From Antedon mediterranea (lineage: Eukaryota > Echinodermata > Crinoidea > Comatulida > Antedonidae), in NCBI RefSeq assembly GCF_964355755.1, contig NC_092670.1, forward strand, positions 2,939,001 through 3,003,000: a stretch of DNA of 64,000 nucleotides, given 5' to 3'. This document shows positions 1 through 64,000 of this stretch, piece after piece (position 1 is the stretch's first letter; each line of letters begins with the position of its first letter). A model generated the notes under the pieces. It saw only the letters and a program-made list of their open reading frames with translations, searched no databases and was not told the origin of the DNA. The position numbers were made by a program, and so were the translations under genes.

Positions 1-28
1 GAAGATAACCCTTTTTTGTTTTTTTCAG

Positions 29-1402
29 TTTATTGCCCTACAGTAAGCTACTACAGTAGACTGAAAAGAATAATAGTACATTATAAGGCGGTTGATAATT
101 CATGGCATTGTAAATGTCCAATGGGTGAGCGGTCATGTATACATAAAGTCCTGTCAAAGTGGTACCTGCTAGAAAGTGCTCCGGAACTGTTGAAAAAAAC
201 TCCGATCACAACAACGCAAACGTCAAAACCAAGAACCAACATTTATCCTCCATCAGATGCAACGAAAAGAAACATGGTATCCTACTGGTTAAACAATACC
301 AGCAAAAGAATACCCTATCCCGTTCCAAAGGAGATTACACAAATCAACGTACATTCCCTTGGATTGGACTTTATACCGACAGAAGTAAGATGTACAGAGT
401 GTCCAGGGAACCCAATGCTTGGACCACCGAAACTCATAACACGACACGCTGCAATCATTACCATGCATGGAATTATTAAAAGTAGGTTTATAGTTACATA
501 TCAATATAAATCTGTAATAGAAAAACACCAAATATATTGACATGTTCGAAAGGGATAAGGTATTGTTAAATACAGTATAACAATAATAATGTAGTATTAG
601 CAGAACAATACAAATATATAAATTTATTCATTTAAGATGTTAGATTGTACTTCAAACAATGCAACTTGTGTTCATTGACTTACCGATACCAAGAGTACAC
701 AGACGGAATTCATAATTACAACGACAACTGGTTAATATCCTTGCACCTACTTGTGTTTTTACGCCACAGTCAGATGGTAAGTTATCGTTTATCATTATTA
801 CCACCACCATCTTCACAACCACAAATAGCATCTATTGTTTTGGCCTACCTCAATTGGTTATAGCGTCGGGTTCGAATCTCGATTGGGGCGAAGTATCACC
901 CAGTATGTATCTCTTTTTTTTCAGAGTCACACGGCTGCCGGTAGTGTCCTTAATGCTTTAGAAAACACCATAAACGAAAAACTACCATCAAAAGTATTAC
1001 TACGTGGTTTGGAGCACTTCGAAGCCTTAAGTGACCGGTCTTATAAGTTTACGTGTGTTGCATGTGGTATTCATCCCCCTATCCTTATAACGGACTTGCA
1101 GAAAAAGGCATGTTTTTCATTGGATGGTAAGTTCATGGACTGACTATTCAGTAGGCCTATATCATTAGCAATTTAAAAAAAATGTGTGTAATCCCCGCCC
1201 AGTCTCATCCCACAAATATAAATGGAGGATACGTATAAGCAATTTACTTCAGATTATTAGAAGTAATACATAGCAAACCACCTTGAAATTGTAGTTTCAG
1301 AGTTGGAGCTGCCGGACCTTACAGATGAGAGCGACTCCGTTGACATTGAAGACTTTTGGACGAACGTAAAAAAAGAGAAGCTGATGAATGGGTTACTCAC
1401 AG
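29..1402 (+). CDS. HMGXB3-like SWIM zinc-finger protein, internal exons (5' end outside window)
   Basis: Four exons with AG/GT borders fit in phase: 29-481, 637-776, 925-1126 and 1301-1402. Exon 1 carries a SWIM zinc finger (C-x-C-x6-C-x-H, within CKCPMGERSCIH) followed by a block with RCTECPGNPMLGPP. Exon 2 has the CNLCSLTYRYQEYTDGIHN block, exon 3 SHTAAGSVLNALE and a CVACGIHPP pair, and exon 4 an acidic segment ending in SVDIEDFW. From memory this order resembles the conserved region of HMG domain-containing protein 3 (HMGXB3) and its many invertebrate relatives, some linked to KDZ-type transposons. The function is unknown; SWIM fingers bind DNA or protein. The last exon ends in a good donor (GTTAGT) in phase 1, but I found no following exon before the QTMAN gene at 7613. 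The gene may be truncated or have a distant exon. Exons and phase: confident. Family name: moderate. Confidence 0.7.
843..890 (+). repeat. tRNA-like fragment lacking the anticodon arm
   Basis: The stretch CTCAATTGGTTATAGC resembles a tRNA D-arm/A box, and GGGTTCGAATCTC resembles a T-arm/B box. They are nearly adjacent, so the anticodon arm is missing. It lies in the intron between exons 2 and 3 of the HMGXB3-like gene. It is best read as a tRNA-derived relic or SINE head, not a functional tRNA. Confidence 0.4.
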
Positions 1403-3820
1403 GTTAGTGTTTTTTTTTAATTGGATAAAATAATCAATGTTTGATGTGCTTATGCATTTACTTTAAACAAGGCCATATAGATGGCTGCAGTCGCGTGCTC
1501 ATTAGTGTTTACCGACCGACCGACCAACCTACCAACTGACAGAAATTACTGAACATGTTTAAAAATGTTGAACTGTTTATATTTTTTTAATTTACACGTG
1601 CGTAGCCTGTCACTTTTTACGTGTTCGTATAACGTAATTTCGAGTTGAAAAGTAAGTCAAGAAAACAGAAATCGGGCAAAAAGAGTGCGCAATAACATTT
1701 AACTCTATTTAGTAGGCCTAGCCTAGCCTCGGTCCTAGACTACTAACTAGCTAGCTAGGCCTATATAGGCCTAGGCGGCGCTGCTGCAGTTTCGCACCAC
1801 ACTGTTATATCTTCGATTTCTACTGCAGTAGCGCCGCCTAGGCTAGGCCTAAAGGCCTAGTAGGCCTACTAGGCCTAGGCCCTAGGCCTAGAATAGTAGT
1901 AGGGCCTAGCCTAGGCCTAGTACTAGTAGGCTAGCCTCTCCTAGCTAGCCTACTAGGGTATGTGACCTTCAAATAAAAATCTTTTTTTTTAAACTTATTT
2001 ACTTACCAGTACTTTACTTAACTAGGCATCAGCAGTGTTACTTACTAAAAAACGCATTTCAGCGAAAAAAATCGTGGATTGTCACTGTGTAGGCCCCTAG
2101 ACTTTGACGGAAAGTGAGTTTGAAACACTAGAGTAACGCCAATTGACGCGAAATGACAGTGGATAGCAAACACCCACGAACAGAATGGTACATGCAATAC
2201 CTCAAGTAAAATGCAATATATGTAGGGCATATCCTCAGCGACGTGCTGCAGCAAACTGCCTTTCGTTTTAACATAATATAGGCCTACATTTACTACTACC
2301 TAGTATCTTTACTAGGCTAAAATTAATAAAACAGACCACCTACCATAACTCTTACGCCCGTATTCTTAAACCGGACTTTAGTCGTAGTTCGAGCTAAAAC
2401 TTAAAAAATGACGTCATTTTAATTCATAAACCGAACTTCAACTAAATCACCGACTAAATCAGGCCAACCTCGACTAAATCGAGACGGATTTTGATCGATT
2501 TTTTTAGTCCTGGAGGGGGCAGACTAAATGGTCGACTAAATGGTTTTTAAACGATGTTTATAAAAAACGTAACAATCATTGAGTTGTTATATTGGCCAGA
2601 TATTGATGAATGAAATATCTATATTTATATTAGCTTAATTAAATATACATTGGTATAAATTATAATAATGAAAATCATCTTTATTTACAACTGTATACAA
2701 ATTACATTATTTTCTTCGCGCAAGTCCGACTTGAGCTACGTCACGCCATAGCGACAATGGGAGATGCTGCAATTCACCACGCGATGGAATGTTTAGGGGG
2801 CCTAGCGCTTTCTTGTGACGCTATGAAGTGCGTGGTTCGTGGCGATCATACTTTGTTGGGGGCCTAAAAAATATAAAAGTTACCGTACCGCCATGGTTCC
2901 TAAATATATATAGTCTTAACTCGATCTTCTCAGTAAAATTTTAAATGGCTGACCCGCGCGCGATTTTTTTTTTTCGTACATAAGTTGGGGACCCCCTCAT
3001 GAAACGTCACAAAATAAACATGAATAATTCATCAGTAAATGTGTTGTTACGTGTGCACCCAAGCGTATAGCAACAAGAAGCGAATACGCAACTAACTGCG
3101 ATACGATAGAGTGTTGACAAAGTGCGAGGCAAGCGAGGCATGCCAAATATTTGTGCGAGGCATCATTTTATCATTTCCAAAAGTGCGAGGCATATAGTTT
3201 ACAATTTCAAAAAGGTGCGAGGCATATCTTAACGTGCTATTATGCTATATTATAGGCCTAATAATCAATCGATACAAGCGTATCTAAATAGATTCGTGTA
3301 TACACTCATCATGTTGTTTATTTTTATGTAACGATTGTTTTTTTCATTCAAGTCATATCGTGTCAAATTTTACTTTTACAAAAGTGCCCAAACTACGGTT
3401 AAAAAATCTGAACGACAGTCTTCAACTTTCGATAAACAATAATTGTTATAGCGACACACTCATCAAATGACTGCAATGTTTGTTGGCATTTCGAGCGTGT
3501 TCACTCACATGTCTCTCGAACATAGCAGAGTGAAAATAATATTTTGTCACACCCCTGCGCCTAGATCCGGTAGACCCGATAGATGGAAAATCCCTCTTTA
3601 CTATTAGCAGGTAGCGGAATGATTCAGCCCTCAGCTCAGAGGATTGTGGTGCATTCCCCTACTATAGCACGTGGTTTCAGCAGCAACGCACAGACTTCTC
3701 TCTGAGCGGCGTGCCAAAGACATTTTTGACATTCCATTCTCTAGGAACAACACGTGTACCTCTCTCGCAAATAAGGTGAACAGCGATTGCCAGGACAAGT
3801 TCAATAACTGGCGGTGAATA
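1403..3820. other. non-coding, repeat-rich interval
   Basis: No convincing exon was seen. The interval holds a dispersed repeat at about 1470-1545 (a GGCCATATAGATGGCTGCAG-type block also present at 23173-23245), a TAGGCCTA-rich palindromic tract (1720-1960), a block starting GCCCGTATTCTTAAACCGG near 2355, and three GTGCGAGGCA direct repeats near 3121-3230. Short open frames here have no recognisable domain. Confidence 0.5.
1771..1841. repeat. GC-rich hairpin in a TAGGCCTA tract
   Basis: Arms 1771-1790 and 1822-1841 are inverted repeats of 20 bases with one mismatch (core CTAGGCGGCGCTGCTGCAGT), with a 31-base loop. The surroundings are almost wholly AGGCCTA palindromes. It is probably a foldback or MITE core. 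Confidence 0.6.
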
Positions 3821-5730
3821 CAGGCCCGTAGACAGGGGGGTTTTTTGGGGTTCGGGCGAACCCCCCCTTTTGCGCGAACCCCCCTTTTACCAGCGAACCC
3901 CCCTTGAAAAACAAAGGCCCCACTTCCAAAATCGTGCAATTAATTATCAATTATAGCAGATTTTTTGGTCATTTTACTTCTATTGACTATGTTTAAATCG
4001 ATCGAATATACAGAATGTCCGATGTCAAAGTCACTGCTGAGCGTGAGATCGAGAGATTGTTGAGAGATGATGGTTATAAATATGACAGAAAAATGGACTG
4101 ACCAATCGCGTGCTTCGGCCGGGCTTTTCGGAACGCACAAGATCACGTTCAGTTCAGTTCAATCTTTTTGGGGATTTTTATTTTTTTCCTGGAAATATTT
4201 TTCATTAAACCAAAGAATTTCACTGTGTAAACTTGAATAAAAATGGTGCTGAGTTAAATTGGTACGTGTACGTAGGCCTACCGTATATTTCGGTGTATAA
4301 GACGCACTTTTGACACGCAAATTTGACCTCTAAATGTTACCCTAATTAATTTAATTACCTACTAATACTTAAATTAATTTAAAATAGTGTACTACTCTGC
4401 AATGTAGGCCTAGCTAGTTACTCACTCCTGTCTAACCACAGTGTGGTAACAAGTTTATTGAATTTTTAGTTAAGGTAAATTGTCATCCTCGACTGTATTA
4501 ATTAATATTACAGTACGCATTAGATACCAGGCCTAGTAATACTCTCTGAACTCGTGGGTGTGTTTTCTTGCAGCATGCAGCATCACAGCGCAACACATTT
4601 ATGGAAGAGTCCATTAATTACGGTGGTGTCACATTTTAATTACACAATAACTATTTCCATTGATCACGGTGGTTTATTTTTATTACCGTACATCTCTATG
4701 TCAACAATCACATAATTTTATAATCATGTAGGCAATAGTTCGTATGTCAAGCGATATCTAAAAGAGTGTGTTGTTATTGTGTTAAGTAGCTTCCCCTAAT
4801 ATCATAGTGTATATGGCCAACAGTGCTGGCCACCAGGCAAGGAGCACATGGTTAGTGTTCTCCTCTCCTCATATTGCTGTAATGCATGCATGGAAATAGG
4901 AAAGATTTTCATATAGGCCTACCCAACATATTCCTGGTTCATTATCAGCCCAAAAAACTGAACATAATTTGGATTGATTTTATAATGGTCATACACACAA
5001 TAAGAAGGTATATATTTAAATAATATGAAATTAAAGTTACTTAAATAGACATAGGCTAGCCCTACCCACACAGTGCATCGTAACTGAAACAATATGGGGA
5101 TTTCCCTTTTCATTGAACGTTCAGTTGAAGTAGAGACTGATTACGATGTAATAAAGGCAATCAAACAAAATTATATCATTTGATTTTAATAAATATGTCT
5201 CAAATATCGTTGTTTTATTATTAAAATACCATTGTTTTGATTGTAAAATGTTTAAATTTCGGCCTAGAAATAAGTGCGTCTTATGCATCGACTACATAAA
5301 AAATACTAATATTTCAGTCTCCGTTATGGGTGCGTCTTATACACAACAGGTGCGACTTGTACACCGAAATATACGGTACTATTTGTTTTTTATGTTTATA
5401 GGATAAGAAATTATTTAAGGGCCTAATATAATATACTTTTTTGCAACAATAAAGCTGTATTTCATGATCAGTACTACTAACTTCCATAATACTGTACTAT
5501 ATAATTTCTCTGCATAACTCAGATTTTAGTAGGTAAAAAATGTCTCTGTAAGCTTATTAAAACAACCGAAATTGCTCTGAGAGCCAAAGCTTCCAGGGGC
5601 CTTCGCCCCCTGGACCCCGACCGGGGGCCCTTGGCGGCCCCCTGGCCCCCAGCCTACAGTTGCTCACTGCGCTCGCAAAATACTTGGTGTCAAGAAAACC
5701 CCCCTCTGATGCATTCTGGCTACGGGCCTG
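3821..5730. mobile_element. non-autonomous TIR element with CAGG ends, 5-bp TSD
   Basis: The ends are inverted: CAGGCCCGTAG at 3821 and its complement ending at 5730. Both are flanked by GAATA, a perfect 5-bp target duplication. C-rich tracts (CGAACCCCCC) lie just inside the ends. CAGG termini recall hAT elements, but the classical hAT duplication is 8 bp, so the superfamily is open. No transposase was seen. A second element (4281-5376) sits inside. Confidence 0.6.
4281..5376. mobile_element. TA-flanked TIR element (Tc1/mariner-like MITE)
   Basis: The terminal inverted repeat CCGTATATTTCGGTGTA occurs at both ends, with TA on each side (4279-4280 and 5377-5378). Just inside, TAAGACGCAC on the left and GTGCGTCTTAT on the right extend the repeat imperfectly. 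The length is about 1.1 kb with no transposase. The TA duplication suggests Tc1/mariner-type mobilisation. Confidence 0.6.
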
Positions 5731-6057
5731 GAATAAAAGGTAACTGATATGCCGATCCAATAACATGCCGCAAAGAAAAAAATTGCGACAGAATTCTGGA
5801 GCGCGTGTGAAAAAAGACTTACGTCGGACAATTGTAATACTAGGCCTAAAATTAAACTTTAGCTAATAATTTTTATTATGCTTAGCCCTAACCTAGATAA
5901 GAGGCCTATGTAGAAAATAATTTAATCAATTTTGATATAATAATAATTGGTGTAATATTTAATAATGATACACTATTCCTGTTTTAGTAAGCTAAGTATA
6001 TTACGAACGATTTTTATTTATTGTTGTCCATGTACGTACTAATAAACGTGGCGCTAG

Positions 6058-7360
6058 TTTCCTTCGCTTGTATTTTTACTCCAAATTTGATAACTAACTT
6101 TATCGTGTGAATACCACACCTTAGAAGTATACCTCATGAGTACTTTAATGAAAGAATCACATAAAAAGTAACAAATAAATCCTTAAATTAATGATTTTAC
6201 AGGCGTGTTTCTCGCACACTGTTCGCGAATTTCACTTATTCAATGTTCAATATTTTTGTTTCTATGGAGCGCCAAAAGAGCAACGATAATAGAGGACTAA
6301 AACTCAGTAGAATGCGTCAATTTCTCATGCATTTATTGGTGAAAAACACGTTTTATTTCAATATATTTGTTAATTTGTCAATAAAAATGTTGTAATATGT
6401 TACTGCTGATACTGTTCTGTTTTCTTCAAAGAATAATAATCGATCCTAAATCAACATCACTACCTAGTCTAGACCTAGGACATCCTACTAAGGATATTAT
6501 GATGAATTTTTCTATTTTATTCTTTAAAAGGTTAACGAAACCGTGTACATTATCAACAGTAACATTTTTCCTTACTGACAGTGACAAAATCTATTGAAAT
6601 TGTACTTGATTTTCACCAAATAATGCGTTAAATATAAATGGATTCCACAGAGTTTTTAGCCCTCTAATTAATTTTGCTCTTTTGGCGTTCCATAGAAACC
6701 AAAATATTGAACATTGATTGTGCGAAATGCGAGAAAAACAACGTCTGTAAAATCACCAATTTAATGGATTTATTGTTACTTTTATGTGATTTTTCTTCAT
6801 TAAAGTAGGCCTACTAATTCTAAGCTGTGGTATTCAGGATGGGGGGAGCTCGAGGAGTTACATTACAGTATACAAAGAAACACATCTGTAAAATCATCAA
6901 TTTAAAGGATTTATTTATTTGTTATTATGTGTTTCTCCTTCTGAAAGTACTTATAAGTCCTAATTTTAATGTGTGGTGTTCAGGATAAAGTTAGTCAACA
7001 AATTTGGAGTCAAAATACAAGAAAGGCAGGTGCGTAAGAAAAACATCCTCTGAACCAACACAATGGAGTAAATATATACCAACAAACAACCCGTCAAGTT
7101 TGTTTGTTGTAAAGAAAAAATATACATTCACTCAACGGGCGAAAATAATGTGAGTTTATCTATGTTTTGCGGTAGTATTAAATTATATTTATGGTAATAA
7201 ATGAAACCTACTGTGTTTAAAATTATGTATGGATAAACAAGTATTGTTTTTAAGCTGTAGTATATCTTAGTATTTGTAATCTTAGGTGTTGGGTCTTAGC
7301 TTTCGTGATCTTAGGTCTTAGGGGGTCTGAGCTTTCGTGGTCTGAGCTTTCGTGACACCC
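6058..7360. mobile_element. 5'-truncated Mutator-like long-TIR element
   Basis: Homologous to the element at 46957-53023. The right end has the CTTAGCTTTCGTGATCTTAG subrepeats and ends CGTGACACCC at 7360. The left terminal repeat is missing; homology starts near 6058. Two long internal arms (about 6115-6290 and 6660-6835) are inverted copies of each other, sharing GAATACCACACCTTAGAA and a CTCTTTTGGCG block. No transposase was seen. Confidence 0.6.
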
Positions 7361-7612
7361 TACTTTATACCAGGGAGTTGTAACTCCCTGTCTATACTAG
7401 AGTGGTATAGGCTATCACAAGTTTATTAATATTTGTTATATGTTTTTAATCAGATTATTTTTTTATTTCTCTCATTTTTTTACAGCATAGTCAATGCATG
7501 AAGTAAAGGTCAATGGTTACACCATGCTATACATGACATCAAAATACATCTTTATAATAATTAATTGAGGATCTTTTGTTAGTTGACGTATTATGACACG
7601 AAAGTTGTAAAG

Positions 7613-10600
7613 ATGTCAAGGGTATTGTTGATTGAGGCGTTCTATGCTGGCTCCCACTCTCAGTTGATCGACACTCTTGAGAAAGGCCTAGAAGGATGCG
7701 CTGTCAAATACACTTTGCCAGGGAAGAAGTGGCATTGGAGAGCACGGACATCAGCTCTATATTTTTCCGAAGTAATTTCACCTAGCCAAGAATACAGGTT
7801 AAGAGTTGTGCATTATATTTTGACAGCAAAGGTCATAATCTTTATTTTTTTATCAATACCCTTTCTGTTGTAATAACAGAGGTGCCAACTTCAAAAAGTA
7901 AAAATCGAGGAAACAATTTTGAAGATACCCAAACAATAGAGGTTACCATAAAAGTTAGAAAATATTCATCGGAATATAATAGAGGGCGCTATTAAAAACA
8001 ATCATCAGCATTTGCATAATTAAAATATTTATTAAAATAGTATTGTATTTACCCTATATGCTATATGTAAAAGTACACCAGATATTCGCCTACCTGGGAA
8101 ATTCTTTCCCACTTGGGGCAAATCCAATGTATATATATATATCCCGTATCAATAATATAGTACTTGCTTATAATAGCCGTCTATATTGTCACCATGGCAA
8201 AACTGCCCTGATTTCAGGTTTCTCCCAACCATCTGCGCATGCCCCAGACGTCCATATGTCATGCATACTAAATCAAGGCGCCCGTAGATGGTTGGTATGT
8301 TCAGGTCATTCATTCATTGGCCAGCCCCCTGGGATCGATACTACAATATTAAACAATGGATATGCCAGAGGTTACCGGACTCTGCAAACTGGGAAAATTT
8401 GTTACTAAAATCCAGTTTTACCTATATTTAACAAACAAGCTACTAGTAGAGTAGTAGTAACCTAAATATTAAATCATTCATTTAGATGTTTTTTCCATGT
8501 AATAATAATAATCTGGAGAAATTGTCCTTATTAGCAGGAAGTAAGAGATGACTCAAAATATCGGGGAACTGTAATAAACAATATTATTATACAGATTATT
8601 ACTTGACAAAGGTGTCCCACGCATTGATATTGTTGCACTGGACTATAGTCGTGCATTTGATTCCATTTCGCACTCTACAATGATTTCCAAACTGAAAAGA
8701 ACCTATGGAATTGGTGGTTCCATGTTGCCTTGGTTGGAATCATTTTTAACTGAACGTAAGCAACAAGTTGTTTTTAACGGAAAGATGTCCGGCAAGAGTT
8801 GTGTAATATCAGGGGTTCCTCAGGGGTCTGTGCTTGGACCCCTGTTATTTAACATATATGTTAATGATCTACATATGCACCTACGTGCAAAACCATATCA
8901 ATATACAGAGACGACACTTGCATTGCTAAATGTATAATGACGGAGGAAGATAGTTTATCTCTGCAACAGGACATTGACACGATCTCCTGGTGGTCAGCAC
9001 TTAATTCACTTTCCATTAACCCTAATAAATGTCAAGTGCTGTCATTGTCCAGAAAACGAGATCCCGTTGTTCCATCTTGCATTCTAAATGGACATGAACT
9101 CATGAACGTTAATGACATTACGTTACTTGGTGTGGTAATATCCCATAATTTGTCATGGGCACATCAGGTAGATAATGTAACTTTGAAATGCAATAGGATG
9201 TTAGGTTTTATACGATCAATTGCCACAGGTTGTTCTACATCTGTTTTACTTAAACTTTATAAATGTCTTGTTCTTCCCCATATTCAATATTGCTCCCCTG
9301 TTTGGTATCCTTATCGTCAATGTCATATTAATAAGATAGAGAAAATTCAAAGAAGGGCAAGTCGATTTATCCTTCATCAACGAATCTTAGATCAGCCATA
9401 TTCTGACCGATTAACTAGACTGAAATCAAATCGAGATTATTTTACCGTTATTTTTGTTACAAATATATTGTATAAATTACAGAATAGTTTTATTTTAAAT
9501 ATGTTGACTATCAATTGTAGGCATTTGGATGTTCTAACTTTTAAACATCTTGCATTCAAAACTGATAGGAAAGCATTGTATCCCAACCAGATTTATTCGT
9601 TTGTGGAATTCACTATCGGTCAATATTAAAGACGCCTTTGTATGCGGAAGTTGGGTACAATTTAAAAACATGTTAATGGACCACTTTAAAAACACTATGC
9701 CTCTTTAATGTATATAATTATGGTATTAATATTACATATTTACATTGTTTTATGTTTTAATGTATGCTTTGAGTGCTGGTGTGGCACACCTTATGACGAC
9801 AGTGGTCCTTTGACCTCTTTTGCCACTCCTTGGCACACTCAAAGTTTATGTATTGTTTTAATGTTGCTAAAATTAGATAAAATAAAATAAAATTATTAAC
9901 TGTTCACTTTTCTTCCCTTAGAATTTTGTTTACCAGTTCAGTATTAAATTTAGCAGAGTTGGTAGCACTGCGACCTGATTTGTCTCGGCTGACCAAGATT
10001 GTTTACTTCCATGAAAACCAGCTGGTTTACCCTGTCCGAAAACAAAAAGACAGAGATTTTCAATATGGATATAATCAAATAATAACATGGTACTGTACAT
10101 TTATTGTTAGTTTTTAAATTTATAGTAGGGAATTGAGAAGGATAGCAGGGGTGGATCCACGATTTTGAAATATAGGGGTGGGGAGAAGGAGGCTCAGACA
10201 CAAGCATTTGAGCGTTCGGTAAATACCTAGATAGTCAGAAAAGGTACTCGCACATAAAATTTATGATAAAATGGCACCTCTCACTAATCTAGTTGGCCCG
10301 GGAGTGTGTTTTTTTTCCAGGACGAACGTGGGCAGAAGTCATGATTTCTGCCCACGTTCGTCCTGGAAAAAAAAATTACGCGGCCCGGGAAGGACGTGCG
10401 CAGAAAACAGCAAAACGATCATACTTTTTCTGGCTGGTAAAACACAGTGACGTAACATTTTTTGCATATGTTGCGCATGTTCTGTGTGTAGGTAACTGCT
10501 GATTGTTTGATCGTACTTTACACAGTGTTGTGTTTTAATGGTAATTTTAAAGTTGTCATCCTGAATACTTACAGACTATTCCCCTTGATTTTCAGAAAAA

Positions 10601-13600
10601 TCAACAATATTGTTGACGTCCCAAATGCTTATTTTAATCTGCAGTTATCTTTATCTCTCTTTATTTTGAAAAGTATTTTGCTCAGTCCATAATTTATTCT
10701 TCTATCTATGCCCAGATGAGGTCAATATTTATATGCAAAGGAAAACTTTATACTGTATAAAATTTATTTAATGTTAATTTACATTTTTCTTTTAGTTTAA
10801 CTGCTGACATTGTTTTATTCAACTCAAAATACAACATGGAATCTTTCTTGTCATCAATTGGGACATTTTTAAAACTTATGCCTGACTTCCGTCCTAAAGG
10901 CCTCGCTGAAAAGATACGACCAAAATCAAAAGTGTTGTATTTTCCAATAGAATTTCCAATAATGAATGATCCAATAGCAGATGTTATGGAAGGACTGACG
11001 TTAGCGGAACAGGCCAGTTCATTACATGAAAGTCAGGAGGTGTTTGAAAAATCCAAAGACAGGGCTATTAAATCAGGTGTCACCGGAGAACAGACAGTTA
11101 GCTGCAGTTCAGTTTTATCACAATTGTCATCCCCATTAAAAATAGTATGGGCTCATAGATGGTACAGTCCTAGTGCATGTTTTGACTGCATCACTTATTT
11201 AGACTGCTATAATCATTTGAGTGCTATGCTTATTTAGTCTGCTATACTTATTGACACTGCTATACTTATTTACAGTGCTGTACTTATTTGACTGCTATAC
11301 TTATTTGACTGCTATACTTATTTGACTGCTATACTTATTTACACTGCTGTACTTATTTACACTGCTATACTTATTTACACTGCTATACTTATTGACACTG
11401 CTGTACTTATTTACACTGCCATACTTATTTACACTGCTGTACTTATTTGACTGCTATACTTATTTGACTGCTATACTTATTTACTCTGCTGTACTTATTT
11501 ACACTGCTGACACTGCTGTACTTATTTACACTGCTATACTTATTGACACTGCTATACTTATTTACACTGCTGTACTTATTTACACTGCTGTACTTATTGA
11601 CACTGCTGTACTTATTTACACTGCTGTACTTATTTACACTGCTGTACTTATTTACACTGCTATACTTATTGACACTGCTGTACTTATTTACACTGCTGTA
11701 CTTATTTACACTGTCTGAATTTTTACTATTTTGTGCCTAGTTTACCTGGATTTTTTAGTAGTGGTACTTATTCACATTTTTTCCTTTTGTAGGGAACACG
11801 ACAAGAATCCTGACCTTTTTTTTAGAACACTTTATAAACTTCTAGATAGTGGAGAAGACTTCAGGATTTCTGTTCTTGGGGAACATTACTCAGAAATTCC
11901 AGGTAATTATAAAGTCAGTAGAGGGCAGTGTTAAAAAATATTGTCTGCGATTTAAAGGGGGATTCTGGGTTTAAAATTGCTTTTAAATATCGTTTATTTA
12001 TTAAATAAAAAATATTATAACAATATAGACATGTCAGAATGAAGAAGTAATAACGGGAAATTAAAAAAATTAAATTTCATATACATTTTAGGGTAAATTC
12101 ATGGAAAGTCTGTTTTTCAGCAGCTTAGGGAAGTCCATTAATATTCATGAGATATTCACAAAATCACGTCATCAGTGGATTCCAAACTCGCGACGTCAAG
12201 CTTGTACGTTGTGTTTTCTCTCCCCTGTCAAACGACGACCACCCGATCATTGTGAAATACATTTTTTGTAGATTTTCTAAGCTAGGCCTAAAGTGTAATA
12301 ATAACAGTAGTAGCATATATTTATTTGACATTTAATGAAATACAAAATTTAGTACAGATTACGGAGTCACAAATTATACTATTTTTATACCTCGAATAGT
12401 ACAGATCGTATATCGGCTTCACGTACGTACTAGGCTAGGCCTGGATAAGCAAGCCTGCGAGCTACAGCGGTTTTAATTGTTTTTGCTTTAATATCCTTGC
12501 CTCCTTAGATTTTCACCTGTCTTGTTTTTGTTACCTTGTTTTAAATGTATTTCGATTTTAAAGGCTAAATAAAGAATGAATGAATGAATGAAGGCCTAGC
12601 CTAAATCATTATTCATGGGTGAGAGTCATTTCTGACTAGGGATTCCATGCCACGATGGCTACGTTAAAACATTGGGGCCATCATTCATGGGCCTAGCCAG
12701 CCTATTACTAAACGATTGGCCCATAAATAACAAAAGTCAGTGGATTCCAAACCCATCCTATCAACCAAACTCCTAAACAATCTAAACCTAAAACGTTCTA
12801 CAAAAATCGGCTGTAAATATTGAGGCAAAACAAGGTCCGATCGCCGTCCACACGTATGGTGTCCCGATCGTCTAATAAGTAGGCCTGAAATAGGCCTAGT
12901 TTACTCTCCAAAAAAGCGGATACTGCATCAAGCAAGTAGACCGGTAGTAGAAAGGAGACCTAGCCTATCCGGCCCAGTTAAAAATTGAGCTAGCTAGTGT
13001 AGTAGACCCTATGCGAATTGATACTACCAGGCCTTTTACTATAGGCTACACTTGTTAAAATTAGCAATACTGTACTTATGTTTACAAATATTCCAACTCT
13101 CTCATTCGAGCTATATTATCTATACCATTCCGGTAGGTCGAGTCGACCTTCAATCAAATACTGTACATCGTTCATGTTGTAATTTAGACCGGGTATACTC
13201 GACCCGACCAGTTTGGTATTGTAAACTGTATCTGCTTATCACGTGACGATGCCAGGCATGGGCAGAGAGAGCACGTGTATCGTCGTTTCGCTCTCCTCGC
13301 TCAGCAGGAATGTATACGTTACGCTTCATTGATTTTGAAGGCTTTCCCTAAGTCAGTGCGAAAATCGGCAAACGTAAAGTGCAAACTTATCTAATTTTTC
13401 ACTGTTTTGATGGATTTTCATAGAAAATTGACTTTATAAATGGGAAGACCGACTAAAATTACATCAGATAAGTATAATTTTACAAAAGTAATTGATATGG
13501 TTAATGATAACGAGTCGTCGGAAGATTGACCATTTCACGAATTTCCTATTCTGTAACCACATTGTGATTTTGCCGTAGCTGCACTTGTAATCTGGCCTCA

Positions 13601-16600
13601 TTTCACAGCCTTCGTTCTGCTTCACTGGGCGCTTATATAAATTGAAACTTTTACTGTTCAAGAGACAAACAAATATATTTTACATTTTTTACTATTCATT
13701 TTAAACCCGGAACCCCCCTTTAAAAACATTAAATATCATTTATTTGTACTGCCACTGTTTAACATTCCTAAAGAAGCTAGAATAAATTATTGTATTCTTC
13801 AAATTCGATAAAATCAGTAGAGGGCAGTGTTAAAAAATATTGTCTGCGATTTAAAAATATTATAAAATATATCATTTATTTGTACTGCCACTGTTTAACA
13901 TTCCCAAAGAAGCTAGAATAAATCATAGTATTGTTCAAATTTGATTGAATAGCGACTCTGTGTAGTACGGCGGAACAGCACTAGTCCCTGAATTACACAT
14001 GTGCACTAGAGATCAGATTGATACGCCCTAATCTTTCAGTATTTTAATTCACAAAGTGGGATCTACCTGTTTTTATATAGATATTTTCACTGAGGCTTAT
14101 GAGAGTCTGAAAGATAATATAGTTCATTGGGGTTATCAGCAGTCAAAAGAGGACTACTATCAAGTATTGATAGAGGGCGATGTTGCTGTATCAACAGCCA
14201 AGCACGAGTTTTACGGTGTTGCAATGTGAGTAGTTTTAATTATTGTTTAACAGTTCGATTAGGCCCTCTACAGACACACAGAAGCCATGGTCCAGATGCC
14301 TATCATAAACGACAGGAGCTGAAATGGACCAGTACATTGGGGTAACCCCCTAAACTCTACCGTAAGATGTTTTTTTTTTAATGTACACAAGGCCTATGGA
14401 CTCCAGTTTTAAGTTTTTTCCAAGATGTCTTGTTGTAGCACCAGAATAATATTCAAGGAGAGCCTGGAACCTGTACTAATATGGAATAGCCACTCTATAA
14501 TTTCTTTGCGTTCACCATTATAGCTTTACTCCGATTATAAATTTTGAAATAGTTACTGGAAGCCTGATGTATATTTATTACGTCAGAATGTATAAACAAA
14601 ATATTCAAAAATTCTATTAACTAAAAGTTGAAGTAAATCACGTCTCTGGTCCATTCTCAGTTGCCACACTTGTGTTGTTTACTCTGAAATAGCCGTTCCA
14701 TAATCTCTTTGCTTTCTCGTGTCCATTCTACAGTTATCACAGATTGATTAGTTTAGTCATACCCAGTATTGTTTTGGTTTTACAATTAATTGAGAATATA
14801 CCTCATGCAAGTATTTAATTAGGCCCTGTTTCTGCTGCCAACTAAATACCGTATATTATACGGTATTTTTTGAATACCGTACAGGGCTGCAAATTAAGGG
14901 GTATTTGGTCGCATTTGCGACCTAATTTTTCTGTTTGCGACTAAAGAAACAGAATAAGTCGCGCATAGCGCGACAAGATCGTCTGCTTGTGCAAGTTGTT
15001 TCAAATTGAAGTCGGGTGTGTTTTCCCTATTTCAAACACTGTGTAATTTAATCTCTCTACTACGGAAGGCTCAGGAGTTTCCACTAGTCACCGCCGCCGC
15101 CGCAAAGGAGTCGGGTTCATTCAGGCGTACAAAGCCCTTAAACATTTTACACTCGTTGTGATTGGAAGTTCGTCCATTTAATGCATGCTGCCTTACTCAA
15201 TCACACAAAAGGACACCAAACACACAGCACAGTGTGACGCGCGGACGACACAAACCTCGTGGAAAAATCACCTCCGTTTTAAGAAGGAATATAAAAACAA
15301 TTGTACCTAGCCAGGGCGGGCGCAGTAGATACAAAGGATTGTCGCCGCGCAGTCATCAGCATTTTTTAGGCAGTATAAATGGTTATATCATGATTAATAA
15401 ATAATGTAATTAATGATATATATAATAATATCTATTCATTATATAGATTAAACAGCAGTATTGTTTATCAGTAGATTTAATACTTTATTCCAGATTCTGA
15501 TTATCGAAAATTATATATCAGAGAAAATACCGCAACTTTTCCTACGAAGCAGCTTCGTAGATAAAACAGGCTACGTTGTTGGCTTTGTAGGTTACATTGT
15601 TTGGCTTCGTTAGTAACCTCAATAAACAACCTCACGATGTTCTTAGTAAGTAACAAGGTGTGAAAATTATTATTTAATGTGTTTTTTTTTACTGGCGGAG
15701 GAGGACCAATTTGTAAATTACTAAGAAATATATAATATAATATTTTTTATTCGTAAATGTTTCATTCGTGTGTGTTTTTTTACTCTCAACGGCGAATATA
15801 AATTTCCCACAATGTAAACGTAGAGACACGATCCAACACAATGAACTATGCCAACTAATAAAAATAATATAGCGAACGTCCAGTCGATCTAGAAACAAGC
15901 AAACAAAAAGATCGTAAACAATTCATTCTAAATATAGTATCAGAACGTTCAATCGGTCGCTCAAAAAGACTGCCAACAGAAGACCGTAATTAATACACAC
16001 CTAGTTTTTTGGTCACCTGTAATGAAACGCGATACTCTGTTTTACCACCGCAAACCTCTCGCACGAGGGGGATGGCTACAAAACAGTGTACCTGAATTTT
16101 GCGTCACATGAAACGTAATACATCTCTAAACTGTTCCCACGGTTCGCACGTTTTTCCCCTCCAAATTCTGGTCGGGTCTTTTGTCGTAATAATAATTTAC
16201 AAAGGCCTATGTTAAATCTTAACATGGAATATATATTTATTTTGCATATATTTTGTTGGTGTCCTAGCCAAGGTGTTGTTTTTATAATTCGCTAAACCAA
16301 GGTAGGATTGAATCATGTAGGCCGCCGAAACTCTCTCTGCGTGAGCTGAGGGCCTCGGGCCCGATTTCGTCTCGTCGGTGGATGTCCTGCCAAATTAAGA
16401 CAACCGATGTGTAGGGCGGCTACAAAAATTAACGTCTAGGAGTTTAATTAGCCAACAATACATGTTTGTTTCCATTGTTTATGCTCCTAACTAAAGGCGA
16501 TGCCATTGGTGTTTACAAATTACTAACCCTACAAACCACCCTACGATCGACGCGTAGATATTATCATAAAATCGTAGGCATGCCAACGAACAATACTTTG

Positions 16601-19600
16601 GAAATTACAGGATATGTTTAGCGAACAATGACCTACGATCTATTTACGCGTAGGCTATGAAAGGTTACGCGTATATACAAAGCAGTAATTTCTTTCTGTA
16701 CCGTAAAAATAATAGATATTGCGTGAATATAACTGGCGCATCAGGACCAGTGCCTAAATGTGCATAACCCAAATTAATTGAATTCTTCAGTGCTGAATTT
16801 TTATGTGCTCAGAAATCGATTGAAACAACCTATAATTACTCAAAAATCCCCCCCCTAAAGCGGGCCATTGGCAGCCCCCTGACCCCCAGCCTAAGGTTGT
16901 ACTGTATTTCATTTTTATACACCACCCCCCCCCCCCCCACTAAACTAAAAACGGATCTGCGCGGATGGGGTTTGAGGGAAGGGGGTTAGTTGTCGATGAA
17001 AAGGTGCTACTAAAAAAATTGGTGGTGCTACCAAAAATTATTATGAGCCATCATACAAATTTGATAGTGCTACCAAGTAAAAAAGTTAATTTGCAGCCCT
17101 GCCGTATATATACGGTATATTTTTGGCAGCAGAAACTGCGCTCATAAAAAATATACCGTATTTTGTATACCGTATTTTCCCCACAAAATTTGTGGATAAA
17201 ATATGGTATTTACAAATTTATACCGTATTTTTTGTACCCGTTTCTGCTGCCAATAAAAAATACCGTATTTTTTTTTTACATGACAAAAGGTCAACATTCG
17301 TATTTTTATTTTCTGTCGCTGTCAGCTGTTTTACACACGTGTATATATATATTCGGCGAAAATGGGGAGCGAAGACGTCACAGTTTTACTAAATAAATTT
17401 GTGTGGGGAAGCTAAAATGTCTGGCCAACTAAAAGGTAATAAAAGGGACAACCACATTTATAAAGACATTTCTAAAAAAATAAAGCAGGAGTATGGAATA
17501 GACTTGTCTCCAAAGCAAGTAAACTCAAAGCTGAAGAGCCTGCGAAAGCAGTACAACATTGCAAAATACAATAACTCGGGGAGGGAATGAATTAATTGTC
17601 CCCATTACGATGTTTTCTGTGCTCTCACAACATCTCTTTCACTAGGGCTAGGCTGTTGAAAGTGAGACGTAAAACTTCCTTTATTGCAACTTTTAATTAT
17701 CGATCAAATAAATGAATGGCAATTTGGGTAAAAAAGATGAAATTTAACACGACCACCCAAGAAGTATTGTTAGCAGAAACGGGGTACTAAAAAATACGGT
17801 ATAAAAAATACCGTATTTTATACCGTATTTTTATACCGTATTTTGAGCAGTTGCAGCAGAAACAGGCCCTTAGAATTATTTCAGTTTGTTTTATTTTTGC
17901 TCAGTTACTTTTGTCATTGGGCCCGTTTCTGCTGCCAACCCAAAATATACCGTATAAATATACCGTATAAATATACCGTATAAATATACCGTATAGATAC
18001 CGTATATGAAATTCGTGCACCGTTTCCGCTGCACATACTTCGTGGGTGGGTTGTAAAAAAGTTGGCTTTCATTACCCAAAATGCATTTCGTGAGACGGAA
18101 GTATGGATTGACCTCGTGTAGTGAGGTTTTTAACTACCGGTACATGCTGACAAAAACAAAACAATGATGGTTTCTCAAAACGTCGTAGCATTGCTTTCTA
18201 TTTTAAATCTAATGAGCAGAAGTAGCAACGAATTTACACCGCACATACAAGCACAATCTAGAAATGTCACTATAAATAAACTCTGTTATTCAAATTGAGT
18301 TTATATTATGCTATATTATCCTATATTGCCGTTTTAATTTCCATTTTCTATTATACAGTATTTTACCATGATTTTACATCACGTTGTGTAAAAACATTCG
18401 ATTTATTGTAATTAAAATCTTGGTATCGCTTCTGTTGCCATGCAGTCTCCCCCCAACCTTCGCTTCCCCCCACAATTGAATTGGAAAAATAGTGATTTGT
18501 TCGGTCCACAGTGACATTTTGATCTGTTGCTTGCTTTTACACGTGTGTTTCAACTTTCAATGCAGCAGAAAAACCAAAACAAACGCGTCGCGCTCTGTTA
18601 GTTTTTGACCTCGTGTCATGAGTCGGGTCACATTTACGGTATATTTTGGGTGCAGCAGAAACGGGGAACGAAATATACGGTATATTTTGGAATATACCGT
18701 ATAATATCTACAAACGATGGGGATATTTATGCAGTATATATACCGCAAATATATACGGTATATTTTTTATGAGACCCATTTCTACTGCCAAAAAATATAC
18801 CGTATATAAAATATACCGTATATATACGGTATATTTTTGGCAGCAGAAACGGGGCCATTGAAACGTAGTAACATTCAATAAATATACAACATGGCATATG
18901 TTGATATTTAAGGTGCTGCAAGGTCCTAAGTATGAACTCCTAAAGATTGGTGTTCTCTTTATTACTGCCCTCTTGTAACCGTACTTTCTTTTGTTGCTAT
19001 AGCAACTGAACTTTTATTAGAACATTTAGGGGTTAAAGATGTATTGTCCCCCTGAAAAAATAATTCTTAACAACATTTTTATTGAATATGCCATTTTAAT
19101 GTAACATAATAGTTATCGACTTTGACCAAAAATTGGATTGAAAAAAAATGTATTTATCTGAAAAAAACTGTAATTTAAAGCAAAGAATGGCCAAATTGAC
19201 CAGCCAGTGGGTTTTTGGTTGAATTTAACCATTTATTTAATCAATTTGTAGGTGAAAACATTTTTTTTTTCTATATGGAACTGATTAACTTTTTTAAAAC
19301 CACAAAATAACATATTCAAAGTCTGATTTAATTAACCTTTTTTTTTCATGTTTTTGGGGGACAATACATCTTTAATAGGTCAAACCCCTTTATGTTTTTT
19401 TTTGTTTTAGCTGAAAGTGATTTTTTACACTAATACATTCAAAGCTTTAGATTTAGATCTTAAATTTTGTTTGATACTTTCACTTTACTTTGGAAAATAC
19501 ATCAACATTCATCTTGTTTTTGCTTATGTCACTAATTTCTTAGATCAAAACCAATATAATAAGATATATGTAGCTACATGTACATTTTTATTTCATTTTT

Positions 19601-22600
19601 AATCAATTCAAAACAAGATTCAATTTAAAAACTTCAGCAAACACCATTACAAATACTCCTAAAACTACTAGAATACATTTAATTAGAATATCATTAATTA
19701 AAATATAGGAAATACTGATTTATGATTAGATATCAATTTGATTTTATTAATTAAAAAGCAATAATAATAATTCAATTCAAATTCAATTACTTTCACTTTA
19801 CCTTGGAAAATAGATAAACATTCATCTTGTGTTGCTTATGTCACTAATTTCTATAAAAACCAATATAATAAGATATATAATATGTAGGCCTACATTCATT
19901 GTAAGTTTTTATTTCATTTTTAATCATTTCAAAACGAGATTCAATTTAAGAACTTCAGCAAATATTAGATTAAAACACTACTAATTATTAATGAAAATAT
20001 AGGAAATACTGATTTATGATTAGATATCAATTTGTTATTATTATATTAAAACAATAATAATGTTACTATTATGTATGTATTAGCATAGTTTTAAATAATA
20101 AAATAAGATTTTTTTACAGAATGAATTGATTAAATTATTTGGTATTACTATAATATTTAAAAATGATTAATAATAAAACATCCATTGTTACTAACTAATA
20201 AAAAATTCCCAAAAAAATAAATTACAGTTGATATGACAATATATTTTATTATTGATGTTATAAAATGTGGATTATTATAATAAATAATCATTTAATGATA
20301 AGGCAAAATTTTACTTAATAATTAGTAGTTTATTTTTTAATTAATTTATATCCAATATTACTTTGCAAAATTCCAAAATAAAAGATTGAATGAATGAATT
20401 ATAAAGAATATAACCATTTAACACCAGATAACCTTTTAATTAAATTAGTAAAACTAAAATAAATACCAATATTATGATTTACTAAACATTATAACACATC
20501 CAAGTACAGTAGTATCTTTTAATAATAATGAAATTTGATATTAATATGTAGTATTATATAGTGGCATATATTTTTAACAATTCTGACAATACTATAATTA
20601 TTATTTAATAAATTATCGTAATCATAAACTTATGTACTGTATGTGATTAAATTAAGATACTGTATATTCAAATTAATTTTATTTCGTCATTATGTTATTA
20701 AACCAAGGTTTTATTATTCATTTAAAATAATTAATATAACACAAAAAGTATGATAACCAAACATGATTTTTGATCTCACTGCATCTTTAATAAAATCAAT
20801 ATTTTTCCATTTTTTATATTTATGAGCCAAATTAAAGTCAAATTACTAAAGTTATAATTAATTTTCTTATGGTGCTCTTTTAACCATCATCACTGTCTTC
20901 TTGAGACTGTTGTAATTATTATGGAAATGATACCAGTTGATGCCTGACCAATCATATGTACCTGGTGTAAAGTAAAGCCCATTCAGGTTTGAAAGAGCAC
21001 AGCTATTGTACCACCAACCACCTTTGCGTATCTCAGCACAGTTACCACTCCACACATCATTGTCTGTATCATACGTTGTAAATTGTTGACCATTGTGGTA
21101 TGCCAAAGAATCACCTAAACAACAACATGACAGCTATCGTACCACCAAGCACCTTTGAATAGCTCAGCACAGTTAACACTGTGCTTATCATTGTCTCTAT
21201 CATACGTTGAAAATTGGTCACCATTGCGAGATTACCATTTCCAGTCATCTAGGGTTGTCATTTAACAAAATTCGCTTTGCTACAGGCCCCACTACATGAA
21301 AAATGAAAGTTTTTCTTAAATTTACTTTCACCTTTACCTTGGAAAATACATAAACATTCATCTCGTGTTTGCTTATGTCACTAATTTCTTTGATCAAAAC
21401 CAATATAATAAGATATATAACATGTAGGCCTACATTCATTGTAAGTTTTTATTTCATTTTTAATCATTTCAAAACAAGATTCAACACATCACTTTAAAAC
21501 TGCAGCAAATATCTACTGAAAATACTCATACAATTATACTAATTATCATTAATGAAAATACAAGAAATACTAATTTTATATTATTGATAATTAAAAACAT
21601 GGAATAATAATAATGTTACTTTTGAATAAATTTAAAAAATAATAAAATTAATAATTTTATGCAATCAATTATTGTAATCAAAAGTTGATATGACTATATT
21701 ATTTGATATAATATTTAATAAGAATTAATAGCACATGTTCATTGTTACTATTATTATATAACTTAAAATGCTAATAATAAAATTAATAATGATATCATAA
21801 TTTTTAAAAATCAAAGTTATTTGATATGAAAATATATTTGCTTTTTAATTTGTTAACACTTGGATTAAAAATTTAACTAGCTTTTGTTATAATACAATAA
21901 TTATTTAATGATAAAACTAAAATAAATAATAGCTAAAAGAAACAAAAGATGAACTAAATATTATTCTTAAATGTAATAATTCATAAGTAATATTTAATGA
22001 TTACAGATTCTGATTTGTTATGGTGCTCTCTTAACCATCATCACTGTCATTTTTAGACTGATATAATTTCGTGACCAGGAAATTCCTTCGATATCATATG
22101 TACCTGGTGTAAGGTAAAGCCCATTCAGGTTTGAATACTGACAGCTATAGTACCACCAACCACCTTTGTGTTGCTCAGCACAGTTAACACTGTACTTATC
22201 ATTGTCTCTGTCTTTGGTTGTAAATTGAATCACCTAAACAAACAAAACATATCATCTTTAGTTTACTGCATACATGCAGTTTTTTTAATACAATTGTTTT
22301 ATTTAAACATGTAAAAAATTAATATATGCTATGTAAAATGATGCATACCTAATGAGTGTTTTAATTAATTTATGTTTTTTTTCACATCCTGTTTTAGGGG
22401 ATTTTTTATTTGTTTAAAATCAAAAAACTTTTTTTTTTTTTCAAAAATAGTGTTCTTGTCTTTTCTTATTCTATAAATTATACAATATGGTTGATTTATT
22501 TTACTATATTATAATTATAATTTGTTGCTCATTCAATGTTTGCTTATTATTTTACTTGTTTTCCTTTTAATGTATATGAACCATATTAATTCATATAATA

Positions 22601-25600
22601 ATATTTATTCGATCATCAATGTAAAAATAACCAGGAATGAGAATAGGCTAAAGCCCAAACAGATTCTGCACTCACTCCATACAACATAAACAGTTAAGAT
22701 AAAACCATATACAAGAAAAATACAAATAAACTATACTACAGTATATTACATACAACATGAAATTATGAAAATATGATAAAATTGACATTAATAAAACATT
22801 AATATAATTTTTATATTTTAACTGAAATATACTTTCAATACAAATGTACTGATTTAAAAAAAACAATGGAAGCGAAAACTAATTTCCAAAGTGTTTAGTA
22901 ACTACAACATTTAAAATAATAACATTTTTAAATATTAAATTGAAATGTTGTTAAATGTTGGAGCTAATCCATTGAACATTTTGATATCATTTTTAGAATT
23001 GTTAGTTTGATTAATTAATTTTAGTTGGTTGTGTATATAGTAGCTTTTCTTTAATATTGGTCCAATTTCTTTCAGATTTGATTTCATGTTGCCTTTTTAT
23101 CTTTATCAATTTCAAATTTCTGTTTTTCTTTTTCTATATTTTTCACATAATACATGATTTGTAAATAAAACAAGGCCATACATGGCTGCGGTCACGTGTT
23201 CAAATTTGAGTTAGTGTTTACCGACCAACCGAGTGAGCTGTAGAGTCGCGTTTGCACATGATTAAAAATTAATTAATTATTAAACACAACTGTTTTTATA
23301 GCTTATATTATACAGTACCAAAGGAAAACTTCATTATACCTGACCTACCGTAGTCAGTGCAGTGAACATTTCCGAACTTGATTTAATACTATTAGAACAT
23401 TTTTTCCTCATTTTCTATTTCATTTGTGGTAAGTGTTCCATTTTTATTCATTTCGTTGGCAAGCTAACATCTTTTGTATCTCAAATCTATCTAAAGTATG
23501 GTGTAGTACTTTAAAATTAAATTGGAACATTGGCCATGTATGAGTCATTATGTCCCAGTCAATATTCCAGTGACTATTTATAAATGCTGGTACATAACTA
23601 GATGCAACATGGGATTCTTGTGATGAAGACATATAAATGTGTGAACATTAAGGTATGCTAAATTTACTGTTCTGTAAGCTTGTTTAAACCGTTTAATCCC
23701 ATTCAATGTTCTTATCATCTATATATAAATTTACGTAAGGGCAAAATTCGGTAAATCACGCGTTATTTCTAGAATGTTTTCTCGATGGTATATAAAGTCG
23801 GTTCGTACTTTCGGTACTGATTTTAACCACCTGATGTAACCCTGTTTACTAATTAAATTGAGTTCGATAATTAGTTATTGACAATTAAAACGAATTTAGG
23901 TTCAACGATTTGCCCCAAATAGGGGTGTTTTTCGATCGTGGTATACACTGTCTAATGGATGTCCATCTTGAAAAATACCCACAGACAATATTACGAGAAT
24001 GCTTCGCATTTTCCTATCTCCTCCTACGATAATTGTTTTTAATGACTGAAAACCGGTTGAACAGTTCGAGTACAGCATCATAATGTTGAAGACAGGCCGA
24101 TTTTCTTTAAAAAATAGGCCTACTATTTTAATAGATTTAATATATGTTTATACAAGTGTATTGATTTGTGATGAATGGAACATTCCAATCTCTGATCCAC
24201 AAGTGTCTATTCCCTCAGGCGTCGTAAAGGCAAGTACTGTATACTCATAACAGAAACTTGATCCATTTTTTTTTTCAATATGTGCTGCAGAGGTTGGATT
24301 TTGGGCCCGTTCGGACGGGACTGAAACTACCGTGTACTTCCAACTGTGAGGTCGCGTGTGGCAATTAACTTCCGCCTCTGGCTATAAAAAATTAGAAAAC
24401 CATCTGGACGAAAAATCCACCAACTTTACTGGTTATTTCAATCCCATTCCAATTACACGCTGCCTCGGGGTATAATTAATCAAGCGTTAACGGGATCATG
24501 TCAAATCGCGACCTCAAATAAGCTTTCTGATTGTTTAACAATTATTGTTTAAAATGTTCTTTTTCGTTAATGCGAATGTATATCTATTGTTTTGTAAAAT
24601 TATATATAAATAATCAACTCGTTGGTTTTTTTTCCGGTGACCTGAACTTGCGAATCGGTGGCTTATAATGTACATGTAACGGCAGGGAGTTCTGTATTGT
24701 GGTAGCCTGGTGTCTGTGAATTACCACATCAACCGTTCGGCTCGCACGATAAGAGGGGTACAGTGCGTGTTAAATGGAATTTTTACAACAATAGTTCGGC
24801 TCGCACGATGAATACACGTGGTGATTTTTACAAGAGGGGTACAGTGCGTGTACATTAAATGGAATTTTCACAACAATAGTTCGGCTCGCACGATAAATAC
24901 ACGTGGTGATTTTTACAAGAGGGGTACAGTGCGTGTACATTAAATGGAATTTCCACAACAATAGTTCGGCTCGCACGATAAATACACGTGGTGATTTTTA
25001 CAAGAGGGGTACAGTGCGTGTACATTAAATGGAATTTCCACAACAATAGTTCGGCTCGCACGATAAATACACGTGGTCAACAAACAACATACGTTAGCAG
25101 GATTTTCGATCATTATTTATTTAAAAAGTAAATTGTATTCGATGTATTATAAATATATAGGTCTGGTTGTCGATTGAAAAATAATAATTGAACGATTCGC
25201 GCGCGAAACGACATGCAATATCCAGTTGAATTTGTCAACACGCCATGTCAATTGATATGGGTCGACGCACAGAGGGCGCTTTTTGACCTAAGAATTCCGA
25301 TCTTAATTGGTTTCGTGTCAGCTTACCGGTACTTTGTTTATTCGTACGAACGTCGTATGGGTTTTACCCCAAGGGTAAAAACCAAATAAACGTGTATTTC
25401 AATCGCCGTACGAACACGGTCATAGATTGTTTTTAAATGGAATGAGCTAGAGTTTTCAGTCGCTGTATTTTATGTACAAATCTTTATTATTGCAGTTAAA
25501 CCACCCACATCATCACCCTTTCCTCACTGGCATGAGCGTTGTAAAGCCAGTAGAGGATAGGCCTACGGTGCATCACATGCCCTAAACGCAGAACAACTTT

Positions 25601-28600
25601 GGTGGGTAGGGTAGGAACCGACTTAAAGTATGAATTTGGCTCTAAGAAACAATTGAAAACCATTAGGCCTACTAATTAAGTTGAGTTAGATAATTTACTA
25701 TTTATTGACGATTAAATCAAATTTATGATTTGCCCCGAATAGAAGTGGTTTTCGAACGAGTGTACCATCTAGTTTAAACTCAATTATAGGTAGTCATAAT
25801 TGGTTTGAAAATTCAGTTTTTAATACTCTTAAAGTGATAAATGCAACAACAAAAGTGCACAGTGTGTATTTTTAATGCAAGGTACAAAGGTGAGGCCTAT
25901 AAAGAAAAATAATACTTTTAATTCTTTGTTTACTTGAAATGTGTTTTTTAGTGTAAAAATTGATTGAATGTACTAACCTGCCGTTCCTGTGTATCCACTG
26001 ATTTTCAAAGCATAGTTAGAGTCCTCAGTATCAATACGAAAGTGAGAATATCTTGCAAACTTCATGTCATCCAAGTGGTCAGTCATCTCTATAGAAGCTC
26101 AAAACTGCCATCAGCTGTTAAACGGTTGATTTGTTCATTACCAAGCCAGAACTCTGTGTTCACATTTCCAAAACCCTCTTTGTATTCTGCCCAATTACGG
26201 TAGAAATCAACTGATCCATCTTGTCTTCTCTGTATCACCTGATAATGAAAGGATAGTAATCTACATTCTTACTAAAACAGTGATGTCAAGCCCATCAACT
26301 TGAGTAAATAGAAGTAAATGAATTAAGAATCTGACCAGTAATATTACGATTAAGGTACGTCAATATTTTACAATTTAATTTTGATGTTCCTCATTTTCTA
26401 CAATTTGATTACACTCATTTTACAATAATTATGCAAGTTTTTGAACATTTAGTGTGATTGTTCTTGCATTATGTTTAGAACATAGTTTTGTTGTGACCTC
26501 CAGACAACACTTCAACAAATCGCTCTGCGTGTGCGCAGGTATAGTTATGTGTGGGTCGAGAACCCTATTTCTGAAAAGTAACGTTAGTAAAAAATGTGGA
26601 AGAATCATTAATTTCTGTTGAACAAAATGATAAATCTAAAGTTATGTTTTTAATAAAGCCAAATACTGTATTATTAGGAATTGTTCATTGCAATAAGCTA
26701 TTTATCCATATGCAAGTTTTAAACATTCCTAAACAACTGTTCGCTTAACTATGTTGTGTAAATGAGTAGAATGTTGATGTCATTCGTTAAAGTGCGACGT
26801 CATATGTGAATGGAATCCCCTTTCCGTTTATTAATTATGAGAGATGCTTGTACAATGGCTTGAATATCGTAAATTTGTCCTTGTACTTCTGGAACGGATT
26901 CTATCTGAAATCATACCATTGTTCTCTATTAATTGTTTTGCTGGTGTCTCTATGGCTGGCAGTTCTTACAGTAACGTATTGTGATGTGTGTTTTAGTAAT
27001 GAATTAGTAAGCTGTGGCAATGATGTTAGATTTACCTCTGATATCTTTACATAAATTGTTGCCTATACTTACTGTCCATCCTGCATCATGCCTCATGTCA
27101 CAGTACACAGTAAACTCTGGTCTTCCATCACATGTATGGTGTATCACATATTCACCACTCACAGCAGAAGGATTATTTTGTAAAATCGTACTACAATCCC
27201 TCATAAAACACTCTAAAATTACAAAGTTTGAAGATCACATATTAGATATAACATTGAAATAAGCCTATACATTGAGTGAAACGTCCATTTGGTTATAAGA
27301 TTAATTTTATAGTAGGTAAATACAAGTGAAAATACTTTAAGAATATTAAAGAGAACATTTCCTATAGGCAAATTCAACAGCAACAGTCACGACCAGCAGC
27401 CAATCACTAATAATAAATGTGAACCTCCATATAAGAAATAAATTTATTTAATAATAAATTGTATACTTACTCATTTTGGAATCAGTGGCCCGGACATGAA
27501 GAAAAATGAAATATAAAATAATTAACATACAGTAATGACAGTATATAGATATAGAATGCAGCTATTACAGTAATTTAATAATTACAAACTAGTTTTCTTG
27601 GTGAGAGAGAGAGAGAGGAACAGCATTTTACAGTAGTTGAAATAGTGAACTTCCCATGGAGAGTGACCACATGATAATGTAGGTGCATCACATTGGCCAA
27701 TTAGTGTAGATATGCTAGTTTGAAGTCACAACCAAAGACATTATTTTTGATCATACGTCCACTACACAGTCGCGCATCATGCATGCGTAGAAATGTATTC
27801 TGATCGAGAATTGTTGGTTGGTTGGGTTTGGAAATAAAATTAAAAAAAATAAAAAATAAATAAAAAGATATTAAACATCTCACCATGACAGTAAATCAAG
27901 AACTAAATAAAGTTTCTTCCTTCAAATAATTGTTTCTTTTGGAAAATATTTGAATACTACAGTATCCAGAGATCCAGATGAACCTTTTTACTAAAGTTTC
28001 TTCTTTGCTCAAATCTAATATTACTTATCACTCAATATACTTAAACCATGTGTAGTAGACAACACATAATATTCAAATTATGATTGACAATATTGCTTTT
28101 TCACAGGTTTCCCATTCAAAATTATTTGGGCGTAATTATAGATGAAACACTAACATGGGGGCATTCCAAAGTATTTTTGTAATATGGGCGTGACATTTTT
28201 GAGAATATAACTAGCCATATTTTAGAAATAAAAAAGAATACATAACATATATGGCCATGAATGTTAATTATGAAAGTCAAACCAATTTATAAGACTGTAC
28301 AAAAAAATTATTAAAATTGTATGCGTCACAGACAGGCAATGTACATGACTTTTAAGAAGGTTTAGGTATTGTAATATTTCTCCTCATTTAAAAGAAATCT
28401 TAAAATTTGTTTTGTATTATGATGTTGCCAGATAGTTGTTTTAGATAACTGAATGTTAATTAACTCCAAATTTATTAATAAATATGATTTATATGTTGTT
28501 ACAGACGGGATTTTTCCAACGTCGTGGACAGGACACTTTTGTCCAGGTTAAAAAAATTGTATTTTGATATTAACAAAAATAAAATTACATCAGTTTATTC

Positions 28601-31600
28601 TTTTATTACAAATCAAAATATTATTCAACCTTTGAAACACTGTTGAAAGTTTAGGTCAAGTGAAAATATTAAAATTCATAAAATAATATAAAATATTATT
28701 TATAAAATTAATTATTCAAAGAGTTATAAAGAGAAGAAATAATTGTTAAATTCATTTATTTAAAAAAACATCATTAATTTAAAAGTTAGGTTTCGTATAA
28801 ACAAATCTTCAAGCTATTAACACATTTAAGGCGATTCTTTAAAAATTGACGTTGGAATTTGACGTCTGAATTTCTTAGTGGATTTCTTAGTTGCACCTGA
28901 AATTTTCTTCTATCCTTGCTTGAATTTAATATTCTTTCTATTTAGTATCTGATTTATAAAGGTTTATGGTTGCAAATTCACAAAGAATGAAATCTACAAA
29001 GTGAAAAAAAATACAAGTTTAAATCTATTGCAATTTAATATCCTTAAGAACAGTTGAAAATTAAGTTTTGAAAATACAGATTTTGCAATCATTACTTCAA
29101 TAAACACTAAATGAGGAAAAAACCCAACCAAAATTTCTCAGAAGTGACAATTATAATTTTTTAAATGAAAATTATGTATGAATATGAAATTAATAAACAA
29201 ACAATTGTAATAAGATATTTGATTATGAACAAACCCCCCTTTTTCTTGAAGTGCCCTTTCAAACTAGACTATAGCCGATATGACAATTTCTTGGCTATTC
29301 TGTATAGCCAGCAGGCAAATTGTACTTTTCTTACTACTAAGTCCTAGGAAAATTTGTCTAGTTTATAAATATTAGTATGTTAAAATATTAAAAATAGAAA
29401 TATATTAATAACATTTAAATTTTGTCTTAACTAAAAGAAGACACATAGATTGTATTTACTATGTATACAGTACCAGTAATAAATGTAATCTTTATGTTAA
29501 ATTTACTTCAAATGATTTATATACAATTAAAAAGAAATATCATATCTATACACGTAACCATACATATGAGGTATCAAAGTGACTGCAATTGAACCTTTTT
29601 TTAAACTATAACATTTAAAAAATCCCCACCTGCACCTTTTTCCTGTCCTTGTTGTTTTTAATGAACTACAATATGGGTTACAGGTAAACAAGCTTTGCTC
29701 TTATGGTCATCCATACTAGCATTTGTTTTTTATCCCTCATGATATTTAAATGGTAAAATAAATTTATACTTGACTCTCTTTTTTATATTGATAGATATTT
29801 TTTTATTTTATATATGGATTTAATTTATATTTGGATTTAAGTGATTCTTCATAATATTTTTGTTTATTACTTTTATATACTAAATAAATTTTGGGGAGGT
29901 CCAACCATGTTTGCATTACTTCACTCTGTAAATTTAATTGCTATGGCGTTGCTTAATCTGTATACAATTTGTTTTAAATTCTAGCTATCAATTTAAAACA
30001 GAACCCGAGATACAATAGATCACCAAAGTAAGAAAACACCTTCAGGAGCCAAAACAATTCCTACTAATAGGCGTTTCCCCGAAACCAAGTTTTGTTGAAT
30101 ACACTACATAAGTTGTTCATTCTATCAGTACACTAAATCAGAAAATTTAACTCACCCTTTCGATGTAACAAAACTCTGGCTTTTGAATTACGTTGTTTTC
30201 AACTGATGCTTCTTCCAATATTTGCTTACTGATTTGACAAACACGATCTTTCTGGTTATAGTTGACCGACAAGCAATCAGATTTGTGGGAACATTCCAGC
30301 AAACAATTTACACGGTTTATATTCTTCAACTCGTAACTCCAACCCTCAAGAGCCTGTGCCTGGATAACTTTATATAATGAATTGGTCGAAAGAACGACAA
30401 TAGGCAGGAGATTAAGAACGACAACCAAAGTTGCAAACGTATGCATTGCGACGTTTTGGAAATACGTATTGACAAAATAAACTGTATGATGTGCCTTCAA
30501 ATGCAACTTGTCGTACACCAATATTTGTGGTAACAAGGAACTACTGTACGTTTTCATCTTCTGATGTGCGTATTATAGATGTTCCATCCAAGTATAATAC
30601 AATAGAACGTTGTCTGCACCAATCAAAAACGTGTTAGTAATAATAAGGTGTAATTACATAACAATGTATGAACAAACTTGATGCTTTTTTTCTAATAGCC
30701 TATCAAATTGAACCAATCAAAAACGTGTTAGTAATAATAAGTTATACTGTAACTATGTATGAACAAATTTCTAATAGCCTATCAAATCGAACCATCAAAT
30801 TCATGGAGTTTTTTAATTATATATTAATATAAATTGAAATGTAGCTGGATTATAACATTCTGTGATCAATGTTGGTTTTTTTTAATTATAAATTTTTAAC
30901 AAATAGTGTTTTGGTTCAAGTTTCTCTATTTTTAGATCTTATAATGCCTCTAAGTCTAATTAAAATTATTCTCATTATTAAAAACACGCTCTCTGCATGT
31001 AGAATAATAGCAGCTGCATTATTGTAAATTTAGTATCTTATTTGAAAATTAAACTTGACATTAATTAATTTTCCATATGTTGTTTTCACATAGCTACCAC
31101 ATTATTACTTAACACACTGCACTCTCCTCGCCTCTGCTGGCAGGAAAAAAAACCAACCACCTCACATTTTTTAAATTAAGATGTTGACTTTGGCATTGTC
31201 TAGTTACTGACGTTGAGGTTTAGGAATCAAAAAGTAATATAGTACAATGCAGTATATATGATCTAGAAATGGATATACAGTATATACCCATTATATAGCA
31301 TTATAAGATAAAGTTGTTCCTATTGTATTTCTTAAATCAATATGTGAGTGGATATACAGTACGTACCCATTATATACTGTAGAATTATAAGATAAAGTTA
31401 ATAGTATTAATAGTTAATGTGAGTGTCTATTTTGATTTCATTAATTCTAAAAGCCAGCAAATTAAAAAACAAAATTAAAAAGTCAAGGAAAAATAATAAT
31501 ATAGTGCGCATTGTAAAATGAACTTTTGAAGCATGCAGTCGCAAATGAAAAAGAAAACTGAATCTTGTTTAATATATTTAAATATACATACTGTATATAC

Positions 31601-34600
31601 TGTATCTTCATTCTTGTTTTGTTTGTGTAAATATTATAGACGTTTATTATGTTATTGTTTAATATTTTTTAATGTCAGTCGGTTATTTTCTATCATATTT
31701 TGTGTACAGTAGTACATTTACTGCATTTCATTGTAGTCTGGGGAATTGTCTTCTTTTGTAAAGCTTCCAAAGCATGTTAATACCAGTTGCGACTGGAAAA
31801 CAGCGACTTACTGTAGTTGAATATTCTTGCAGTCTCCTGTTGTTCAATTTGTGTAATATTTTGATTTGTGGTGGAAAGAATGTTTAATCTTTAGGATGAA
31901 TAACAATGTTTTCTGGTGGTGTAATTAGAAAGAAGTAAATCATGATTGCAACTTCATCCTCCTTATACATCCCCTGAAAAGAAATTACATAAAACGAATA
32001 ATTAAATATCCAAATAAATCAATCAAAATTCATATTGTAAAACCATAATCGAATTAGAAGCCTCTCCTGGCCAGGCATACCGTATATCGGCCCATCACAG
32101 CTTCAGCTAGTTATAGCCTAGGCCTAGAAAGAAATGTATGCTAACATAACCTAGCATTGCATTTGGTGTTTAGAAAAATGGTTAAAGGGATGGCTCAAGC
32201 TTATGTTTCGCAGCGTGCATGAGGTAGAAACGAGCAAGAATACTTCCCATAGCAAAAAAAATTAGTAGATTTAAGTAGTCGTAAGTAGAAATAGCTCTAT
32301 TTTTAGTAGCCCTAATTGTTTTTAAGTAGTCCTTTTTATCTCGCCTACTAAGGATTTTAACTCAACGAGTCAACGATGGAATGACTACTTCCCAGCTATA
32401 TAAAATAGATAGTTGATTAATAGTTACTGGCTATTAATTATTTGTTAATAGTCTATTGATAGGTCATTGGTAGCCCTTGTATAGCTATAATAAGTAGACA
32501 GTAGATAGATATGATACTCATAGATTTCTAATAGCTATCTGATAGTCCATATCTATCTATTGTATAAAATAGATAGTTTATTAACAGTTACTGGCTATTA
32601 TCAGTTTGTTTATGTCTATTAATAGGTTGCTGGTAGCCCTTTGTATAGCTATTATAAGTAGACAATAGATAGATGTATACAAATGTGTTACTCAAAGATT
32701 AAAAATAGTGAAAAATCTATCTAATACTATTAGTGGGGGTTTTGAATTATGCTAATGAGGTAAAACCTATTAGGAACTATCTAAAATCTACCTAATCTAC
32801 TTATTAGTAGGTGCTTAGATAGTTATAGAGCTATATCTATTAAGGCAATAACTTATAAGGCTAGTAGATATAGAGCTATATCTACTAAGACTTTTTGTTA
32901 TGGGTTACCACCCGTTCGATAATCATTTTTGAAATGGTGCATGTAAGTGCACATGCTGCTGACCACTTGCTGTCTTCACATCTAAATGACCTGATTGTGA
33001 CGTAGTAAAATGGTTCGAGAATTTCTACGCAGCATTCAGTATTTGCAAAGAAATTGGTCTAAAAAACACATTTTTCATAAAAAAATGTGCCATTCTAACA
33101 GAGCTTAAATGAATAAAGGAGAAATAAAAGGTGCCCCAGCTTGAACAGCGCTATTATCGGATTTGCAGTTTACAAACTTTGGCTTAGTGCTATTATAATA
33201 TGATGATCAACAAACAAAACATTGATGTTCTTAAACAGCCCTTTTGATCGAGATTTAACATATCCAACATTTCCAGAACTTGGAACCATCCCTCACCCTC
33301 AATATCACTTTCAACACCCACTCCAAGAATCATTTCCGTGCCCCTGTGTTGAACTATAGTATATTTTTGAACAGCTTTTAAAAAATAGTGACCAATAATG
33401 AAATCTGATCTAATAATAAAACTATATTTGACTGTTATAAGACCCTACCTAGTGAGTTTACTGGTGAAATTATTTAAAAAAGAAGTTAAATTTAATTTTG
33501 TTCTTCCTTTTCTTTTAGGCTTGAAGCTGTTCATTGTGGGTGTCTTCCTTTGTGTCCTAACCAGCTGGTTTATCCTGAAATATTTCCTAGTAAGTTCAAA
33601 TCTTATGAGTTCAGAGTTCAACTTGCTATAATTGATTTCAGTAGTTTGGATAAAAAAATTCTGTAGTAATTACAAAATAGTTGTCTACATGTTTCAGAGC
33701 ATGTACAGAATGATATTCAGAAAGACCATCACACTGTGATTGTGTTTTGACAAATTGTAATCTAGAAATGAAATGGAAATCCAGAACAATGGCTTTTCGT
33801 GGATTGTGGGTCGATGATTTGTCCATCATAATTTTGTGTTTTATTATGGGTTTCTCATAATTTTAAGCCAAATCATAAATTTGCCTAATATGTATTTCCA
33901 TAGTGTTTATCTATTTCCATACAAAAATGATATGGCAGCACTGAAATAATTAAATATTCCAATATTGAATTACCTCGACTCTTAAAATCTATTTTATTAT
34001 ATTATATGGTGATGCTATTAAATTACATAAAATGTAAACATATAAAGGATTATTGTCCTTTACCGAAAAACCTGTTTCAATCCTTACTACATTATATAGT
34101 ATTATATGGTGATGCTATTAAATAACATGAATTTAAAAATATTGTAACGTTTTTCCTCCGCCTGTCTCTACTGTGTACTATGCACGTTTTATCGGGTCCC
34201 TTTTTAGCCCGGTAGCAATCTCATTCGTTAGGCCTAGAGCATGGCTAGCCTAGTTATTCATTATAGAATTAAAAAGTAAGGTACTCAGCTTGTCGGAAGG
34301 AGTATGCTCCTTCAAATAAACGGACCACCGGAAGAGTCCCACAACCTAGTTTGTTTTATGGACAGATTGGAAGTTTAATCTCGCTAGGATAGCCTATCAG
34401 GTTCCCAGGTTCTCTCGATCCGTCTAGGTCTCAACAACACGTACATACACTAATTATTGCTATGTAAATGAAGGACTGTGTGATTATGACAGGTAGCGTC
34501 AGGTTCAGTGACAGTGATATTCCGTCGGCTTCATGTACAATGTAAATAGATACTGTAAATCTTCTAATTGTTTTTTAGAGTGGGTTAATATTAGAGTAGT

Positions 34601-36072
34601 GGGTTACTATTAGAGTAGTGGGTTACTATTAGAGTAGTGGGTTACTATTAGAGTAGTGGGTTACTATTAGAGTAGTGGGTTACTATTAGAGTAGTGGGTT
34701 ACTATTAGAGTAGTGGGTTACTATTAGAGTAGTGGGTTACTATTAGAGTAGTGGGTTACTATTAGAGTAGTGGGTTACTATTAGAGTAGTGGGTTAATAT
34801 TAGAGTAGTGGGTTACTATTAGAGTAGTGGGTTACTATTAGAGTAGTGGGTTACTATTAGAGTAGTGGGTTAATATTAGAGTAGTGGGTTACTATTAGAG
34901 TAGTGGGTTAATATTAGAGTAGTGGGTTACTATTAGAGTAGTGGGTTACTATTAGAGTAGTGGGTTACTATTAGAGTAGTGGGTTAATATTAGAGTAGTG
35001 GGTTAATATTAGAGTAGTGGGTTACTATTAGAGTAGTGGGTTACTATTAGAGTAGTGGGTTACTATTAGAGTAGTGGGTTACTATTAGAGTAGTGGGTTA
35101 CTATTAGAGTAGTGGGTTAATATTAGAGTAGTGGGTTAATATTAGAGTAGTGGGTTACTATTAGAGTAGTGGGTTACTATTAGAGTAGTGGGTTACTATT
35201 AGAGTAGTGGGTTACTATTAGAGTAGTGGGTTACTATTAGAGTAGTGGGTTACTATTAGAGTAGTGGGTTACTATTAGAGTAGTGGGTTACTAGAGTAGT
35301 AGGTTACTTTTACTAATCTTAAATTAGGCACCTGAAAATAGTAACCCACCCCAACTTTTCCGGTCAGCAAATCATACCAAAATAATAAAACAGTATGAAT
35401 AAATAAATTTGTTTGAACTCTAACTTTATTTTGTAAACTAAAAAACACTCAATCCTTCCCACTCCCAAGATTAACATGCATATCTCCTTGTCTTCAAAAT
35501 ATGGCTGCATCATAAACGACCAGTCTTCACAAATGTCATTTTGTCAATAGTTTTTCTGACTCTAATATTAACCCCCATGGGTTATTATTAGAGTAGTGGG
35601 TTATTATTATAGATTGACTTATAAGTGTGGGTTACTATTAGAATCCTTCCCACTCCCGAGATTAACATGTATTATCTCCTTGTTTTCAAAATATGGCTGC
35701 ATCATAAACGACCAGTCTTCATAAATGTCATTTTGTCAATAGTTTTTGTGACTCTAATATTAACCCCCATGGGTTATTATTAGAGTAGTGGGTTATTATT
35801 ATAGATTGACTTATAAGTTGGGTTAATTGGGGGGTTACTATTAGAGTGTTTGTTACTATTGTCCTATACCGAATTACCTCTTACAATCTCTTTTAGAAGA
35901 CTATTTATACAATACAGAACAACAGTTATTTAAACATCTACGACGATTCTGCAGAACACCAAATATTGTACGTAACTATGACAGAAGTACACTGAATGAA
36001 ATCACTGCAAAATGTAGCTGGACATCTCTCAAGCAACAATATCTAACATTGCTTTCAAGTCAAGAATCATAA
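7613..36072 (+). CDS. QTMAN: tRNA-queuosine alpha-mannosyltransferase (QTMAN, formerly GTDC1)
   Basis: Seven coding exons: 7613-7797, 9922-10089, 10796-11161, 11793-11902, 14081-14225, 33519-33589, 35897-36072. All introns are GT-AG, phases agree at every junction, and the spliced frame is 1221 bases (406 residues plus TAA), near the 458-residue human protein. The start has a favourable A at -3 and is followed by [17 protein letters not shown]. Visible blocks are [90 protein letters not shown] and LVYPEIFP. The EX7E motif of GT4 glycosyltransferases spans the exon 5/6 junction. The vertebrate enzyme uses GDP-mannose to mannosylate queuosine at position 34 of tRNA-Asp. It has an N-terminal DUF3524-type half and a C-terminal GT4 half. 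The segment between YFPIEFP and VWAHRW is variable. Introns hold LINE, MITE and minisatellite sequence; intron 5 (19 kb) contains an antisense lectin gene. Confidence 0.93.
8596..9895 (+). mobile_element. 5'-truncated LINE (CR1/L2/jockey group), broken RT
   Basis: In QTMAN intron 1. The reverse transcriptase reads from about 8596 with [16 protein letters not shown] and [20 protein letters not shown]. The catalytic YADD region is destroyed ([11 protein letters not shown] at about 8893-8925) and the frame shifts near 8935. The C-terminal part continues at 8937-9629 with [25 protein letters not shown] and RRASRFIL. It ends in an A-rich (AAAAT)n tail near 9895. It is dead and 5'-truncated, as is typical of target-primed insertions. 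Confidence 0.85.
10309..10374. repeat. perfect 29-bp inverted repeat (hairpin)
   Basis: Arms 10309-10337 and 10346-10374 are exact reverse complements over 29 bases, with an 8-base loop. The core is GGACGAACGTGGGCAGAA. Beyond the arms GGCCCGGG occurs on both sides (near 10295 and 10381). It lies in QTMAN intron 2. It could be a small foldback transposon or encode a hairpin RNA. Confidence 0.8.
11216..11715 (+). repeat. minisatellite, about 18-bp units (CACTGCTGTACTTATTTA)
   Basis: About 500 bp of degenerate tandem units in QTMAN intron 3. The typical unit is CACTGCTGTACTTATTTA; variants have TATAC for TGTAC and shortened forms (GACTGCTATACTTATTT). Open frames across it are only repeats of YLFTLL or VLIYTA and are not genes. 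Confidence 0.9.
11956..13719. mobile_element. TIR element with TTAA target duplication (piggyBac/Kolobok type)
   Basis: Left end AGGGGGATTCTGGGTTTAAA at 11956; the right end is its inverted, imperfect copy ending in CCCCCCT at 13719. TTAA flanks both ends (11952-11955 and 13720-13723). The 1.76-kb interior has no transposase. It carries a short (GAAT)n-tailed retroposon 3' end near 12570-12592. A near-copy of the uninterrupted target lies just downstream at 13811-13925. Confidence 0.7.
12450..12592 (+). repeat. retroposon 3' end with GAAT tail
   Basis: A T-rich stretch (TTTTGTTACCTTGTTTTAAATG) leads to AATAAAGAATGAATGAATGAATG, the kind of short tandem tail left by CR1/L2-type LINEs or their SINEs. 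The 5' limit is uncertain. A similar AATGAATG tail is seen near 20390. Confidence 0.4.
14882..17101. mobile_element. hAT-like TIR element inserted in the Harbinger-type MITE
   Basis: TIRs CAGGGCTGCAAATTAA (14882) and TTAATTTGCAGCCCTG (ending 17101) are exact inverted repeats. CCGTA occurs on each side (14877-14881, 17102-17106), giving a 5-bp duplication. CAGGG ends are typical of hAT, though the classical duplication is 8 bp. The 2.2-kb interior has no recognisable transposase. The short open frame at 15162-15404 shows no known domain. Confidence 0.6.
17238..17784 (+). mobile_element. PIF/Harbinger-type element carrying a Myb/SANT fragment
   Basis: The ends CCCGTTTCTGCTGCC and AGCAGAAACGGGG are inverted and flanked by TAC (17235-17237, 17785-17787). 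Removing it restores a palindromic target of the TTTTTTGTAC/TAAAAAA type within the older MITE. The interior holds the Myb/SANT-like coding fragment at 17361-17590. Confidence 0.6.
17361..17590 (+). pseudogene. Myb/SANT-like protein fragment of a Harbinger transposon
   Basis: One frame reads [17 protein letters not shown] then stops. Another frame (from 17417) continues with [20 protein letters not shown] and [20 protein letters not shown], ending SGRE. The pattern (helix, conserved [19 protein letters not shown]) is that of the Myb/SANT-like DNA-binding protein encoded by PIF/Harbinger elements beside the DDE nuclease. The frame change and the absence of the nuclease make it a relic. Confidence 0.6.
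17918..18856. mobile_element. PIF/Harbinger-type element, second copy
   Basis: Ends GGGCCCGTTTCTGCTGCC (17918) and GGCAGCAGAAACGGGGCC (to 18856) are inverted repeats flanked by ATT on each side. Both sub-terminal regions are runs of ATACCGTATA palindromes. Internal GTGCAGCAGAAACGGGG at about 18650 suggests another nested copy. No transposase was recognised. Confidence 0.55.
19395..20866 (-). repeat. duplicated 3' flank of lectin terminal exon, copy 1
   Basis: AT-rich DNA downstream (minus sense) of the lectin terminal exon. Blocks such as AACATTCATCTTGTGTTTGC and CAATATAATAAGATATAT recur at 19500-19575, 19815-19880, 21355-21420 and 37270-37340. The flank was therefore duplicated together with the exon. 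No gene was seen in it. Confidence 0.6.
21127..21236 (-). pseudogene. fragment of lectin terminal exon
   Basis: The stretch is a partial inverse-strand copy of the fibrinogen terminal exon, spanning the region coding for the DxDND calcium site and the GGWWY-like part (here with changes). It sits directly upstream of exon 21114-20867 and has no splice site of its own. Confidence 0.6.
22018..22233 (-). pseudogene. extra lectin terminal exon (out of phase)
   Basis: A paralogue of 21114-20867 with acceptor TTTAG, ending [21 protein letters not shown] and KRAP-stop. Compared with the intact exon, 23 bases are lost just after the acceptor, which shifts the phase against the upstream exon. It could be an unused alternative last exon or a decayed duplicate. 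Confidence 0.7.
22590..22730 (-). repeat. LINE 3' end, minus strand
   Basis: The complement matches the 3' end at 55200-55321: TTTATTTGTATTTTTCTTG, TCATTCCTGGTTATTTTTAC and CGAATAAATATTATTAT. It is a short 3' piece of the same LINE family. Confidence 0.6.
22735..24730. other. lectin intron, no gene seen
   Basis: AT-rich intronic sequence with one dispersed repeat (23173-23245, shared with 1470-1545). A block at 23385-23440 (TTCTATTTCATTTGTGGTAAG) is also found at 54105-54130, consistent with paralogy of the two lectin introns. Short open frames have no domain. Confidence 0.5.
24736..25075. repeat. 85-bp tandem repeat
   Basis: The block GTTCGGCTCGCACGATAAAT recurs at about 24736, 24795, 24880, 24965 and 25050. 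The 85-bp spacing is constant after the first, shorter unit. Each unit contains ACACGTGGTGATTTTTACAA and AGGGGTACAGTGCGTG. Long minus-strand open frames here arise from the repetition and are not genes. Confidence 0.9.
27480..30145. other. lectin intron with a LINE remnant
   Basis: AT-rich intron of the minus-strand lectin gene. At about 28110-28160 (+) the translation [14 protein letters not shown] matches the conserved LINE segment after the RT core, so a decayed LINE lies here (roughly 28100-28480). A candidate donor (GTAAGT on the minus strand at 27470) has no clear matching acceptor. Nothing else was recognised. Confidence 0.5.
30622..30790. repeat. tandem duplication of about 95 bp
   Basis: ACCAATCAAAAACGTGTTAG through CTAATAGCCTATCAAAT is present twice in direct orientation. 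It lies just upstream (minus sense) of the PAN exon of lectin locus A, so it could include promoter sequence. Confidence 0.75.
30795..32245. other. intergenic/intronic, nothing recognised
   Basis: AT-rich DNA between the lectin first exon and the MITE at 32246, within QTMAN intron 5. A short direct repeat occurs at 31265-31310 and 31350-31395 (GGATATACAGTA-type followed by ATTATATA and TTATAAGATAAAGTT). Confidence 0.5.
32246..32904. mobile_element. AT-rich MITE with CCCATARCAAAAA termini
   Basis: The left end CCCATAGCAAAAA plus TTAGTAGAT, and the complement of the right end CCCATAACAAAAA plus TTAGTAGAT, form imperfect inverted repeats of about 30 bp. The inside is built of AGTAG/TAGATAG words, with a roughly 178-bp direct duplication (GTTACTGGCTATTA near 32422 and 32589). 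The target duplication is unclear. Confidence 0.55.
34576..35305. repeat. 19-bp minisatellite (AGTGGGTTACTATTAGAGT)
   Basis: About 38 near-identical 19-bp units in QTMAN intron 6. Most read AGTGGGTTACTATTAGAGT; about seven have TTAATATT instead of TTACTATT. The array is highly homogeneous. Related non-tandem copies, in both orientations, follow at 35335-35350 and 35545-35850. Confidence 0.95.
35545..35850. repeat. duplicated block containing inverted array units
   Basis: GACTCTAATATTAACCCCCA followed by TGGGTTATTATTAGAGTAGT occurs at 35557-35600 and again at 35750-35795. ACTCTAATATTAACCC is the reverse complement of the minisatellite unit, so each block is a small palindrome made from one unit in each orientation. 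The 100 bp before each block (TTAACATG, TCCTTG, AAAATATGGCTGCATC) is also duplicated. Confidence 0.75.
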
Positions 36073-36169
36073 TGGTGTACAGTATCACAATTTTCAAGAT
36101 ACATAATTGGCGTGAATGGTAAATCATGAACTTGTACTACTTTTCAATTGGTATGCACTTGTACTTGTA

Positions 36170-36990
36170 TTGTACTAGCAATTATACCCGTCCAGGTTGG
36201 GGGAGGTTCAAATTTAGTTTAAAACCTTCAGTACAATTCCAATTAATTTGATACGTCTCATAACCCCTCGGACGCCAGTATCTCCCTGTACTCGCCAACC
36301 TCCACCCCTCTTCAATCACATCCCACACTCGGGTGATTAAAAAAATATCCTTCCCAGTACAATTTTCAATTTGAAAAAACCCAACTTTAGCTTTATATCA
36401 GAGGCCAAGAGGATGATGCATAACATGATAGGCCTATGGTTTAGGTACTTTGCAAACTGTGTAAATGAATAGCTGTGTCGTATTTGCTAATGATTAAAAT
36501 ATCAAATTTTAATACAGCTGAATTACCTCTGCCCAAGCCTTCTTTCTCCTCTCCCTATCCCAGTCACAATCAACAAACCTTAACTCCTTTCCAGAACAGT
36601 TCAAATGTAGTAACTTTTCCCAGGTACAATCCCAATCATGTTGTCCTTCATTAGCCCCAAAACGCCAGTATCTCCACCCCTCCCCCTCCCTACACACCCC
36701 ATACTGGGTTTGAGACGTTTCTAGTGCATATTATATTGAGCCATATATCACTCCCAACCCATAACCCCTCAGTGGCAGTTTTAAAATATAGTTTAAAACA
36801 TTTCCAGTAGAGTTTCAGCCATGTTGATAGGCCTACGACCCACCCCAAACTCCCAACCCAAACTCCCAGAGATACTTAAAATTCAATTCAAATTGCTAGC
36901 CTACTACCCTTAGCCCAAGCAAAAATCCCCACCATTCCCTTTACCCCAACTCTCCCTCCCCCTCCTTGTATTCAAGATGGCAGATGATGT
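36170..36990 (-). pseudogene. decayed tandem cysteine/tryptophan-rich domain copies, possibly SRCR-like
   Basis: The minus frame 36697-36509 reads CREGEGWRYWRFGANEGQ, WDCTWEKLLHLNCSGKE and LRFVDCDWDRE. The CSGKE-x4-DC pattern resembles part of a scavenger-receptor cysteine-rich domain. Degraded relatives (RYWR and NWNCTEG on the minus strand at about 36180-36300; more near 36730-36800 and 36940-37030) suggest several tandem copies. It lies just downstream of the QTMAN stop on the opposite strand. The family call is weak, and it may be a repeat rather than a gene. Confidence 0.3.
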
Positions 36991-37149
36991 TCAAATATAG
37001 TTTAGAACCTTCCCTGTACCATTATGGTCATTTTGATACCCCATATGTGTGCAGTAACAAAAATTTGTATAACTAACAATACATACAAACATCAAAGTAC
37101 AAGCAGATTTATAAGTTAAATTCATACAAAAAGAATTGATAAAAGTTTT

Positions 37150-37976
37150 GTTTTTGCTGAAAGTGATTTTTGTTTATAATACATTAAAAGTTGAAGTTTT
37201 TCTTAAATTGTGTAGTAGTTTATTTGCTTTTTAATGTTTATATACTTTCACCTGTACATTTGAAAATACATCAACATTCATCTTGTGTTTGCTTATGTCA
37301 CTAATTTCTATAAAAACCAATATAATAAGATATATAATATGTAGGCCTACATTCATTGTAAGTTTTTATTTCATTTTAAATCATTTCAAAACAAGATTCA
37401 ATTTAAAAACTTCAGCAAATACCCATTGAAAATACTCCTAAAATTAGATTAAAAATTACTAATTATTATTAATTAAAATATAGGAAATACTGATTTATTA
37501 TTATCAATTTGGTTTTATTAATTAAAAACAATAATAATAATAATGTTACTTTGTATGTACCGGTTAGCATTAGTTTTAAATAATAAAATTAATAATTTGT
37601 TTACAGAATGACTTGAATATATTATTTGGTATAATATTTAAAAATGATTAATAATTAAACATTCTTTGTTACTATTACGGTATATAATTCAAAATAAAAA
37701 AATTCCATATAATAAATTTTAAACAAATCACAGTTGATATAACAATATATTTGATTATTAATGTTATAACATTTGGATTATTATAATATAATAATTATTT
37801 AATGAAACCAAGAAGAATTGAAATTATTCCATAACTACAGATTCTGATTTGTTATGGTGCTCTTTCAACCATCATCACTGTTGTCTTAAAAGATCAAAAT
37901 AGCGATCCCAGTTGATGCCATTGTAATCAGCTGTACCTAGTGTAGGTAAAGCCTATTCAGGTCTGAATCATGAAAA
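37150..37976 (-). repeat. lectin terminal-exon fragment with duplicated 3' flank
   Basis: From 37855 to 37976 lies a degraded fibrinogen terminal-exon copy; the minus strand gives the GTACAGCTGATTACAATGGC region and a KRAP-like end with a changed reading frame. The 700 bp before it repeat the same AT-rich flank as 19395-20866 and 21240-22017. Confidence 0.65.
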
Positions 37977-39036
37977 CTCTCTTATGGTGCTCTTTTAACC
38001 ATCGTCACTGTCTTCTTGAGACTGTTGTGATTATGGAAATGAAGCCATTTAATGCTTTTGTTATCATCTGTACCTGGTGTAAGGTAACGCCCATTCAGGT
38101 TTGAATGATAGCAATCCTTGTACCACCAACCACCTTTCCATCTCTCAGCACAGTTACCACTCCACACATCATTGTCTATATCATACGTTGTAAATTGTTG
38201 ACCATTGTGCTCTGCCAAAGAATCACCTAAACAAACAAGATATTAGATCATCTTCAGTTTACTAATAAATCTTTAAATTAACATTCATTTTTAAATATTT
38301 GTTTTTCTTTGTGTTATAAAATAAAAGATATTTATATAAAAAGGAACAATAATAATATACAATATACCCTAAAATTCGTAATATATTTTATAATTAATTT
38401 AATTTTATCTGTAAAATTGTATGCAGGCCATAAATTAAATCATAGCACAATTATATAAATAGTTTTTTAAAAATGTATTTTAATATTTTTTTTATTAACT
38501 ATTCTTATATCATAGTTGCTTTATTTCAATATTTTGTTTTGTCAGAGTTATTATACTTTAACAATAAAAGCAATGCATTTAATAATGAAGAAAACACAAG
38601 TTATATGAAACTGTACTAGGGTATACACACACTATGATTTTTATTTTGAATTTTTAGACTTTATTTTGTGAACCAGATTTATCAACTTTGAAGTCGTAGT
38701 GGTCCCTAGTAGAGATGAGTCCATTTAGTGCACATATGTTACCATTGGTCTTAATATGATTTTTGTGTGAGACATACTTTGGTACATCTGAAAACCCAAT
38801 TCTTAAGTAATTCTGGTGATGCACTTTCAGGTCAGAGGTCAATGACCTATTTTTTTCAGGTAATTTTACCAATATCTTTATTTTGTGGAACAGTATTTGA
38901 TGAAATCAGTTCACTATAATATCTCTATGATGAAATGCATCAATTGTTTTGGAAAAATAGGTCACTTAATAACTTAATAACTTTAACATGCGTTGTTATA
39001 AGGTACAAGGAGTGTCATTCCCTGTGTTTTTCCACA

Positions 39037-39402
39037 GTAACACGCAAAGACAAATCCACCTCGGAAACTTATATCGGACTAACTGAAAATGATTTTAAAA
39101 CATGATACAGAAATCACACCTCATCATTCCGTAATTCACGTTCTAGAAACTCAACTGAACTCAGTAAACATATTTGGACACTCAAGGACAATAACACAGA
39201 CTATACAATCTCATGGCGCATCTTGACATCTACTAAAGCATATAGTAGCGCAAACAAAAAATGCAATCTCTGCCTCAAAGAGAAATTATTTATCATCCGC
39301 CACCCTGAATTATCGACATTAAACAAACGTAACGAACTTGTGTCCGCCTGCCGGCACAGAAAGAAAGCTGACATTCCAAAACATATCACCTGTAAATGCT
39401 AA
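39037..39402 (+). pseudogene. Penelope-like element C-terminus with GIY-YIG endonuclease
   Basis: One frame reads TRKDKSTSETYIGLTENDFK, a TGA at 39103, then YRNHTSSFRN, NSTELSKHIWTLKDNN, YTISWRIL, KKCNLCLKEKLFIIRH, LNKRNELVSACRHRKK and a final stop. The TYIGLTE core, the following RYxNH and the late CNLC-x4-E block are those of the GIY-YIG nuclease domain at the end of Penelope-like retroelements. The single internal stop, and the absence of a reverse transcriptase upstream, mark a dead 5'-truncated copy. Confidence 0.75.
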
Positions 39403-40259
39403 TTCTACAAGTAAATGCTAGGCTCGCGCTAACCGCTCGCCAATTCGCCAATGGCGACTGGAGTCTCCATTTGGCGAAAATAATTATTGCCTCGTTCGCC
39501 AAATTGGCGAAAATACATTTCCAAGCCTAGGCCTAGCCTGGTCGGCGTGACTTCTTATGGGAGCGAGAATTCGCCACACTTCGGTACTTTCTGACTCGGG
39601 TACACTTTTTACCACAACAGCATTTTATGTGACGACGTCACGATCGCCGTGTTCATTTTTTTAGTTCTGTTTAAACATGCGCAGAGCGTGCCTCGATGAC
39701 GTTTTAATGACACACAGTTAATGTGATTGGTTCGTGGCCGGTCGTCGTCGACGTGATGATGAGCGAATAAAATAAAGGGAAGTCCCTATTCTTCGACGTA
39801 GAAAATGAACTTCGAGAAGAAAATGTAAACAGAAACATGTGGACGAATACTTCCGTAAACGAGGCTGTTCTGTTATTTAAAAAGGGGAATTTTAAATTTA
39901 ACAAAGTAATTACCTCAATAGTATAATGTTAACATGTTTAATTTTATTTCCCTTTCGATTATTCTAACCGAAAGTTGCGCTTTAAATTGAATAGCTAAGA
40001 AACAACGTATACTAAAACGGCAACCCTGGCCAAAGCGCGTTTCGGCCGCCTACATAGAATGGGTTACGGCCGCTGCATAGCAAATTCAAAGCTTCTTAAA
40101 TTTCTGTGGTACATTTCTTCCTAACGTACTTGTTTTATATAATAGATTGATAAATATTCCACTTATTAAATAATTTAATAAGTCGGTAAAATTGACGTTT
40201 CGAAGCAAGTATTCCATGATGAGAGGCGACATTTTTCGACATGCCTCGTGTGCGGCGAA

Positions 40260-40567
40260 CAGTGTGGCCAGCGACAGAAATTATGCTAGGTGGCAGCACA
40301 AAATTATGCCAGACACAATTAAGGCTAAAAGTGCACCAAAACAGTGAATAAGAGGGCGGTTTATGTGTATGTTTTATGTACCACAAAGGTGGGAAGCCAA
40401 AAAAAAAAAAAAAAAAAAAAAAAGCTTTTCGGGTTTTCAGCCAAATTATGCTAGATTGTGTACAAATTATGCCAGATTTTTTCGCAATTATGCCAGATAA
40501 TATGCTAAATCGTGGTGAATATGTTGTAATGCTAGACGGCATAATTATGCCAGATTTGGCCACTATG
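40260..40567. mobile_element. hAT-type MITE with ATTATGCC subrepeats, copy 1
   Basis: Ends CAGTGTGGCC and GGCCACTATG are imperfect inverted repeats, flanked by a perfect 8-bp duplication GCGGCGAA (40252-40259 and 40568-40575). The 308-bp interior contains an A-run of about 24 and many AATTATGCCAGAT or AATTATGCTAG words. The 8-bp duplication and CA ends indicate hAT. Confidence 0.85.
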
Positions 40568-40575
40568 GCGGCGAA

Positions 40576-42611
40576 TACTAGTTCAGAAAATGGAACAGTC
40601 CACTGTGCGGGGCTTATCCAATCATTAATTAACGCGCTAATACCTAGGCGACGGTAATTTAGTAATAAGCGGAGAACTGAATCCCCCGTAAGGAAAATGG
40701 TAAACACTGATATTTATGGTAGGGATTATTTTTTTCAGTGGTTGGTCTTGTTGGCTTCTTCGCACCAGGTCCACGCAAAGTCAAATAAAACGATGTGGTT
40801 TATCAAACAGAAATATAAATTAGCTTTAATTCATTACTAAATTAGCCAGATTTTGATAATGAGAAAGGCTAAAAAATTGTTATCGTTAAAATTGACATAT
40901 GAGGCGGATGTACATAATAATAATAACCGATTTACATATCAAAATAAAGAGTATTTAAAGCCTGATAACATGCAACAAAAATTACTCCACCACCTATTAT
41001 GGACCTCGTGCGATCGGGTGCGAAATGGGTAGGTGTTTTCCAAAGTTATTTTTAGCGCGCAGATTTCGGCTCGCCGGCTTTTGTACCTCATTTTTAACTC
41101 GTGTTTTCTATTAAAATATTTAATAAACATAGATTAAAAATATATAAAAATAATCCCTTAAACAAGATCTTTCCAGGCATATAATTTTTATTCTCATGGG
41201 TACATAAGAAATAGTATATTTTTAACTTCAAAGACACGTCACTTTTTGAAATTTCACGAACGTGTTAAAATCGCGGTAACGAAAATCAGCTTCATTGGGA
41301 TAAATGTCTTAATGCTGTTTGTGATTTAGGCTAATTTCACTACAAGCATGTGTATGCAAGTTTGGTGTAATGGTTATGTAACAAGCCTTTCAATTAAAGC
41401 CCCATTCCCTACGTTTTTTAGATCTAATTTAAGATCACAAACTATATTTAATGTAAAAATAATACTATATGGTCCTATTGCGATAACTTTTTTCGTCTTT
41501 AAACGGTTAAAAATGTGAAAAATAAGTCGATTCTAATAATTATAGCGGCCCGCTATAAATCCCAAAATGCATTGCGCGTGGATTGATATTTTTGTTTTTC
41601 ACCTGTAATTCGCCCACTTTTCGATCGATCGTGAGGCCAAAACAAATGGAAGACTCCTAAATTTTCAGCGAAAATACCAGGTTTTCCCCAATTTGTATCA
41701 ATGGAGTCTGGCAAAAATAGAAAGACAATTAATGCAGCAACTATACGTCAGGCTAGGTATATAGCTCGCGTACGATGTTCGTACGTTACCGATGTTTACC
41801 AGCTAGGCCTACAAAACTAAGCCTAGCTAGGCTAGGCCTAAGACCGTCCACGAGAGGTCGATCGCCGCGAGCTACTTAGGTAGTGCATTGTTTCTCACTT
41901 TTTATCATAATTTACCATAAAACGTACATTTAAGACAAGGAATGACATGGTTTAATGTTTTTAAAGTGATATATATGTATTATTTTCCAAAAAACGTCCA
42001 AAATTGCAGGGAAGGGGTCTTTAACAATAGCTTCAGATGACTAACAATAGAACAGCAACGCGAAAATCAAACAAGTGAATTTGAAAAGAAAGAAGTTGTT
42101 TAAACTACTCGCATAAAAAAAGATGGTGATTAAATCAAATTATGTTTTAAAATTACAAATCACAAATTATAACTCTTGCCTCTTGTACAAAAATGAAGTT
42201 TTTTGGACAAGTAGTTTTTGAGTAAATGCAATTTCAGTTTACTTGTTACTCGCCGGCTTTTGAAAAATTCTGTCCTATCTTTTAACACCACTAGCAGGTC
42301 TGAAAAGTATACTAAAAAGTGGTCCAGAATTGGAACCATGGTCTCAAATGGTCCCAAAATTTAATGGAATGGACCACATATCTATCTGTATATTCATTTT
42401 GGTAAAGATCTTGTATTTACTTTTTGAGTAATTCTGGTAACAAACAGACAAACAAACACACGCCTCCTTGGCGGAGGTAAATAAGTAAATGTAGTTACTG
42501 CAGTAAATGCTCAAATGTCCTTTGACCTTGTGAGTTGTTCCATTACAGAATAGATAAGTTATACCATGAGTGCATTTGTTTTGAATTAATAATTTAGGTA
42601 TCTTGATATTA
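40576..42611. other. lectin B intron, no gene recognised
   Basis: AT-rich sequence between the MITE and the Tigger element. It contains a TAGGCCTA-rich patch at about 41800-41850. No exon with a recognisable domain was found on either strand. Confidence 0.5.
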
Positions 42612-43344
42612 CAGTCAACTCTCCCTAGGGCGGGCATATATTTTCCGGTTTTTCGAAATTCCGGTTTCCTGAAAACATATTTTTGAAGTTATCACGTTGT
42701 CACTGAAAATGCTTGAATCACCGGTCCGAATGCTGCCCGGTACGCGGTCTAGCGTAGGGAGGGGAGGCCTAGGCTAGGCTATGATTATGTCATGCTACTG
42801 TAGTTTGAATTAAATAAATACTGATAGGCCTAGGCCTACTTTATTAATATTAAGCTAATTTAATTTACCTTTTTTAAAAGTTACATTATGTACCAATAAA
42901 ACATGTTACAGTAGTAAATTATTGTTTCTCAATGTGTTTTTTACGTACATACGGTGAACATAATTTCGGTCTGTTTATTGTTTTTCGCGAGCTAGGTAGC
43001 AGCAGCAGTGTGGCCAGCGAGCGAAATGAAATTATGCTAGGCACAATTAAGGCTAAAAGTGCACCAAAATAGTGAATAAGAGGGCGGTTTATGTGTATGT
43101 TGTATGTACCACAAAGGTGGAAAGCAAAAAAAAAAAAAAAAAAAAAAAGATCTTCGGGTTTTCAGCCAAATTATGCTAGATTGTGTACAAATTATGCCAG
43201 ATTTTTTCGCAATTATGCCAGATAATATGCTAAATCGTGGTAGATAATATGCTAACTCGTGGTGAATATGTTGTATCTTTGCGTTTTTCAAATTATGCCA
43301 GATTATGCCAGATTTCCTAAAATTATGCCTAGCATAATCAGTGT

Positions 43345-44251
43345 CACCAATTTTGTTGATCTCGTGTACCATCTCTACCGATTCCAATTCAAAGAATTCA
43401 AACGCTTCTCCTTCATCATCAGGGTGTGTAATTTCTTTGATTGAGTGTGCTGCTCCTCTTCCTTTTCTGGCTATGTATCGTTTATCTTTACTTGTTCCTT
43501 GACCGGTCTGTGTTCTCATGGGTTGACTGCTTCTGCACTTCACAGCAAAGTGATTTGGTTTGTTGCATTTTTTACAAGTTTTCCCGAATGCCGGGCAGTT
43601 TCTAGGTGTGTGTGTTCTCCCACACTGACGGCAATCAGTCACAGTCTTCTGCTGTTGCTTTAAAATTTCAATTGTTTTCTCTGTGGACTGGTTTGTAGCA
43701 CCCAATGTCTTTGTGTGCGTTTCACTCAGTTCGGCAGCTTGGCAATACGTGGTTGCCTTTTCAAGTGTTAGTTTAGTATTTTTCAGAAGTCCTTTTCTGA
43801 CTGTGTTATCTCTAATTCCAATGACTATTTGGTCTTTGATGAGGCTGTCGTTAAGCTCACCAAATTCACATTGTCGTGCTTTTGTCTTTAGATCTGTCAG
43901 GAAGTCATTGAATTGTTCTTTCTCGCCTTGTTTTCTAGTGAAGAACTTATATCTGTCATATGTTACGTTTTTTAATGGTTGACAGCGCTCCCTAAATTTG
44001 TTTAACACTGGCTCTAACCTGTTTTTATCTGCTTCATCTGTGAACGTGAATGAATTATATGTGGCTAGACTGTCTTCTCCCACACAGTTCATGAGTATTG
44101 CGACCTTCACGTTGTCCGGCTTATCATTTAGGCCCCCTGCAGCTGTCAGATATATGGTAAAGCTTTGTTCGAACTTTTTCCAATTTTCCGCTATTTCAGA
44201 GTTCAACTTTAGTGGTCCTGGAGGTCTAATGCTTCCATACATTCGATCCAT
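43345..44251 (-). pseudogene. retrotransposon gag, 3'-truncated
   Basis: About 300 residues from MDRMYGSIRPPGPLKL. It has an N-terminal gag core (NWKKFEQSFTIYLTA, CVGEDSLATYNSF) and two zinc-knuckle-like motifs, CRQCGRTHTPRNC and CKKCNKPNHFAVKC (C-x2-C-x4-H-x4-C in the second). The frame stays open to 43037, but the last 100 residues (from about HNFRKSG onward, including a poly-F run) come from MITE sequence and are not gag. Gag packages element RNA; without pol this copy cannot move alone. Confidence 0.75.
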
Positions 44252-44309
44252 TTTTGCGGATGTCTATTTTGGGGTTCGATTTTATCCGATTATTTCTGAC
44301 ACCATGTGA

Positions 44310-44899
44310 TGTTTAATAATGACAGGAGCCATGTTTGTGTACGACTGTTTTTTATTATCCCTATAGAGGGCGACAACATCATATGTTGGAGTATGTAGTT
44401 ATTGTTAACATACATTACAGTCACTACTGGGGCTGAAAGGTGAAGAACATTTGGAAAAATAGGGTTGCTACGACGATGCAAATGGAACATAATTTGAAAT
44501 ATGGAAAACAAATTCTCCTAGAAGAAATTCTTTTTAAAATTAGAGCTTCTAATTAGTTACTGGAAATTGCCATTTCAAGGGTTGGGGTAGGGGTGCGGCC
44601 ACTTATAATTATGAACTGAAACAACAAAACCCCTTTCATAATGTTTTCGTTCAATTGTCTCTATATCTGGGGATCCAATAACCTGCATGGTCTCTGAAAT
44701 AGAGCAACATAATTGGCCAATAGCTAGCCTCTTCGGATTTGTTGTGCTGCCTATTTCGAGCAGCCTTCCTATCCGAAGAGTCTATTTAAGTCCGAAACAA
44801 AAGGATGGAAGAACTATTGTACGGAAAACCCGAACAGATCTGTTTTGTACGATATGATATTGTGTAAGGTGATGATATGTATTAAATTGCAAGATTAAC
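44310..44899 (-). repeat. LTR of the truncated Ty3-like element
   Basis: On the minus strand it begins TGTTAATCTTGC and ends ATTATTAAACA, the TG...CA form, about 590 bp. The ending is followed by the primer-binding-like TGGTGTCAGAA. No second LTR is present for comparison, so the outer border is provisional. Confidence 0.55.
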
Positions 44900-47800
44900 A
44901 AAATATTTTATTTTTGTTCTGTGGTATATTATTTTTTTGGTTGTTCAAAAAACACAAAATTATGCCAGATTATGCTAAAAACGGCTAAATAATGCCGCGG
45001 CATTATGCCAGATGCCGTGGGCCTCTAAATAATGCCAAAAAGCATAATAATGCCAGAAATGGCAACTATGAGCAGCAGCATGTGTGATAAAAATAGGAGA
45101 GCGTGGATTTGATTGATGCGCATGTGCAGAGGTGTCATAATCAAATAAAAACGCCCACACCTAGACCACATGTTTTTTAAGCTCCTTTATTTTGACGTAA
45201 TTTGATAGCAAAGATGAAAATTGATTAAGTAAACGAGCCAAGCAATAATGACACAATAATTAATTGGTAACATTTCAAAGTTTATTAACACTATAAAATT
45301 AAAATTAACAAATTATGGCAGACATTTACATTTTATCAGATTTTAAACTAATCATCTAAAGATGCCTGTTTGGAGTTTCTGCGTTTAATTAAAATTTCTT
45401 TCTCCATAATTTCCGTTAATTCCTGAAGTTGTTGATCGATAATTTCAAAATGATGTGCCTTTGAACGAACACCGTTCCTAATTTGACCAATCATAGATAA
45501 CATTTCGCTAAAAGATAAAGTTCTAAAATCATCAGTGTTTTCATCCTCTTCGCCTTCTGGTTCATCATCAGCAATCACTGGTTCCTTGTCACCATTATAG
45601 ATCCTGATTAGTTCATGTTCCCATTCATCGCTAATTTCTTCTACCGGAATTAAATTATCAATGTTTATGTATGTTTCTACGTCTAAATTGGTGTCTATCT
45701 CTCTAACCAATTCTCGAATCTCTCCTTCCACCATGTCAACATTATTGTCGTCAATCTGGGTATTGTTCAAACAGTTAAATCCACAACGGTTAAAGCATTT
45801 AATTATTGTAGTCTCTGATGTCTCTCTCCATGATGTTGCTGTCCAGTTTACTGCATCCAGAACGTTAGTTTGTTTTGTGATGTCGCTTGCTGATTGTGCA
45901 TCATCAACTTAAATTCGCTAAAACACTCCGCAACAACTTTGCTCTGTAGCGACTTTTAAACGCTTTAATTATTCCTTGGTCAAGCGGTTGTAAAACAGAC
46001 GTTGTGTTTGGTGGTAGGAACGCAAGCTTGATGTTGCTCTTCTCTAATCCAACATGAGAAGAGGCGTTATCAAGAAATAATAAAATATTTCTACCCTGAA
46101 ACATCATTTGATTGTTTAAGTCCGTCAAATAATCATCAAACAACGCACCAGTCATCCAGGCTTTTCTGTTAGCTTTCCACACTACGGGAAGTCGATATTT
46201 CTTTATGGTTTTAAAGCATCTTGGGTTTTCAGCACGTCCGATAATCATTGGTTTAAGCTGAAAAAATAAATAACGAACATGATTAAAAAATACAGAAAAA
46301 ACAACATTTGAAGAGGAAACAAGATCTTTTTATTGATGCTTTTTATTTAAGATATTTAAAAACGGATGGTGCTGCTGTTTTCAAAGGTTTCATATGGACA
46401 GACGAAAATAACAAAATCTTATGATGTACAAAAAATAAATAACATGGCTCTAAAATCTGACAAAAATTACATGAAAAACAATAAAGAAAAAAAACAACGC
46501 ATAACGATGCGCACATGACTGATTGCATGATGTGATGCGGATAGACAAAATAAATGATTAAAAATAAAACGAAAAACGTACCTTATACTGCTCATACTGC
46601 ATGTGAACATCACTGTTAGTCTTTCTTTAGAAGATTTCACTCCTTTAACGTCATCATGCTTTTCAGCTAGTGTAATGCACAGAAAAACAGACCAGTTTCA
46701 TCACAGTTAAAAATGTCCTTTGGTTCATAACCAACGCAAAGTTCGGAAATCTGTTCTTTCCACTGTGTTACAACTTCCTGATTAACATCCTCTTTTTCTC
46801 CGCAGATAACCAATTGTTTTATGTCGTGTCTCCTTTTCCATTTGGTTAACCATCCATCAGATGCTTTGAAGTCCACAAGGTTCAATTCCTCTGCAAATTG
46901 CTCTGCCTTTGCCTTTATTAAGGGTCCACTAATGGGGATATGTTTATCCCTGGGTGTCACGAAACCTAAGACCACGAAAGCTAAGACCCCCAAGACCTAA
47001 GATCACGAAAGCTAAGACCCAAGACCAAAGATTACAAATATTTATCTTTCGCACCTGCCTTGTATTTTAACTCCCAACATTTATTCTGAATACCACACCT
47101 TAGAATTGGCACTTTTATGAAAAAGAATCACATAAAAAGTAACAAATACATTTTTAAATTGATGATTTTACAGACGTTTTTCTCGCACACAAACTGTTTG
47201 CGAATTTCGCATGACTAGCCTACAGTACAGCAGCAGTTGTAGGCCTACCATGTTCAATGTTTTTGTTTCTATGGAACGTCAAAAGAGCAAAAATTATATA
47301 GAGGGCTGAAAACTCTGTGGAGTCCATCTACAGTGTGGATGGAACAATGTAAAATTAAAATTGTAATGATAATAGTATAATCATGCAAGTACGAAGAAAT
47401 AAATACTGGCAAATAAATTTTAATTTTAAAATCATGATTTGTTTCGTTTTCTTTCTGTTTTTATACTTGTACTATTATTGTTGCTCTTTTGGCGCTCCAT
47501 AGAAACAAAAACATTGAGCATGGACGGAGCTCGAGGAGTTACAGTATACAAAGAAACATGTCTGTAAAATCATCAATTTAAAGGATTTATTTATTTGTTT
47601 TTATGTGTTTCTCCGTCTGAAAGTACTTATAAATCCTAATTTAAAGTGTGGTATTCAGGATAAAGTCAAAAAATTTGGAGTCAAAATACAAGAAAGGCAG
47701 GTGCGTAAGAAAAACATCCTCTGAACCAACACAATGGAGTAAATATATACCAACAAACAACCCGTCAAGTTTGTTTGTTGTAAAGAAAAAAATATACATT

Positions 47801-47902
47801 TACTCAACGGGCGAAAATAATGTGAGTTTATCTATGTTTTGCGGTAGTATTTAATTATATTTATGGTAATAAATGAAACCTACTGTGTTTAAAATTATGT
47901 AT

Positions 47903-48006
47903 GGATAAACAAGTATTGTTTTTAAGCTGTAGTATATCTTAGTATTTGTAATCTTAGGTGTTGGGTCTTAGCTTTCGTGATCTTAGGTCTTAGGGGGTCT
48001 TAGCTT
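47903..48006. repeat. 104-bp direct repeat flanking the LINE, left copy
   Basis: From GGATAAACAAGTATTG to GGGGGTCTTAGCTT, matching 52894-52997 base for base except three substitutions. The LINE lies exactly between the two copies, so this is read as an unusually long target-site duplication. Confidence 0.8.
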
Positions 48007-48052
48007 GATGATATGCTGTGATTCAACGAGAGTAGACGTGTTTGAAGGAGCT

Positions 48053-48512
48053 CTCGCTAGCCATACTAGCCAAACCGGCGTTTCAACTAACTGTAACACA
48101 CCAAGCTGAACATACTTCATATTTCCCGCTGCAGATCAAATCACAGCGGCACACCTTAAGCCTAGACTCTGACTTTTTTTTTTCTTGGATCAATTTCGTA
48201 CGGATTACCTATCAATAATCATCATTACTTTACACAGTTGAATTTATTTGTGCGTTTACATGGACTATATACCAACACTTTGCCGAGGAAAGTAAGCTAT
48301 CGCTAGCCAAGCTAAACCAGCGATTAAAACACGCCAAGCTGAACAACTCATATTTCCCGCTGAGGGTAAGCTCATAACGGCACAACTTAAACATACCTCT
48401 GTCTATTTAGTATAATCTAGAACGGATTACCCATTAATAATCATCATTGATTTACACAGTTGAATTTGTGTGTAGTTATTTATGGACAATACCCCCATTT
48501 TACTGAGGAATG
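48053..48512 (+). promoter_or_regulatory. LINE 5' UTR: two tandem monomers of about 210-245 bp
   Basis: Monomer 1 (about 48053-48297) and monomer 2 (about 48301-48512) share CGCTAGCCA, CACGCCAAGCTGAAC-like, CATATTTCCCGCTG, CGGATTACC, AATAATCATCATT and TTTACACAGTTGAATTTGTG-like blocks in the same order. Tandem 5' monomers act as promoters in some LINEs such as mouse L1; a promoter role here is inferred. Confidence 0.7.
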
Positions 48513-48542
48513 TTTCATAAAATAGTGAATGGTCTATAGCAG

Positions 48543-49385
48543 ATGGCTATTAACAATTGGAATACCCAAGACTACTATAAAATGATTGTCAGTATAATTA
48601 TAAATACCATTGTTCTCGTACCAATTGCATTCAAGCTACTTATTATAGCCGGCGATATAGAAACAAATCCGGGTCCTATAGAAACCAGACAAACAACAAT
48701 TAAAGAATCAATGGGAATGGAACCTTCATTGAAAGATGTTTTGAAACAACTTAACGATATGAATACAGTTTTAAACGATAAAATGGATAGGATAGCTTCT
48801 GATTTCGCTTCAATTAAAGGAGATATGTCGAAAGGATTTGACAGGCTAACTAAAAAAATAACTGATTTGGAAGAAGAAAATATAAGACTAAAAAACACAA
48901 ACAAAGTTATAACTACACAACTAGATAAACTAGAAGCTGAAAGTCGTCGTAATAACATCATTATTTATGATATCCCTGAAGATGATAGAAATGAAACGTG
49001 GCTTGACTGCGAACGAAAGGTAAAGGATTATATAACAACAAATTTAGAAATCGAAGAGGTCGCTTTCGAGAGAGCGCATAGATTGCACAGCAAAAGTAAC
49101 CCACGACCAATCATAGCAAAACTTACTAGCTACAAACAAAAAGATGAAATAATGTCCAAAAATAGAGCACTCAAAAGGAAAATGACTGGAAATAAATCAA
49201 AAATTAACATGGGTGAAGATTATACTTTCAGAGTCCGTAAAATTAGAAAAGGCCTACAACCAAGGATACAACAAGCAATCAAAAACAACGATCGTTTTCG
49301 GCTCAGATATGATAAGCTGTTTATAGGCGACGAAGTATATACATTCAACGTAGAAGACAACAAAATCATAAACCTCACAAAATAG
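48543..49385 (+). CDS. LINE ORF1: 2A leader, coiled coil, L1-like RNA-binding protein
   Basis: 280 residues from ATG at 48543. Residues 14-36 are hydrophobic (MIVSIIINTIVLVPIAFKLL). Residues 37-45 are GDIETNPGP, the canonical D-x-E-x-N-P-G-P 2A motif, so the ribosome should skip between Gly44 and Pro45 and release a 44-residue leader. Residues about 55-138 form a heptad-rich coiled coil (LKDVLKQLNDMN to LDKLEAESRRNN). RRNNIIIYDIPED then opens an RRM-like domain, with ERAHRLHS, PIIAKL and a basic C-terminal domain like L1 ORF1p. Such proteins trimerise and coat element RNA. The frame ends at UAG (49383-49385) and ORF2 continues in the same frame. Confidence 0.9.
   Translation: MAINNWNTQDYYKMIVSIIINTIVLVPIAFKLLIIAGDIETNPGPIETRQTTIKESMGMEPSLKDVLKQLNDMNTVLNDKMDRIASDFASIKGDMSKGFDRLTKKITDLEEENIRLKNTNKVITTQLDKLEAESRRNNIIIYDIPEDDRNETWLDCERKVKDYITTNLEIEEVAFERAHRLHSKSNPRPIIAKLTSYKQKDEIMSKNRALKRKMTGNKSKINMGEDYTFRVRKIRKGLQPRIQQAIKNNDRFRLRYDKLFIGDEVYTFNVEDNKIINLTK
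48654..48677 (+). other. 2A ribosome-skipping site in ORF1
   Basis: Encodes DIETNPGP, matching the 2A consensus at every fixed position, preceded by a hydrophobic stretch as in active 2A peptides. 2A sequences are established in several non-LTR retrotransposons, including sea urchin elements. Activity of this copy is inferred. Confidence 0.85.
49383..49385 (+). other. in-frame UAG between ORF1 and ORF2 (candidate readthrough site)
   Basis: ORF1 (start 48543) and ORF2 are in the same frame with only this TAG between them; the next stop is at 52815. The following codons are GGT TTT GGC CGT GGT CCT. No ATG occurs in frame until after the first endonuclease motifs (about 49650). Readthrough would yield an ORF1-ORF2 fusion, as UAG readthrough does for gag-pol of murine leukaemia virus. 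Alternatives: non-AUG initiation, termination-reinitiation, or a point mutation. Confidence 0.75.
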
Positions 49386-52300
49386 GGTTTTGGCCGTGGT
49401 CCTAATGAAGAACAATCTGAACCATCTTTGAAAGTCACTAAACACATTGATTGTATTTCTTGGAATATTAATGGTATTAATAACAAATTCGCTGATTCTG
49501 ACTTTATTGAGTATGTTAACAAATTTGACATAATTTGTTTTAGTGAAACATGGGATAAATATCGGAACGATTACAATATTAAAGGTTTTACTTGCATATC
49601 AAAATTACCAGATAAAACAAGTCGACATGGAAGAAATAGTGGAGGCGTAATGGTATATTATAAATTAAATCTCGTCGTTGAAGAACTGCCAAGTGCATCG
49701 AATAACATTATTTGGTTAAGGATTACTCTATCCCCAACCGACACTGTTGTAATCGGTTTTTTGTATAGACCACCAAGTACATCCAGTTACGCGACAACTG
49801 ACTTTTTTGACATTTTATCTAACGAATATTTGCATTACAGCTCCCAAATATCAGACATAGTATATGTAGTTGGCGACTTTAATGGTAGAACTGGTTCGGA
49901 GGACGATTACATATCTGCTGACGAAAATGACACATGGAACAATAATCTTTTTCTGGAAGACAACATCCGGATTGAAAGTAGAACGAATTCTGATTGTATA
50001 CTAAATTGCTACGGTAAAGATATATTAGAATTTTGCAAAGAAACTGGTATGCGAATCACAAATGGTAGAATTGATAAAGAATCATCCAGTGGTTTTACAT
50101 TTATCAGTTCACAAGGTAAAAGTGTATGTGATTACCTTCTTACTAACTCAAACAACTTTAAACTAATATCTTATTTAAGAATTGATGACCGTGTTGAATC
50201 GGATCATATGCCAATTGCCTTTAGTATTCAATTCAAAGACAAAGAACACACCAAAATGATTGTCAATGAAGATGACACGTTTACCCAGAGTACGTTCAAA
50301 TGGTCCAACAGTTACATTAATGCATCCAAAGTCAGATGGGAACATGATATCATTGAAACTATTGATAATGATTTTATGAATGCTATCTCTCAAAATAAAA
50401 TTGATGAGGCAGTTTCACATTTATGTAAAATTTTTGAATACGTATGTAAAGGAATTAAGTATACACAAACAAGTAAATCTTCAACTTCTACAAAACGAAA
50501 CGAATGGTTTGATAAAGATTGTAAGAACCTTAAAATGCAGGTTAAACAATCATTAAAGAGATTTAGAATTATGCGCACTCAACCTTTTTTAAATAATTAT
50601 ATTCAGATAAAAAAGCAATATAAATCGCTATTAAAATGCAAAAAAAATAACTTTCATAAAAGAATACGCAAACAAATTATCGATTCACTCAATACAAAGG
50701 ATAGCAAAACGTTTTGGATGAAGTTGAAGACAAAACAGAAATTATCTTGCGAACTTTCTATTAATCAATGTTATATTCATTTTAAGAACCTATTTAAAAA
50801 CGATGAGTCTATTGGTAGCGATGAGTTGCCAAAAATCACAGAATGCCAACAGAATGAAGACGATGATTATTTAGACCACGACATAACGTTGGATGAAATA
50901 AAAAAAGCATTTAATTCTCAAAATAGTGGAAAAGCTCCCGGCATTGATGGAATGAATTTTGAATTTTTGCTAAACGCCCCCAACATTATTTTTGATATTT
51001 TAAAAATTCTTTTTAACGCCATATTTTTAGTTGAAAAATTTCCCAAACAATGGGCAACAAGCTTAATCGTTCCAATTTTTAAAAATGGAGATAAAAACAA
51101 ACCTGAAAATTATAGAGGTATTTCTTTAATTCCAATCCTAGGAAAAATATTTTTAAATATTCTTAATTCTAGGTTAACACAATTTACAAATAGTAAAAAG
51201 TTAATTCATGAGGAACAAGCAGGCTTTCGTAAGGGATATAGAACGACAGATAATATATTCATTTTAGATACCCTCATCTCTAAATACTTAGATAAAAAGC
51301 GGGGTAGGATTTTTGTTTGTTTTGTTGATCTTAAACGTGCCTTTGACTCTATAAATCATACACTTTTACTACATAAGTTGAAATGTATCGGTGTTTCAGG
51401 CAGAATGTTACACATAATAAATTCCTTATACCAAAACTTATCTGCTCATGTTAAAATTGGCAACAAACTTAGTCCATCTTTTAATTGTTCGATTGGAGTA
51501 CAACAAGGTTCTCCGTTGTCGTCTTTACTCTTTAATATTTACATTAATGATTTGAGTGGTATACTTAATCAGGTAAACGATTTCATTCAAATTGGAGATT
51601 GTCATATGAATCATCTTCTTTATGCAGATGACTTAGTGCTTGTTAGTGATACGGTGAAAGGTCTCCAAAAATTAATAAATAAACTTGAACTTTATTGTGA
51701 TACTTGGAAACTTACTGTAAACACTACACAATCCAAAATTATGGTTTTTAAAAATGGCCGCAATTTAAGGAACATTGAAAAATGGAAGTATAAAAATATT
51801 CAATTAAAAATTGTTAATTCGTATAATTATCTTGGTGTTATTTTTAGTTCAAATGGTGCATGGAACAACTCAATGCAACATAATCAACAAAAAGCAAATC
51901 AAAGTTTATTCTGCTTAAAATCATTCATTTATCGTAACTTATCTTTTCTTCCAATTAATACATGGAACCATATCTTTGATGTGAAAATACTTCCTATTTT
52001 AACGTATGGAAGCGAAATCTGGGGAATGTCAGATAGCACAAACATTATAGAAAAAACACGTACTAAATTTTGTAGATATTTATTGCAAGTTGGAAAAAAT
52101 GCACCAAATGCCGCTGTTACTTCTGAGTTAGGTAGATTACCACTTTCTGTGGATTGTTTAGTTACAGTTATAAGATTTTGGTTACACATTATTACTTTAG
52201 ATCATGACAGATTCATTTTTAAGTGTTATGAATTTCAACTTAGAAAAGTTAACCGTAATGAGAATTGTTGGGCACAACAGGTCAAACACTTACTCTTTTC

Positions 52301-52817
52301 TACTGGTTTTGGTTATATATGGTTACAACAATATGTTAATAGTAAAGGTTTATTTTTGAGAGAATTTAAGTTGCGCTTATGTGATATTGAAAAACAAAAA
52401 TGCATTCAAAAATTTAGTTTACATAATAAGTTAAGGCTCTTTTCTCTTTATAAAAAAGAAATATGTTTAAGTTATCACTTGACCAACATCATTAATTTTA
52501 AACAAAGAAGATTATTAACTAAGTTACGTTTAGGGATATTAGAGCTAGAAATTGAAAAGGGCAGATGGGAGGGTGTAGAAAGATATAAGAGAACGTGTAA
52601 ATTATGTAAAAAGAACATTGTTGAGGATGAATATCATTTTATTTTGCAATGCACATTTTACAATGATTTAAGAAAAAGTTTTATTCCAAGATTTATTCGT
52701 GTTTTTCCTTCTATTAATAAGCTTTGTTTATTACTTTCCAACACAAATTTTACTTATAATTTAGGAAAATACGTCTACTTTGCTTTTGAAAGAAGAAACC
52801 ATTATCTTAAGTTATAG
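49386..52817 (+). CDS. LINE ORF2: AP endonuclease and reverse transcriptase
   Basis: Open from the codon after UAG to the stop at 52815-52817 (1143 codons). The N-terminal APE-type endonuclease shows SWNINGI, FSETW, YRPPS, VVGDFNGRTG and SDHMPIAF, the usual catalytic residues. The RT follows: GKAPGIDGMNFEFL, NYRGISLIPILGKIF, EEQAGFRKGY, FVDLKRAFDSINH, QQGSPLSSLLFNIYINDL, LLYADDLVLVS (YADD at 51621-51632) and YNYLGVIFSSNGAW. Near the end CKLCKKNIVEDEYHFILQC forms a C-x2-C-x9-H-x4-C finger. The enzyme nicks target DNA and copies element RNA there. The lack of an early ATG implies recoding. No frameshift or stop is seen, which is rare for LINE copies. Confidence 0.92.
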   Translation, partial: GFGRGPNEEQSEPSLKVTKHIDCISWNINGINNKFADSDFIEYVNKFDIICFSETWDKYRNDYNIKGFTCISKLPDKTSRHGRNSGGVMVYYKLNLVVEELPSASNNIIWLRITLSPTDTVVIGFLYRPPSTSSYATTDFFDILSNEYLHYSSQISDIVYVVGDFNGRTGSEDDYISADENDTWNNNLFLEDNIRIESRTNSDCILNCYGKDILEFCKETGMRITNGRIDKESSSGFTFISSQGKSVCDYLLTNSNNFKLISYLRIDDRVESDHMPIAFSIQFKDKEHTKMIVNEDDTFTQSTFKWSNSYINASKVRWEHDIIETIDNDFMNAISQNKIDEAVSHLCKIFEYVCKGIKYTQTSKSSTSTKRNEWFDKDCKNLKMQVKQSLKRFRIMRTQPFLNNYIQIKKQYKSLLKCKKNNFHKRIRKQIIDSLNTKDSKTFWMKLKTKQKLSCELSINQCYIHFKNLFKNDESIGSDELPKITECQQNEDDDYLDHDITLDEIKKAFNSQNSGKAPGIDGMNFEFLLNAPNIIFDILKILFNAIFLVEKFPKQWATSLIVPIFKNGDKNKPENYRGISLIPILGKIFLNILNSRLTQFTNSKKLIHEEQAGFRKGYRTTDNIFILDTLISKYLDKKRGRIFVCFVDLKRAFDSINHTLLLHKLKCIGVSGRMLHIINSLYQNLSAHVKIGNKLSPSFNCSIGVQQGSPLSSLLFNIYINDLSGILNQVNDFIQIGDCHMNHLLYADDLVLVSDTVKGLQKLINKLELYCDTWKLTVNTTQSKIMVFKNGRNLRNIEKWKYKNIQLKIVNSYNYLGVIFSSNGAWNNSMQHNQQKANQSLFCLKSFIYRNLSFLPINTWNHIFDVKILPILTYGSEIWGMSDSTNIIEKTRTKFCRYLLQVGKNAPNAAVTSELGRLPLSVDCLVTVIRFWLHIITLDHDRFIFKCYEFQLRKVNRNENCWAQQVKHLLFSTGFGYIWLQQYVNSKGLFLREFKLRLCDIEKQKCIQKFSLHNKLRLFSLYKKEICLSYHLTNIINFKQRRLLTKLRLGILELEIEKGRWEGVERYKRTCKLCKKNIVEDEYHFILQCTFYNDLRKSFIPRFIRVFPSINKLCLLLSNTNFTYNLGKYVYFAFERRNHYLKL

Positions 52818-52893
52818 TTAATTTTTATTTGTTTGTATTAGGGCCAAAGGCCAATATATTTTGAACCAATAAATTCCCTGAAAAGGGAAAGAA

Positions 52894-52997
52894 GGATAAA
52901 CAAGTATTGTTTTTAAGCTGTAGTATATCTTAGAATTTGTAAGCTTAGGTCTTGGGTCTTAGCTTTCGTGATCTTAGGTCTTAGGGGGTCTTAGCTT
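52894..52997. repeat. 104-bp direct repeat flanking the LINE, right copy
   Basis: Matches 47903-48006 with three substitutions. It then runs straight into the last 26 bp of the Mutator-like element's right end, showing that the LINE landed inside that terminal repeat. Confidence 0.8.
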
Positions 52998-53934
52998 TCG
53001 TGGTCTTAGGTTTCGTGACACCTGTTTATCCCTAGCAGTTCTAAACCAAACTAACATAAGCTGGTCGATGTCCGAAAACTTAGTTTAGATCACTCTGAAT
53101 TTTTTACCTTTGCTGACTTCCTTCTTGCTCCGATATTTATCGTTAGCTTTCACAATGTCATAGATCGTTGATTTTCCAAGCCCATACTTTTTCGTTGCTT
53201 CCATTACTTTCATTCCACCAGCTTCTACATCTGCTATCAATCTAATTTTCGTAGTTAAGTCAAGTTCATTCCGTTTACCTTTTGCTGATGATTTCCAAAT
53301 TTATAATGATGCACATTTTTAGTTAAACTTTTAAAGTCTTATTGCAATTGTGAATTTAACAATAATTTAAACAAAACAAAGACACAAAGTGAAATGTAAA
53401 TTGAACTTTATTAAAAACAATTCATATGCTAAAAACCAGGGAGTTGTTAACAACTCCCTGCTAAAAACAATACTGACATTAAGACATAGCGCTTCGATGT
53501 GAAAAAGCCCACCGCAGTTCGAAACGCAACAAAGCAATTGCCGCCTCGTGGGTTAACAATGAACTGACCTGTCAATCACAGTGTAGCGTTCCATGGCAAC
53601 ATTATTTGATCGTACCGCGAAACGTCGCGCACTTCATGCATGGTCAGGGTGTGGTTAAAAGCTTTTGTACGTTGTGAATGTATTGAATCTGAATCAGCTT
53701 TGACGTTGTTATTTCGTAAATATTTGGAGTTTTTTAACTGCCAGTCCGGTTTTCAGAAGCTAATATTTCGTGTTTTGGACTTCATAATTTGTCCGGATTC
53801 CGGAATTGGGTATTCCGGTTTTCATAATAAATTACAGTACATTTAGAATAGTGACAAATTGGGCCCTCCAAAAAAGTCCGGTTTTCCGTGAATTCCGGTT
53901 TTGGGAGAGTCCGGTATTGGGAGAGTTGACTGTA

Positions 53935-55090
53935 CTTGATATTTTTTACAATACATGATTTGCAAATAGAAAAATAAATAAACAAAAGACTGTTCCCATA
54001 GCTACCATGGCAAACTTGGCTGAAGAGTTTCATTGGTAGGAAAACAGTAACAAGTGACGATTTACCAATTTAATTTAATACTATTACATTTTAACATGTG
54101 TTTCTCATTTCTATTTCATTTGTGGTAAGATTCAATTTCTTTAAATTTATTTTGCATGCTATACTATAGTACCCTAATATTAAGTTAAGCAACCTTGAGT
54201 ACAGCAGGGTGGGGGACTACCCTTGTTGGGAAAATCGAGTACTTTTTGTCAAGGAATATAATAATTATACAGTATATTAAGAATCTTTTAAGTTTAAGAC
54301 TCCATGAACATACTGTCACATAGGGTCCTAAACACCAAACAGAACCAACTAGATATGAACTCGTCACTACTGACGAGTTAGGTTATCTGCAGCGCAAACA
54401 CCACGTGCACGTCATACATTAGAATATTGCGCACCAAAAAATGCCATTGAAAAAATGTTAGTGTGCTCTCTATTTTGTGTCACTTCTACAGTATACACTA
54501 TATATTGTATACTTACTACATACAGTGCAGAATAGGTGAAAATAAGGGACCAAAGTTATTGACGCTTTTGCACATATGATAAAAAAAAAATTCTAAAAAT
54601 GGTCAATCATGCGAAAGATAATTGATTGACCTAGACAATATAAAAAAAATGCTGGGAAATGGAATACGGATAAGTAATTTGGTTTGTTCCAGCAGTCTAG
54701 TAACGCATGCCATCAGACCTTGTGCAATGTGTTTAAAAGTGGGTTTTTTAGATTTTTTAGTTAGAACTGAACATGTAAGTCGTTGGTCGTTTTTGTACCT
54801 GATTTTGAATTCCATTTTCTATAGGATGGTAAATAAGCTCTTTCTTATATTTTATTACATAACTACGATAAAGAACTTTAAAGGTCACTTCATTTTTAAA
54901 ATTGAAAGAATAGATTTGCACGCAGTATTTTATTTATACGTATAATGAAAAAAGTTGCCTCCCCTAAATTTGATGAAGACAACTTCAAATTATGCTAGAA
55001 ACTCTGCTGCGGGGACTTTAGCCCTGACTTTAGCCCTGACTTTAGATCCTGACACCACCGCTGCTTAGGTACATAGTACATGTCTTAAGT
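53935..55090. other. lectin B intron, no gene recognised
   Basis: Homologous in patches to the locus A intron around 23140-23440 (AATACATGATTTG, TTCTATTTCATTTGTGGTAAG). No domain was recognised in the open frames at 54603-54945. Confidence 0.5.
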
Positions 55091-55094
55091 TCCT

Positions 55095-55321
55095 TTTCTA
55101 GACTATGGGAGCAAATACCAAAGGACATAAAAGATTCACAAACAATTTCAATATTTAAGGCTGCTCTAACAAAACACTATATTTCATGTTATGTATAGTT
55201 TATTTGTGTTTTTCTTGTATATGGTTTTATCTTAACTGTTTGTATTGTATGGAGTGAGAATCTCATTCCTGGTTATTTTTACATTGATGACCGAATAAAT
55301 ATTATTATTATTATTATTATT
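55095..55321 (+). mobile_element. LINE 3' end with ATT tail
   Basis: Translation LWEQIPKDIKDSQTISIF then KAALTKHYI is the usual C-terminal block of CR1/L2-group ORF2. It is followed by a 3' UTR with TCTCATTCCTGGTTATTTTT and an (ATT)n tail. The rest is missing. The same family's end lies on the minus strand at 22590-22730. Confidence 0.75.
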
Positions 55322-55917
55322 CTGTCCCAGCAGTCAATGTCCTTTTAAGCAGTCGTGATTCTAACATTATTTTTATTCCTTTAAATGTGATAAATGCAAA
55401 AGAAACCCTACAGTATGTGGGTATTCCATAAATTATTTTTACTACAAGGTACAAAGAGTGTATAAGGCCTACAAAATATGTTAATTCTTTGTTTACTTTA
55501 AATGTGTTTTAGTGTAAAAATTGATTGAATATACTAACCTGCTGTTCCATTGTATCCACTGATCGTCAAAGCATAATTAGAGTCCTCAGTATCAATACGA
55601 AAGTGAGAATATCTTGCAAACTTCATTACATTCAAGTGGTCTGTCATCTCTACTAATAGCTCATAATCCCCATCAGATGTTATGCCGTTGATCTGTTCAT
55701 TACCAAGCCAGAACGCTGAGTTCACGTTTCCAAAACCCTCTTTGTATTCTGCCCAATTACGGTAGAAATCAACTGATCCATCCTCTCTTCTCTGTATCAC
55801 CTGATAATGAAAGGATAGTAATCTATACTCTATTTTCTAAAACACTGATTTCAAGTTCATCAACTGGAGTAAATAGAAATAAATGAATTAAGAACCTGAA
55901 TATTAATATTACTATGC

Positions 55918-56040
55918 AGTGGCGGATCTAGGATCTGACAAGCGGGGGTGGCCACGAAAGTGGCAAATGAGGTGCGTAGCACCGAGCGGGGGTGGGTTTG
56001 GGAGGAGGTGTCCCCTTCCCGAGCTTCAGAACATTTTTGA
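55918..56040. repeat. fragment of a CAGTGGCGGATC-type element
   Basis: Begins CAGTGGCGGATCTAGGATCT, a terminus often seen on hAT-type MITEs, followed by GC-rich sequence. No matching inverted end was found, so it is truncated. Its insertion interrupts homology between lectin loci A and B. Confidence 0.45.
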
Positions 56041-57069
56041 AAAAATCGATGCTTACTACACACTGTTTAATAGGCTAGAACAACTGTTCCCATCACATTT
56101 AATAACAAATGTTACATAATGTAAATTTAAATAAATTCTAAATATTGTACGGATCTTTTTCGACGAACTAATAATAAACTTTGATCGAAAAACACTTCGA
56201 AATGAAGATTGGTAATGCGGTACTCCGAAAATGCCTCAATAGTGCATGTGTTGTGTACTGTTTTTTAGTAGTCTGTTAACCTCAGTTGTGGGTATTTTCC
56301 GAAGATTTTAAATCGCGTTTTCTTTTTAAACTCTTGACTTCATAAATAGTAATTAAACTCTTAGCTCTTTCACTATGTATGCCTATTTACACAACTAATG
56401 CTAACCCTAACTCTAGGCCTACTCTTCTTAATAAAAAAAAAGTGTCAGGTCCGTCGATTCCACGTCCAGCGACGGTCATGGGTGGTTGGTTGCATCTTTT
56501 TTTATTTTTTTTTTAGAATTAAGGGGGGTGGCTAACGTAGAAGAATCATTAATTTCTGTTGAACAAAATGATAAATCTAAAGTTATGTTTTTAATAAAGC
56601 CAAATATTATTGCAATAAGCTATTTATCCATATGCAAGTTTTAAACATGCCTAACAACTGTTCGCTTAACTATGTTGTGCAAATGAGTAGAATGTTGACG
56701 TCATTCGTTAAAGTTTACATGCTTGTGCGAAAGCTCCCTATTTCATTCATGCCAACATCTGAAGTTAAAAAAACGGGAGTACCATAGTTTTTTTTAGGTC
56801 AACATCGCCCTCTATCTATTTTTGAGACGTAAGGAATACAGGATCTGATGTCATATGAAATACGGAATCCCCTTTCCGTTCATAAAAAAAAACAAGAAAT
56901 TATGACCGAGATGGTCGTACAATGGCTTAAATATCGTAAATTTTCTTGTGTGTGCGCCTTTTAGTTGTATTTTAATGCAAAAAAGAACATGCATCAAAAT
57001 TCAGTTATCTTTGTAATCCGGGAGAAAATGTGGAAAGGGAGACGAGTATAGTGTGTGTAGAGTGTTGGC

Positions 57070-57232
57070 ATGTATGCTATTATATCAGCCTGTAAATTCC
57101 TTGTACTTCTGGCACGGATTCTATCTCAAATCATGCCATCGTTCTCTATATTCAGGGTTTTGCTGGTGTCTCTATGGCTGACAGTAACGTATTGTGATGT
57201 GTGTTTTAGTAATGAATTAGTAAGCTGTGGCA
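57070..57232 (-). repeat. paralogous intron block shared with lectin locus A
   Basis: The sequence from TTGTACTTCTGG to AGTAAGCTGTGGCAAT matches 26880-27022 with few differences. Locus A reaches its first fibrinogen exon 50 bp further on, but here unrelated sequence starts. This marks the edge of the duplication or a deletion. Confidence 0.7.
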
Positions 57233-57528
57233 ATAGAGAGTTTTCGCAACCTTACGAATACGATAATGAAAACGGATAAATCACACATTTGTGAAACTTT
57301 AGAGCTGATCCCCATTTCATATTCGTAAAGCGTTTTCGTGTTGACGAATATCACCAGTCATATTCGTAACTACAAAACGAGTATAGTTTTTAATCTATTT
57401 TGCACATTTTGCATTTGAATCAGGAATAATTCATGATTATAATATAATTATACTTTTATTGAAAGTAATTTACTAAAATGCCAGGTCAATTTTGATAAAT
57501 AGCAGTTTTTAAAGTCCTCACTCGCTTT

Positions 57529-57610
57529 GATCTTAGGTCTTGGGTCTTAGCTTTCGTGATCTTAGGTCTTAGGGGGTCTTAGCTTTCGTGGTCTTAGGTT
57601 TCGTGACACC
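57529..57610. mobile_element. isolated end of the Mutator-like element
   Basis: GATCTTAGGTCTTGGGTCTT and the following CTTTCGTGATC subrepeats, ending CGTGACACC, equal the right terminal repeat of 46957-53023. No left end was found nearby. Confidence 0.65.
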
Positions 57611-57647
57611 AATAGGCCTAGAGGCCCCGAGCAAGTACTAGGCCTAG

Positions 57648-58309
57648 TGTGATGAATTGAGTATAGAGGGCGCTGCGTAGTCATTCTGTAATTGGAATAC
57701 AGGTGACACTGTGTGATAAAAGACCGTGCGTAAGCAGAGCGGGTCTTTTGTTCGTTTTGTTGGCTCTCGCTATGTTACTACAGTTTTGGTTGAGAGTTTG
57801 TTTAAGCTATTGATATGTTCTTATTTTGTAAGTACTAAGCTTAACTTATATATATAAGCAACTGATTTACCATATGTTAACTATAATCATGCTTACGATT
57901 AATGAAACTTGCATTTACAATATTTATCTTAGTTTTGCTCAGTCGGAAGTATAATAATCAGGAGTTGTTATCTTGTTATCACGAGTTGATGCTGTGTCAT
58001 ACATACGTTGGTGTTGATAACTTGAGGTACTATTATATTGTGATTGTTCGTTGTTGTATTAGTGTTGTGAATTATTACATTATTACTTATTGTTATAATT
58101 GACTGTTAGATACAGTGGCAATTGTTATTTGTTATTCGTATTTTGCAGGGCTTGAATCTTATATCTTGAATCTCGAATTCTTGTACCTGAAATGACTTAT
58201 GCCTATGTAATGATTTGATGTTGAAGTACAATATATATGAAACTAATAAAATCGCACTGAAGGAAAGAAACCAAGTGTTTTCTCCTCTTTATTTGTTCGG
58301 ACCACGACA
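57648..58309 (+). repeat. 5' LTR (662 bp)
   Basis: TG...CA borders. The polyadenylation-like AATAAA lies at about 58245. It is followed after two bases by CTTGGCGCTGCGAGCAGGGT, the likely primer-binding region. The last 82 bp (58228-58309) recur identically at 60301-60382. Confidence 0.85.
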
Positions 58310-58724
58310 AACTTGGCGCTGCGAGCAGGGTACCAAGCATCAAGCATCAAGATCGAAGAGGACCAGTTACCGGAATCTAGGCTCTCAAGTTATGAATGGA
58401 GATAAGAAGATAAGAACATTGATACTTATATATGAATGTGTTGATTATAATTTTGATACTTATGAATGTGTTGATTATAATTTAACATTTGGGAAGTTGA
58501 CCATATAATTTAAATTGATAATTCTAATAATTGGTGTGACATGTGTGACATACAATACTCTTGCTTGGAATTATAATCATTGAAAAGTGTGGATCTGTTA
58601 AAATATATTGTTGATATGTTATCTGTGATCAATTGTTTATATAGTACCTTATAGATTGGTTTATGAATGATCGTTGTTCGTATATTCTCGATTTAAACTC
58701 GTTATATCATCTGTGTATATTAAT

Positions 58725-59582
58725 ATGGCGAAAGCTGAGAAACCCGATACTGAGACAGGAATTAATAGTATGATTGCTGCGCTTACTGATGTGTTGAAAG
58801 GTGTGGGTGTTCAAAAAGTTCCTCCTCCTATTAAGTTGGCTAAATTTAGGGGTCGTCCAAAATCCCCTGGGGATGTCACGTTGCGGGAATGGCTCGAAGA
58901 TTTTGAGACATATTGTACACATTATAATCTAGGTGGGGACGTAAAATATGATGCCCTAGTAAGTCACTTGGGGGGATCGGCTAAAGACGAAGTACATTAC
59001 CAAATGTCCATATTGGGTAAAGGCAAAAATGTTAAAAAGGCCATTCAAGTGTTACAGACTACCTTTTCTCCAGATGAATCCGTATCGGCTTTAAATACTT
59101 TGTTTTATTCTCGTAATCAGTTGGATTATGAAAGTGTGGCCGAATATAGTTTAGAGTTAATGAAAATTTATTCGCGATTATTGGAAGCTTCTTTCCCCAA
59201 TGAACAGAATGCTCTCAAACATTTACAGGACTCCACACTCAAACAGAGATTGGTAGAAGGGGTACGGTATCCACTCGTTAGGCGTGAAATGCGCAGAATT
59301 GAATTGGCGTCTAGGGGTAAATCCTTTATGGAAATGAGGGAGGAAGTTCTTGAATTGTTTAAAGGCGAGACATCACGGGGTTATAGACCGAAAGTTCAGG
59401 GTGTAGATTTTCCAACAAATTCTTATTCAAACCAATCTGAAAATTGTGAAATTAAAAAGGAGTTAAAGGTTCTTAAACAACAGCTAGATCAACTTCAACA
59501 GAGTTTATGTAAGTTTTCCCAAAATACTACTAATAATTCTTTTAATAGAAGTGGGCCCCGTCGTTGTTTTAATTGGTCATAA
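58725..59582 (+). pseudogene. retrotransposon gag, broken in the first zinc knuckle
   Basis: About 285 residues from MAKAEKPDTETG. It has the retrotransposon gag core (FRGRPKSPGDVTLREWLEDF, YDALVSHLGGSAKDEV, LDYESVAEYSLELM) and a late coiled coil (ELKVLKQQLDQLQQSL). It stops at CFNWS: a small deletion removed the second cysteine and shifted the frame, so the remaining HNRDNC half of the knuckle is read in the next frame at about 59575. Gag assembles the particle around element RNA. Confidence 0.8.
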
Positions 59583-60333
59583 TAGAGATAATTGTGAAAT
59601 GCCTCCAGGTCTCTGCTGGGAATGTAAAAAGGTCGGCCACTTTGCTGTAAAATGTCCAAGTAGAGTTAGGAAGTCAAAGCCCGAACCATCTACAGATAAT
59701 CATAATCTAGGTTCTGTTCAAATCCCGGTTGTTTCTGTGGAAGATAAAATTATTCCCCCTAATGATTTACGAGAGCCCTCGGAATCCTCTTTGCTTAGCC
59801 GTTTAGTTGCCCAAAGCCCTTGTGCTGTTATAAAGTTTGGTTCAGTTGAATTGGGTTCAGTTCTTGACACAGGAGCGGAAGCATCTATCATTCCTTCTTC
59901 AATTTATCACAGAATTCTAAAATCTGAGCTGGGTGGTTTACACAGTGCAGACAAGTTATTTACCAATGTGATTGGCGTCTGTGGTGTTGAAGTTCCGATT
60001 GAGGGCTATGTTGAAGTTCCAATTGAAATATTAGGGCACAATTTGTTGGGTAGTTTTCTCATTGTTTCTGATAGTGCATGTAATAACAATGTTTCTTATC
60101 CAATTTTGACAGGATGTAATATTTTACGTTATATTCAAGATGATCCGAGAATTTTGGAAACCTTGGGTAAGGTAGTTGGTGCGAAAACAGCTTTGCCTTG
60201 TACTGGTAGGGCTGAGGTAGTCTTGAGAGTTAATGATGAGCAATCCCAAATTTTTGTTTCTTTAAAGCACTTTAATACAGCTGTTCCAGTGGCTTGTGAT
60301 ACAATATATATGAAACTAATAAAATCGCACTGA
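59575..60333 (+). pseudogene. zinc knuckle and aspartic protease region, 3'-truncated
   Basis: Continues gag in a shifted frame. A complete knuckle CWECKKVGHFAVKC (59614-59655) is followed by the protease, with LDTGAEASIIPSS (DTGA at 59865-59876) and LTGCNILRYI. The frame ends at 60333 after crossing the deletion into the 3' LTR at about 60301, so the last residues (MKLIKSH) are LTR-derived. The protease would cleave the gag-pol polyprotein; pol is missing. Confidence 0.8.
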
Positions 60334-60382
60334 AGGAAAGAAACCAAGTGTTTTCTCCTCTTTATTTGTTCGGACCACGACA
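60301..60382 (+). repeat. 3' LTR remnant (82 bp)
   Basis: Identical to 58228-58309. Its start marks the 3' breakpoint of the internal deletion. Confidence 0.9.
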
Positions 60383-60439
60383 CTAGTCTAGTAGGCTGGT
60401 GTCAATATTTAGTACGCAGTGGCTGCATCATTCTAGCTA

Positions 60440-63400
60440 GGCCTATGCCTATAGTCGTAGATCCAAGCTAGATTCTATATCTACGCCTATTAACCCGATC
60501 GGTGCAAAAGGCACTCTTTTTCGGGCCTCCGTCCCTCGTAACCTAAACAGCATTACATTGTGAGACTCTGGCAGTCCTTTATTCTAACTCAACTGCAACA
60601 CGACACTATTGTAGTTTATCATGTGATGGTGACATACACCCTAACCCAGGCCCTGTAAATCAGCATCAAGCACAGGAGCAGCAGCTGCGTTCATCGAGTT
60701 CATCTACCAGTACTGCGTCGACTTTGAATTGTCTTAACATGAATGCCCGCAGTCTTCGGAACAAGACCATTCAATTACAAGCGTTTCTCTCTATTCAAAA
60801 CATTGATATTTTAGCAATAACTGAATCCTGGCTTACATCAGAAGATTTGACATCTTCACTGGGTATTCCTCAAGATTATATGGTGATCAGAAAGGACAGA
60901 CCCAACAAGAAAGGAGGCGGTGTATTTTGCAGCAATAAAGAACGAACTGAATCCAATTCATTGTCATTTGCTGGACTCTGGTCCTCATGAAGTTATATGT
61001 TTTTCTATTTCGATTGACAATTATAAGCTGCTTTTCACTGTTTGTTACTGCCCACCGAACCCTGCCCAGTCTCCTTCTGGAATGACTTTAGTAACAATTT
61101 TCTTCTGCCTTTATTACCTCACTTACCAAAGTATGATGATATTTATATTGTTGAGGATTTTAATTTAAATTGGAATCTTAAACATACGATACCTACCATT
61201 TTTCTTGACACTATGAATGCTTTAAATTGTACTCAGCTTGTTGAAGAAATCACTAGGCCTAATCATTTGGTCCCATCATCTGGTACAATAATTGATCTTG
61301 TTTTTTCAAACAGGCCAGACGGTTTAATTTCACTTGATGTCATTGATAACCCAGTGATCAGTGATCACCATGCAGTTTCCTTTAACGTATTACTTACCAA
61401 ACCGTATTCTAAATTGTTGGTACGTAATTTTCTTGCTTACCACAAAACTGATATTGACCATCTAAAAAAACTTGTCCACCTTGCCCCATGGAATGTCTCC
61501 ATGGATGAAAACTCAGTTGACAACTCATGGGATATCTTTACAGCTATTGTCCGTGACTCAGTTCCGTTGAAATCCCGCAAGCAGCGGAAACATTCCCCAT
61601 GGGTTACCAATGACATCAAGCAATATATCAATATAAAGCATAGACTGTTCAGAAAAGCCAAACGTATTGGTTCTGTATCAGCATGGGATGACTATAAGTA
61701 TTCGTAATAAGGTTAAGCGTCTATGCAATAAGTCGTATTATTCATATGTCAACAAATTATTTACAAGTGACTCTACTCGTAAAGCTTTCTGGCGTTCCGT
61801 TATCTTTTAATATTAACGGTGTGAATGTTTCGTCACACCCTGTAGGCTAATTGCTAGTTCATTTAATGATTTTTTTGTTTCTGTTTTTAACCCACCCATA
61901 ATTCCCAGCTGTGAACCTCCGGTTTGTAATGTCCCAATCCCTGAACTTTCTCAACTTAACTTTAACGTCTACAATGTTGAGAAGGTGATTAATGGACTTT
62001 CGTCTAATAAATCTCCAGGTCCTGATTCCGTGCATCCATACATATTGAAATCTGCTTCCGAATTTATTGCTCCACCATTATTTAATTTGTTTAACTTGTC
62101 CCTGCGTATGGGGGAAATCCCCGCTAAGTGGAAAATGTCCCATATCACTCCTATATTTAAATCTGGTGATAAAAATGCAATTTGTAATTACAGACCAATA
62201 TCCCTTACCCCTATATGTATATCTGATCACGTTGCTTATAATTGTCCAATTACTGAAGTCCAGCACGGTGTTTTTCCCTCCCCTTCCTGTGTTACCCAAC
62301 TTACCAACCTAACTCATTCCTGGGCATCTTCGCTAGATAAAACTAAAGCCCCCAGAATTGATGTTATCTTTCTCGACTACGCCAAAGCGTTTGATAAACT
62401 ACCTCACCATATTATTTTAAATAAGCTGGCTAGTCACTTCAATATCAGAGGCAATGTCTGGAAATGGATCAAGTCATTTCTATTGGGACGTTCCCAAAGA
62501 GTCTTGTATCAAGGATCCATTAGTCCATCATCCCCAGTTACCTCTGGCATACCACAGGGCAGCGTGCTTGGACCCCTTATTTTCAACTTATTTATAAATG
62601 ACCTTCCCTCATCTATTATTTCTCCATTTGCATTGTTTGCCGATGAAACGATAATTTATAGAAATATATTTACTGTAGACGATGAAGTTGTTCTTCAGTG
62701 CGATCTGATCAGGCTTTCCTCTTGGTGTGATCTAAATGAAATGGAGCTTAACTTAAATAAAACCAAGGTTCTCCACATTACAAGATCAAGGAAAGAGTAT
62801 AGACCTGTTTATCGTATAAATGACTTGCCTATTAAATTCGTATCTTAGTCATTGTCATCTGGGGGTCACGATTAATAGTGAACTTACTTGGGATGACCAT
62901 GTAAACTTAATTATTTCTCGTTCAAATCGAATGTTGGGTTTTATTACTAGTATTGCAGGAGGATCATCCCCTTCAGCTATTTTCTCACTCTATAAAGCTC
63001 TCATTGTCTCCATCCTTGAATATGGTGTCCCAGCGTGGTTGCCTCGAACCAAAAAACTTACGGAACGTATCGAGGCAGTCCAGCGAAGGGCTACTCGGCT
63101 TGTCCTGAAACAAACAAGAGGTGAAATGGAATACGAGGAACGTCTCACTAAGCTAAATTGGCCTACCCCACACTATCTAATCGAAGAAATTATCTTCTGT
63201 TGTCCTTTGTTTCTAAATCACTTATTGGAACGGTTGATTGTAGTAGTGTTCGTCAATCTATAGTTGTTAATGGCCGTCACCTTGATACACTTAAGTTCAT
63301 TCATCACTATGCTCGAACCAATTGTCTTCATCATTCCGCTATTAACATATTGCCTAGGTTGTGGGAAGAATTACCGGAAATGATTAAAAATTCTTTAATT

Positions 63401-63712
63401 TTAGACAGTTTTCCAACATTTTTAAATTCACTTAAATCACATGTTTTATATTGACTTTGTTGAATCGACTATAATGTATTTTATCCGTTTATTTTATATT
63501 GACACTGTTGATTCGTCTATTTGTTATTTAAATATTTTTATATAGTTTATTATATATATCATTATTGTTACTTTGGGAGTACGGAACCTGAACTCTTGTT
63601 ATAGTGATTAGGTTCACTTTTAGGTTCCTGCCTACTCCCTTATATTAGTTTCTGTGTTTTTGTTTGTTTGTAACTGGTTTTTGGAAATAAATAATAATAA
63701 TAATAATAATTG
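60440..63712 (+). mobile_element. decayed CR1/L2-group LINE with 2A-like motif and TAA tail
   Basis: ORF2 pieces in order: a 2A-like motif (60625-60654); endonuclease (NMNARSLRNK, AITESWL; frame change near 60930; NRPDGLISLDV, ISDHHAVSF) to 61707; RT from 61985 ([66 protein letters not shown]); and a C-terminal part from 62850 (LGVTINSELTWDDHVN, RRATRLVL). The catalytic YADD/FADD box reads FADE. There are frameshifts near 60930, 61700-61985, 62850 and 63190. The 3' end has a (TAA)n tail at about 63688-63712. The 5' border is not defined. Confidence 0.85.
60625..60654 (+). other. 2A-like motif at LINE ORF2 N-terminus
   Basis: Encodes DGDIHPNPGP in frame with the endonuclease at 60724. It keeps D-x-x-x-N-P-G-P but has His-Pro where classical 2A has Glu-x. 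The frame is open from 60547 and lacks ATG before 60739. Skipping activity is uncertain. Confidence 0.55.
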
Positions 63713-63756
63713 ACCATTCAGCCATCTAACCGGCTTACAATGCATTGATATAACGG

Positions 63757-63935
63757 GTGCAGGTCAAGTCGGCCCCAAACCGTCTGTCTCGGCCAAAGTC
63801 AAGTCGGCCCCACGTCAAGTCGGCCCCACGTCAAGTCGGCCCCAAGTCAACTCGGCCTCAAGTCATCTCGGCCTCAAGTCAACTCGGCCTCACGTCAACT
63901 CGGCCAAAAACTAATCGGTCAACTCGGCCGCAATA
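63757..63935. repeat. tandem repeat, unit about 17 bp (GTCAAGTCGGCCCCAC)
   Basis: About ten degenerate units of CAAGTCGGCCCCA / CAACTCGGCCTCA. It starts shortly after the LINE tail and runs almost to the window end. No gene was seen in 63936-64000. Confidence 0.85.
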
Positions 63936-64000
63936 AAGTATGGAACGCAAAAAGTGCTTAATATTATTGTGATTATTACTATCCACGCTTTAAAAAAAAT

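Follow-up and report, generated by a model that had tools for sequence, protein, structure and literature searches.

A Conserved In-Frame UAG between ORF1 and ORF2 in a LINE Clade of the Crinoid Antedon mediterranea Suggests Expression of the Reverse Transcriptase by Readthrough

A Full-Length LINE with Two ORFs in One Frame

The window analyzed here is a stretch of 64,000 nucleotides from the crinoid Antedon mediterranea (contig NC_092670.1, positions 2,939,001 to 3,003,000), and all positions given below are those of the window. It contains a full-length LINE copy (table 1), and the matches of five other copies start between 48000 and 48057. The direct repeat around the element is long for a target-site duplication. 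Within the 5' UTR a unit of ~190 bp is present twice (48095–48290 and 48328–48510), the two being ~75% alike.

The limits of both reading frames as drawn by the first-pass annotation proved accurate: ORF1 ends at a TAG beyond which the same frame stays open to the stop of ORF2, and the earliest in-frame ATG (49650, codon 89) lies downstream of the WNINGI and SETW motifs. ORF2 combines an endonuclease and a reverse transcriptase (RT) domain, which places the window copy among the APE-type LINEs; its group is presumably CR1/L2. Comparison of ORF1 with Pfam returned nothing above the family cut-offs, and by inference this protein is L1-ORF1-like; the ORF1 of a related family (D, see below) has a weak Pfam match to Transposase_22, below the cut-off. 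The leader of 2A type proposed earlier was also recovered. Its motif, GDIETNPGP, agrees with the definition of 2A as D(V/I)ExNPGP (PMC4981915), and copies of two diverged families (C and D) carry GDIESNPGP.

Table 1. Features of the LINE Copy in the Window
Feature	Position	Strand	Remark
Full-length LINE copy, ~4.9 kb	48007..52893	+	104-bp direct repeat at both ends
Flanking direct repeat, 5' copy (target-site-duplication-like)	47903..48006	.	3 mismatches in 104
Flanking direct repeat, 3' copy	52894..52997	.	3 mismatches in 104
ORF1, 280 aa	48543..49385	+	ATG at 48543, TAG 49383-49385
2A (StopGo) motif GDIETNPGP	48651..48677	+	Near ORF1 start, downstream of a hydrophobic stretch
In-frame UAG separating ORF1 and ORF2	49383..49385	+	UAG in 48/50 junction alignments
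ORF2 frame without AUG start	49386..52817	+	1143 codons open, TAG 52815-52817
Endonuclease domain (Exo_endo_phos)	49455..50207	+	Pfam E 1.2e-12, ORF2 residues 24-274
Reverse transcriptase domain (RVT_1)	51093..51842	+	Pfam E 1.1e-34, ORF2 residues 570-819
Conserved 3' context GGUUUUGGCCGUGGUCC	49386..49402	+	Family comparison and pattern scan
Predicted long-range helix, proximal arm UGGUCCUAAUG	49397..49407	+	+15 to +25 from first stop base
Predicted long-range helix, distal arm UAUUAGGGCCA in 3' UTR	52836..52846	+	Best junction partner over 48000-52900
3' UTR element GGGCCAAAGGCC	52841..52852	+	Similar elements in families B to E

Conservation of the UAG across Copies and Families

Every copy compared belongs to the same single genome. 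The comparison covered 64 loci (L001–L032, L053–L064, and L073–L092), 14 of which do not align across the junction (L017, L027–L032, L055, L059, L062, L063, L077, L081, and L087). Among the 50 aligned loci the junction stop is TAG in 48, TGA in one (L012), and TAT in one (L083); counted by family, UAG occupies the junction in 16 of about 17. The first-pass annotation had allowed for a chance mutation in a formerly single ORF, a reading that these counts refute within this genome and to which we attach practically no weight. The sense codon it proposed to look for at the stop in other copies turned up once in 50, as the TAT of L083, a copy truncated at the junction whose likeness to its family begins one base upstream of the stop.

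The families were reached by several routes. A genome search with 49300–49600 gave 12 matches, 11 of them near-identical (family A), and at all 11 family A junctions found the TAG is followed by an identical 3' context. Genome searches using ORF1 and the start of ORF2 led to the diverged families B to E (one, three, eight, and two loci, respectively), with ~45% identity in the endonuclease and the ORF1–stop–ORF2 arrangement seen in A. Family B is a single decayed locus with TGA at its junction, and one locus of family E (L016) keeps the TAG and lacks the context motif. The genome was also scanned with the pattern TRRGGNNNNGGYCRNGGYCC, which would have shown TAA, TGA, or TGG as well; all 23 matches carry TAG and 22 of them lie in these LINEs, while the reversed pattern gave 6 matches. 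The match at L052 (G000:C9:7282399–7282418) is outside any recognized LINE and has no open frame of 70 codons.

An RT search yielded a further set, the K-type elements, which comprise ~12 families with mostly 33–36% RT identity. Eight of the first 12 K-type loci reach the junction, all eight with TAG and with ORF2 in the same frame, and 17 of a further 20 align across it (16 with TAG, plus L083). Of five K6 loci retrieved, four are truncated near the junction stop. UAG is far commoner at the junction than at the end of ORF2: where both ends could be compared (14 families), the stop of ORF2 itself is UAA in eight, UGA in four, and UAG in two, against UAG at 13 of the 14 junctions (Fisher p = 6.9e-5, an optimistic value since the families are related).

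One Clade, Two ORF1 Types

In the RT tree, 11 UAG families (A, B, C, D, K1, K2, K3, K5, K6, K7, and K9, with C partial) are separated by a branch of 100/100 support from 10 other LINEs of the same genome, which were taken from weak endonuclease hits and constitute a sample only. None of 12 ORF2 loci from other LINEs has a frame of at least 70 codons closed by a single stop and followed directly by an in-frame ORF2; at one of these 12, L037, the frame continues upstream without a stop. That locus (L037:3–2300) has a long frame (1945 aa) that begins in other RT-like sequence and passes uninterrupted into a LINE endonuclease.

The K-type ORF1 is of a different kind from that of the window copy. 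All three tested (L056, L057, and L058) match the GDSL esterase family of Pfam (E 3e-12, 2.4e-11, and 2.6e-8), and a zinc knuckle is above the cut-off in one of the three and below it in another. Within the set of PMC4120745, ORF1s with an esterase are confined to two vertebrate groups. As judged from the sequences, the in-frame UAG arrangement marks a single clade of LINEs, within which ORF1 is of two unrelated types.

Stop Context and the Leader Downstream

The bases around the stop are conserved along with it. Of 16 families, 15 have G at +4 and all have a purine at +5, G at +10, and G or C at +11, while C occupies +12 in 12 and A occupies −1 in 13; the 17th family, K12, keeps +4, +10, and +11 but differs at −1 (C) and +5 (T). 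Nearly all of these families present UAG followed by G and an in-frame extension, as expected of type III readthrough sites, which are defined by UAG-G together with a 3' structure (PMC3542737). According to the same paper, adenines upstream of the stop favor readthrough in yeast, and readthrough structures typically begin ~8 nt past the stop.

Between the UAG and the endonuclease lies a leader of 21–121 codons (11 families). Among 732 codons it has a single in-frame stop, in the decayed family B, whereas the two remaining frames contain 44 and 142, a pattern which indicates that coding constraint runs on through the junction stop. No ATG is conserved among the 11 leaders, and eight have no ATG at all; those in frame are at the 12th codon in K2 and K5 and at the 22nd in K3. 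The leader of family D (L019 and other loci) is Asn-rich, 104 codons long, in frame, and ATG-free.

The RNA fold search downstream of the UAG that the first-pass annotation had suggested gave a negative answer at the local scale, since the junctions of A, C, D, and E have no strong stem and no shared pseudoknot, just small GG/CC hairpins. A purely local GGCC signal was considered and dropped, as the K-type families are without GGCC.

Complementarity between the Junction and the 3' UTR

In several families, bases 6–12 nt past the UAG complement the start of the 3' UTR, the two arms being 3,439 nt apart in the window copy. Predicted helices reach 12–14 bp in four families, and the strong ones (A, D, K1, K2, K4, and K6) begin, as does that of K10, at +10 to +15 from the first stop base. 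In the A-type families the 3' UTR has GGGCC..GGCC elements soon after the ORF2 stop, and the bases flanking them complement those after the junction GGYCC (UAAU/AUUA in A, AAA/UUU in D). Family C has a UAG/CUA complement that needs a bulge, and in B and E one base matches beyond GGCCC while the second mismatches. The 3' UTR of family E, which served as a test of the prediction, passed it in part, with 7 bp as compared with 9 in D and 11 in A. Over their first 160 nt, 16 K-type 3' UTRs contain no element like GGGCC..GGCC. The K-type arms are wholly unlike the A-type ones in sequence and several are still complementary, without a mismatch over 13 nt (K6 and K2), 12 nt (K1 and K4), or 10 nt (K10).

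Across 15 families, junctions matched with their own 3' UTRs give a mean helix energy of −11.6 kcal/mol, as against −6.8 for 210 swapped pairs. By energy, no permutation among 100,000 is as strong for the 15 families together; with the ten K-type families alone 15 are, and with the five of A-type 1,740. By longest Watson–Crick run the corresponding numbers are 1, 5, and 16,550. For E and K1 the junction and the 3' end were taken from different copies, and the set omits K8, the 3' end of which was not found, and K12. In tblastn searches L099 and L100 had no convincing ORF2 tail, and the end found in L093 is doubtful.

In family A no part of the element outside 49340–49480 pairs better with the junction than the 3' UTR site does, and this site also ranks first in K1, K2, K4, K6, and K10, for which the scans spanned 1.5 to 3.7 kb; K1 has a second good site within ORF2 (−14.5 vs −16.6). 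In family D it ranks second, behind the junction's own palindrome. Judged one family at a time against dinucleotide shuffles, 8 of the 15 have no significant helix, its strength being reached by 28 (B), 81 (C), 35 (E), 195 (K3), 352 (K5), 272 (K7), 191 (K9), and 332 (K11) of 400 shuffles, and in K10 it is marginal (21/400). The predicted long-range pairing is strong in A, D, K1, K2, K4, and K6. Possible helices ~50 nt downstream in K5 and K9, chosen post hoc, are reached by 15 and 7 of 300 shuffles, respectively.

Comparison with Known Recoding Systems

LINEs with 2A sequences were reportedly described by Odon in 2013, and the window element resembles them in having a 2A motif near the ORF1 start together with an endonuclease and an RT; it differs in that its ORF2 would be governed by the UAG, predicted to be a second site of recoding. 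A close parallel for this second site is found among plant RNA viruses. In Tombusviridae a UAG-GGR context is accompanied by pairing over ~3.5 kb, with a 3' partner that belongs to a replication hairpin (PMC3542737, PMC3234231, PMC5893793). The crinoid elements share with the tombusvirus PRTE–DRTE system (PMC3234231, PMC5893793) a UAG followed by GG (families A, C, D, and E), a polymerase encoded as an in-frame extension past the UAG, a site just past the stop that complements a 3' UTR ~3.5 kb away and, in the A-type families, a 3' partner at a hairpin-like element. In contrast, we deal here with a DNA-copied LINE in which the large stem-loop past the stop was not found, and with a pairing that is predicted from sequence and confined to part of the families. 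The elements themselves are not members of the Tombusviridae, their ORF2 having LINE endonuclease and RT domains. The gammaretrovirus gag–pol junction likewise places UAG-G between an RNA-binding protein and an in-frame RT, but relies on a compact pseudoknot in an element with LTRs, whereas the crinoid LINEs have a predicted long-range pairing and no LTRs (PMC3542737, PMC5009743).

Among the matches listed from the open-licence PMC literature, no LINE with UAG readthrough is described, although an earlier mention is possible. As far as these sources go, this kind of recoding has its precedents in viruses, and what is new is the LINE setting.

Readthrough and Its Alternatives

We consider it probable (at roughly 0.8) that programmed type III readthrough of the UAG makes an ORF1–ORF2 fusion, probably with long-range stimulation of the tombusvirus kind. 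Most ribosomes would terminate at the UAG and release the ORF1 protein, while a minority would insert an amino acid there and go on to a fusion carrying the endonuclease and the RT; the 2A motif would free a short leader near the ORF1 start. The pairing between junction and 3' UTR would stimulate readthrough, perhaps in the way it does in tombusviruses. Recoding, which the first-pass annotation had put forward, is favored over the alternatives because the UAG, its 3' context, and a frame-keeping leader are all conserved, and to this extent the present comparison supports it, readthrough itself being inferred.

A separate start of ORF2, by termination-coupled reinitiation or by internal entry at a non-AUG codon near the stop, seems to us improbable. 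The third codon past the stop is GGN or GCN in 16/16 families, the type of codon at which some dicistrovirus entry sites begin, and the in-frame ATGs of K2 and K5 also speak for such a start. Furthermore, reinitiation is known in LINEs from SART1 and has been proposed for L1, where expression of ORF2 is linked to termination of ORF1 as it would be here (PMC5972666). Those elements, however, have an ORF2 AUG (PMC5972666), and none is conserved in the crinoid families, 8 of 11 leaders being ATG-free. Moreover, such a start requires neither a frame common to ORF1 and ORF2 nor UAG over UAA or UGA, and needs no leader in frame from the first codon past the UAG. The shared frame and the constant UAG are equally unaccounted for by a separate ORF2 mRNA, whether it came from a junction-proximal promoter or through splicing to an acceptor at UAG/G, which we rate as decidedly improbable. 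Its appeal comes from six K-type copies (L060, L077, L083, L084, L087, and L088) whose 5' ends fall between about −20 and +11 relative to the stop and whose flanks are mutually unlike, as reverse-transcribed short RNAs might give, from the fit of UAG/G to a minimal splice acceptor, and from Tca2 of Candida albicans, which has a promoter in its gag–pol junction (PMC2194720). Like the crinoid LINEs, Tca2 has a single stop to be bypassed, between gag and pol, but it is an LTR element with a UGA, and its junction alone gave no readthrough in yeast (PMC2194720). Splicing is further opposed by the lack of a polypyrimidine tract (longest pyrimidine run 2–4 in the 22 nt upstream, 16 families) and by those same unlike flanks, which argue against a single shared upstream exon. 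The selection had also been of loci that extend to where the ORF2 leader begins, so ends there are favored; the clustered K-type 5' ends could reflect RT pausing, a short ORF2 RNA, or the choice of loci.

The preference for UAG over UAA and UGA would be explained by A-to-I editing of the hepatitis delta virus kind, which would turn the templated UAG of some transcripts into UIG, read as tryptophan (PMC3542737). Since a LINE copies its own RNA, copies with TGG would then be expected; TGG occurs in none of the 50 junction alignments and in none of the 23 matches of a pattern that permits it, and we regard editing as highly improbable. A different question is whether readthrough is real and the pairing serves another end, such as RT recognition or RNA circularization in retrotransposition, or is partly due to chance. 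We think this unlikely, though of appreciable weight. The distal arm of the A-type families sits at a hairpin-like 3' element, of the kind recognized by LINE RTs, and a helix that is not significant alone in 8/15 families leaves room for chance. On the other hand, the proximal arms of A, D, K1, K2, K4, K6, and K10 start at +10 to +15, near the typical start of readthrough structures given above, as stimulation of readthrough would have it.

Implications for LINE Biology

How ORF2 of LINEs is translated, and how its protein comes to act in cis, is a long-standing question. It is about an even chance, in view of the sequence comparisons, that the whole clade, with both its ORF1 types, obtains its RT solely via UAG readthrough gated by 3' UTR pairing. 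If so, synthesis of RT would draw mainly on RNAs whose 3' end is intact, which would amount to a built-in quality control and to cis-preference, and retrotransposons would have converged with tombusviruses, which are plant RNA viruses. UAG readthrough would then join reinitiation among the strategies of LINEs, and would offer a mechanistic route to cis-preference.
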